NCBI GenBank assembly: GCA_947172415.1 | Contig: OX359191.1 | Span: 9,250,996 to 9,314,995 of the forward strand | Reading direction: 5' to 3' | DNA from: Chondrosia reniformis | Taxonomy: Eukaryota; Porifera; Demospongiae; Chondrillida; Chondrillidae | Length of the DNA stretch: 64,000 nucleotides | Shown here: piece by piece, positions 1-64,000 of the stretch | Layout of the letters: the number at the start of each line of letters is the position of its first letter | How positions within the stretch are numbered: the stretch's first letter is position 1 | Notes under the pieces: model-generated | What the model was told of the DNA's origin: nothing | What the model saw: only the letters and a program-made list of their open reading frames with translations | Databases searched by the model: none | Translations under genes and position numbers: made by a program

Positions 1-902
1 CATTACAAACTAACATTGTCACCTGTCTACATGTTCTTTTACTGTTTTACTTATTGCTTAAATGTGATGAAATATAATAAATTGTTTTGTAATCTTAAAA
101 CATCCACTATATGTAATTCTCCACCACTGTAAGCTGTTATTTGCTAGTTACAGAGCAATGAGCAATTAAATGGTTTCCCTAATTCAAACACTGTATTAAA
201 TGATTATTGCTATAGCAAAACTGTTTTGGTACCAGATTTAGTAATAATCACAATTGCTAGCTGAGAAATTGTTTTGTAATCTTACTCCAGTTGACAGCCA
301 TTGCAATTAGACAATAGGCTACATAGACCCATAGACCATACAACAGCTTAGCAATAACAAAAAATTCATATGATTCTTTTCTGATTTGTGGGAAATTGTC
401 AGACCATTTAATAACAAGAAGTTCATACTGCCTAACAAGTAGAAATTACCATGGCAACACCTAATTAACATTTCCAATGCAACAACTGCAATCAATCCAT
501 GTTATCAATCATCAATTCAAGGCTGCAACTGAATCCAATTTGGCAAGCTCTGGTGAACAAGAAGAGAACCAAACAAGTTCAATCTTAAAAGAAAACGTTA
601 TAACAAAGTTTCGAGTAGCTTCACTTAGCTGGCTGCCATTTTAATGTAATCACAACCAATCATGTATTCATAGTGCATTTCTCTTCCCATAAATTTAACA
701 TTGAGTTTACAATGCCCAATAAAATTCAATGCTAAATTTCTGTATCTAGAGGGAAATCTGTTGAATTCTAAATAAATCTTTTATGTATTTCTGACCATTT
801 GCATTTTGACTATAATTGAAATTAATTAGAAAAGACAACGCTCAATGAATTATTGAGCAATTCTATTCATGGGGTCACTGGACATGTTATGATTTGCTTT
901 GA

Positions 903-1049
903 GAGCTTGAATTCAATGACGAGAACAACTTGCTGAATAGGTCGGGTCTTGTACTACATATTGTCTATTGTTCCCGAGCTTGAATTCAATGACAAGAACA
1001 ACTTGCTCAATAGGCCGGGTCTTGTACTACATATTGTCTATTGTTCCCG
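903..1049. repeat. Tandem direct repeat, 2 x 73 bp
   Basis: Two adjacent copies (903-976 and 976-1049) begin gagcttgaattcaatgac and end tattgtctattgttcccg, with only about four differences. Each copy ends in two HMG/Sox-like attgt cores. The low divergence indicates a recent local duplication. Confidence 0.9.
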
Positions 1050-1460
1050 AACATGACATCGAAAACAATAAACAAAATTTTGGTTCCACAATTTTCCGCC
1101 AAGTTCACAATGTTTCCCGCCGGACCATTTCTAATAAATAGTCGAGAAAATTTTCAGTCTTTGGCCTTCGGGCTATCAACTCTGGAGGTCTACTTTGGTG
1201 TGGATCGATGCGCCAACCGTGGTAGGAGCACGACCATGGTACCATGCGACAAAGGGTCATCGGTGTTCGTATAGTGGGGTGGTCTCTCTATCATGGGTTA
1301 GTGCCTGGAGATGTATCTCACTATTAATCCTGCTTGTGTGTTAAATTGGCACTTGCGGATTCTTGCTATACGACCCGTACCTGGAGGAGCGTGGGTCCAG
1401 TGCCACTACGTAGTCGGTCAGGAACCCCTGTTGTAGGCTGCAGCTTCAGGTTGGTTTGGA

Positions 1461-1480
1461 ATTTGCATTTGCATTTGCAT
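1461..1480. repeat. TTTGCA microsatellite forming three octamer sites
   Basis: Three overlapping copies of ATTTGCAT start at 1461, 1467 and 1473. This is the consensus octamer bound by POU-family factors, but here it arises from a 6-bp microsatellite, so function is only possible. Confidence 0.6.
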
Positions 1481-2276
1481 TTGTATTCATTTTTTTGGAT
1501 CCATGCATCAATGTAGCATTTTTATTAATATTATGTATTTTCAATTCTTTTCTTGTAGTTCAGTGAACTGATGGGTCCCTACTCTAAAGCGCCTGGCCGA
1601 TCCCAATGAGCTAAAGTCTGTGTGCAGTGTTCCCAAGCTACGTTGTGTGCACATGATGATTCTCATTGGTGGGAGTTTGTGGTCCGCCAGGGTCGGGCTT
1701 GTTCTGCCCGTAGTGTAGCAGGGCAAGACTAGTAACTGGTCATAGGTCGGTCAGGTACGCCGGACCGTTCCCGTGCAACTTCTCTTACGACGCAAGTAGT
1801 GGAAGTGTCAAACAGAGTTGAGAAACCGAGGCCATTTGGGGCACGAAGTACTTCTACCTCCACGTGGTGTGCCCTGGGATCACCTGTAGAGTGATGCAAA
1901 GAGAAGTACATTTCTGTTTCATCCTCAAGATTTCAAGTCAGAAAGAATCGCTAAAGAAATTATTTTGTTTGAACAGTTTACCTTTTTTTTAACTATGTAT
2001 GTTTCAGAAATTGTCGAACAAAAATGATCATTGTACAATATTTATACAATTCCAATTTGTGAAAACATAATGATAAATATTGATATATAAAAGATTATAA
2101 AAAAGATCTAATAAAGTTTATTTATTGCATCCATCTACATAAGCCATTAGCCTTCACGGCATGTTCAGTATACTCTTGTAAATTAAGACGTATACGCGTT
2201 AACCTCAAAACGCGACAACACGCAAATGGGATTTGAGAGGTATATTACATTGACATGTTCGCTTTCTGCAGGAGGC

Positions 2277-3000
2277 ATGCTGCCTCTCTCACGAATCTTG
2301 AGACCTTTAAGTAAGTGATTTTGTGTTACCAAAATAACTTTTCGTTCGTATTTACATCGTGCTCACTCGCTCCATAGGGAATTTTGCGTACAATAAGTAT
2401 TTAAACGGCTTTATACACACAGAAACAAGTACAGAACTTTTAGATAGTTACAAGTGGTCATTAGGACTACACAGCAACCGATTGGCACTTCCAAATGAAA
2501 ATTCAAAATGGCAGGAGAACATGATGCAACGACTCCTCTCTCAGCCTTCTTCACATCTAACGGAGAACAAGTCGTTTCATACTTTGTTCAATGACCAGGA
2601 GATCTCACAAAGGAAGGTTAGTTAGGAACTCGCTGCTCAAAGTGTATGCATTTAATAACCAGTTTCTGTGGTATGCTTATAGGTTGTTGTAACTTACTGG
2701 AACTGTCATTGTAGTTTGAATAGTTGTAATGTTACTATAATATTATTATGTTTTTAATATGCTATCAATACATTCTTCCACTTTTGTACTGTTTCTCTTC
2801 ATTTGCAGTTTTTATATTGCAGTGGTATGCTAGACTCTTCTAGTGCTAATGCCATGGTTGAGCCAGCTTGGGAACCCAGCGGCCATTTAATTTGGTTAAG
2901 TAGTGTTGTGAAGAAGAGAAGGAAGAAAATGAACAAGCACAAACATCGTAAGAGGTGGAGGAAGAACAAGCACATTAGAAGAAAACACGGACGAGCTTAA
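2277..3000 (+). CDS. AURKAIP1: AURKAIP1 / mitochondrial small-subunit protein mS38
   Basis: Exons 2277-2310, 2378-2616 and 2809-3000 keep frame and encode 154 residues. The last ~35 residues are extremely basic (KKRRKKMNKHKHRKRWRKNK and onward), the hallmark of the mS38/AURKAIP1 C-terminal domain (DUF1713), a mitochondrial ribosomal small-subunit protein. The N-terminus (MLPLSRILRPLRNFAYNKY) is rich in Arg and hydrophobic residues without acidic ones, as expected of a mitochondrial presequence. I chose the ATG at 2277 because an upstream ATG at 2254 hits a stop after splicing in exon 2. The second donor is GTTAGT. A polyadenylation signal AATAAA lies at 3107-3112. The middle of the protein is poorly conserved, so identity rests mainly on the C-terminus and overall design. 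Confidence 0.82.
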
Positions 3001-3449
3001 TTGTGAATACATGTTATTGTTATTTGTACGTCGCAACTTCCATTTAAGAGTAAAACTTTTGGTACAACTTATCTTATTCTATATACAATTATAATGAAGT
3101 TGAATTAATAAAACTGGAAAATAAGACTGCATGCATTGCTTGAAGGAAGGTGTATATTGATAGGTACAAGAACTTGATCATTTGGTGGGACTAGTATCAA
3201 ATGAGTATGATTTAACATATATACGTATTAGCCAGGAGAAGAATACGTATATTTTAACCTTACATAGCTGTCCTGACTCAATCGAATTACTTTTATAACC
3301 CATCCCTACTTCAGCATCACATACATTATGAGCCTCAGAGTATGCACAACAATCGTTGGTTTGGTATATTTGAATCATTACTACATGTACAATGCAAACA
3401 AGTGAAAATGTCTGATATTCCGTAACTATACACTTTCCAAAATAAATGT
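3001..3449. other. Convergent 3' flanks of AURKAIP1 and LZIC
   Basis: AT-rich sequence between two converging genes. It contains the AATAAA of AURKAIP1 (3107-3112). A 91-codon minus-strand frame here is not supported by composition or similarity. Confidence 0.7.
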
Positions 3450-4877
<1,428 letters not shown>

Positions 4878-4908
4878 TTTACAAGTCTCGCACAGCTAGC
4901 CCTAAGCA
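4878..4908. promoter_or_regulatory. 31-bp divergent start region, LZIC / dystrobrevin-like
   Basis: The ATG of LZIC (minus, 4875-4877) and the ATG of the dystrobrevin-like gene (plus, 4909-4911) are separated by 31 bp. The promoters must therefore be shared, or each gene's 5' leader must overlap the other gene. No TATA box is visible. Confidence 0.7.
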
Positions 4909-7900
4909 ATGGAAGGACTCCTCAGGGATATCGGTAAGAACTGCTCAATTCTGCAGATACAAGCGTTATTGTGTTCGATTTCAATTTGCTTGTGTCAAGT
5001 TTAATTATTTCGTGTCCCGTGAAAGTCCAGTTACCGTAACTTAGCTGGCTTCTCTCTCTGTAGACAGTTTCAACGAAGTTCACTACTTGAACTACCGAAT
5101 AGCTCTCAAACTGAGATGTATCCAGAGGACTATATCTTGTGAGTTGCCATGGATACCGAATCCAGCACGATCGCTGCAGTATGCCATCACATTATGCAAA
5201 GGGCTGGCAGGATGATTAGATCAATCACTGAAGCCTTATTGGGCGTCACATGTTATTGTTTTATTTTCTCCTTATTAGCCTCTGCAATTTAATGTAATTT
5301 AATGTGGAGCTATATGCATAAAGGGAGAGTTAGGTACACACGTTGTCTGTGCAAAGGCTATGATCATAGAATGTGAATAATCATTGATGGATTATGCAAT
5401 ACAATGTGTATGAATTATGAATAATCTAACCCTAAGTATTGCTATAGTATATATATACTGAATACTATAAATCCCTTTATTTAAGTGGAGCCAAAAGTTA
5501 GCAAAACTGGATTTTACCCCTACATAGCGGAATACAATGTGTATATAGGAATAATCTAATGCGCCATATTTCTTCATGCTGCGTCTACTTTAGAGTAAAG
5601 TCCTATAGGGAACTAAACCTATAATATTTAAGTATTGCTATAGTATATACCAAGGGGTATTGCACACTGAATAGCTGTTAATGTGGTAACTGGTTAAGTT
5701 ATGGAATGTTTTTATAATCTTTCAGCTCCACAAAGTTTGTTTAGCACTTGTAGCAACAGATATTGGTTGCTACAAGACATGTAAACTCTATTAAGACCAC
5801 CTTGTCAGAAGCTGTTCTTATTAAGCTCTCTCCTTCCCACTCTGTTATTAGTTGATAGTGTTCCGGTTGAGCTGCTCCATGAACTGCTGGTATCCCAACC
5901 CGGACAGGCCGATAACTACATGCCTTATTTGGAGAGGTTCCTTGCGGAGCTGTATAACTCTATACAAGGTACCTCTTCTGCCAAAGAGCTCTGCAGTAAT
6001 GTCATGTTAATGGCATTCAACTGGTAGGTGCACACTAATTGTAATCAGATAGATGAACAAGTTGTGATATAGAGTATGTATAATATGTCAGTTACTATAT
6101 TTAGTGTATGATGTCATCCTTTTTGCAGTTTGGCTGGAGAGAGGTTGACTAGACTGAAAGTGGAAGTCTTCACCCATCTCTTCTCGTCACTAGCTCCTCA
6201 GGAGAAGGCAAGATGTGAGGAATACTGGTTTGGCCTTCTTCTTGGGAAGTGTAATTGTGTCATGGTATTGGCTGTCGTGTTGGCTTTCATTGCTACACTC
6301 TTTACTATTGTTCAAATGTTTATGTGTAAATGGTACTTTACTTAGGGGAATTTGATGCTGAAATTTATCTCATTTTTGAATGCTTTCTTAATCTCTGACC
6401 TTATATGGCTTCTGCCAATGGTCCAGCTGCAGCAGCTGTGTGGCAAGCCATAGCAACCACCTAGCAACAAGCCATAGCAACCAATCCAAACCATACCTTA
6501 CCAATTGAGCTGATAAGGATTAGGTTTGATAAGCTGTTCCATGGCTGGAAGCCCTGATGTGGTTCCTCTCACGAGTGTGTGCGTGTCACCTGACCAGGGC
6601 ACACCTGGCATTGTGTGGTCGTGTGAGGCTGAGATAAGCATTCACCCGAGTGGGATACCCTACACCATTCACACCCCTCTGGGGAGATAAGTAACTTCCA
6701 GGCTGATATGAAAATCTGTTTATCTTGTACTTTAGATTTGTATATTTCAATGGCCTCGTTCGATGGGATCAGGAAGAAATCATTTGAGTTACTTTTGCAA
6801 ATTATAAGTCAAATTTTAAAGTCAATTGGAGAATTGTTACATTACCCCAGTGAAAAGGTACAATAATGAAGTCATCATCATCTTTTGGTCAGTATGGTAA
6901 CACACCCTTTCTCCAATAGGTTTTAGAAAATTACAATGAAGAACAATTTGTACAAGTAATGATAGGGGCTGCCCCCTTTAAATGGTTTTCTATATGGCAC
7001 AAATTAAAAGTAGGAGAACATGGTAAGTGTATTTACATGTGACCATCACATGACCATCACATGATGCTGGTGCCCTGCCCTTGTAGCCCTTCACCAGGTG
7101 GAGTGTAGCTGTTGCCACGAGAAACCAATGGCTGGTCTCCGGTACCGCTGCCTCCAGTGTGCCTCTGCTCAGTTCTGCCAGGTGGGTAGACCCTCTAATT
7201 AGAAGTGGGCTTGTCCATACTAATAGGGCTACATCCTTTGTGTGCTGCTGTGCTCAGAGTAATGTATCCTTAAAAGGGAAATTATTTAATAAAGAGTGGT
7301 CAATTTGCAACATACCCAATGTGGGTTCTCATGTATGATAATGCAATCTTGCAATAGAGAGCTTTGGGAAACCTGTTAATTGTCATAAGTCATAAAGTCA
7401 TGACATGCAATTATATCTAGTGAATATCCAATATATCTTGTGTATATCTAGTAAATATCTAGTATATCTAGTGTATATCTAGTATATCTTGTGAATATCC
7501 AGTATATCTTGTGTATATCTAGTATATCTTGTGTATATCTAGTATATCTAGTGTACGTATATCTAGTATATCTTGTGAATATCATGTATATCTTGTGTAT
7601 ATCTAGTAATATCTTGTGAATATCTAGTATATCTAGTGTATATCTTGTGTATATCTTGTATATAGTGGTGCTACTTAAGAGGCAAGGTCAACTCTGTCAA
7701 TGGACACTTGGAGACACACATAACACAAGAGATTCAGGTCAGTTATGGATTTCACATTACCTGCCTACGGTGCCTCTACTAACTGATAAATACCTTTATA
7801 GATTCAACTTAGGTTTTATTTAAGTGTAACTCAAAACAATGAAATGGCTTGAATTCTTGTTTTATAAACCATCTTACTTCAGTCATCACAATGGCTACAG

Positions 7901-10900
7901 AGAACATGGCATCAGAAGCTGTTTTGTGTTGCCCCGGGCAACGAGAGCAAAGGTTGTATTATGAATGATATTATACAACCTTTTGTAAGGCCAGAGGGAC
8001 CAAAGTAAGGAGGGAGGGGGAAGGGAGTGGTGTGCAGGAGAGGGGAGCGGTGTGCAGGAGAGGGGAGGGGGGAGGGGAGCTGTGTGCAGGAGAGAGGAGG
8101 GGGGAGGGGAGCGGTGTGCAGGAGAGAGGAGGGGGGAGGGGAGCTGTGTGCAGGAGAGAGGGGAGGGGGAGGGGAGCTGTGTGCAGGAGAGAGGAGGGGG
8201 AGGGAGTGGTGTGCAGGAGAGAGGAGGGGGGAGGGGAGCTGTGTGCAGGAGAGAGGAGGGGGGAGGGGAACGGTGTGCAGGAGAGAGGAGGGGGGAGGGG
8301 AGCTGTGTGCAGGAGAGAGGAGGGGGGAGGGGAACGGTGTGCAGGAGAGAGGAGGGGGGAGGGGAACGGTGTGCAGGAGAGAGGAGGGGGGAGGGGAGCT
8401 GAAAACACATTTTGTCTCATTTCTTAGATGTCATGACTTGGAGACACCTCAGTCCACTCCAGGTCTGTCGAGATCAGGTTTGAGGCAGGAACTGATTATG
8501 GGTAGTCCCAGTGCATTTGTGGCTAGTGTGTCCACTTCTTCACCTCTGCTCAATCGCCTCCCTGGCAACCCAGAAGTGAAGAAACAATTCTATAAGGAAC
8601 TTTCAAAGAAAAACAAGTAATAATATTTCATGATCTTTGAATAAGAATATCTTTGAAGTGAGTCTTGAGCGTCTAATCACTTAGAGAGGTGGTCCCATTG
8701 GAGAGGTTGTCACACTAGCGAGGTGGTCCCATTGGAGAGGTTGTCACACTAGCGAGGTGGTCCCATTGGAGAGGTGGTTGCACTAGAGAGTCGGTCACAC
8801 TAGAGAGGTGGTTGCACTAGAGAGGTGGTCACACTAGAGAGGTGGTCACATTAATTCTAAAGAGTCCATTAGACAACATTTGCTAGTGTTCACTTGTGTA
8901 CGAGTCATACTCCATTTTCACAATGATTTCCATGGAAACCTTTAGATAGAGGTATACTTTACTATCTAATCATATAAATGTCAGCTAACTGGCGAGGACC
9001 ATTTTCTATAATTTGAGCTCTTTGTCTAATTGAATGAAGGGATGTAGGATGGCAGGAAATGGTGTATTGTTCACTCCTGTAAGCACTGCTAAATCCTGTA
9101 AGCACTGCTAAATCCTGTAAGCACTGCTAATGAGCTAATGAGTTGTCAGCTTGTCAAATGTACAGAGAAGTGGAGATTAGAGAAGTTGGGGAATTCGAGA
9201 GGTGGTGGATTAGATAAGTAGTGGATTAGAGAAGTTGGGACTTAGAGAAATAGTGGATTAGAGAGGTGGTGGAATGGAGAGGTGGTGGAATGGAAAGGTG
9301 GTGGATTGGAGTATGTACGTATATTTAAGTCTGACATCTGTAAAACTGTAAAACTTATGATGGTGAAGAGTTGCCATGGTAGTACACCCGAGTGTTTTTT
9401 ATGAATCCAGCAATGTACTGCAAATTGTTGAACATTTAATAGTAATTGTTAATAATGACTAAGTTTTAGCATATTCTGAACCTTACTCATAAGCATTAGT
9501 ATGATATATTCAATTTCAATAGTACATGAATCATGTGGTTAATTTATGTGTAACTGTGCATAGGAACAATATAAATGCTGCACTATTATACACGTGTGCA
9601 GTTGTATTAAGTGGTAAACACCTACAGCAAAGTAACTGTGATCTGAACAGTCAACCTCTCTCGTCTTTGTGTGTTTAACCAACTGTGATGGTTACATTAA
9701 GTATAATGAATTGCATATTAGGTACATATTGTCCCCTGCTTGGAGTTTGTTGCATAATAACTGATGTGCATTGCTTAATTTCTGATGTGCATTGCATAAT
9801 GTCTGATGTGTGTCATTAGATACCTGAAGAAGGAGCTTCAGGGATGTCAGGACACGCTGCAACATGTCACTCAGGTGGAGTGCCTTACGGAGGAGGAGAA
9901 AGAGTTGAAGACCAATATTCAAGGTCTGCTTGCAAAGCGACAGCACTTGGCTTGTGAGCTAGAGGATCTTGTGGACAAGGTGAAGTGACCTCGTGTAACA
10001 ACCATCTGTTTCATTTAGAAAATATCAATTATCACAAGCTAAGGGGAGCAAAATACAATAGAGAAATATATTGAGGGGCACTCCCAGTTTAATGTGTTTC
10101 TTTGCTATTGATAATTGGCAATTTGATTTGCTCAAGGTGGCAAAATATTTTCTAGAGGGGGAAGGGGGGCAATTACCCCCTGCCCCCTCTAGGGGAGATT
10201 CTGCTGTTGCAGCTGTTGTATACCCGTAGTAGGTGGCTTCATTGAAAGGAGTGTCTCAATGGAGCAGTTTAATAGAGAGAGCTAATAAATGGCATTGGCC
10301 ATATAAATATAAATACATTTATGCATGGATATCTGTTAACTGATACGCACTATAAAGAAATTGCTACAAATGTGAGTAGTTTATATAGCTGGAGTTTGTG
10401 CAAATGTCTTTAAATGCATTCTGATCAAGATATTGTTGTTTAGTCTCGTGTGATTGGAATGACTGGTACATGTGGTCACATTGTAGTATCTGATAATGGT
10501 CTGCTATATGGGACCATTTGCTTGCTGAAAGTGTAGTAAATATCTATGAGATAGTGTTTATATCAAGTCTTCTAGTGTCTTCCATCCCTATATGTCCCTG
10601 TGTGGTGCAGCTAGTCCTACAAGTGCTCACAAGCACTGTCACACCCAGGAAAACCCAGAACCTTTATTTGGCAGGTCACTGCTCAACATGGTGTGTACCC
10701 TACTTGGAAGCAGGTCTGGGACCACAGCACTGTATATCTCACAGTGCTCCAAAGCCCTACACTGGACTGCAATGGTTCCAATCAGAGCCCCTATCTGCAC
10801 TGATGTGGCTTCCCTGATGGGGCTCTCTGATAGGTGGTTCTTTTCAAGGAAATGCCATTTATGGAATGTTGCCATAGCAACCTGCTGCATGCACGAGTTT

Positions 10901-12907
10901 GTCTGTTGGCTTAGGGATGGGTGTGGATCTTTAAAGGAAATTGTCTGCTCAAGTGTTGGGTGCTGTTTGCACTCTGAGAAGCTGTACAGTTGCAGGCACT
11001 TGAAACAGAGGAAATTGAATATCCAATGACTCTGGATATATCATCAACATTGTTTTAGCGGAGGATGTAGATGGGTTGTGTAACACTATTATGAGGTGAT
11101 CCTGTTCTAAAGCCTCTTTCTTCCATTTGTCAAACCATCTTCCTTCCTAACAGGAATGCAGTGACTAAACAAAGGAGTGTTCTGGTTTGGCTAACAGTGT
11201 ATTGTCTGCCAATAATTGTGTGAAATCCATCCTATACTGGTCCTTCCTGATTGAGCAATATCACTGGTGTATGAAGCAACTGGGCTGGGCAGCAGAGCTT
11301 TGGAACATAGAATAAGGGACTGCCTCAGTATTCCAGAACATCACCTCATATTATGAAGCAATGAAGATTTAATGTAGTTTACTATATGACTGGATGTTCC
11401 AAGTTTTATTCCTAACATGTATATTATATAGATTGACATTTTTATTTACTTGGATTACTAAATACATAATATGGATGGGTTAATTTAAAGGTCTCCATCA
11501 GGTAAAGGAGAGCTGAGTGTTGGTAATATTCAACAGCTGCCCATTAGCAGAATCACTCAGCGAGAAGCTATATAAAGTTAATGTCTTGCAGCCGTAGAAT
11601 TTACCTAAAATACCCATTTTTCCTGGTCCAACATTCATCTGTTGAGTCAGCTCATTCTGTTGCTGTTTGACTTCAACCTGCAGCCAGCTAATACCAGTTG
11701 AACCTTCTCCTAATCCGTTTGACTTTCTCTACAACTGTAGCTCCACCATTAGACATGTGAATATTATGTGTATATATTCTACTGTCTGCAAGTGTGTAAT
11801 AGTGTTTAACAGCTTTAGGAGGCTGATATTTGTTGGGTAAATTGACTACTATGAAATTTACAAGTGCTAGCTGTTCACTTAAATGGAAATCATCAAAGAC
11901 AGTGAAAAATTATTAGTATTGTGTAAACGTGTACAGTCCATTTTTAAACAAATATATTCACTTATTTTTAAGAACTTCCTTCATGCGGGATTATGTACTT
12001 TTAATAGTGAATACTTTGAGAGGTAATAGTAGTCAAGTGTACGTACTGCACGCTCATTTGTCTAATTTTGCATCGGTGTGATCTGTTGTTTATATCCATA
12101 TAAAGTATTGACTATCTTGTTACGACCATCATTCCTTTAACTGAAGGTACACTCAATGAAAGATGACAGCACTGTCCAGTCTCACGTTGACAGCACCGTC
12201 TCATCCGGCAGGTCACCACTGAAGAGGAGTACAAGTGCGTATCTATGCCTGATCCATCACATATAGTTGTATGAGTCACATGTCTACATTGGGTTGGGCT
12301 GTCATGGGTAACACAAAGTAATTTGCATGAGGTTGTTTTTAACGGATTCCTTCAAATGATTTTTTGAGCGTTGCCTGAGATTGTAGTGTAGGAGTGTATG
12401 GTTTCACATTTTACTTATTCCAAGTTCTCTCCCCTGAGGAGGAGGATTGAAAGTGTCTACAAGTTTAGTACACTCCTAACATTGGGAACCCATTTCATTT
12501 CACTTTCTACATACTGTCAAGGCCTCTACTTTCATGTACTTTTGATTCTCAACATTCTCTAAGCTTGTGAAATTATCCAAGTGAGAGATGTGGAGGAGAA
12601 TCTTGTTTAGTTTTCATTTGAATGTGAGTAATGAATCTTATATTTAGTGTTGCAGTCTTGGTTAAATATGCAGGTTATGTATATAGAAGCTTGTATTATA
12701 TACTAGCTCTAGACTGGACATTTATCAGACCTAGTTGCTTACATTTTGCACGAGTTTTACATTAATACCAGCTACTTTACATTAAGTGATGTTTTCAATT
12801 ATGTTTGCTTTAATAGTAGTGTTAATGTACTTTTTTATCTTTCTTTTGAAGGTCTTTGTAGTGGAACAAAAGGGAAAAGGAGACAGCTCCAAGAAACTCT
12901 GGTTTAA
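4909..12907 (+). CDS. Dystrobrevin-like protein (dystrophin superfamily)
   Basis: Exons: 4909-4933, 5064-5138, 5852-6023, 6129-6214, 6736-6857, 6920-7022, 7087-7181, 7666-7737, 7883-7952, 8428-8616, 9820-9979, 12147-12234, 12852-12907 (about 437 residues). EF-hand-like regions come first (YRIALKLRCIQRTIS; KARYLYISMASFDGIRKKSF), then a ZZ zinc finger over exons 7-8 (VECSCCHEKPMAGLRYRC, LQCASAQFCQWC), then a coiled coil in exon 11. There are no spectrin repeats or actin-binding domain, so it matches dystrobrevin or dystrotelin rather than dystrophin. Such proteins join the dystroglycan complex at the membrane. Exons 1-9 and 10-13 each keep frame, but exon 9 ends in phase 1 while exon 10 needs phase 2, so an exon is missing or altered near the 8.0-8.4 kb array. 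The last two exons are less certain; reading through exon 11 would stop at 9986-9988. Confidence 0.85.
7423..7660. repeat. AT-rich tandem repeat in dystrobrevin-like intron 7
   Basis: Imperfect repeats of tatctagtatatcttgtg of variable length run almost to the exon 8 acceptor at 7664-7665. Confidence 0.85.
8027..8400. repeat. Purine-rich minisatellite in dystrobrevin-like intron 9
   Basis: About twelve copies of a ~32-bp unit containing gtgtgcaggagagaggaggg. The plus strand is almost pure purine with G-runs. Each unit has a CAG that could act as a weak acceptor. The open frames across it on both strands (116-197 codons) are repeat artefacts. Confidence 0.9.
8675..8860. repeat. Minisatellite in dystrobrevin-like intron 10
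   Basis: Repeats of gagaggtggtcccattgg and gagaggttgtcacactag variants. Two related short arrays follow in the same intron: a 19-bp unit (tgtaagcactgctaaatcc) at about 9077-9128 and ggattagagaagttggg-type units at about 9170-9310. Confidence 0.8.
9980..12146. other. Large intron 11 of the dystrobrevin-like gene
   Basis: This 2.2-kb intron holds no recognisable exon. A 145-codon plus-strand frame (10592-11029) and overlapping frames at 10518-10890 have no recognisable domain and no splice signals tying them to the gene. The block may be a decayed insertion. The interval would be intergenic if the gene ended at 9988. Confidence 0.5.
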
Positions 12908-13400
12908 GAAAGCTTATGTTCAAGCACTCATTCTTTGTTACATATTTCCCTCTTTTCAAGACATCAATTAAATTAATAAAATCAGTTGAATGGATAATAT
13001 ATTGTAGCATGTATATAGATAGCACTTTTGAAAGTCATTTACTAATACTTGGGAATTGTAAACAATTTACTTTTTGTATGCACTTCCTGTGAACATGTAT
13101 ATAGAAATACTGAAATATTTTTCAGTATACATTATTGCAGTGATTTGTATATAAGTTCATACTCGAGGAGCTGTTTGGTTTTATTTAAGTATGCTGTATG
13201 ACAGCAGGAAGCTCTTCCTGTTTATGGCGCTATGCAGACGTGATGTCGCTGCAATTTTATAAAAGGGCCTGCAGCGCTCCAGTGAAATCAGAGCTTGCTA
13301 TAGTGTGAGGTTTAAGGGACAAATAAGAAAGCGAGACCAAAGGTTATAATTTGACGATCAGTAGCTGCAGATTTACTGGTACATTACAAGGACGGACGCA
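12908..13400 (+). promoter_or_regulatory. FOXL2 upstream region with TATA box
   Basis: A TATAAAA box at 13258-13264 lies about 140 bp before the FOXL2 ATG and sits in a short GC-richer patch, consistent with initiation near 13290. AT-rich sequence to the left includes AATAAA near 12973, a likely polyadenylation signal for the preceding gene. Confidence 0.65.
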
Positions 13401-14285
13401 ATGTCGGACTTTAACGGAGGTTCGCCCTGCATAGCAAGTGATTTTGATTCGCAAGACAGTCCCCGCCCGCCCTCTAGTCCCGATAGCTCTTCGGGCGTTT
13501 CGGATAAACAGGACAAAAAGATTTCAATATTCGAGCAGTTAGCACTCGGAGATAGCGATAAAAATGAAAACGTAAAACCACCTTATTCCTACGTTGCATT
13601 GATAGCAATGGCCATCTCGCAGTCTGCAGACAGGAAAATGACGCTCAGTGGAATATACCAGTTTATAATGGATAGATTTCCGTACTATGCTAAGAATAAG
13701 AAGGGTTGGCAGAACTCGATCAGACACAACCTCTCACTGAATGAGTGTTTCCAGAAGATCCCCAGAGAGGGAGGGGACAGGAAGGGCAACTTTTGGACTT
13801 TAGATGAGACTTGTGAAGAAATGTTTGAAAGGGGCAACTTTAAGAGGAGAAAGAGAATGAAAAGACCGAACAAGGCAGTGTCCCCCGGCCCTCACTCGAG
13901 AGTTGCACCATCTCCTTATTTGGAAAACATTTATGGACAGTCAACAACAGGTAACTTTGTCCCTCCCTTTATCCCCTCCCCCTCCTTCCAAGTGGCACCC
14001 TCACAGGCAGCCTACCCATGGAGCCCCGCCCCCAACTGCCATGTTCCATTCAGCCACACCTCCAGCAACAGAATGTACATTGAACCATACACACCATCGT
14101 CAGACACGCGGATACCTACCTACAACTTGGACATGCAGCCCTTCAACGTCTACGGCACTGCTAATATTTGTCCCAGTCCGCAGACCCCCATGGAGTGTCC
14201 TAGCCCCGCCCTCCCCTCCATGTACGGCCCTCCCCCGCAACTGCCCTGCAAGACTGAGAGGAGCTACAATATGTGTGCCTACTGA
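13401..14285 (+). CDS. FOXL2: FOXL2-type forkhead transcription factor
   Basis: A single uninterrupted frame of 294 residues. The forkhead (winged-helix) DNA-binding domain spans about residues 58-156, starting [20 protein letters not shown], with recognition helix [19 protein letters not shown] and C-terminal basic wing [14 protein letters not shown]. The RRKRMKRP ending, the KNKKGWQ helix and lack of introns are typical of FoxL2, which acts in gonadal and mesoderm-related regulation in bilaterians. The N-terminus is Ser/Pro/Asp-rich (residues 16-40). The C-terminus is rich in Pro, Tyr and Ser and ends in a short conserved-looking tail. There is no polyalanine tract. FoxL1 and other Fox classes fit less well. 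It converges with OTUD3, 237 bp away. Confidence 0.92.
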
Positions 14286-14522
14286 CACACTTTTAACATT
14301 TTCATTTCTTTAGACATTTAACAAAGTCACTTCAAAAGTAATTAACAATTCATTTAATAACTTCATTCACAGACAGCAATTTTACATTTTCATTTGTCAA
14401 CTGTACAGTCATGTGTTATTTTTCTACTCTTTGTTTGAGTGTACGAGTGTCTTTTAACAGAGTTCATGTTGGTTCTTCAGTGTATTTCCTCACTTTGAAA
14501 TTATAGGGTCTTACCCTCTTAA

Positions 14523-17500
14523 TCATATAGCAATAGCTCCAAGCCTATCAGTAATTTCAAGTTCTCCTTTATTTTCTTTACTTTCCTTTTTCTCTTCCAA
14601 TCTTCTCGCCTTCCTCTCTTGCTTGACAAGCTCCTTCCTCTTCTTATTGGAGAGATGGTGCAAGTCTTCCTTCAGAGATGATTTCATCTTGACAACAGAT
14701 GGTGTCTGTGGAAGGGACAAGAGAATTATTTAATGAACTAATTAGACAGAAGTTAGACACTGGACAGGCTCAATACATAGCGCATATGTACATATAGGTA
14801 GATATATACACTGTTAAGATACAAATCATTACATTTTAACCAGATTGAAATGCTATAGGGCAATCATAAATAATATTCATTTAGATCCTGAAAAGGAGGT
14901 TTCACTGTTGTTTTGATTAGATGTACTTGATAACAGCCTTTTAGTGTAATTGGATGCTAAATCAACAAATATACATTAAAGTGAATATTAATATTCATTG
15001 ATAGCTATCTGGTTAGTAAAGGCAGCTCTACAAGTTGCACTGGACAGCAACTTGGAGCCACTTGTTTACCATGGTCACTAATCATGTGACTTGCCTTTGG
15101 CTTCCTTGCAGTGGGTTCCAAAAGGGGTGAACCCTTGCATTCCTTTAGGTCACACCCATCAGTCTCTATAAGTTTGATTTCAAATCACCATGGTGACCAT
15201 CCAATAATAAACAAGTTGATTGAAACACAGTATGAATATGCTTAACCCTACCTGAAGTCACTTGCAGCAGGAGAATGAGCTCAGGGACGGCCTGATCAAC
15301 ACTGTAATAGTTATCCAGCAGACACTGCTGAGCCAGTTTATAGTCCTATGCACAAAAGAGGGGCAGAGCAAAGGTGAACCACAAAAAGGTTGTCTCTCAT
15401 GATTGACTCGAAATGGCTTCCCCTACCAAATAGACCTAGGGGAGGGGCGGGGCTGTGGGGGAGGGAGGAAGGAGAGGAGGAAGAGCTGTTATAAAAGATG
15501 CTCATCAACCAATGTCACAATATGCATGCATGGACATTGTCAGTCACAAGTGAAGAGGTCAAAGGTCAGAAATCTCAACTTGATTAATGATTGTATTTAT
15601 TTATATTTAAGAATCCATACAAACATTACAAATGCTACAGGACCTTAGGATGACCAGCAGAGACAGAATAGGGCAACTCCTCAAATTTGTACTTTCACAG
15701 TTGCCAGGGGAAACACTTATCAAAAGTTGATCTAATTTCTGGGGAGACCATTGCATTGGATTATACTGGTTCAGCACTCAGAGAGGATGCACTATTAATT
15801 GTCTGGGCCACAGACTCCAGTTTAAGATGAAAATAATTGACCTAATCAGACAGACTAGTAGGAACATACAGACTAGAGGAGATGCAATGCACTGATCTCC
15901 CACAGGCTCTACCCTCTGCAACCATGGATTATCTACACTACTGCAACCATCTCCTGCCTGCCACATTCCAGGGGTTGGGGGCATTGGTCAATTGAATGTA
16001 TGAATATTGACATTAATAATCAATAAAAGTATGAATACAATTAATACTCATTACACTATAAAGAACATATGCTTGTGTGAATATTGAACGCAAACTTGAC
16101 TATCTAAAAGTCAAATCATTTAATAATAATAATCAGTTATCAGACCAGTCTGGGAAATTGAATCTCCTGCAAGAATTTATTGATATCTTTTAATTACTAC
16201 AGTACATACTCTATATGTTCAACAAGCAGTAAACAATTAGCAGCTTTGAGTAAGACAAGCTGTGTGATTCACTCTGGTTTCGACACCAAACATCACAGGC
16301 AACAAGACATTGTCCTTTCACACTTGTAAAGTCATCTTCTGACAATAGATTTACATCAGCTGATTTCCAGGACCTAGCTCTTCCCAAATACTGCACATAC
16401 AACTGATAAAGGTAACTTGAATATAACACACCATTTTACACTACAAACTAACTACTTTTGGTGAAAGTTAAAATGGGTTATCACCCAGATTACCAGGCTG
16501 ATAAACTGAATTACAATTAGCAGTTCAGACTGCTAGAGGACGAAGAGGCTTTCAAGTTCTCTTGACAGAAAATGTACTAGTGTGTACTGCTCTGATTTTA
16601 CAGAAAGCTTTTATTGATTGACAGACCATCCTGCACAAAATCATTATCAGGTACTCCTTAGAATGGGCGTGGTCGCTTAGGGTCCAAAGGTCATTTACAT
16701 TGCTAATTATATTGAGTTAAAACCTTTAAATTTTTTTAATTCTAAAAATTTGCTTAAAAGACTGTCCTGGTAATTTGGACTGTATCCTTTCTCTAAACGA
16801 AGGATAATTCCATTAATATGACCAGACTGTCTTAACTGGTTAGGTAAGCACTGGACCTTCAATACAGTATCATAGCCATGCATTCAATATTAAACAGTGT
16901 CTATACAGTTCAAAGGCCATTCAACTAATTTGAAAGGTTTGGTCAGAAAATAGATAAATTGAGGTATTTTCAACAAAAATAAATTAATGAACATTCTTTA
17001 AATTGGGGACCATGTTATCAGGGAGTAAGTCACTTCCTTTTAAGGTCTCCATAGAATCACCTTAGGAACTCCTTAAAGTTTTAATAGTCACCTCCACTCC
17101 TCCAATTTAATAACTAAATATTCTAAGCACCAATTACTTTATCATTTAAATCTGGTACATTCGCATAATGTGTTCTGTGAAGCACTATGAATGCATACTT
17201 CCTTGTCCAGTCTCATCCCATAGCCAGTAATCATCATCTGTTGCAAAATAATTAGCCAGGACACTCTTGTTAAGTGATATTCTCACTCAATGACACCACT
17301 TGATAGATTTGAAGTATGTATGACCAGCCTATCAAGTAAACTCACATTGCCGACAAAGATGCACTTGTACAGCTTCGATTTTCATATACAGGTAGGTAGC
17401 TACAAAATAATCTAATTCATTGTATTACATACCCTCTGGAGCACACACATACACACATATACATACATACATGTAACAGTAGCTACCCTCAAGGTGGAGT

Positions 17501-18709
17501 ATATTGAATATCAATGGCTGCCTAATCTACCAAATGGAGTCACATTAAACATTTTCAGTATCTTCACATTTATGACACAGCAGACAAACATCACCTGTCA
17601 AGCGTATGCATTACCATGGCAACCCATCTACTAACTTTACAATCTGTCAATTCCATCAATCGCTGTAAATCCTCATCTTCGTCCACTTGGTAACCATGGT
17701 GAGTAGCCTGCTTGTAGCTATGACAACCAGATTTTTTGCCCACGTCTGATTTACTACTTGTTTGCGTTGGCCTGGTAGCAGCTGTTGGCATGGAAACAGG
17801 TGCATGTTGTTGCTTTACCGCATCAAGTGGCCGCACAGAACAATAGTGTTCACCATTCAGGTAGGCAATGTGGAGTGCCTGAGGTGGAGAGTGGTGGGCG
17901 TGACCTCCACCATGGATCTCCAGCCGGGGAGCACTATGCTGGTGGATCACAACATCCACACTGTAGAGGCGGGCAAACGCTACGATACTATCATTGCCGC
18001 CGTATGTGCCAAGTTTGGAGAGTTCAGCAACTGCAGATTGAGTAGATGTGTTGTTGAGTTGTAATGTTCAAATGACTTGTAAAATCAAACTTGTGAAAGT
18101 GAGATTCTTTAATCAATTACTACTCACTATATTTGTCAAAAGATTCATCCTCTTCATCTAAAAACACTTCAAAATCTCTTCTGTGTGATCGCATGTAACT
18201 GACAACTCTGTCTCGCAGCTCCTCGTGGCTGGTTGCTCCTCCATTCAGCTGGTCTGACAGAGCTCTGAAGAGGCAGTTCCTACAAAGAGGTTCATGAGAC
18301 AGTCTTTCAATCACACAGCTCCTCAGAGAATGAGTGTAGCTCGAGGCGTGTCACGAGAGGTCACTCTATTGTGACCAGCAAACAAGCGGGGGTCGCCTAC
18401 CAATAATGCACGCGACCTTTGGTATGAGGTCAGACTGATGGTCGCCTAGATGACGGTGGCGAGTCCGCTGTGGGTTATGCGCCTAACGGGTATTATCTGT
18501 TAAAAAACCGCTTACCCATCTCCCAACACGTCCTTAAGAACTAATCCATTAACTTGTAATTGGTTGTTGAAATTGACAAATTCCTTGTCTGTTAATCTCA
18601 ATCGGGCCGCCTTTCTCTCTTTCTTCAAGGCTTGCTTTACAGCGCGCTCTTTTACTTTTGATCCATGTTGCGACGCATGAGCGCCGCCTTTTCGCTTGTT
18701 CTTAGGCAT
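14523..18709 (-). CDS. OTUD3: OTUD3, OTU-family deubiquitinase
   Basis: Five exons (18516-18709, 18128-18279, 17636-18030, 15262-15345, 14523-14705) encode 335 residues. A lysine-rich N-terminus precedes the OTU protease domain (about residues 42-185). The catalytic loop LGDGNCLFRALSDQL supplies Asp64 and Cys67, and GEHYCSVRP supplies His177. The junction of exons 3 and 4 reconstructs a UBA-like helical segment (EDLQRLMELTDCK joined to DYKLAQQCLLDNYYSVDQA), as in vertebrate OTUD3. The C-terminus is a highly charged helix (NKKRKELVKQERKARRLEEK). The enzyme cleaves ubiquitin chains. The exon 4 donor is CAA|GTGACT; the more obvious site seven bases on breaks frame. Its start is 111 bp from the divergent CDKAL1 start. 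Confidence 0.95.
15346..17635 (-). other. OTUD3 intron 3 (2.3 kb)
   Basis: The longest intron of OTUD3, AT-rich, splitting the UBA segment. No nested gene or repeat array was recognised. Short frames at 15403-15648, 15778-15984 and 16211-16429 have no recognisable domain. Confidence 0.75.
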
Positions 18710-18820
18710 ATTCCATCAAAAAGATTATCATGTACGTTCTGCATGGTGGACGTCCATTTTTATTATCGGTTGCATTCAAACCACAACTGTTTCTAATGTC
18801 AATTTTCCGACGTCGTCAAT
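18710..18820. promoter_or_regulatory. Divergent promoter OTUD3 / CDKAL1
   Basis: 111 bp separate the start codons of OTUD3 (minus) and CDKAL1 (plus). No TATA box is seen. This must contain or overlap both promoters. Confidence 0.7.
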
Positions 18821-21800
18821 ATGGATGACATTGAAGATCTTGTAGCAGAAGGAAGCATAGAAAGGTCTCAAGGAAGATCGCAAGTGCTCCCGAAGCCCTT
18901 GCGATTGCCCAAGAGCACTGGTCACTCTACCCCGGTTGGTGACAACATTCCTGGAGTGGGCACCCTGTATATCAAGACCTGGGGCTGCTCCCATAACAAC
19001 AGTGATGGAGAGTACATGGCGGGGATTCTGTCTCAATATGGCTATAATATCACAAACGGTACAGCCCCTAATGATTGCTAATGAGAGCCTTAGACGAGTT
19101 CGTCCTATCAAAGAAGGTCGCCTTAATTAATTGATGGATGGTAATGGCGAATGTGACTAGACAAACTAAATTATGATATCAATATACAAACACTTTTCCA
19201 CATGACATCAGGAGACGAATAATTTAGCTCAAATGTAGAGGAAATATGTTGATAGACACTGTTAAGTAGGTGGGGATTTCCCCGTTAGGTCAGTTTGGTG
19301 CTGCCTGAGAAGGTTGTCCACCACTGCTATTCTCATGACATACTTACCCAGATCTATGACCTGACTGTTGAATAGTGCAATGAATGACATTCCAGTGCAT
19401 GCTGCCACAATGCGTCCAATTGTGTGTTACCAGTGAAAGTCTTGCATGCTAGACCCGCACCTGGCTGACCTGTGGCTGCTAAACAGTTGTACAGTAAAGG
19501 GTCCCTCGGAGGACAACTTTTTGAACTGTGTGAAGAGGGCCCAGGAGTTGGAGAAGCATGTGGTGTTGGCAGGCTGTGTTCCCCAGGGCCAGAAGGAGCA
19601 CCCGAGGTTGAGCGGCCTGTCTGTGGTGGGAGTACAACAGATTGACCGAGTTGTAGAGGTCGTGGAGGAGACACTGAAAGGTTAGCTTCTGCAATCTGAT
19701 TGGCTAATTTGCCTTGCCAACCTGCAAATCGTATTTGTGTATAGTGACATAGTCCAACTGAGTTGGATTGAGATGTATTTCATTTATTAATAGTATTCAT
19801 TACCTCCTGTTTATAGCCGCATCTAGTGCAGTGTTTGTTAGTAAAGAAGTCATTGTTTGTACTTATTGTGGATACCAACCAGTCTGTTTGTACCAATCAT
19901 CGAGTGCCCCTGGGACCTTAATAACAATCAGAGCTCATTTTGTGAATGAACATATTCATGATTTCCTGAAAAATAGTTATAATTAGATTCATGACTTCCT
20001 GTGGTTGTTATAATGTTATTCATGATGGCCTCTCTATGCAAGAGTGCTGCTTCTGCAATCTACCAAAGGGAGTTCAAACCGCAACCAGTTGTTTTGGAAC
20101 ATGCTCCAACAGCCCATTTTTGTTTGTTGACAGATACCCAGGCCATGAGATCACCTCTCTAGGCTTGTCTGTGCTGCACAACACAATAACACTTGTATCA
20201 CTGGCTGGATGTGCTCTGATTGTGTAAATACTGACACAGCATCACTCTACACTGTCCCTGGGATGCACAAGTGTCCTCCCCCCCCACAGGTAACTCTGTC
20301 AGGTTGTTTAGTACCCGTAGGAGAGACAAAAGGAGGCTTGCTGGAGCTCCACTGGACTTGCCTAAGATCCGACGGAATGCTCTGATTGAGATCCTACCCA
20401 TCAACAGCGGTTGCCTAAATCACTGCACTTACTGCAAGACCAAGCATGCCAGAGGTGACCTCGCTAGCTACCCTCCCGAGGAGATTGTGCAGAGGACAGA
20501 GCAAGCATTCTCTGGTGAGGTAACTACATGTCTGTTACATTAAATGTCTGGAGCTATTAGTACCCCTCATTAGAGGCCTCGGGCTATTAGTACCCCTCAT
20601 TAGAGGCCTCGGGCTATTAGTGCCCCTCATTAGAGGCCTCGGGCTATTAGTGCCCCTCATTAGAGGCCTAGGGCTATTGGTGCCCTTCATTAGAGGCCTA
20701 GGGCTATTGGTGCCCTCCATTTGAGGCTTGGGGCTATTGTTATAAAGATCTGCCTTGTAAATATCAAGCTTGTATTTCCTTCCTCAGAGGGCGTGGTGGA
20801 GGTGTGGCTAACGAGTGAGGACCTTGGGGCATATGGACGGGATATTGATGTCACCCTGCCCGAGTTACTATGGCAACTAGTTGAGGTTATTCCAGACAAT
20901 GGAATGTTACGACTGGGAATGACAAACCCTCCTTACATCATGGAACATCTAGAGGTAACTATAGCAACAGATAGTAACCATGGCAACAGAGCGTGCTTTG
21001 ATGATGTTTCCTTTTATTTGTGTTCAAAATGTTTGTGTTTGTTCTATAGGAAATGGCAAAGATCTTGCTTCACCCCCGTGTCTACTCCTTCCTCCATGTT
21101 CCAGTTCAGTCTGGCTCCAATCAAGTGCTAGAGGATATGAGACGAGAATACAACATTGAAGACTTCAAGTACCTAGTAGAGTTTCTGAGGAAAAAGTAAA
21201 TTTAATTTATTAAAGTCAGATAGTATACAGATAGAGGTTGTTGGGGCTAGTGGTACAGCAATTTAGAGTCTGTTGGTAAATTGCGTATCAGCCATGCTTG
21301 GTCTTCCTGTGCAGGGTGCCTGGCATTACCATAGCAACGGACATAATATGTGGATTCCCAACGGAAACTGCGGCAGACTTTAAAGAAACTTTGTCATTGG
21401 TCAACTCATTCAAGTTTCCCAATTTGTTCATAAACCAGTTCTATCCAAGACCAGGTACTCCAGCTGCTAGAATGAAGAGAATCCCCACCCAGGTACACTA
21501 GGATAGCCCCACCCAGGTACACTAGGATAGCCCCGCCCAGGTACACTAGGATAGCCCCGCCCAGGTACACTAGGATAGCCCCACCCAGGTACACTAGGAT
21601 AGCCCCGCCCAGGTACACTAGGATAGCCCCACCCAGGTACACTAGGATAGCCCCACCCAGGTACACTAGGATAGCCCCACCCAGGTACACTAGGATAGCC
21701 CCGCCCAGGTACACTAGGATAGCCCCACCCAGGTACACTAGGATAGCCCCGCCCAGGTACACTAGGATAGCCCCACCCAGGTACACTAGGATAGCCCCAC

Positions 21801-23320
21801 CCAGGTACACTAGGATAGCCCCACCCAGGTACACTAGGATAGCCCCACCCAGGTACACTAGGATAGCCCCACCCAGGTACACTAGGATAGCCCCACCCTG
21901 GTACACTAGGATAACCCCACCCAGGTACACTAGGATAGCCCCACCCAGGTACACTAGGATAACCCCACCCAGGTACACTAGGATAGCCCCACCCAGGTAC
22001 ACTAGGATAGCCCCGCCCAGGTACACTAGGATAGCCCCACCCAGGTACACTAGGATAGCCCCACCCAGGTACACTAGGATAGCCCCACCCAGGTACACTA
22101 GGATAGCCCCGCCCAGGTACACTAGGATAGCCCCACCCAGGTACACTAGGATAGCCCCACCCAGGTACACTAGGATAGCCCCACCCAGGTACACTAGGAT
22201 AGCCCCACCCAGGTACACTAGGATAGCCCCGCCCAGGTACACTAGGATAGCCCCACCCAGGTACACTAGGATAGCCCCACCCAGGTACACTAGGATAGCC
22301 CCACCCAGGTACACTAGGATAACCCCACCCAGGTACACTAGGATAGCCCCACCCAGGTACACTAGGATAGCCCCACCCAGGTACACTAGGATAGCCCCAC
22401 CCAGGTACACTAGGATAGCCCCACCCAGGTACACTAGGATAGCCCCACCCAGGTACACTAGGATAGCCCCACCCAGGTACACTAGGATAGCCCCGCCCAG
22501 GTACACTAGGATAGCCCCACCCAGGTACACTAGGATAGCCCCACCCAGGTACACTAGGATAGCCCCGCCCAGGTACACTAGGATAGCCCCACCCAGGTAC
22601 ACTAGGATAGCCCCGCCCAGGTACACTAGGATAGCCCCACCCAGGTACACTAGGATAGCCCCACCCAGGTACACTAGGATAGCCCCACCCAGGTACACTA
22701 GGATAACCCCACCCAGGTACACTAGGATAGCCCCACCCAGGTACACTAGGATAGCCCCACCCAGGTACACTAGGATAGCCCCACCCAGGTACACTTCAAA
22801 CTTTCTTGTTCCTAGGTAACGAAGCAAAGATCAAAAGAGTTAACTGAATTATTTGCTAGTTATCAGACTTATGATGGCCTAGTGGGGGAGGAGTTTGTTG
22901 TCTTGGTAACAGAAACCTCCTTTGATGGCAAATATTTTGTTGGACATAACAAGTTCTACCATCAAATACTGGTACCGCTTGACAAGTCCTTATTAGGTAA
23001 AATGGTTCGGGTAAAAATATATGAAACTGGAAAATATTTTTTGAAAGGACATGTGTTGTCACTAATCCAAGAGGAGCCGTTGCTATGGCAACAGGAGCCA
23101 TCACTACAGCAACAGGATTCATCTCAAAAGTGGAAGTCAAATGTTAGCTAATTCTAATAAGATGCATAATTTGTGGTCTAAATTGTATTTCTTGCATCCT
23201 ATCCTTTAGGATCTTGTTCCAAAAGTGTTCCTCTTCGACACGAGATGGTTTGTTCTCGGCTTTCTAGTGCCACTGGTGACAGTGTTTTTATACATTGTGA
23301 ATCAAAATATTACTTTTTAG
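18821..23320 (+). CDS. CDKAL1: CDKAL1, tRNA-t6A37 methylthiotransferase
   Basis: Exons 18821-19058, 19453-19680, 20290-20514, 20788-20954, 21050-21195, 21315-21492, 22816-23142, 23210-23320 encode 539 residues in unbroken phase. The enzyme converts t6A37 of cytosolic tRNA-Lys(UUU) to ms2t6A. The MTTase N-domain has its three cluster cysteines ([24 protein letters not shown]). The radical-SAM domain has the CxxxCxxC motif ([16 protein letters not shown]). A TRAM domain follows (about residues 410-470). The final exon adds a hydrophobic tail anchor ([18 protein letters not shown]), as in animal CDKAL1, which sits in the ER membrane. The penultimate donor is AAT|GTTAGC; reading through it would stop at 23149-23151 and lose the anchor. 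Intron 6 is almost wholly a splice-site minisatellite. Confidence 0.97.
20545..20735. repeat. 30-bp minisatellite in CDKAL1 intron 3
   Basis: About six copies of a 30-bp unit containing cctcattagaggcctcgggc, with increasing divergence toward the right. Confidence 0.9.
21483..22794 (+). repeat. 24-bp array of ~54 copies carrying the CDKAL1 exon 6 donor
   Basis: The unit is CCCCACCCAG|GTACACTAGGATAG, shown with the splice point. It repeats the last ten bases of exon 6 and its donor about 54 times with a few base variants (cccgccc, gataacc). It fills intron 6 (21493-22815) almost to the acceptor. Copies are very uniform, indicating recent expansion or homogenisation. The minus strand shows a 473-codon repeat frame of no biological weight. 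Confidence 0.97.
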
Positions 23321-23636
23321 TTTTTTTTCACTTTTGACATTGTCAGAAGCATACACCAACAAGTTTTATAATGACAATCATTGGACTTTCTTTATACAGT
23401 ATACATACATTGTGGAGTAAGTATTATTTACTAACTTCAGTGACACAAGTTACCGCAAAATAATTGCTTCATTTAGTAACTTTACACTTGAAAGGTATAC
23501 ATTTGAATGCTTCAGTGATTACAGATTTACAAATACTAATTAAATGAGTATGAAAGTTAACTGAACCTATTGAGTTTCATTATTACTAGGAATGTACACA
23601 TTCAGTTCACTCTGCCCCCAGGTGGGCGTGGCATGT
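23321..23636. other. Convergent 3' flanks of CDKAL1 and GAPDH
   Basis: 316 bp of AT-rich sequence between the stop codons of two converging genes. No gene or repeat seen. Confidence 0.75.
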
Positions 23637-26089
<2,453 letters not shown>

Positions 26090-26290
26090 TTGCGTGACCC
26101 AAAGTGTCAAGGATTATCCAGCTAGTGCAAAGGCAGACTATGAATGTAATTATTCCTGGACAATGAATCTCATTAGTAGTGACCCAATGAGTCAGCTGAC
26201 ACGTCGACACATCCAGGTAGGTCGCTAACAGCTAGTCTATATATATAACTCATGACACTGTGAAGGGTGAAGCTAACCAGACAGCTGAAG
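26090..26290. promoter_or_regulatory. Divergent promoter GAPDH / YqcI-like gene
   Basis: 201 bp separate the upstream GAPDH start (26087-26089, minus) from the start at 26291 (plus). A tatatata stretch at 26238-26246 could serve as a TATA element for the plus-strand gene. Confidence 0.55.
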
Positions 26291-27353
26291 ATGAGCTGGT
26301 GGAAGATTGTCTTTTGGATTAGAATGCTCAGTATTGTCCTCTTTCTTGTTGTGTCCATAAAGTACAACATTCAGACATTTCTTGCATTCATATTGATGGT
26401 TGGTGAGTTAAGGGGACCTCAGTTGACAGTCATTGAAAGTCACACAATAATTTTCTAATGTAGTATCATTTTATGTATTGGATCGAAATATCTTACAAGA
26501 AACAAAATCAAAATCAAACTCGGAATTGGAATCGGACCCTGTCCCAGGTGTGGCAATAAAGGAGTACACAGATTCAATACTGACTTCAGTGCTGGATTAT
26601 GATCCTGAAGGTAGTGAAGTGCTGGACCATTTCAGAGCAGTACAGATGAGCACAGAGTGTCTGTTTGCCAAGCAGGCCAGGTTGTGGGGCTGCAGGGACT
26701 ACCGAATGCACTTTACATTGGAAGAGAATGTCCTTCAGTTAGCCTATAAGCATACCATATTAGGTATGTGCTGAAGTTGCATGGTGCGTCTTTCTTTCCA
26801 TATTAGGTCTGTACCAATGTTGATCAAGTTTCTTGCAATTGGCCAATATCGACACTTGGATGGCTTTATGTTTGAACTTGGTGGAGCAGACCTTGGACAA
26901 GATGTGAGTGACTTTGGTGAAGGAGTGCGAAGGGTTCTCCTCTCTCTGTCTGATGCAGACCCTGCTAATGTGCACTGTATGGACCTGCCGTACATAGACC
27001 AGAAGGGGTGGGTCTTCTCCTTCAATAAGCACCCCATCTTTGTGACGACCTTTGCCCCCTGCTATCCTCCAACCAGCAGCCGCTTTGCATTTGGCAGTCA
27101 ATTCGGTTTTATACTGCTCCAACCAATGTACAGCTTTGTACTGCATGATATAGGAAAGGACACGCCCCTCACTAACTGGGCGGATCCCAAGAGTGCCAGA
27201 GATCGGATCAGGGTGGCCTACAAGAGGAGTGGCAGACCGTACTACATACGCAACACCATCTATTACCCAACAGTTCATGACATTGTGAAACCGGTCAGGG
27301 ACATGGAGGACAATGCAGATAATATCATCCAGTGGTGGAAGAAGATCAAATAA
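26291..27353 (+). CDS. Membrane-anchored YqcI/YcgG (GntA-like) family protein
   Basis: Exons 26291-26402, 26464-26737 and 26807-27353 give 310 residues. Residues 1-45 are strongly hydrophobic (IVFWIRMLSIVLFLVV and following), a likely N-terminal membrane anchor. The rest follows the YqcI/YcgG family layout: ECLFAKQARLWG near the start (FPC-type motif region), a central FxxxVxxSLSDAD helix, GWVFSFNKHPIFVTTFAP, SRFAFGSQFGFILLQPMYSF, then an ARDRIR...NTIYYP ending. The family includes GntA, a haem-dependent N-hydroxylase, and is mainly bacterial and fungal. Activity here is inference. The second donor, CA|GTTAGC, is chosen because the nearer GTATGT at 26764 breaks frame. A bacterial-type family in an animal may reflect old lateral transfer. 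Confidence 0.72.
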
Positions 27354-27623
27354 TTGTGTTTTAGCATTTTAGAACATTTTTATTACTAAAATAATAATTA
27401 ACCTGAAGTGATGTAAGCCTATATATTTAGTATAGATCCATTTCAGCATTTTGAAAGGATTATATACAATAATAATAATAATACATTCCAATTTGTACAA
27501 ATAAATGAAGAAATTAAATTCAAGTAAATAGAAATAAGAGATACCAATAGAACTTAAATATTGTTGATTGATACATGTACAATATCAAAGTTCTTCATAT
27601 AGTGACACAGAAAGGTTGCATAT

Positions 27624-30600
27624 TTATTGCTCAACTGGTGATCCACTCTTGCTTTGCTTCTGCTTGATGTCGTGTGCTACAGCATTCAAAGTGTCAGTCA
27701 CTGTAAGTGAATAGTATATACAGTACAGCATCTCCTATGTAGGGCTATCTAATACACATATACAGCATCTCCTATGTAGGGCTATCTAATACACATATAC
27801 AGCATCTCCTATGTAGGGCTATCTAATACACATATACAGCATCTCCTATGTAGGGCTATCTAATACACATATACAGCATCTCCTATGTAGGGCTATCTAA
27901 TACACATATACAGCATACGTACATAATAGGCTTTGCTGCAGGTCCTCCGATCTTGACTCATCATTGAAAATTGCTAGCCTCAACAAAGTCACCAAATCTC
28001 CATCTTCTCTGTCTTGTGCAAGATCCAGAGCAGACTGTGAGGGGAGGAGAGAACTGGTGACATAGCTAGCAGGCCTGTATAGCTACTCTAAAAGGTGCTC
28101 ACCTTGCCTTCTGAGTCAATTGAGTGCAGAAAGTCAGTGGCTCCCCTTTTGAACATGAGAATTAAGTGTCTGTGACACACAATACAAAACAAGGAGCATT
28201 CAACAAGCTGAACTAATTGCAATACTTGAGTACCTTGTTTCTCCAGTGAGGGCACAGTGATGTAGCACTCCACGGCCACTCCCATCTCTGACGTGAAGTC
28301 TGACTCCATTCTGCAGGAGGAACTCTGAGGCAGCCAAAGACCCACTGTAGATGGTCTGGATGAGTGGGTTACTGTTGTTATCCTTGTCATTGACAAAGTT
28401 AACGTTGGCCCCATGCGCTAGAGCACAAAGCATACCAGGGACATCACCCTTCCTAGCACAGCTGTACAGGAACTGCACAGTCGAGCAAGCAGAAGGAGAT
28501 ATACACAATTGTGAAAACATTACATGTATGAATAGAACAATCTGCTATGTACGTATATAGCCATTCTACACACTACATCCTCCCACACAATCATGCATAC
28601 TCAGTGACTAACCAGGTCTGGTGACATGTCGTAGGGCATAGTGAGCGGTTCCTCAGGAAGAGGGCGTTCTTCACTGACTTCAGAATGGGTGGGTGAACCG
28701 ACTACTAAAGAGCTGGTGTCACTCATCTTGACATCCTTGTGACTAATATCACTGGCTAAAAGGCTATCCTGTGACTGAGAAATGGTGTCTGATTCAGATA
28801 CCATTTTAAGAGAAATAGAATTCTCATTCACAATTTCATCCAAACTGGAACTGGAATCCGACTCTATGTTACTTAATCGTTTGGCCATCCGGATCTGAGG
28901 CGCGTCCAATAAAGTGTTTGATGTCTCAGTGCGGTCCTGCTTTGGAGAGGACTTGGCAGGGGGGCGTGGCCTGCTCTGGTCAGGGGAGGAGTGTACCACT
29001 CTCATCAGGTCCCCTCTGGTGGAGAAACTACTGTGTCTCTTCAGATTCAAGGGGGAGGAGCTTGCACTCTTTGATGGAACCTTGACAGCCGTAACCAATG
29101 GCGATGAATCAGGAGAGGTCTTCAGACTGGCTGTGCGTTTGAACTTTGGTTTAGTATTTGGTGATTGGTTTTCAGTGTCCTCTGGACCCACCTCAGGCAC
29201 GTCGCCATTGAAGTGTATCTTGGAGAGATCCCCAGTGCTGACTGACCTGTTCTCAACGGACAGCAGGCCATAGCTCCTGTTAATCTCTTCAATAAAGTCT
29301 TTAAAGTCACAGGTAAAGTCCAACTTCTCTTCTCCCTCCTCCAGCCCAAGCAGCGGCTGTGCAGACTCCTTGTCAGCCAAAGGATCCCTCTCTTTTGGCT
29401 TAGTACGCTTCTTAAGTCGCGGAGGCTTTGGTGGTGGTTCTGGAGGAGGTCCAGTTGAACTGACAGTCCTCAAGGGAGTGGTGGGAGCAGAAGTGGGGGA
29501 CAGGCCCTCTCGGGTGGGCATCAAAAAGGGTAAAATGACAGGGGATTTAGCCTGTGATCCTTGGGCAGTCCTTCTGGTCTTAGAACTAGACTTAGTTTGA
29601 ATGAGTGAGAGGTCAGACAGGGATCTGGAGATTGTCTCTTCCTCCTCGCTCTCTACTGGAGCCTGTACTTGTGTGTGACGCTTTGCATGGCTTCTCTTAA
29701 AGGGGTTCTTCTTTTTAGCATATTTCAACATACTCATCTTTGTCTTGTCAAACTTTAACTTCAGGTTGGTGTCCAAAGTCCTACTTCTCTTGTGGCCACC
29801 GCTACCCTGAGGATTAGAGGTGGTGACAGGTAGACTGACAGTGGAGTTGATGGAGGGTGTGGGAGTCGTCTCCCTTGCCTCTAGTTCAGCGTCACTCTCA
29901 CCCGAGGTCTGGTCATATGGGGTGGGTGTGTGAGGTCCATTGGTGAGGGCGGGGGAGAGGGATTTGTGGGGGTGGACAAACAACTTGTCTATGTACTTGG
30001 CTCGAATAAACTCTTCACGCTCCTTCCTATGAACAAGCAGACACAAAGCAGTATTGGATTAAACACACAAGTGAGACGTGCTGTGTGCAGTGCTGTCTCA
30101 CATTCCACTTTTAGAATTTGGTCTGGAAACCTGGGATGGAATCTGAAACTCCAATATTCCATTGACTCTGGTGTTGCCAAGGTGTTTGATAGTGTCCACA
30201 GTCTCCGCCTCCAGCTCGTCCAGGTTGAGTGATCTCACTTTGGAGATGTGCACTCCAAGGCCGCGGTGGACTCCGGAGCACTCAATACACATCATGATCC
30301 CAAGGTTGATGCTCATCCAAGTGGGGTCTGGTAGGATGGTGGAGAGAGGGAAATGGTGAGTGGGGCAGGTGGGTGGGGCAGATGGGTGGGATGGAAGTTG
30401 GTAGGTGGGTGGGGCAGAAGCTGGTAGGTGGGTGGGGCTTACTAGTAGCAGAGCAATCTGCACACTTGTCATTTCCCGGGAGGTTCACAAACTCTGAGAG
30501 ATGCTCACTTGGGTTGCTGTGGCCGGCTGATTCACTCAGTTGCCCATCTCTGTTGACAACAGAGTCACTGGCTCTATCCTACACGCACAAACACACTATG

Positions 30601-33600
30601 TAAACAATATGGCAGACCTCTTCAGATAAAGGCTAACCGGTTGAGACTTGTTGAGTGCAATCGCTGTCCCAACTTGTAAATGCAGTATCCACTGATGTCG
30701 TATATCATCGCTATCAGCTTGCAGAGTGACAGACCTGGGGGAGGTGACACAGTGGTAACCATGGTAACAACAATACCTATCCTACAATGACATACTTGTC
30801 TGGCATTACCAAGTTGAAACAGAATCTCCTTTCAATGTCATCCATTGGCTTGACTGTGCACAGCCTCAGATCTGATGTCACTATAGTTGGATCATCCTGC
30901 AACAACAGAAGTGGAAACAGAAAGTTATTAGTGCAAATGCAAACGGAGATCAGATTTGAATTCAACAGTAGCAAGCTTCACAACATTTCCTACAGGTGCG
31001 GCTGGGAGATGTTACAGGAATTATTTTATAGCTTCCTGCTATATACGTATAATAGAGTACATCAATTATAGGGAATTCCCCTAGAATGAGCTCACCACAG
31101 CCTTCTTGATGTAGGTCAGTTTGTTATCCTTTAGTATGAAGTAGCGTCTGTGCCACGTCTTGAAGGCATTCTTTGTTCTTTTAAACAAATACCCTTTAAA
31201 CTCCAAGTTACTGTTTAAAAAGGAATTACAAGGCATTATTACAGATATTGCGTAACCAATATTGCGTAACCAACAAGCAGGAGACAACATGGCTGAGGAG
31301 GTGACACAATGCCTAAACTGAAAGTAATTCAATCAACATATTAGTAAAGCAAATAAATAAATTATTCTCCCAAAGGACTTAGCCTCTATTCAACAAGTAG
31401 GCACAAAGGTCACAGATATCGTGATCACAGGCTTGTAATGCAGACACTTACTGGCCGATCCCCTCCACGGGGGACTGGGGCCGTTCGTGGCTACCTTCCG
31501 CAAGGTCCACCTTTGAGAGATTATAAAATTCACTTCTCAATGCATCAAGCCGTTCCTCACAGCTCCGAGACAACTTGGAACTCTCCTCCTTCATGTCCTT
31601 GCGGATGGAGCCCATCCCTTTGACCAGGTCGTTGCCTTGGTCAAAGAAGGTGTAGATGGCTTGCACAAACACCAGGAGCTGGAGAGGGCAGACAAGGTCA
31701 GGCCAGGAGCGGAATGGTTAGAGTGAGTGCAAGGATTTCTTACTCTGTCCAGTATTTCATGTCCCTTTGTCAGTTGTATCTCATCAATTTGCATCGAGTA
31801 GACGAGAGCGGACTTGGTAAAGACCACCTGGGCAGACTGGAGAGAAGCGGCAGTGTCCTCTGCACCCTGTGGCTTGCTGCGAAGCACTTGGGAGTTTCTG
31901 TGTATTGCTCTGCAGTGGAGGGATGTGATAAAAGGATGTGGCAGAGGGTGTGGCAGAGGGCGTGGCAGAGGGCGTGGCGGAGGGTGTGGCAGATGAATAT
32001 TAAATTTCACTTCTAATACAAAGCTATAGGACACTTGAGCACATTCTTTAGTGCTTGGAGCTACTATTCAAGGTAACCTTAGAAGGTGTTGTTCTTATTG
32101 GTCATAATTACTCAAAGAAATGTAGCATGTCCACTGCACACCTGAACCGAGGCCAGGTCTCAGGTCAACTGAAGCTACAGTGTCTGTCGCTTTACAACTC
32201 ACAGCTCAAGTAGTTCACTATTCTTTTCAAAATTCTTTTTGGCTTCCTTTAATACTTTAAAATCACTACAGCAAATTGACAAAGTTTCTCAAGCGACAAA
32301 ACTAAATCAACTCTGCCTTTGGTTACCGTTGAAGGAAGTTCTTCAAACTCTCTTGAATGTTCTCCTTCATACGGTCAAACAAGGTCTGATAAAACTGTTT
32401 AATTTCCAACATCATCTGACATGCCTTCAGGCAGTTATTCTAACACATGAGAAGAACAGATTAATCTCCACTTTATCAAACATTTAACAAGAAGGGCTGC
32501 ACTTGACAGGTTTGCAAGCCAGTGATATCTGCCAGGAACCCAACAATGTGTGGAAGCCTTCAGACACAACTTATGCAAAAGGATCCATCAGCTGTCCCAC
32601 CTACTACAAGACCATACATGCTGCTTCCATGGCAACTGCTTCCATGGCAACATATTTCCCACGTGAATGTTGAATAGGCACAACCTTAACTAGTTAACTC
32701 ACAGCAATGTTTCCGTAGCCAATAAAGTTCTCAGCCATGTCTCTCAGAGAGTGTCCAAAGGCTTCGCATGAGGAGGAGAAGGTCTGTCCAGCCTCAATCA
32801 TAGTCCCAGACACTGTCACAACCTACCAGGGGAACACACACTGTCACAACCTACCAGGGGACACACATTGTCACAACCTACCAGGGGAACACACTGTCAC
32901 AACCTACCAGGGGAACACACATTGTCACAACCTACCAGGGGAACACACACTGTCACAACCTACCAGGGGAACACACATTGTCACAACCTACCAGGGGAAC
33001 ACACATTGTCACAACCTACCAGGGGAACACACACTGTCACAACCTACCAGGGGAACACACACTGTCACAACCTACCAGGGGAACACACACTGTCACAACC
33101 TACCAGGGGAACACACACTGTCACAACCTACCAGGGGAACACACATTGTCACAACCTACCAGGGGAACACACATTGTCACAATGAAACAGTACATTGCAC
33201 ACACAATTACATATCTATTTGAATGAGAACTTGTGAGAAGTATTGAAATCTGATAAGACATTCCATGAGTTCTGGTTACACTGACAGTCTCTTATCAAGT
33301 GAAGTTGTAAACATGCGATGGTCACTTTAAATGAAACCCTAATAATATATAATGTCATTTGGAACATTTCCACTATACAGTTCATAAACGGGGCTACGTA
33401 GCTAAATATTCCAAGCTCTACTCTGTCACCCATCCTACCTCCTCAATGAGGTAAGGGACAGTATAAGAACATACTGAATTAGTCTTCAAAACAAATAGCT
33501 TTCTAGAATTTCTCTAAATACACATCTCTTTCAGTGTGCATTCACATTAATGAATAGAGGTACATTCAAGTGGTCTCTTCTCTCAATGTGTGCACAGCCC

Positions 33601-35742
33601 TGAATATGAAGTGGCAACTAACAAGTTGGTCGTATGATCGTTCTTTACTTTTGCAATTCTAACATATTCCCAAGTGAAGTGTATCTCTTTGAATTATTTT
33701 TAACTTTAAAGTTAACTTTATCTACTGTACATTAGCCATCCTCTAGTAGGCAACACTTGTGGTTAGATAAGAATCTAATTGTGAGAACATCTCTTTTCTT
33801 GTATACACTTAAAGGATGGTTGCCATACAAGAGATTCACAAGTGGTCTCAGGAGAGATGTCAAAGTGATTATGTCATCACACAATCACACTCGTAACAAC
33901 AGTTGACTTGCTTACATAAACACAGTTCAGACATAAACACTCAAGAACTTGGTACATAAGCCACTCCCCTCTCCTTATTTGGGCAACTCCAAATAGGAAC
34001 AGACTTCCTTGTATATGTATTCATAAGAGCGATGTCTCTGCATGCTTCACAACATTCCAGCTCGTGATTGTGACATTCTACACACATTCAGAGGCTTGCC
34101 CCCTCGGTCATCACCACCGCATTCTACTAATACTTCTACTAATACTTTAGACCACATGTATCTAATTTATCATAAATGCTTTTGAAGCAAAGAATTCTCT
34201 GTGCCTCAGTTAATTTGATTTTTCAGAATCTTTCACCAATTGCACAATGAGTGTCATGTGAGGGGGAGTGTCCTGATAGTTACATACAACATACTCGACT
34301 GGTTTACAAACAGCCACTTTCACAAATTACTTTGACTCATTCATGACTGTTCCTTCATTTTCAAAGTTGTCAGATTAGTGCACTTTGAATGTTTCCAACA
34401 TGCAAAACATTCTCGTCAACGGACCCTACTACCCTCGCCCCTCCCACCCTCTGGCCACTCCCAACCTCAGCCACTCCCACCCTCTGGCCCCTCCCAACCT
34501 CAGCCACTCCCACCCTCTGGCCACTCCCAACCTCAGCCACTCCCACCCTCTGGCCCCTCCCAACCTCAGCCACTCCCACCCTCTGGCCACTCCCAACCTC
34601 AGCCACTCCCACCCTCTGGCCCCTCCCAACCTCAGCCACTCCCACCCTCTGGCCACTCCCAACCTCTGGCCACTCCCAACCTCAGCCACTCCCACCCTCT
34701 GGGACCTCCCAACCTCAGCCACTCCCACCCTCTGGGACCTCCCAACCTCAGCCACTCCCACCCTCTGGCCACTCCCACCCTCTGGCCACTCCCATTCATC
34801 TTTAGTTAGACCTCAGTAAGTAAGTTGGCATAGATCATCAGATTTCCTGTAAAATTTCCTTTTTATGAATCAATCAAAGCTCCAGAACTAAAATAAAAGG
34901 AAGTGCCAACAGAGGCTGAGAGAGCAGTGTCTGGTGATGCTGACTGGAACAAATTCGATGCAATTTAAGCTGCTAATAATAATGGGATTCAATTAAGGGA
35001 CACAACTTCCAAGTCTGTGAATGGACAACCTGTCCATTGCAATCAGAAATATACTTGTAAATTGTATAGAAAATAGACACTTCAGCTAATGTGACACTCA
35101 ACAACACATATAATCACAGTCCTGATGAATACTGAGAATATCACTATTATAATTAAGTATACAAACCCCACTATAGAGCTGTCTTTGTAGCAGAATATGG
35201 TTAACCATACAGTATGGATACACTTACATACAGACCATACGTACATATTTATGTACGTATACAAACAGCAGGGTACATGACAGTCTCTAGATCTAAGAAG
35301 AAATGTTGATAAATGAACTCAAAGCGCTACCTGAAGCAATGGACTTGAAAAAGGCAATGCGTGTGTGCAACACTATTGTATGTGGCAAGGAACACGACGC
35401 GAGGAGAGAAGACGAGTCAACGAGTAGAGCACGTACAACCATATTTGTAACGAACCTTCTCGACTCTAGTCTCCAACTCGTTGATTTGGCTTTGTCTAAA
35501 CTTGAGTTCTTCCCTGTAGACCAAACGAAAGTAAAGATACAGAATAGCTATATGTGTCGTTTGGGAGTAACAGAGTCCAAAGCGGTGCTTCCTCGCATGC
35601 ATGCACTCAACAGTGATTGTGCATCTATCAAAAGAATGTCTACGGGTCGGCAGCTGCGTCGTACGACTTACCTGAAGAAGGGCGAATCGTGAAGACACTG
35701 CTTCAAGTCAACAAGACGAGGAATCTCCTTCTTTCCCGACAT
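27624..35742 (-). CDS. ACAP: ACAP-type Arf GAP (BAR-PH-ArfGAP-ankyrin)
   Basis: Seventeen exons: 35672-35742, 35456-35513, 32703-32822, 32327-32439, 32203-32265, 31744-31909, 31452-31678, 31096-31210, 30796-30896, 30638-30734, 30443-30578, 30102-30327, 28613-30026, 28234-28472, 28103-28169, 27923-28034, 27624-27700; 1133 residues, in phase throughout. The order is BAR (residues 1-265), PH (about 272-375; [20 protein letters not shown]), ArfGAP zinc finger (CADC...CIEC, with the catalytic Arg context [16 protein letters not shown]) and ankyrin repeats (about 970-1070). It is a single counterpart of vertebrate ACAP1/2/3, which switch off Arf6 at endosomes and plasma membrane. Human ACAPs are about 740-830 residues; the extra length comes from exon 13, a 1414-base exon coding a Ser/Pro/Lys-rich, probably disordered linker. 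Intron 2 carries a splice-site array. Confidence 0.96.
27727..27911. repeat. 37-bp minisatellite, 5 copies, ACAP intron 16
   Basis: Five nearly identical copies of a 37-bp unit containing cagcatctcctatgtagggc. Confidence 0.95.
31921..31995. repeat. Short GC-rich array in ACAP intron 5
   Basis: Six copies of ggcagagggtgt (12 bp, with cg variants), starting about 12 bases from the exon 6 acceptor. Confidence 0.85.
32816..33182 (-). repeat. 28-bp array spanning the ACAP exon 3 acceptor
   Basis: About 13 copies. In the gene's orientation each unit reads TTCCCCTGGTAG|GTTGTGACAG, with the splice point shown, then a TG-rich spacer. It copies the 3' splice site and the first ten bases of exon 3. 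The exon-proximal copy (exon starting at 32822) keeps frame. Upstream copies would add multiples of 28 bases and shift the frame unless three are included. Confidence 0.92.
34436..34798. repeat. C-rich minisatellite in ACAP intron 2
   Basis: About 11 copies of a ~33-bp unit built from ccactcccaccctctggcc and cccaacctcag. Lies in the 2.6-kb intron 32823-35455, the rest of which holds no recognised exon. All three plus-strand frames stay open because of the repeat period. Confidence 0.93.
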
Positions 35743-35909
35743 CTTTACAATCACTCGAACCGATTTCACTAATCACACTTGGAGAGCAATAGCGTAGTCT
35801 TAATAAACCTATCTGCACCCGAAAGACCTACTTGACCTATTCCTACTACATGGGATAGTAGTAGTCTAAACGCACACGGCGTTTATCGAAATGGATCTAT
35901 GACTAAAAA
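35743..35909. promoter_or_regulatory. Divergent promoter ACAP / ARMC9
   Basis: 167 bp lie between the ACAP start (35740-35742, minus) and the ARMC9 start (35910, plus). No TATA box is obvious. Confidence 0.65.
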
Positions 35910-38900
35910 ATGTCTGCCAGTAATCTTGATGAGAAAGCTTGCAGCCTTATCGCAGAAGTAAGTCGTGCTGCAGCGATATATGCTGCGCTTCCTTTATAGC
36001 ACACAAAAGCAGGTTACATCGAGATATAATGTAATCCTTCACTACGCAGTACTTGCATAAAGGGAACTTTGTGGAAACATTAAAAGTGTTTAGGTCCGAA
36101 TGCAGCGAGAAAGGGGAGAACGCTAACAGTTTTGGATCTCCTGTGGAACGTTCTCTTGTAAGTTGAGCAGTGTGCCTTCGCTGACTTGACTGATAAATGT
36201 TTCCAATTTAGATAATTGGTCTAGAGCTTGCAGCACCAGCTCTAGACCAATTAGTGCGAAGCCACATCAGTTTCCGTTGAGCCACACGCTAGAGCGCGTT
36301 ATCTCTGTCTATTCGGTCCTTTAGGATGCCTTGCTGGAACCGCTTGACATTGGGGAACGCGAAGCCTTCTTCTCGCATTGGGACGCGGCAGTTTCGCCGG
36401 ACACACGCACCTCAGATCCCGTGTGCCGCAATCTAGAGTTCAACAGTGCGCTCTACTTTGCCATTTATCCATACAAACACAACCTCGAGAGCAAAGTGAG
36501 ACATCTCGACCCCTCCCCTTTCCCCGCCCCTCCCCTTTCCCCGCCCCTCCCCTTTCCCCGCCCCTCCCTCTTCCCCTTTCCCCTCCCCTCCCCTTTCCCC
36601 TCCCCTCCCCTCCCCTTTCCCCTCCCCTCCCCTTTCCCCACCCCTCCCCTTTCCCCACCCCTCCCCTTTCCCCACCCCTCCCCTTTCCCCGCCCCTCCCC
36701 TTTCCCCGCCCCTCCCCTTTCCCCACCCCTCCCCTTTCCCCTCCCCTCCCCTTTCCCCTCCCCTCCCCTTTCCCATCCCTCCCCTCTTCCACTGACTCTC
36801 TTGTGCTGGTAGATTGATGAAGCTAAACTGGCCTTCAAGGTGTATTTGGAGACTCGTGGAGCTTCATTGGCACAAACGGAGGAGTTTGTGTCTTTCTATG
36901 CTCTGCCATACGTGCCAGACCCTAGACAGCATCCATCTTTCAGGAAATTATTCTCAGTAAGTGCATGGATGTGTGTAAATATCCCCGTCCTGTATTCCAC
37001 AAGCTGATTGTGCAAGCATGTGCTCATGGACTTACCTGGTTAATTGAACCATTTAATTTCTCGTACTAGAGGTCATGTGTACCTCTTATCAAAGCTAAGC
37101 TATCTTAATGGAATTGTGGACATTGCAATAACATAAGCAGTTTACACATTCATACTGTAACTGCTTAACTGCTTAACTGCTTAACTGATATTCTCAGTGA
37201 GAATGGAGCTGTAAATGGACAGCTTTTTAATTGAAAAAACTGACAATTGTAGTTTCTATGCTTACACTGTAGGATTCTTGGTCAGTGGAATTGCGCAAGA
37301 AATTGGTAGAGTTTTTAAGAAATTTAGTTAAAAGCAGTCAAACTGAGTCAAAGTTGGTTCAGATTTGCAGGAATCAAGGGACAAGGGGAGAACCCTGTTT
37401 ATCATCTAAGGGGGTGGAGTCCATGCAACATGAGCTTACTGGTGCAGCTGCAGTATACCCATTGCTTATTGTGTTTGGTTGATGAACTCTGACCTTTCAC
37501 CTTTGCCTTGCAGCTTTGAGGAACAACTACACAAACACTTCTAGAAAGTTGCGAGAAGTGAGTAAAAGCTATCATTCCCTGGTGGGCGTGTCCACAGAGA
37601 TGGTGACTGCATTAGAGACTGCTGTGAAGGAGGAAATGGTACCAGAACACACTTGTAGTAGAAAGTTCTATTTGTGAACATTTCATCTCCTCTCTAAAGA
37701 TAAGTGCAGATTTTCTGACTAAAATGTGTAAGAAGCTGTTCAATGATCCATCAGCCTTCCAGTCAGTTGAACTTCGACCTTCTACAGTAAGACTGTCATG
37801 ATGATTGGGTCCTATATTTGTTGCATATTATACAGGATGTTATGTGTGGTTACAGTGTATGTTGCTCCTGTACATGTTGCTATATTATACAGGATGTTAT
37901 GTGTGGTTATTATACAGGATGTTATGTGTGGTTACAGTGTATGTTGCTCCTGTACGTGTAGCTATATTATACAGGATGTTATGTGTGATTACAGTGTATG
38001 TTGCTGTATGCAGGCTGCCTCCATTATGAGGGCCTCCATTGGCAATCCTGCTAGTACACTGATGGAAGAGGAAGAGGTCCCTCTACTGCCTTCACTTGAC
38101 TTTACTAAAATCAAGCAGGATCTCCTGATGCTGTCTGATGATGGTAGAGTCCGTCTCCTGCAAGCCTTAAGATGGGTCAGCTGGTGCTTGCTTGTTTACT
38201 TTACCGGTTACCATTACCGGTTCACATTTCTTGCAGCGTCTGACAAAGTCGTTGCCAGGAGACCAGAGAGAGGCTGTCATTGCATCTTACATGAAAAGTG
38301 ATGTGTTTGGATTCACCAGTGCTGATAACTATACTGTCAGCCATTTTATTTTTCACACCTCTGAGGTGTACTATCATGATAATGACTCTTCTGTGTATTC
38401 AGGACTCAGTGCTTCGAATGATTACATCCAAAAGTACAGCCATCGCAGAACAGTTTGCAAGAATCATCAATTCACTTTCATCACTGAAACAAGGTAGAGA
38501 CTTGCAGCCAATGATTGCAAGCTTATATAGGCACAATTAGAAGTGAATACATTTTGCTAATGAATACATCCATGTTGAAAATTTTACTGTGCAAACATTA
38601 GTAGCATGTCTGGAGCTTCTTTGGACGTGAAGTAATATTGTGGTGTATTCACCTCACTGTAGATGTGAATATCCAGCATTACTCATGTGTGCTATAACAT
38701 GTGTGCTATAACATGTGTGCTATAACATCTGTGCTATAACATGTGTGCTATATAACATGTGTGCTATATAACATCTGTGCTATAACATCTGTGCTATATA
38801 ACGTGTGCTATAAACAATTTCCTCACATCCACTATATAGGGAGAGTGTACATTGCAAGCAGTCCCAAGGTTATATCAGCATTGTTTGAGCAGCTCAAAAT

Positions 38901-40709
38901 GCAGAGATACTCTGACACTGACATTCAAGTGAACATCATTGGAGCACTCCAGAAACTCAGTCTTCGGTAGTTACCTCTTCCCAGTCATGCCCCTTCAACC
39001 AACTGATTGTTCTCTCTGCTATAGGAGACAAATGCAGTTGGAGATGATTCAAAATGGCCTGGTGGCATGGCTGATTGAAATGCTGTCGGGTGACCACGCA
39101 GAGCTACTGTCAGACTACTCGTTTCACTATGCTCTGGCACTCTTGATGAATCTCTCTCTGAGAAGTGAAGGTAGCCCTCCCACCTCTCTCTCTCAGTTGC
39201 CCTCCCACCTCTCTCTCTCAGTAGCCCTCCCACCTCTCTCCCTCAGAAGCCCTCCCACCTCTCTCTCTCAGTAGCCCTCCCACCTCTCTCCCTCAGTAGC
39301 CCTCCCACCTCTCTCCCTCAGTAGCCCTCCCACCTCTCTCCCTCAGTAGCCCTCCCACCTCTCTCCCTCAGTAGCCCTCCCACCTCTCTCCCTCAGTAGC
39401 CCTCCCACCTCTCTCTCTCAGTAGCCCTCCCACCTCTCTCTCTCAGTAGCCCTCCCACCTCTCTCCCTCAGTAGCCCTCTCACCTCTCTCCCTCAGTAGC
39501 CCTCCCACCTCTCTCTCTCAGTAGCCCTCCCACCTCTCTCTCTCAATCCAGGTCGGCAGGCTTGTGTAAGCCACTCGACGCTGCTGCTGAAGTTGTTGGG
39601 TGACCTGATGGAACACGACAGTCAGGAGATCAGGTCCTATGTCAACGGTATCCTCTATAGTATTCTCAATGTACCAGCCATTCGGACAGAAGCTGTTGCA
39701 ATGGTACAGCATGTGTCTTCTATTCTAGTAACTACTGATCATCCAAACTCTCTCTAATTGGCCAATGTTAGGGCATTGGGAGTATGTTGGATTCAGCAGT
39801 TCTCTCTAGTCCCCCAGAGTTGGTGAGTCAGCTGAAGTACATCATAGAGCAGCTGAAGGGGAGTGCTGGTGCAGAGGAGGGTGTGGCACTCAAGGAGGAA
39901 CTGAGTGAGGAGGAGGACAGTGAGGAGGTTAGGGCAGACCAGATGGATTGGTCTGATGTGATGAGAGCTAGTACTGTACCTCTGTAGGAGGACCCCGATG
40001 TTATTGATGGAGATGATGGAGAGGCGGACCCAACAGGAAGTGGCTCGACAGGAAGTGGCCCAACAGGAAGTGGCTCGACAGGAAGTGGCCCAACAGGAAG
40101 TGGCTCGACAGGAAGTGGCCCGATAGGAAGTGGCCCAATAGGGGAACAGCTGCTCATGCAGCACTATCTTGGGGTCATGGCATCATTTGATGGTTTCCAT
40201 GGTAATGTGGTACAAAAGGTAATAAACCTCATATCAATAAATTTAGATGCTTATTGAGTGTTTGCCTGTTGCCATAGTTACAGGGAAGGCCCATATCAAG
40301 ACCAGTCACACCTCAATCTTTTACCATCAAACCTCAAGCCCACTCAATTCAGTAAGTAGTTGGATGCCATATAAGGAGAATATTGTGGGGATTGTGCAAT
40401 AGGTTGGCTTGTCCAAAGTACACTTTTGTAACTGTACATACACTATTTCCTTACCATTAGCATAGCAAATGTAATGTTTACGTTTCTAGTTGACACAATT
40501 CTTCTCTCTCTTCCCTCTTGCAATGTCATTAAAGGGCAGACACTCAGCAGCCATTTGTTTCCAGACCTATGATCCCAAGAACGCCAGTGGAGCAGACCCA
40601 ATTGCACAACTCCCACCTCCCACCTCCCCCCACACCCTCCGATTCACCACCCACCACCATCAATCACCGCCCACCAACTCGTAGTGGAAGACCATTATCC
40701 ATAAAATGA
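35910..40709 (+). CDS. ARMC9: ARMC9, LisH and armadillo-repeat ciliary protein
   Basis: Seventeen exons keep phase: 35910-35957, 36050-36157, 36325-36495, 36813-36956, 37273-37441, 37514-37638, 37700-37786, 38014-38175, 38237-38335, 38403-38493, 38840-38966, 39025-39170, 39552-39703, 39772-39927, 39988-40218, 40278-40351, 40535-40709; 754 residues. The N-terminal LisH motif ([14 protein letters not shown]) is followed by ARMC9-specific blocks ([34 protein letters not shown]) and armadillo repeats ([35 protein letters not shown]). In vertebrates ARMC9 acts at the ciliary base and is linked to Joubert syndrome. An acidic region is followed by an in-frame Gly-Ser-Thr-Pro repeat in exon 15. Exon 5's donor (ACTG|GTGCAG) is the least certain junction. 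Confidence 0.96.
36517..36787. repeat. Pyrimidine minisatellite in ARMC9 intron 3
   Basis: About 16 copies of cccctttccccgcccct with c/a variation. They form a long polypyrimidine tract ending about 25 bases before the acceptor at 36811-36812. Confidence 0.92.
37830..38010. repeat. Repeat in ARMC9 intron 7
   Basis: Three to four irregular copies of tatacaggatgttatgtgtg plus gttacagtgtatgttgctcc. The last copy blends into the exon 8 acceptor (gttgctgtatgcag). Confidence 0.8.
38688..38806. repeat. 13-15 bp repeat in ARMC9 intron 10
   Basis: About eight copies of tgtgctataacat or tgtgctatataacat. Confidence 0.9.
39171..39548 (+). repeat. 25-bp array forming all of ARMC9 intron 12
   Basis: About 15 copies of a 25-bp unit that begins gtagccctcccacctc and ends ctctccctca. 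The first unit starts exactly at the donor (GAAG|GTAGCC) and every unit boundary reads ctctccctcag|tagcc. Each unit therefore has its own GT start, pyrimidine tract and AG end. Only the final stretch (tctctcaatccag) is used as acceptor in the model. Confidence 0.95.
40033..40140 (+). repeat. Coding minisatellite in ARMC9 exon 15
   Basis: Seven to eight copies of ggaagtggcccaaca or ggaagtggctcgaca (15 bp) stay in frame and encode a (GSGPT / GSGST)n linker. Unlike the intronic arrays, the 15-bp period preserves the reading frame. Confidence 0.93.
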
Positions 40710-41046
40710 TACCTTAATTGTCTAATCTCAACAAACACGAAGCACAACAAACTCAATTATATATATGCATAGTGTTTCTCTTGTGGACTGACACACGCCA
40801 TCTCACTGTAGCACCATGTATTGCTATACCTTGCTAATATGCATTTGCACGTCATCAATATTAAATACATATATACATATGTATGTACGTATAGTTATAC
40901 AATTCTCATAGCAATAGACCCCAACTGGTAAAATCAAACTTGCTGCTTCACAAGGTGCAATTAGATTAGAAAAACATTCTATTGGTAAATATAATTCAAT
41001 GTTTATATCAGATCCCCTCTCTCTCTCCAAATGTTACAGGAGTAAA
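40710..41046. other. Convergent 3' flanks of ARMC9 and eIF5A
   Basis: 337 bp of AT-rich sequence between stop codons of converging genes. No gene or array seen. Confidence 0.75.
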
Positions 41047-41639
41047 TCACTTTGGCATAGTCTTTATTGCTATAGCATGCTCCTCTCCCATCGCCTTCAA
41101 TATGGTCACCATAAACTGATCATCTTTTCCATCCTTTTCAAATTTACTTTTAATCTCCTTGCCAAGGTCTCCCTCAGGCAGTTTAATATCCTCCCTTATC
41201 TCTCCTGTCTCATTCATAAGACTCAAAAAGCCATCATCTGAAATGTCATTTAACTAAGGAGAGCACATGTCAAGTAATCAAGGCCTTCACAACCTCACTC
41301 TTCCACACTCACTTGATAGTCTGTTCGATTCACATTGGGAACGTTCATGTTGTGAGTAGACGGACAAATATCTTCGTATTTCTTTCCAGTAAATATATCA
41401 ATAGCAACTAAATGAACCTTTAAAGGATAATAGTGTAACCTTTGCACATTATTGTGTGATCAAATGCAACTCACTTTAGCATGGCCATGCTTTCCAGTTT
41501 TAGATGTTGACATCTCTACTATTTTACAAGGATGGCCTTTAATAACGACGTGTCCATTCTTGCGAAGAGCAGAACACTGCATGGGATATGTCGTGGAGGC
41601 GCCAGAATCTCCGCCCTGAAAATCCGGTTCTTCCGCCAT
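41047..41639 (-). CDS. EIF5A: Translation factor eIF5A
   Basis: Three exons (41475-41639, 41313-41417, 41047-41253) encode 158 residues, normal for eIF5A. The hypusine loop [13 protein letters not shown] is intact, with the modified lysine at residue 50 as in human eIF5A. The N-terminal part contains [20 protein letters not shown], and the C-terminal OB fold has [14 protein letters not shown] and [19 protein letters not shown]. eIF5A binds the ribosomal E site and relieves stalling at proline-rich and other difficult sequences; it needs deoxyhypusine synthase and hydroxylase. Both donors are GTGAGT. The gene converges with ARMC9 and starts about 295 bp from the tRNA gene. Confidence 0.98.
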
Positions 41640-41934
41640 CTTGTTCTAAAATGAAAAGAACAATTCGCATTAATGACGAGGCAGACATGGACAGTTCACC
41701 AGATTTAAAAGTAAGCCATATGCAGCATAATGGCAAGTTTCTAGAAGTCAGTAGCTTAAACCCTGGCAATAAGAAGAAACATTAACTTACCTTCCTAACG
41801 ATGGATGCTGGTATTAACTCGTGGTAAGGCCCAACACGTGTGGGAACGTCACATTACGCTGCCTTCGGAGCGGACATGAGAGGTGTACTTTTGTATTATT
41901 TTTAAAGCACTATTTGTGCTAAATTTTCAGCGTA

Positions 41935-42007
41935 GTCCCTGTAGCGCAATGGATAGCGCGCTGGACTTCTAATCCAGAGGTTGTGGGTTCGAGTCCCACC
42001 AGGGATG
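41935..42007 (+). tRNA. tRNA-Arg, anticodon TCT
   Basis: A 73-nt cloverleaf without intron. The acceptor stem pairs GTCCCTG with CAGGGAT (first pair G-T) and the discriminator base is G. The D arm is GCGC/GCGC, the anticodon stem CTGGA/TCCAG with TCT at 41968-41970, and the T arm is TGGGT/ACCCA around TTCGAGT. Internal A and B boxes (TAGCGCAATGG; GGTTCGAGTCC) are canonical for RNA polymerase III. The downstream TTTTTT run at 42009-42014 (gcttttttc) is a Pol III terminator. It decodes AGA codons. Confidence 0.97.
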
Positions 42008-42109
42008 CTTTTTTCTTTTTCCTCTCTCCCAACTGGGCGAAAATAGTAAATAGAGCTGAGTCATGACAATTCATCATTTTAGCGTATCCAACAGTCTGAG
42101 AAGCAGAAC

Positions 42110-43566
42110 ATGAGCAGTGTAGTTGTGGATGCAATTCTTTCCGAACTAATTCAGGGTGTAACATCGGCCAAGCCAGTCCGCACCCTAAACAACAAGCTAA
42201 AGGTGGATTCACCAGAATTGTGGTTTAGGGCCTGCTCTAGTGAGCTTCCCATACCGCTGAGACACCTTGAAGAAGACGATTTGGTCACCTCCTTCGGACA
42301 GAGAAACACATTTGTGCATTTCCACCAGCTAAAGGTAGCGGAACAACGTCATGGTCACTTCTGTGGTCACTTCGCGTACCACTTTGCAGCTTGCGCCACG
42401 AAACTCTGCCAATCCAGTGATGTAAAGAGTCGTTTGGACATGGTTCAGGAGATATCCAGTGAGACGGCGCAGTGGAGAAGGTGTGTGAAGAATATAATTC
42501 CCCTTGATGCCCTTTGAGGAGCTAATGTCCATTGTTCTCTCTTTAGATACTGGTCATCTGTTAAAGAGCTGTGTGGCTATGCCAAGCTGGCGGATCTATG
42601 GTGGCCTTGGACCGAAGAAGCCATTTTGTCTGGTTGCATGGAGAGAACACACATGAAGTATCTCGTAGAGAGTCACTATAACAACGTCCTCACATTACAA
42701 GTCAGTCCCTACGAGTATATATCTGGCACATCATTACTTGTGTGCAGCTTTGTATTTAGTTTGGCTATGGCTGTTTTCAGGATGAACTAGATCACATTAT
42801 CAAGGTCAACACTGCGATTGAGAGTTTCTGCTCCAAACCAGGTCCATCAAACCTCATCTTTGTGGTGGGCGTGGTCTACCACTGGGTGTGTCTGATGGCA
42901 CACAAAACAGCAAAGAAAGATACTCTAAAATCCCACCTTCAAAGGAGTGCTGGCATCAGAGGAGCAGCAGAAAGTGGATCCAACCAGATGCAGTCAATCT
43001 CAGATCCCATCTCAGGACAGGATGATGAGGTGCATGTGTTTTACTTTGATTCCAGGAACCATCCAGCGACTGTTATGACCACAGAGGAGATGGATGCACT
43101 CACAGCCAAATGGGAGCTGGAGGACAAGACCAGAGGGAAGGAGTGGAGCCCTTGGGAGAAGAATAACTACAAACAAGGACTAAGGGACCAGCAAGTCCTT
43201 CCACTCCTTTTAGCAAAATGTCTCTCAGGAAAGACAACTTTGATATCAGAATATCTTGACATTAGAGCTCACATAATTGTGACTAGTTATCGAGAGCATG
43301 TTAGTCAACAGGAAGAGTATCTTGTTGCTTTGTGGAGTTGGTTGGAGGTCCATCATCGCCCTCACCACCTGCGACAGGGTCTCCTTAGCGCCATCACTAC
43401 AATTGGTACAGGGCAGGTCAGTGACACCTGCGTGAAAGAGTTGAACTACTTAGTGGAAGATGTCGCAACCAAATTGCCATCACCTGTGGATTCAGAAATT
43501 GCCCTGGTCACTGATTTCTACATACTTATTGTTGAATTGAAGTCAGTTTTGGAGAAACCAATTTAA
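42110..43566 (+). CDS. Unassigned protein with possible papain-like Cys-His-Asp triad
   Basis: Exons 42110-42480, 42547-42700 and 42781-43566 keep phase and encode 436 residues. I do not recognise the family by name. Three short motifs in papain order stand out: HGHFCGHFAYHFA (Cys85), VVGVVYHWVCLMAHK (His209-Trp210) and VHVFYFDSRN (Asp265). Together they resemble the Cys / His-Trp / Asn-or-Asp-Ser arrangement of Josephin-like and other ubiquitin-directed cysteine proteases. The C-terminal 150 residues are helical and contain no known motif. The insert between His and Asp (about residues 217-258) is Ser/Gly-rich and probably a loop. No signal peptide or membrane segment. It lies tandem with UBE2J2, 151 bp upstream of it. 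A protease role is inference. Confidence 0.7.
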
Positions 43567-43717
43567 TTTGTAATTTTAAGAAGTATATATATCTGTTAGA
43601 AGCTCTATATATCGGTTCTTGGCGATAATCGTGCGAAACAATCCAGATAAGTCGTACCACTCCGTGATATCGCGATTCGGCGTCCATTTTTTAATCGGTT
43701 TGCAGACGTGTAAGAAA

Positions 43718-44728
43718 ATGGCGAGTAGGACGGCAGTGGCACGACTAAAACAAGACTTTCTTCGTCTCAAGAGAGATCCAGTTCCTTATGTGACAGCCGT
43801 GCCGCTTGAGTCAAACATCTTAGAATGGCATTACGTCGTCAAAGGCCCCGAAGAGACACCTTACGAAAGTACGTTTGTAATTCTTTCTTAATCCCTTATT
43901 GTCTTGTCAATGCCTGTCCGGCGCTCTACTAACGACCTTACCCCGCATATCTCGCGCAGACGGCTACTACTGGGGCAAGCTAGTGTTCCCGAGGGAGTAT
44001 CCATTTAAGCCTCCTCGCATTGAAATGATAACGCCATCGGGGAGATTTCAGACGAATACGCGGTACGTTATGACATATCCTAATACTGTATAACATTGTT
44101 GCCTCCTCTTGTACCAGATCCATCTAGACACGTTAGTAAAGTAGTTGTAAAGGTTTTCTCACTTAGGATGATCGAGCTTTGTTGACACTTTGTTCTGTAT
44201 AGGCTTTGCCTTTCAATAAGTGACTTCCACCCAGACACTTGGAACCCGGCCTGGTCGGTCTCCACTATTCTGACTGGACTCCTCAGTTTCATGGTGGAGA
44301 GCTCGCCCACTGTAGGGAGCATGGAGTCGTCAGATGCTCAAGTCTGTAGAGCTCAATATGTGCACGTACATCACTAACTAGTCTTTGTGTGTCTGTAGAA
44401 ACGTCAGTATGCCATTCAAAGTTGGAACTTTAACCTTAGTAATCAAGTCTTTACTAAACTCTTTCCAGACATTTCAGAGGTAGGTAGAACGCATACTTCC
44501 TGCGGTAGTCATGTGTAGTTTGCCAATTACATGTCTCTGTTACATTCACAGGAAATAGCTACCAAGAAACAGGAAATGGCTGAGAGAGAGGAAGGCCATT
44601 TGGAGGAGCCTGTGCCAAGCTCACAGCAAGAAGGCTTCTTCAACGGCATTGTTCATAACATTGTCCTAGTCGTCGGTTTCGTTGTGTTTGCGTATGCCGT
44701 CACACACATCCTAAAAGTTCTTGATTGA
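43718..44728 (+). CDS. UBE2J2: UBE2J2, tail-anchored ubiquitin-conjugating enzyme
   Basis: Five exons (43718-43868, 43960-44062, 44203-44341, 44399-44479, 44552-44728) encode 216 residues. The UBC fold begins [20 protein letters not shown]. The J-class active site has Cys87 in [20 protein letters not shown], followed by [14 protein letters not shown]. The C-terminus ends in a hydrophobic anchor ([18 protein letters not shown]), placing the enzyme on the ER membrane, where UBE2J2 serves ER-associated degradation. The linker before the anchor is shorter than in human UBE2J2 (about 259 residues). SMC4 starts 123 bp downstream on the same strand. Confidence 0.96.
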
Positions 44729-44851
44729 ATGCTAAATTTTATCAGCTGCAAAGCGTAATTATTTGTTTATTCTTGGATAGTGTGATTAATTTACTATTTG
44801 TAATGGTTGTGGTTTCGGGTATCTATCAATATTTTGGCGGGTTTATGAAGC

Positions 44852-47800
44852 ATGTCTGCAGACATGGAAACTTCACCAGCTCCTCTCGGAACATCGATCA
44901 GAGAGAAGGAAACGCCTCGTTTGATGATCATAAAAATTGTTTGTGAGAATTTCAAATCTTACGCGGGTACAAAGACCCTGGGACCATTTCACAAAGTGAG
45001 TGCATCGTCCTCTCTAATTATAACTCTAATTAGCACTCACTAAGGACCGACAGAGACGGGAGTTTGGACTGCTAGATCCACAGCGAGGCAGTCGTGCATG
45101 CAACATCAGATTCTCCGTTGCGCCTCCCTTTTCATATAAGTAGGCGTGTGTGTGTTGAGATTGTATGTTCTCTATCTCTTGTATGTCAGTGTTTCACTTC
45201 AATTGTCGGACCAAACGGAAGCGGAAAGTCAAATGTCATCGATTCCATGCTTTTTGTGTTCGGCTACCGCGCCGCCAAGATACGGTCCAAAAAGGTGTCA
45301 GTACTGATCCACAAGTCTGACAAGTTTAGGGACCTCAAACAGTGCTCCGTTAGTGTCCACTTTCAGCAGATCATTGACAATGTAAGGAATGCGCGTGTGC
45401 CTTGCTCTCCAGACCGATTCGATCACGTGCGACTCTCTTCTATAACTAGGAGGACCCGGACGGATATTCGGTTGTACCAGACAGCAACTTTGTAGTGTCG
45501 CGGACTGCCTTCAGTGATAACTCTTCTCACTACCACCTGAATGGGAAGAGGGTACAGTTCAAAGAGATAGGCGCACTCCTGCGCCAGTCAGGAATTGATC
45601 TAGACCATAATCGATTTCTAATTCTTCAAGTCAGTAATTAAATTAAAACTCCACCCATTAGGGTAATTATTAACTGTGCTACCCCTCCCTCCTAGGGTGA
45701 GGTAGAGCAGATTGCTCTTGTTAGTATTAACTGCTACCCCTCCCTCCTAGGGTGAGGTAGAGCAGATTGCTCTTGTTAGTATTAACTGCTACCCCTCCCC
45801 CCTAGGGTGAGGTAGAGCAGATTGCTCTTGTTAACTGTGCTACCCCTCCCCCCTAGGGTGAGGTAGAGCAGATTGCTTTTGTTAACTGTGCTACCCCTCC
45901 CCCCTAGGGTGAGGTAGAGCAGATTGCTCTTGTTAATATTAATTGTGCTACCCCTCCCTCCTAGGGTGAGGTAGAGCAGATTCCTCTTGTTAATATTAAC
46001 TGCTACCCCTCCCTCCTAGGGTGAGGTAGAGCAGATTCCTCTTGTTAATATTAACTGCTACCCCTCCCTCCTAGGGTGAGGTAGAGCAGATTCCTCTTGT
46101 TAATATTAACTGCTACCCCTCCCCCCTAGGGTGAGGTAGAGCAGATTGCTCTTGTTAATATTAACTGTGCTACCCCTCCCTCCTAGGGTGAGGTAGAGCA
46201 GATTGCTCTTGTTAACTGTGCTACCCCTCCCCCCTAGGGTGAGGTAGAGCAGATTCCTCTTGTTAATATTAACTGCTACCCCTCCCTCCTAGGGTGAGGT
46301 AGAGCAGATTGCTCTTGTTAACTGTGCTACCCCTCCCCCCTAGGGTGAGGTAGAGCAGATTGCTCTTGTTAGTATTAACTGCTACCCCTCCCTCCTAGGG
46401 TGAGGTAGAGCAGATTGCTCTTGTTAATATTAACTGTGCTACCCCTCCCCCCTAGGGTGAGGTAGAGCAGATTGCTCTTGTTAATATTAACTGTGCTACC
46501 CCTCCCTCCTAGGGTGAGGTAGAGCAGATTGCTCTTGTTAATATTAACTGTGCTACCCCTCCCCCCTAGGGTGAGGTAGAGCAGATTGCTCTTGTTAATA
46601 TTAACTGTGCTACCCCTCCCTCCTAGGGTGAGGTAGAGCAGATTGCTCTTATGAAACCAAAAGGTCAAAGTGAAAGTGATGAAGGTATGCTCGAGTTCCT
46701 TGAAGACATAATTGGATCAAGTAGACTGAAGGAGCCAATAGAGGAACTGAGTAAAAGAGTTGATCAGTTAAATGAAGCTCGCGGGGAAAAGGTAAGTCAA
46801 TCTTGTTTTGCATGATTTTGTTGAAGAAGACATTATTGTCTTGCAGCTGAATCGTGTGAAAGTGGTTGAAGGAGAGAGAAATGAACTGGAAACAGCTAAA
46901 CTTGAGGCAGAAGAGTACTTGGCAATGCAAAAGGACATTGCAACGAAGCAGCGCAGTCTTTACCAGAAATACATGTAAGCATGCAGACAAGTACCAGCAC
47001 TACTAACAGAATGTGTCCCCAGCACTACTAACAGAATGTGTCCCCAGCACCTACTTATATTCATAGCTGTTTGCGTACGTATATTCCTATTATTCCTGTA
47101 GTGCTGAGTGCAAGGTCATTGAGGCAGAGGCAAGTGAAAAGAAGAGCGAATATGATGAGCAGATCGGATCTGTAAAATCAGAGTTGGATGATATCAAAGG
47201 TTGGCAGTGAGTGAGCCACAGGCTGTTATGTCACTTGTGTTGTACTGTATCCACTAGAGCAGTGCAAAGGAAGAGAGACAGCGTTGAAGAAGAGAATTAA
47301 GTGAGTATCCAACATTTTACTAAAGTCTTGCGCTGTCCCAGTACCTTCCACTGGCCACACTTGACAGGGACCACGAACGTCTGGTGGAGGAGATTGAAGC
47401 CTGTAAAGCGGCCTTCCAGTCCTGCGAACAGAGAGATGTCAAGGCTAGACAGGTGAAGAGTTGTTGCTTAGCAACCAGCTGACACATGTAAACACTGCAC
47501 TTTATATTGATACAGGAGCTAAAGAATGGTAAGGCAAGTTTGAAGAAGGTAGAAAAAAGTTTGGAAAAGGAGAAAGAAAAAGTGAGTCCTTATGAGCTGT
47601 TGAGATGAGAGACCCCAACTGGTGTGTGGTGCGAGATGACTTGTGTGTATGTTTGTACGTAGTTGGAAGAATTGGAAAAGGTTCCTGAAAGATGCGCAAA
47701 GGAAATTGAAGAGAAACAAAACAGCCTGGAAATACTGGAGGTGTGTAGAGTAGGTGTGGATTCTGTTGCCATGGTAACACATATGTGCTAACATTAGGTA

Positions 47801-50800
47801 AAGAAGATCAAAGAGGACAAACTTCTCTCGGAAGTGTTGGCAAGTAAGAGCAGGGATTGTCTCCAGTGTTCTATCTGCTCTACCCTCTCTGAAATACAGG
47901 TCTTCGTAACGCCACTCAGGGGCTGCAGGAAGAGAAGGAGAAATATGAAAACGAACTTATTGGTCTCAACCAGACTGTAAATACAGCAAAGTCTAAAGTA
48001 GGTCCAGTTGCATTGCTCGAGTGGAACAGATGTGATGTGATGTGGTTCTGCAGTTGGATATTGCTCAGGCTGAACTGGACCTATTCAGGAATAAGGCAAA
48101 TGCTACTGCAACACAGTTGAAGGAGGCGGAGCAGAAACTGACTGAAACTAAAGAAACAAGAACAGCTAGAGAGAAGTGAGAATTGCTAGGATACTGTTGC
48201 CATGGTAACCTCATTTGTGTTGTTCCCAGAGAGCACAAGCACTTGGGAGAGGCTATTCCTGTCAAGAGGAGAGAGTTGGAGAAGAACCAGGAGCTCCTGA
48301 GGTCTCTCAACACTACTGAAGCAAAGCTAATGGGACAAGTGAAGACTGCACGCCGTCAATTGGAGGAGGGGAGGAGTTCACTTGAAGCATTCAAGACAAG
48401 GTTTGAAGGCTGGTGCAGAGATAACCTCTGGTGTCTAACTGTAGTTGCCTCTTGCACAGAGGAAGGGTGCTGCAGGGTCTCCTTCAGCAGAGGGACAAGG
48501 GGGAAATCCCTGGAATATTTGGTCGCCTAGGAGACCTTGGGACAATTGATGACAAGTATGATGTCGCTATTAGTACAGCTTGCGGAGCTTTAGACAATAT
48601 TGTTGTGGATACCATGGAAACGGCAGTCAAGTGCGTTCAGTTTCTCAAGGCTGGTGATATTGGGTCTGCCACCTTCATTGGGCTGGACAAAATGGAGCAC
48701 CTCAGAGGGGCTATGGGCAGGAGACTAGCTGTGTTAGTTGAGAGTGTGATGTCTGTGGCAGGATGGTGGAGTGTGATAGATGGGTGTCTTCTGTAGACCT
48801 GAGAGGGTGCCTCGACTGTTTGACTTGGTGAAGGCAAGTGACAAGAAGTTTGAGACAGCCTTCTACTACGCCCTTCGAGATACTCTTGTAGTGGACGACC
48901 TCAATCAGGCTACAAGAATAGCTCTTCAGGTAGGTTGTCATGACACTGATTGGATAGATAGGCAGCCCCGCCCCCTTGTGGAAGGAGCCCCACCCCTCAT
49001 ACACATCCCCACTTCCACAGGGCAAGACTCGACACCGAGTGGTGACCCTGGGAGGCCAGCTAATTGATCAATCAGGAACAATGAGCGGAGGGGGAAACAG
49101 AGTTGTGAAAGGTTAGACCATCTCAACTGCCAGTACCTCAACATGTGGTAATGTGTAAATACCTTTTAGGTCGAATGAGCTCCAAAATGATAGCTGAAGT
49201 TAGTCCTCAGCAAGTCCAGGATCTGAACAATCGCTTGGCAGAGAATGAGAAAGCATTAAAGGTGATTGGTGCTGATTTTCTTTAGCTGACGTGACCTTCT
49301 TGTGTTGGTGTACATACGTACGTGTGTAGGAGTGCGGGGAACACAGGCTTTCTGTTGAGACCAAGGTTAATGAGTTATCAAAGGAATTGACTGAAATGGA
49401 GAAGGAGTTTAAAAAGTGTGCAGTAGATGCAAATGTAAGATCTCTAGACTGATCCACTAGACCGCCTGATCCACTAGACCGCCTGATCCACTAGACTGCC
49501 TGATCCACTAGACCGCCTGATCCACTAGACCGCCTGATCCACTAGACCGCCTGATCCACTAGACTGCCTGATCCACTAGACTGCCTGATCCACTAGACTG
49601 CCTGATCCACTAGACCGCCTGATCCACTAGACCACCTGATCCACTAGACTGCCTGATCCACTAGACTGCCTGATCCACTAGACTGCCTGATCCACTAGAC
49701 TGCCTGATCCACTAGACCGCCTGATCCACTAGACCGCCTGATCCACTAGACTGCCTGATCCACTAGACTGCCTGATCCACTAGACCGCCTGATCCACTAG
49801 ACCACCTGATCCACTAGACTGCCTGATCCACTAGACTGCCTGATCCACTAGACCGCCTGATCCACTAGACCGCCTGATCCACTAGACCACCTGATCCACT
49901 AGACATGTCTCTTGTAGCTACTGGTGGAACAGGAGGAGACGATTGCTAGTAGAATAGCAGAACTGAGAGAAGCTGTGAAACTTGTTAGAGTTGACAAGTC
50001 GGCTCTGAAGAGGTTGGAAGAGACAGTGGCAATGTTTGAGAAGGAGTACAGCAGTGCCGATAGAGCTGCCAGTGTTGTGCAGGACAAAGCTAAAAAGTTA
50101 GATCGTACATGTATAGAGGACTGAGCCATGTCTAGTGTGACACACATTTCAGGGTACACGACGAGATTATGGAGGTTGGTGGTTCACGAGTAAAGAGACA
50201 GCAGGAGAAGGTGGATGCTATCTCCATAGAGATGGACCAATATTCAAATGCCATCACCAAGGCAACCGTAAATATAAAGACTGCCGAGAGGTAAATGCAC
50301 ATTTATGCCAAACAATTTGGAGTGTACTTTTGTGTCTCTGGTACAGGAATGCAGACAAGACGAGGAAGAAGATTGCAAGCCAGGAGAGTGAGGTTGCTAC
50401 CATTAAGGAGAAGATGACAAGCTGCCACAAGGAACTGGTGGACCTCGAGCAAGAGGCAAAGACTGCTGCTGAGCAGCAAGAACAATTAACTGTTAGTACC
50501 AGCCTTAACCCACCCCTGCCCCACCCCCTGACCCTATTCCTCCACCGCCCCACCCCCTGACACTATTCCTCCCCTGTCCCACCCCCTGGTCCCATTCCTC
50601 CACTGCCCCACCCCCTGACACTATTCCTCCCCTGTCCCACCCCCTGACACTATTCCTCCCCTGCCCCTCCCCCTGACACTATTCCTCCCCTGTCCCACCC
50701 CCTGACACTATTCCTCCCCTGCCCCACCCCCTGACACTATTCCTCCCCTGCCCCTCCCCCTGACACTATGCCTCCCCTGCCCCACCCCCTGACACTATTC

Positions 50801-53800
50801 CTCCCCTGCCCCTTCCCCTGGTCCAGGCAAAAGCCAAAGAAGAAGAAGAGGAATTGTTAAAGGAAAAGGCTACAATTGAAGGAGGAAGTGATCAGAGGAT
50901 GGAACTGGAGAGCAAATTGCTTGACCTCAAACATGCTCAAGAGAAGTACTCTGCAGCTGTCAGAGATAACCAACAAAAGATCAAACATTTCAACTCTAAA
51001 GTACGTAATGTACGAGAGTGTCACATTTGTGAGTGTCATGCTATGTGGTGTGGGAGGGTACAATGTATGAGGTATGGGAGGGTACAGTGTATGAGGTATG
51101 GGAGGGTACAGTGTATGAGGTATGGGAGGGTACAGTGTATGAGGTATGGGAGGGTACAGTGTATGAGGTATGGGAGGGTACAGTGTATGAGGTATGGGAG
51201 GGTACAGTGTATGAGGTATGGGAGGGTACAATGTATGAGGTATGGGAGGGTACAGTGTATGAGGTATGGGAGGGTACAATGTATGAGGTATGGGAGGGTA
51301 CAATGTATGAGGTATGGGAGGGTACAATGTATGTGGTATGGGAGGGTACAATGTATGAGGTATGGGAGGGTACAATGTATGTGGTATGGGAGGGTACAAT
51401 GTATGAGGTGTGATGTGGAGAGTGTCCACTGTGTCTGTGTAGATAGCAAAGCTGCAGCTGAAGGAGGAAGATGTGGAACTGTCACCAGAAGAGCTGAGTC
51501 AGCTGGACAAAAAGTCTGTTGAGGTTAGTTAAATAAACAAATAATCATTGCGGGTCAAATAAATTACACTGACTGTAATCAATTACCAAAGTCAAAGTTA
51601 CCAGTCATCCAATGATTGGAGAGTGACTGTCTCTCTCTGTGTGCGTGTAGTATGCTATTACTGTTTTGGAGGAGAAGCTGAAACAGATGACTCCTAATAT
51701 GGCCGCTATTGAGGAGTACAAACGCAAGGAGGAGCTATACCAGCAGAAGATGTCAGATCTGGTGCAGATCACTTCTGACAGGGATGATGCAAGGAGAGAG
51801 TTTGATGACATTAGGAAGCAGAGATTGGATGAGTTTATGGCTGGGTTCAGTGTGATAACTAGCAAGCTCAAAGAGATGTATCAGGTGAGAAGTCACTCTA
51901 ATGTATGATCTCACCTTCCTGCCACACCCCTGCCACACCCCTGCCACGCCCCTTAGATGATAACACTGGGTGGAGATGCTGAGCTAGAGTTAGTGGACAG
52001 TTTAGATCCATTTTCTGAAGGCATTGTGTTCAGGTGAGTTTGTGACCTCGTTAAGATGCTTGTGTTGACATTGTGTGCATTCCATTGTCAATGAATAAAC
52101 TGTTGCTTAGCAACAAATATACTAATCAACAGCTGCCAGGAGCAGCATTTGTCAGCAGTGGACCTGATGATAGCATTCTGTCGTTGTAACATTCAGCTCC
52201 ACCCTACATAGTTGGGAGGGCTGTGATGAGTGCTGAGGTAGTATAGTTGGGAGGGCTGTGATGAGTGCTGAGGTAGTATAGTTGGGAGGGCTGTGATGAG
52301 TGCTGAGGTAGTATAGTTGGGAGGGCTGTGATGAGTGCTGAGGTAGTATAGTTGGGAGGGCTGTGATGAGTGCTGAGGTAGTATAGTTGGGAGGGCTGTG
52401 ATGAGTGCTGAGGTAGTATAGTTGGGGGGGCTGTGATGAGTGCTGAGGTAGTGTAGTTGGGAGGGCTGTGATGAAGTGTCTGTGTCAGTGGGACCTTTTT
52501 CATTTCGCGCAAGTCACAAGGGTTGTGTCTGTTTTGTAGTGTTCGTCCTCCCAAGAAGAGTTGGAAGAACATTTCAAATCTCTCGGGAGGTGAAAAGACA
52601 CTTAGTTCACTGGCCTTGGTATGTAGAAACCAGTTATGTTGTTGTGTGAGCATGTGATTAGGGTAGTCAGTGTCTAAGTAGACATGGTTAATTGTTCAAT
52701 TACTGATCATTTTCATTGAATTAACAATCAAAAGTGTTAAAAATTGCAATAAATTGTGTTTCTCCATTTGCACACATAAGAAGTGCCCCTCCTTTAGTGT
52801 ATTGTGATGAGATTAATCCTCACTTTCCACTTTGTTTCTCCTCACTTTCCACTTTGTTTCTCCTCACTTTCCACTTTGTTTCTAGGTGTTTGCTCTGCAC
52901 CACTACAAGCCCTCCCCCCTCTACGTGATGGACGAGATTGATGCAGCACTGGACTTTAGGAATGTCTCCATCATTGCTCACTATATAAAGGTACATGCAT
53001 GCATCAGCGATGAAGAGGTATTTGTAAGTGGTAGTCTGAAGTGTGGTATAGATCACTTAGTTGTGTAATTCATGTTTGGAATGATTAGAGGAGGACAGTA
53101 TACCTAATTCACTGGTGTGTTTAATGGGACACTTTATGGCTTCTAATAACATAATTCAATCACTCTCACTTTATAATGGGGAGCAAGAGGGCCTCAGGTC
53201 AGGTGTCTGAGCAAGTGTGCTAGCTATGTATCCTATTCCAGCTGAGGAGTATTGTCTTGATTGCTCTGGCTGTGAGATGGAGGAGGATTTCAGGTCAACT
53301 TGTGTAAACTTGTGAAAACTCTGATTTCTCAATCAATTCCTGTTTAACTGATGACATGTGAACTGCATTTATATAATAGCTAGCTTGTATTGATACAAGA
53401 TTGCTATGATCACTGAGTGTTAGAGTTGTCACATTCCATTGATGCTTGAATGCACTTACAATTCTTTGCATGTTTAATTACAAACAAGAGGTATTTAGAA
53501 TATCCACTCACTCAGTGTCTGTGTGCACTTAACCACAATCTTACCATGCGAGGTTCCACAGGGTCTCTAGTGCAGGTACCATTGGTATAATTATGTGCCA
53601 TCTTGAGTAAGCAGTTTGATGTAATAGGTATGTTTTTATGACCTAACTGCAATGGAAATTGGAATTCAATCTCTTCCATATATGGTTAATTGCTCTAATA
53701 AGATGATAGCCTTTCTAGCTCATCCATAGAAACCATAGTCTCTAGTGTGACACTCCCAGCCTCTAGTATCCAATCAGGACTTGTGTGACAGCCAATCACA

Positions 53801-54429
53801 ACAATAGATTATAAGTCTTAGCTATCCTCATTGCAGAACTATTGTAAGTTTATACACTGAGGGTAACTCTGAAAGTACATAGTACAAAGTACATTACTTT
53901 TCTTAAAATTTGTGTTCTATATATATCTGTTTACACTTTCTTTTAAATTATGTATCATTTAAAGAGACATTGAATTTGAAAGAGTGTAACAGGATAGTTT
54001 CTAGTGTTGTCTGTTAACCTCATCTTATGTTGTCTAGTTGTCAAAGCCTGTCAGTTGATATGGCTGATCTAAATAGTCTTGGATGTGGTATTTGGGTGTG
54101 GTACCTGGACATCCATCTTTGTGTAATGGGAGGTCCAATGGTAGACTCATTTTAGCATGACTGAAAGGCTCTTTCATTTGTGTTAATTACACTCCACTGC
54201 TGCTATAAGGTTTGATAGTCAGATGTATTTCTTGTGTTTCCTATTCCTATAGGAAAGAACCAAGAATGCTCAGTTTGTCATCATTTCTTTGAGAAACAAC
54301 ATGTTTGAATTAGCTGACAAGCTAATTGGAATATACAAGACTTATGATGTCACCAAGAGCGTCGCCTTCAATCCATCTGCCTTCAAGGCAACTCTAGCAG
54401 GGCAACCTCTTAAGGATAAGAACAGCTAG
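44852..54429 (+). CDS. SMC4: SMC4, condensin core ATPase
   Basis: Twenty-nine exons, all in phase, encode 1232 residues. First: 44852-44995, 45190-45381, 45450-45629, 46627-46791, 46847-46974, 47102-47199. Middle: 47258-47300, 47368-47452, 47516-47581, 47663-47740, 47798-47843, 47900-47997, 48054-48175, 48230-48400, 48460-48732, 48797-48929, 49021-49111, 49170-49261, 49330-49434, 49918-50096, 50153-50290, 50347-50491. Last: 50827-51000, 51443-51523, 51651-51884, 51957-52033, 52540-52618, 52886-52990, 54253-54429. Walker A is GPNGSGKS (residues 55-62); the hinge lies in exons 15-17 ([18 protein letters not shown]); the ABC signature is LSGGEKTL and Walker [13 protein letters not shown], between two long coiled coils. 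SMC4 pairs with SMC2 in condensins I and II to compact mitotic chromosomes. The N-terminal tail (about 25 residues) is much shorter than in vertebrates. Introns 3, 19, 22, 23 and 26 hold minisatellites. Confidence 0.98.
45665..46625 (+). repeat. Array of 17 acceptor-plus-exon copies in SMC4 intron 3
   Basis: Each unit of about 52-60 bp is a pyrimidine tract ending ctccctcctag or ctcccccctag, then the first 24 coding bases of exon 4 (GGTGAGGTAGAGCAG followed by ATTGCTCTT or ATTCCTCTT), then GTTAAT/GTTAGT/GTTAAC and a tattaactg spacer. I count 17 copies before the true exon start at 46627. The copied coding part is eight codons (GEVEQIAL or GEVEQIPL), never frame-shifted. Confidence 0.96.
49447..49905 (+). 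repeat. 17-bp array in SMC4 intron 19
   Basis: About 27 copies of gatccactagaccgcct (c/t/a variants). Each has a CTAG that resembles an acceptor core. The true acceptor (ctcttgtag) follows directly at 49917. Confidence 0.95.
50500..50820 (+). repeat. ~29-bp pyrimidine array in SMC4 intron 22
   Basis: About ten copies of ccccctgacactattcctcc with spacer ctgcccca. The acceptor context cccctggtccag at 50826 resembles a variant unit (ccccctggtccc). Confidence 0.92.
51052..51412 (+). repeat. 24-bp array in SMC4 intron 23
   Basis: About 15 copies of ggtatgggagggtacagtgt plus atga, starting about 50 bases after the donor. All three frames stay open on each strand because the unit is 24 bp and stop-free; no coding meaning. 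Confidence 0.95.
52205..52475 (+). repeat. 35-bp array in SMC4 intron 26
   Basis: Eight copies of a 35-bp unit, gtatagttgggagggctgtg followed by atgagtgctgaggta. Confidence 0.95.
52991..54252 (+). other. SMC4 intron 28 (1.26 kb)
   Basis: The longest SMC4 intron, AT-rich, before the last exon. No repeat array, nested gene or RNA gene was recognised. Confidence 0.75.
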
Positions 54430-54773
54430 TTTGACAATGATATACATTACAAGGGCAACTCGTATATTCACGTGCAATAGTTTGATTGTATTCCTAATAA
54501 CTATGAATATGATTGTGGTCGTTGTGGAAGTGTTCGTGTTTGTGGTTCACCCTAGCCGGGAGCAGCTTTATGCAGGAAGCCAGATTGTGCGGGTCTGCTC
54601 GTTTCCAGGGGATACCGATGGAATGTACACCAAAGTAACATCCAGTTCATAACAGTCGATTGGTTTACCGCGTCAGTTTATCTAGTGTGTTGGGAGAGTA
54701 TCGCCACTTTGACTGCGAGAGTTGTAAATAAGAAAAATATTTTGTTAAATTTACAGTGTACGGCAGACAGAAG
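54430..54773. other. Spacer between SMC4 and RERE
   Basis: 344 bp between the SMC4 stop and the RERE start. The sequence atttacag at 54749-54756, 18 bp before the RERE ATG, could be the acceptor of a 5' leader intron. Nothing else recognised. Confidence 0.55.
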
Positions 54774-57700
54774 ATGCCGAGTGGCTCTAGGCGATCCGCT
54801 AGGAGAAAAGAAGGTTCCACGAACAAGGAATCGAACGGAAAGGACAACAAATCGACTAATGAATCAGGTCGTGTTTTGAGACCGCGAGTTCCTAAGCAAA
54901 AAATCAACAGTAAAAGCGAGAAGAAGGGAGGTAGTAATTCGGGAGCCAATTCCTCGAAGAATGGGAGCAATGGAAAGAAGCGATCTCCCTCCAAGAAAGG
55001 CACTCACTATACGTCACCGACTGGAGAGGAGTACCACGCGGGAGGTATACGGGAACTTCTGCCCTGTCCATTGTGAACTTCACTGAACTGTGTCCCATCC
55101 TGTAGATTATGCCTATATGGACAGTCAACGCCCAGACCAGTCCTACCACGTCTGCCAGATAAGAGAATTCAAACACGTAAGGCAATTTCATAAAGTGTCT
55201 CATCTTCACTTTTGTGTATAGTTACAGTTTTATGCGTTCAGTTGTGACAAGTGACGCGGTTCACTTGTCGGAAGATTTCACTTGATTCTCTCTCGTATAG
55301 AGGATTGGTGCAGTGTAGAGACTTGCGAAGAGTGTAAATTGTTTCCCCAAATGATTATTTCTACTTTGTGTGGATAATGCAAAAAAACTCAATTAATGCT
55401 TGTTATGTTAACCTATTCCTATTCATAAGCTTTTCAACGATTTAAGTAGAATTTGTAAACTTATTTCATTTTCTCTTTCCAAATGCTATTGAAGGGTCGA
55501 AGGGACGCCGTCATCGCTGAAGTGGTGTGGTTCTTCCGTGTTTCTGAAATACCTGAATCCTTATATGCTCATCTCCTCGAGGATCGCAGGAAAGGTGAAA
55601 TATTTCCCCGACACTTTGTATCTTGTGGAAATGTTAATTGAATTCATAGATTTAACTCTTAATATGGGGTGATGAATATAATTATCACACACGTCTTTTT
55701 TGCTCTGGGTAATAACTACCATTTGGTAAAAAGAGTAATTTTGCTTCAAGGATAATGTAGTACATTTTGTTTCACTTGGTTGCTCCACTATGACCACAAG
55801 ATTGTATGATGTGACGATTTAATTAGCTGATGCTTTACAGTAGATGCTCCTTTTCTCTGTAGAGAGAGATGATTTTAGTGATGTCCGTCTGAGACAGCGG
55901 GAACTATTCATAGCTCACAACATTGACTCACACCCTGCCAGTCTATTTAGGTGAGTCTGACTAGTTACAATAGTTGTGGTTACAATAACAGAAATGTGTA
56001 GCAGCACTTGTATGGCTTCATGACGCATGTAATTGGACAAGCTGATTTGCCGCGTTGTGTTCTTCTAGTAATCCACTCAATAGTAGCCCCACATTTAGAG
56101 GTCCACTCAATAGTAGCCCCACATTTAGAGGTCCACTCAATAGTAGCCCCACATTTAGAGGTCCACTCAATAGTAACCCCACATTTAGAGGTCCACTCAA
56201 TAGTAGCCCCACATTTAGAGGTCCACTCAATAGTAGCCCCACATTTAGAGGTCTACTCAATAGTAGCCCCACATTTAGAGGTCCACTCATTTTAAGTTCT
56301 AAAAGGTTAGAGGATCTTGCACATTTCCTGCTCCTGAGCCTTTCACTGATGAATCTCCTTACAATTTGTGGTAACTAATACGTAGATTGTAACAATGATA
56401 TTATTCAATTTCTGTAGTATTGTATTTACATTCACTTGATGTAGTTGAACATTATATGATGTCCTCATACAGTTTGGTACATACTGACAGGTTCTGACAC
56501 AAATTTGTTTTCACTTCACAAAACTTTCCACTTCTTTTAACTGCTCCAAGTATGCTGTTTGCCATAGCCTAAAGTGTTGGCAATAAGCATTGGAATGTGG
56601 CATCTTTGTAGGAATGTACTCATAGAAAACCTTCAAATTCTCTTTATTAAAGCCATAGCTCCAATGGACTGGCTTACTGGGATCACATTCCAATGGCTTT
56701 AGAGTTAGGTTAGGTTACACCAGAAATTGTGAAGTTTAAGAGAATTGACACTTTCACAAGTGAACTCTAGAATGGCCAGGCTAGATAGAGTAACTATTTG
56801 AGGGAGAGAGTAGCTATTTTATGTGATAATTTGTTCTTTTTCAGAGGAAGGTGTTTTGTGAAGAAGTTGGAGGAGGTCACCAGCATGGTGGAAGTCCTAA
56901 ACCAACCGGATACCTTCTTTTATGAACTTGGTTACGGACCAGAAACTAGGTATATAGTATTGTATTGTATTCCTCATATGTATATAATAGGTTTCTCTAT
57001 ATCTGTGTCAGCACAATTGCATATATATGGACATTCAGTTTATGTATAGCAGATGTCATGGGAAGGAGTGTTTATGTTATTGAGTCTATGAATTTAATTA
57101 TGATCTTTGAATTGGCTGTGAATATGATTTGTGGTTGCTACTCCTTAATATGAATGGTGTTATGTTGTGGTGGGCGGAACACTTGTGGTAACCCCTTGAA
57201 TATCACTTTCTCTTCTTTCTCTCTCCTCTCCAGGCATCTCACCCTACTGAATGAAAAGAGAGACTGTTTCATCCCATTCAGTCACCAGGTAAGGTGGTTA
57301 GAGTGTTTGCACTAAGAGAATTCACTTTCTGTACAATCTCTTTCAACAAGCAACTCAATAGGAAACTGCTTCAATCAGTACTTCTTTCTGTAACAGTATC
57401 TTGATTGGCAACACATTTGTATGTGTAATGAGCTGAGTGTACTAGAACACTTATATGGCTGCTCCTTTGGTTAATCTCTCTATCAGCAACTCTTTTGCAC
57501 TTAACACAGTTCCACCTCCTAAGGGGGAGTGGTCTTGCTGGGTGGGCGTGGTTTAATATGCTGCATTACTCTATAGGCAGCAATCCCTGACCTCATTGCA
57601 GAGGAGAATTCAAAGGAGGAAGGGGGCGGGGCCAGCCATGTCGCCTGCTCCTCCCCCAAAGCAGCTGAAAAGAATGGATATAGCTTGTTACCAGAGGAAA

Positions 57701-60700
57701 AGTGCCGTGAAGTGAAAGTGAGTATTGAAAATGAATACTTGTTATAGCTTCTGATTTGTTTAGTGTAACCATGTTTTGAGCAGTAGACATTGTTTGTGTG
57801 TTTAGACATCTTCTAATGTACACATGTGCAGGTATGGACACCCAGCGAGGAGAGTATTGATGATGACGGGCTTCTGATGTACTTGAGAGCGGCTAGGTGA
57901 GGTAGCTGTCTTTATAGAGAGGTAGTCTCTGTATAGGAGCAGTCTTTATGGAGAGGTAGTCTCTGTATAGGAGCAGTCTTTATATTCAATTGGTTGTTTA
58001 TGTGAGCAACTTTTGTGTGTAATTATGTAATTATGTAAGGTCAGTTGAGCCAAGATTGTCTAGAGTTACCTGAAACACTTATTCTAATTAGTTGGTCTTG
58101 TAAAAGGTAATTCCAATAAATTTGTCAGGTTCGGTGAAGAGATTGTTTCATTTGATAGTCAAAGGGATCCTTATTGCACTCACTGAAGTGATCAGTTGGT
58201 CAAGTTGTGGTTCACTTCCCAAAGATAGATGCAATCTCTAAATCAATTCTGAGGTTTTCCTTTAATGTCCTTCAGCTGCTGAACAATGCCTCAATGGTAG
58301 TCACAATGGAGGACATGTTCTATGGCTTCTAATGGCCTGACACAAGTGGTGCCCGCTTAGGAAATACCTTGTTTTGTGTGCAATACCTGGCCGTTTGTGG
58401 AGTGACTTGTGGTAATGTCATTCATAAAGACCCACTCACCTCTTGATACAGACTGCTCCACACAATACCCACTCACCTCTTTGTACAGAGTGCTTCTTTA
58501 AAGTGACTGTTTATGTATATGTAGCTATTCAATGAATGTTTCCACTAGCTAGTATTTCAAGATGACATCTTTAGAATAAGAATCACCTTTTGACATTTTC
58601 ACTTTAATAAGCACATTTTCTGTATTATAATACGCACTTACAAGATTATACAATAGTTTAAGAGATCTTTTATTGAAATCCATTATGATGTAATCCCATG
58701 GTTAAGTAATGCTTAAATAGGATATATCACCATTTTGTAACTAATCCAGTGTGACAAATTATTCTCACTCTCCCTAACTCTCTCCATCTGGCCTTCTCCC
58801 CTCAGGAGCATTGCTCTACATGCTGGATTGTGCGTCAATGGCTACCTCAGGGAAGGTTATTCAGTAAGTCCACTCTGCATCCATAATTACATTAGTCTCT
58901 CATAATGGGACTCCTCCCTGTATGAATAATTGAATGGTTATGTCAACTGACAAAGGTGTAAAATGATGTCATCCGACATATTAGATGTGCTCTTTCAGTT
59001 AACAGCTGTTTTAGGGCTAACCTGACTGCAGAAGCCACAACAGTGCACACAGTACTGGGTATGGCTTCACTTCCAGGCCACACAATACTAAATTACATTA
59101 ACTCCATCTAACCAGGCTATTAATTTGTACTTGTTGTATATAGCAAACCACCTTTGGTGAAGTACATTTTATTCAAATGAATTTAAACTTCTCATCTTAA
59201 TCTGTAGTTTATATCATTAAAATATCCTCTCCCTCTCCCTCTTCCTCTCCCTCTCCCTTTCCCAGGCTGCTGGCGCTGATCAAACAACTCAGAGAGCTTA
59301 TGATGTGGTGAGTGTGATGTTTTACTAATGTTCCTTACTGATGACATCATATGATGATCAAAGCCTAGGGCTGTAGCTTCTCTGTGGATATTTGACCATT
59401 TGAGATGTCATTACATGTCACCCTCAGTTACTTGTAACTGTGTACGTATGTGCCAGTGTTCAGCCCTGCATGATTCACCTATCTTTGTCCTCAGCTGTGG
59501 GAGCACCAGTTTGACACATCTGCTGCACTACAAGATTTGGTCAAATCACCAGATGCACAGTCGCTCATACAATCAAAGTACTGGAGTGCTGAGGAGACGG
59601 TAAGTCACTATTATTGATAAGTGTGTAGGGTGCAATTGCTTTGTTGAGTACAATTGAGCATTTCCTTTTAACATTGACTGTTTTCCTTTTTGATTATAGA
59701 AGTGTTTCACTAGAGGAGTGAAACAGTTTGGGAAAAACTTTTACAAGATTCAAAAGGAGTATTTCCCAGACAAAAATGTGGTAAATGGCTGACAGTAGGA
59801 ATAGTCTAAAACACCATTATCTTATTTACATATATGGTTGAGGCTAATGGATGCCAATAGGCTAATAGCTCAGGGGATGACCCTAATAGGAAGCCATTTT
59901 AGTGGTACATATAAAGTTCACAAGCACTTGCTCACCCCACAACCCGCCCAGCTTGTGATCCTTCATTACTACATATGTATGTTCTGTATTGGCAGACTGA
60001 ATTGAACAGCTACTACTACTTTTGGAAGAAGTCTCCCGTAGGACTGTCCTCGCGAGCTCACAGACGGCAGATGAAGCCACGGCACATACGCATGTGGAAG
60101 CAAATGGCCAAAGTGACCCCACCCCCACCTGAAAGGGAGATTAGTGAGTTACCCACCCCACCCTACCCCAGAGGTGTTACATTTTGCTTTGAGATCTTGA
60201 GTCAAGTGGATACATACATATGTACATATGTATGTACATATGTATGTCATATATACTATGGATAGTATGACCTCAATTTCTTTCCTTTGTCTAGTTGATT
60301 TGTCTTCTTGTGATGAGGGAGATGATGAGAATTATAGAGATAAAAGGTGAGAGGATTGCCAGTATTCAATGGCCTGTTTGGTTGGTTGAGCGTATGTTGC
60401 CTTCCTCTACAGTATCTACGCTTGCAGACACTGCTACTCAACTAGTAAGTCAGCATGCATGTGACTTGCATGTGACTTGCATGTGACTTGCCTAGTCATG
60501 TTTCATGAAGATCACTGGGTGATGTTGTGTCCTGTAGGTTCTCCATCTTGGAGGCATGCTGGCAGTGGGAGGATGCTCCTTTGTAAAGAATGCCAAACAC
60601 ACTTCTTTAAATATGGTGAAATGAGAGATGTTCCAAGTTAGTATGCCCTCCTCTCTGCCCTCACCTCCCTCCCCTCCCTCTCTCCGCCCTCCCCCTCACC

Positions 60701-62654
60701 TCCCTCCCCTCCCTCTCTCCACCCTCCCCAAATACTAACTGCTCCCTCTTTTCTAGATCGTGGTGCTGCTCCTCAAGTACTATATAGGGATTATCATCAG
60801 GTACAGAGTGTAAAGTTCAAAGTTTGTCATACATTAGATTCACTGTAGTATGGTTGTATAGGCTGTTCAACTAGCCAACCTGGAAAATGGCCGCCGTACT
60901 ACACGCAACAATGGCTCACAGCAGAAAGGCTTGAGAAGTGGGAAGGCATACAAGTCATCTGAAAGTGGAAGTGGAGATGATAATTCTGGAACCGAAACAG
61001 ACTCTTCAGGAGATGATGAAACTACCTATTCCTCCGTACCAAAATTCTCTAACATTCAGGTTAGTGCAAGCTACGTACACACTATACTTCAACCTGGTGA
61101 AGTAGTACACTACATGAACTCTAAGCTACGTAGTGTACTATAACTGATCTCATGTGACTCTTCATTTTGTAGAGACGCAAGTCCCTCCTCACCACTCTTT
61201 GTCTTGATCAAGAGGACGAGGAAGATGTGATTCCACCCATCAAGAAACCAAAGAAAATGGAAATAATCAAAGAAGAGGTACGTATGGTCACATGCAATAC
61301 TCGTATGTTTGACTAGTAAATAACATCTGTATTTCTATTCAGGAGAAGGAAGTTAAAATGCCGCCTCCTATTATAAAAAGGGAGGAGCCCTCAGATAAGG
61401 GTGCAACCACTTCATCATCCAGGGTTTCCCCCATGTCAGGTGAGGAACATGAGGACACTCCCTCTCAAGATGGTGATGCTATGCAGGAAGATGAGTTTAT
61501 CTCGCCGCCCACTCCAACCTCATTCCGTCGAGTGGTTCCCAGAGGAACAGATGGAGAGGTATCAGCTAGGACACACTTAAACTACATTCACCCAGAAAAT
61601 GCTCACTATCTGATGCAAAAGAAAGTGCAGATCAGATCAGACAAAGGAAAAGAAGTATGTTTCAAAGGGACCAATGCAAAGCTTCCTTTACTGTGTCGTT
61701 TGTACCTTTTAATAGACTCTCAAGTCAAACACCAACACGCCTGGCCCTTCTCGAGGTCACGGAGACAAACACTCTAGCTTCCCATTCCCTTCACCTACCT
61801 TGCATTCGTCCATTGCTATGGTAACTCATAATGAATCCATGGCAACCACTCATCCACTGTTTTCTTCGCAGGCTCTGCCCACTCCAGTATATCATCCGGA
61901 TGGTGGAGCTCCAGATCCAGCCTCGTGGCAACAGTACCAGATGGCCATGGCCCATCACAGTCACTTGTCTAGTCAGCACTCTCCACACCACGTACACTTT
62001 AGAGAATCTGGACACTCTAAAAGCAGTTCCAGTTCCTCTAAACATTCATCCCAGCACTCCCGCCAAATGGAGGAGAGCCTGCAACAAAAACAGCAACAAA
62101 AGCAGCAACAAAAACAACAACCACAGCAGCAAGCCAGAATGATGCCTACTGCTGGGTTGGTGGGACTGAATCCTAGAGGCAGTGAATCCCACCACTTGCT
62201 GCTGCCAGGCCTCCATCCAGAGCTGATGCAAGCGGCTGTCACTTCTACAGACACATCTGAGAGGCAGCAGCAGCAAGCCCTGATGCAGCAGGCCCTCCTG
62301 CAGCACCAGGGAGGCCTCCAGATGGTTGTGCCAGCTGGACACAGTCTGGAGAACATGATGCTTCAGGCTGCTACTACACAGCAGCAGCAAATGATGCCTT
62401 TTGCAATGATGAACCCTTCTCTGGTCAACCACGGATTTATATCTGCAGAACAGCTTCAAATGATGTCCTTGCCACATTGGAGGTCGCAAATGGAGTTGAT
62501 GCGAGGTCAAGTGCCTCAGATGGACAATCTGGTGATGGTAGCTCCAAACCAGACAGTTGTCGCCCAGATGCTTGCTGCTCAACAACAAAGTCAACAAAGT
62601 GGCACTGGTGGACCAACTCCCATTCATAAACCAGTAATTGTAAACTCAACCTGA
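54774..62654 (+). CDS. RERE: RERE/atrophin-type corepressor (BAH-ELM2-SANT-GATA)
   Basis: Twenty-one exons keep phase and encode 1036 residues. Exons: 54774-55044, 55106-55176, 55495-55594, 55863-55950, 56845-56949, 57234-57288, 57577-57717, 57832-57896, 58806-58863, 59266-59307, 59495-59599, 59700-59780, 59996-60143, 60295-60346, 60413-60444, 60538-60636, 60757-60800, 60862-61059, 61173-61277, 61343-61654, 61716-62654. Domain order: basic N-terminus, BAH (about 85-190; VVWFFRVSEIPESLY), ELM2 (LLMYLRAARSIALHAG), SANT (FTRGVKQFGKNFYKIQKEYF), atrophin signature YYYFWKKSPVGLSSRAHRR, GATA-type finger (ACRHC...CKEC) and a Gln-rich C-terminus. RERE/atrophin recruits HDAC1/2 and acts in retinoic-acid and other patterning pathways. 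The combined N-terminal domains and atrophin-like tail mark the ancestral full-length form. The exon 20 donor could be 61654 (GTATGT, chosen) or an earlier in-frame GTATCA. Confidence 0.95.
56072..56290 (+). repeat. 30-bp array, 7 copies, RERE intron 4
   Basis: Seven nearly perfect copies of a 30-bp unit, ccactcaatagtagccccac followed by atttagaggt. The atttag|aggt core resembles an acceptor/donor fusion and the exon 4 end (TATTTAG|GTGAGT), but the real donor lies more than 100 bp upstream. Confidence 0.95.
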
Positions 62655-62894
62655 GATTTAGAAGTAGAAAGTTTCTTTAGGATTTCAGTTTGTGTAACAA
62701 GTTGCATGTAGTGTATTGACCCACCACTTTATAAGGTCTTCCTGTCCCTGTAACACTGGTGTATTACACAATGTTATTTTATCAATTTTTGTATTTGCTT
62801 TGTCATATGTATGATTCCATTGGTCACACTATAATAGTACCTTATGAGCTCCATAGCCAGATATACTTCATGCTTGGGTAGTTGTAAGTAGTAT

Positions 62895-63385
62895 TATATA
62901 TCTGAAAGAAGGGCAAATATATATAACAAAACTCTTTGGATATGTTTTATGGATGTCTGTGAATGCTGACACCAAGTTTCACCTTCATATCTTTCCAATT
63001 GACAGAGTTGCAGCGCTAAATGTAAATTAGATTCTGGTATACAAATTTAATGTATGGTGAGAGATAGGGCAAATGTGAGCAAAATTCAAAATTTGCAAAA
63101 CTCTTTGGATATGTTTTATGGATGTCTGTGAATGCTGTCACCAAGTTTCAGCTTCATATCTTACCAATTGACAGAGTTGCAGCACTAAATGTACATTAGA
63201 TTCTGGTATACAAATTTAATGTATGGTGAGAGATAGGGCAAATATGAGTGAACTTCAAAATTTGCAAAACTCTTTGGCTATGTTTTATGGATGTCTGTAA
63301 ATGCTAACACCAAGCTTCAGCTTCATATCTTTCCAATTGACAGAGTTGCGGCACTAAATGTATATTAGATTCTTGTATATTTAAT
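62895..63385. repeat. 169-bp tandem repeat, three copies
   Basis: ctctttggatatgtttta recurs at 62932, 63101 and (as ctttggctatg) 63270, giving a 169-bp period. Copies differ by a few per cent and the third is truncated after about 63385. The length is typical of satellite-like monomers. Confidence 0.93.
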
Positions 63386-63823
63386 GTACTTAAGGGAGTT
63401 TCATAATAATATAAATGGCCGACCTAGAGAAGGAAATATTGTAAAAACGGTACTTTTATATGTATATCTTATTAACGAGAACGCTTTTAAGATTTTTATA
63501 CACATGGATATTCACTCTGTAATACTTGATTGTTTTGAAGCAGTATCTGTCCATATATATTATATGGATGTCGCTAAAGTGAAAAATCGCCAATCGATTG
63601 CTAACGAAACTCCAAAGGAAAAGAATTGGACCATACCGAACGCTACCATCCACGACGCTCAGAGGCCGGGATCGGTGGTAACGCTCTGCCGAGTTGAGCT
63701 TTGGGTGTCACTTGCGTGAGAAGAACCAGTTCTTCTCGATATGGCCGACTCATATGAATCCTAAGATATCAGATGCCAATCCCACATACGTGGAACCCCC
63801 CCGAAATCCGGATTATTGGTGAG

Positions 63824-63914
63824 CACGTCTCTATGGCACCAACCGATTAGGAGACAGCTTCAGAGTCTAAGCGCTACCAACCTCTATGGGAACCGCTACC
63901 ACCATAGAGATGTG
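63824..63914. repeat. Inverted repeat with 65-bp spacer
   Basis: cacgtctctatgg (63824-63836) is matched in reverse complement by ccatagagatgtg (63902-63914), with one mismatch. A third partial copy, cctctatggg, lies at 63881-63890. This could be a terminal or foldback element. Confidence 0.6.
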
Positions 63915-64000
63915 TCCAGGTAGGCCTACTATTATAAGGTTTTATCTTCTATTTAAATAAAGTAATTGCCTATGAAAACGCTTGTGGTTGGCGAATCTTC

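What the first reader, a model, noticed from the sequence alone, without database searches (positions are those of the whole stretch)
45665..46650. SMC4 intron 3 is an array of 17 potential in-frame microexons
Each unit reproduces the exon 4 acceptor and the first eight codons (GEVEQIAL), then GTTAAT or GTTAGT, which resembles the GTTAG donors this genome uses often. A unit spliced in would add exactly 24 bases, so SMC4 could gain one or more eight-residue copies next to the ATPase head without a frameshift. The copied coding part never loses frame although the spacers vary in length. That SMC4 includes such copies is inference; the array may instead be neutral decoys that the last acceptor always outcompetes.
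Basis: partly seen in the sequence, partly recalled or inferred. Interest (0 to 1): 0.92.

Follow-up and report, generated by a model that had tools for sequence, protein, structure and literature searches.

The report
Sponge SMC4 splice-boundary minisatellite ("mirage")
In a kidney sponge's SMC4 gene, a minisatellite has copied the junction between an intron and the next exon 17 extra times; this kind of array is known from amphioxus, it recurs in neighbouring sponge genes, and it is more likely a by-product of repeat turnover than a set of working tiny exons.

Summary
The array is real. SMC4 intron 3 of the sponge Chondrosia reniformis holds 17 extra copies of its own 3' splice site plus the first 24 coding bases of exon 4; the 18th copy is the genuine one. 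The microexon reading is only partly supported. All 18 acceptors outscore the gene's 26 others, but only 3 of 17 units (1, 2, 13) have a credible donor (GTTAGT); 10 have GTTAAT and 4 GTTAAC, and GTTAA starts none of the gene's 27 modelled introns. Introns between neighbouring units would be 27-33 nt; SMC4's shortest is 54. Reading on from any upstream acceptor meets a stop after 16-19 codons.

Two other genes in the window carry such arrays: ACAP-like (13 acceptors, period 26-28 nt) and LZIC-like (6 donors). The ACAP array leaves no room for cassette exons. The closest described thing is the amphioxus "mirage", reported not to disturb splicing. Best reading: a recurrent splice-boundary minisatellite, mostly skipped, with possible leakage at units 1, 2 and 13. 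No transcript data could be examined.

The parts
45450..45629 (+). SMC4 exon 3, ending ...RFLILQ (phase 0)
   Evidence: gapless across the exon 3/4 junction in all 5 PDB SMC4 alignments displayed (3 of the 5 nearly identical to each other)
45630..45635 (+). exon 3 donor GTCAGT
   Evidence: score 4.15
45630..46626 (+). SMC4 intron 3, 997 nt
45668..46650 (+). minisatellite array of 18 copies of the intron-3 3' end plus 24 nt of exon 4 (unit 51-57 nt)
45696..45719 (+). unit 1 copy of the exon 4 start; acceptor 66 nt from the exon 3 donor; donor-like GTTAGT follows
45751..45774 (+). unit 2 copy, followed by GTTAGT
46344..46367 (+). unit 13 copy, followed by GTTAGT
46627..46791 (+). genuine exon 4 (165 nt, [12 protein letters not shown]...), followed by a strong donor AAG|GTAAGT
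32810..33182 (-). second splice-boundary array: ACAP-like BAR gene, 13 acceptors each followed by a copied exon start (13 exonic nt inside the array at the last copy); the genuine exon starts at + 32822 reading leftwards
4139..4353 (-). third splice-boundary array: LZIC-like gene, 6 copies of the last 12 exonic nt plus donor GTGAGT, unit 35-36 nt; the first copy is taken as the exon's own end
44852..52990 (+). SMC4 gene as modelled, 27 introns (3' end beyond 52990 not modelled); 8 of 27 introns (3, 5, 19, 22, 23, 25, 26, 27) hold tandem arrays of TRF score 50 or more

Best explanation
The array is a splice-boundary minisatellite of the kind called a 'mirage' in amphioxus. A segment running from near the branch-point-like motif of intron 3 through the polypyrimidine tract and AG into the first 24 nt of exon 4 was tandemly duplicated, then expanded and shuffled by ordinary minisatellite turnover to 18 copies (shown: anatomy and variants; inferred: history). 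In most transcripts exon 3 is joined to the last acceptor. That copy alone is followed by a definable exon (165 nt with a near-consensus donor), while the upstream copies are followed after 24 nt by a weak donor in 14 of 17 units (inferred consequence). Use of an upstream acceptor without a second splice gives a stop codon after 16-19 codons (shown by translation), so leakage would mainly cost mRNA. Units 1, 2 and 13 could occasionally be spliced in as a 24-nt exon adding GEVEQIAL after the Q-loop glutamine (inferred). The phenomenon recurs in this genome and is not specific to SMC4 (shown for two more genes in the window).
For: 18 of 18 exact genome-wide copies of the core lie in the array. 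Same class of array in two further genes of the window: an ACAP-like gene, whose junction is fixed by phase 0/0 and by a BAR_3 match of 108 residues to 108 profile positions (72.5 bits for the spliced piece against 35.2 for the downstream part alone), and an LZIC-like gene. The ACAP array (period 26-28 nt) cannot form cassette exons. Tandem arrays are general in these introns: 8 of 27 SMC4 introns. Donors after the 24-mer are weak in 14 of 17 units. Introns between neighbouring units would be 27-33 nt against a minimum of 54 in 27 SMC4 introns. No sign of coding constraint on the copies: both variable coding sites change the amino acid. Amphioxus mirages duplicate 3' or 5' boundaries, and Adh3 data and globin RT-PCR are reported to suggest no interference with regular splicing (PMC3087553 section 16; PMC3902484, one passage).
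Against: No transcript evidence was available, so 'mostly skipped' is inference. All 17 upstream acceptors score the same as or slightly better than the genuine one, and above the 26 other acceptors of the gene (6.58-6.73 against a leave-one-out maximum of 6.36). Unit 1 sits 66 nt from the donor, a typical intron length here, so a proximity rule would favour it. Units 1 and 2, the two nearest to exon 3, are among the three with a good donor. One base into every copy lies another donor-like site (AGG|GTGAGG, 4.62), which with the next acceptor would give introns of 50-56 nt, so other unwanted products are conceivable. The splice-site model rests on 26 hand-chosen introns of one gene. Length instability, a typical mirage property, was not tested. 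Introns under 54 nt are not excluded genome-wide: an unmasked gene-finder run listed predicted introns down to 21 nt, which I judge artefacts, several of them in tandem repeats; with repeats masked, 3 of 45 predicted introns were under 50 nt, the shortest 42.
Confidence: 0.8

Rival explanations
1. Facultative microexons: unit 1, 2 or 13 (GTTAGT donors) is regularly spliced in, giving SMC4 isoforms with one, or a few non-adjacent, GEVEQIAL insertions after the Q-loop glutamine.
For: Frame is kept (24 nt, phase 0/0). GTTAGT starts 3 of 27 SMC4 introns and GTTAG 5 of 27. Unit 1 is 66 nt from the donor; skipping one unit gives introns of 78-90 nt, within the gene's range. Acceptors are very strong.
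Against: 14 of 17 units have poor donors; neighbouring units would need 27-33-nt introns; the exon is only 24 nt, short for ordinary exon definition (general knowledge). The insertion point, right after the Q-loop glutamine (motif identity recalled), shows no gap between the sponge protein and the 5 PDB SMC4 sequences displayed. Amphioxus mirages are reported not to disturb splicing. No selection signature in the copies.
Confidence: 0.12
2. Regulatory poison acceptors: the array diverts a fraction of SMC4 transcripts to upstream acceptors that lead to premature stops, setting mRNA level by copy number.
For: 17 of 17 upstream acceptors lead to a stop after 16-19 codons when read through; acceptors are as strong as the genuine one.
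Against: Almost any retained intron sequence would also contain stops. The ACAP-like array shows the same property in 12 of 12 upstream copies, which points to a generic by-product. No expression data.
Confidence: 0.1
3. RNA-structure looping: self-complementary units fold the array into a compact structure that hides upstream acceptors and brings the last acceptor near the exon 3 donor.
For: The polypyrimidine tract can pair with the first bases of exon 4; the intron folds at -383.5 kcal/mol against a mean of -302.85 for 20 shuffles (z -9.49); two stretches at the array's 3' end, 46513-46650 and 46500-46626, give z -3.57 and -4.20.
Against: The genuine acceptor with exon 4 forms the same hairpin, so masking does not discriminate (46594-46700: z -1.38, 16 of 200 shuffles fold as well); the stretch with the first unit is not special either (45630-45750: z -1.22, 18 of 200). 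Shuffles destroy the tandem repeats, so a low z is expected for any array of a self-complementary unit.
Confidence: 0.05
4. Assembly artefact.
For: Repeats can be mis-assembled; the draft version of one amphioxus mirage was judged aberrantly assembled (PMC3087553, legend of an additional file).
Against: The array is about 1 kb with interspersed unit variants, in an assembly of primary consensus quality 69.8 (PMC12181767). Two more arrays of the kind lie in other genes. Raw reads were not seen.
Confidence: 0.03

Closest known systems
[quoted passage not shown] PMC3087553, PMC3902484)
   Same: Tandem units contain a splice site plus adjoining exonic bases of the same gene; the genuine boundary is one end of the array; 3' and 5' boundaries are both affected; splice signals are repeated; several genes of one genome are hit.
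   Different: A sponge instead of a cephalochordate; 18 copies of a 51-57-nt unit here against 6 and 3 units of 150-160 bp in two BflGb6 haplotypes (Adh3 units 10-72 bp). Normal splicing and length instability are reported for amphioxus and untested here.
Intron gain by tandem genomic duplication (e.g. the potato RdRp case, PMC4974935; search listing and start of abstract only; the AGGT mechanism is recalled)
   Same: A tandem duplication creates extra donor/acceptor pairs within a gene.
   Different: No new intron position in the mature gene is shown; the duplicated segment straddles an existing 3' splice site and the array stays inside one intron.
Animal microexons (cassette exons of a few to about 27 nt; recalled)
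   Same: 24-nt in-frame segment between an acceptor and a GT.
   Different: No evidence of inclusion; most donors poor; 17 near-identical copies; spacing between neighbours too short by this gene's standards.
Tandem acceptors (NAGNAG and alternative 3' splice sites; recalled)
   Same: Several competing acceptors for one exon.
   Different: The copies repeat the whole 3' splice region and 24 nt of exon, spread over about 930 nt.

Membership tests
mirage (splice-boundary minisatellite) | tandem repeat array inside a gene | tested here: met
mirage (splice-boundary minisatellite) | each unit spans an exon-intron boundary, with exonic bases of the same gene | tested here: met
   18 of 18 copies hold the acceptor plus 24 nt matching the exon 4 start (0-1 differences)
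mirage (splice-boundary minisatellite) | genuine boundary lies at the array end | tested here: met
   copy 18 runs into exon 4; frame and homology fix it
mirage (splice-boundary minisatellite) | regular splicing not disturbed | not testable with these tools
   no transcript data
mirage (splice-boundary minisatellite) | copy number varies between haplotypes | not testable with these tools
   the alternate haplotype GCA_947172445.1 exists but was not available here
mirage (splice-boundary minisatellite) | recurs in several genes of the genome | tested here: met
   3 genes in the window; none accepted in the 25 other sampled 10-kb regions, with low sensitivity and with lower-ranked rows not followed up
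microexon | short exon shown in mRNA | not testable with these tools
   no transcript data
microexon | functional donor next to the exon | tested here: inconclusive
   by score, 3 of 17 units within the range of real donors, 14 of 17 poor
microexon | flanking introns of spliceable length | tested here: inconclusive
   exon 3 to unit 1 (66 nt) and skip-one joins (78-90 nt) are within range; joins of neighbouring units (27-33 nt) are not
intron gain by tandem genomic duplication | new intron at a new position in the mature gene | tested here: not met
   the mature junction Q|G matches the displayed SMC4 relatives without insertion; the array lies within one intron

The most novel reading that the evidence does not exclude
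SMC4 of this sponge is a length-polymorphic protein: units 1, 2 and 13, and with weaker donors others in non-adjacent combinations, are really spliced in, so individuals or cells differ in the number of GEVEQIAL copies after the Q-loop glutamine of the condensin ATPase head, and copy number changes by minisatellite mutation.
Probability: 0.06. Interest if true: 0.85.

Novelty: new member of a known kind. Interest (0 to 1): 0.42.

Why it matters
It appears to extend splice-boundary minisatellites from amphioxus to a sponge and shows three of them in one 64-kb stretch, so the process may be common in minisatellite-rich animal genomes. The SMC4 array is a natural competition test: 18 nearly identical acceptors with nearly the same first 24 exonic bases, of which only the last leads into a definable exon. 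RNA reads over it would show directly how strongly exon definition overrides proximity. Such arrays are also proposed as raw material for new introns and exons (PMC3087553).

Tried and rejected
Gene finder: trained on SMC4 it recovered 24 of 27 introns but over-predicted (312 introns on one strand of the window). Self-training drifted (SMC4 introns recovered among confident ones fell from 17 to 2 over six rounds) and listed introns down to 21 nt, several in tandem repeats, so I dropped it. With repeats masked the last round gave 45 introns, shortest 42, 3 of 45 under 50 nt, one of them a version of SMC4 intron 15 that differs from my hand model; only 8 to 10 SMC4 introns were among its confident ones. 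I used none of these for the intron-length argument, which rests on the 27 hand-modelled SMC4 introns.

Boundary-array screen: rejected after reading the sequence were L026 minus (SCO1-like by recall, not searched; array intronic, likely acceptor about 40 nt beyond its end), L012 (no gene recognised by eye, not searched), the SMC4 intron 23 donor side (the modelled donor lies 40 nt before the array), and L029 (BUD13-like by recall; in-frame exonic 42-nt repeat). ARMC9-like (window 39171-39545) and snurportin-like (L028) arrays reach or nearly reach the ends of their intron but copy at most about 4 exonic bases, so I do not count them. The other, lower-ranked rows were not followed up (one, near window 37826, was only printed), so 3 is a lower bound. 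Arrays screened: 87 under strict and 120 under loose criteria in 264 kb, 18 in a further 50 kb.

For the ACAP-like gene a second possible acceptor (GACAG, score 2.16, 10 nt further on) was considered and rejected because its phase does not fit the upstream exon.

An origin of the GTTAAT junction by hairpin copying (GTTAATATTAAC is a palindrome) was considered; derivation from the intronic GTAATT upstream of unit 1 (2 mismatches of 6, by eye) is as simple, so I leave it open.

Structure prediction was not run: the spliced protein is not read letter for letter from the DNA. The PF00118 search was meant to enlarge the intron set; its loci could not be cut out and I made no use of its rows. Papers opened but not used: PMC2812944 (outline only), PMC6142364 (passages only). 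Literature searches that gave nothing further on this point.

Full report
What it is in. The window lies at G000:C3:9250996-9314995 in a 117,379,552-base assembly of 15 contigs, with C3 of 9,415,654 bases. This matches the kidney sponge Chondrosia reniformis, odChoReni1.1: 117.37 Mb, 14 chromosomes plus mitochondrion, chromosome 3 of 9.42 Mb (PMC12181767; outline and sections 7, 10 and 16 read). The identification rests on these sizes.

The gene. Exons on the + strand from 44852 match SMC4 chains in the PDB (best 9f5w_B, E down to 1.7e-68). A hand model with 27 introns, boundaries chosen by frame and homology, reads 3,522 nt without a stop; the last exons after 52990 were not modelled. The exon 3/4 junction, [16 protein letters not shown], aligns without gap in the five PDB SMC4 alignments displayed, three of which are nearly identical sequences. 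The glutamine is, from general knowledge, the Q-loop residue of the SMC ATPase head.

The array. Intron 3 (45630-46626, 997 nt) holds 17 copies of CTACCCCTCCC(T/C)CCTAG plus 24 nt like the exon 4 start, and the genuine exon 4 carries the 18th. Core and spacer motif occur nowhere else in the genome by exact match. Of the 17 upstream copies 12 encode GEVEQIAL, 4 GEVEQIPL and 1 GEVEQIAF. After the 24-mer come GTTAAT (10), GTTAAC (4) or GTTAGT (3: units 1, 2, 13). Spacers are 27, 31 or 33 nt.

Could the units be exons? I scored splice sites with matrices from the other 26 SMC4 introns. Acceptors: 6.58-6.73 in all 18 copies, above the other 26 acceptors of the gene in leave-one-out (maximum 6.36). 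Donors: GTTAGT 3.57 (above 4 of 26), GTTAAT 0.97 (above 1 of 26; 70th percentile of all GTs in 200 kb), GTTAAC -0.5 to -1.5 (below all 26). GTTAG starts 5 of 27 SMC4 introns, GTTAA none. A further donor-like site, AGG|GTGAGG, lies one base into each copy and scores 4.62, better than any donor after the 24-mer; with the next acceptor it would give introns of 50-56 nt. Joining neighbouring units at the 24-mer would need introns of 27-33 nt; SMC4 introns are 54-997 nt with a median of 68. Exon 3 to unit 1 is 66 nt and joins that skip a unit are 78-90 nt, so single or non-adjacent inclusion is mechanically possible. Without a second splice, 17 of 17 upstream acceptors run into a stop after 16-19 codons.

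Is the coding part constrained? Two of 24 coding sites vary, both changing the amino acid, against 5 variant types in about 33 spacer positions counted by eye on the alignment (Fisher p = 0.69). With only two types of length variant in all, their absence from the coding part means little. A copied length divisible by three has a prior chance of one in three; the other two arrays copy 13 and 12 exonic nt.

Same thing elsewhere. A screen of tandem arrays against coding flanks found two more splice-boundary arrays in this window. (1) Minus strand, 32810-33182: 13 copies of CCCCTGGTAG|GTTGTGACA..., period 26-28 nt. The previous exon ends VEK|GTTCGT and the next reads [13 protein letters not shown] in phase 0; the joined protein matches Pfam BAR_3 over 108 residues to 108 profile positions (72.5 bits), and resembles ACAP (recalled human sequence). 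The 12 upstream copies all lead to stops when read through, and the short period leaves no room for a cassette exon. (2) Minus strand, 4139-4353: 6 copies of AGGTGGCAGCTG|GTGAGT (AGGTGACAGCTG in two), i.e. the exon's last 12 nt plus donor. The next exon reads [10 protein letters not shown]; the joined protein has an ICAT domain match downstream of, not across, the junction and resembles LZIC (recalled). Eight of 27 SMC4 introns hold tandem arrays, and ARMC9-like and snurportin-like introns consist almost wholly of an array. In the 25 other sampled 10-kb regions no further splice-boundary array was accepted; the screen is insensitive because exons there were not annotated and lower-ranked rows were not all followed up.

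Comparison with the literature. [quoted passage not shown] The authors state that Adh3 data and globin RT-PCR suggest regular splicing is not disturbed, that the two BflGb6 haplotypes differ in copy number, and that mirages may seed new introns (PMC3087553; passages and section 16 in full). PMC3902484 (one passage) adds Adh, troponin C and the imperfect repeats of PGBD5. The SMC4 array meets the anatomical features; splicing and instability are untested. I found no report in sponges with searches (0 papers; 5 listed, by title and abstract start; 1, the PGBD5 paper); that library lacks most subscription journals, and the original Adh report was not read.

Conclusion. Its best reading is a sponge mirage: a repeat-turnover product that swallowed a splice boundary, tolerated because the last acceptor alone opens a definable exon (165 nt with donor AAG|GTAAGT, score 8.22, itself one of the 26 training introns). 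What speaks against easy dismissal is that the decoys are as strong as the genuine acceptor, that the nearest lies at a typical intron distance, and that units 1 and 2 have usable donors. Existing RNA-seq would settle this; I could not see any.

Noticed in passing
window 32810-33182, minus strand: ACAP-like BAR gene: 13 tandem copies of an exon's acceptor plus exon start, a second splice-boundary array.
   Followed up: yes
window 4139-4353, minus strand: LZIC-like gene: 6 tandem copies of an exon end plus donor GTGAGT; the first three copies are 36 nt apart and in frame without stop, so donor 2 or 3 would add 12 or 24 residues.
   Followed up: partly
window 39171-39545: ARMC9-like gene: an intron made almost wholly of 15 copies of a 25-nt unit starting at the donor; units carry acceptor-like TCTCTCTCAG or TCTCCCTCAG, while the frame-consistent acceptor ATCCAG lies just past the array.
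   Followed up: partly
L028 minus 2888-3875: Snurportin-like gene: intron filled by 45 copies of a 22-nt unit that repeats a donor-like GTGTGTG and a C-rich tract.
   Followed up: partly
window 46605-46641 and the matching stretch of the other units: The polypyrimidine tract and AG can pair with the first bases of exon 4, and GTTAATATTAAC is a perfect palindrome, so the unit is largely self-complementary; possibly related to repeat birth.
   Followed up: partly
L014, L015, L017 (C3 2.70, 3.20, 4.20 Mb): 55-88% of these 10-kb samples is tandem repeat, perhaps a satellite-rich region of chromosome 3.
   Followed up: no
L029 3013-3530: BUD13-like (by recall) exon with an in-frame 42-nt coding repeat of about 12 copies.
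   Followed up: no
window 41935-42008: tRNA-Arg(TCT) gene.
   Followed up: no
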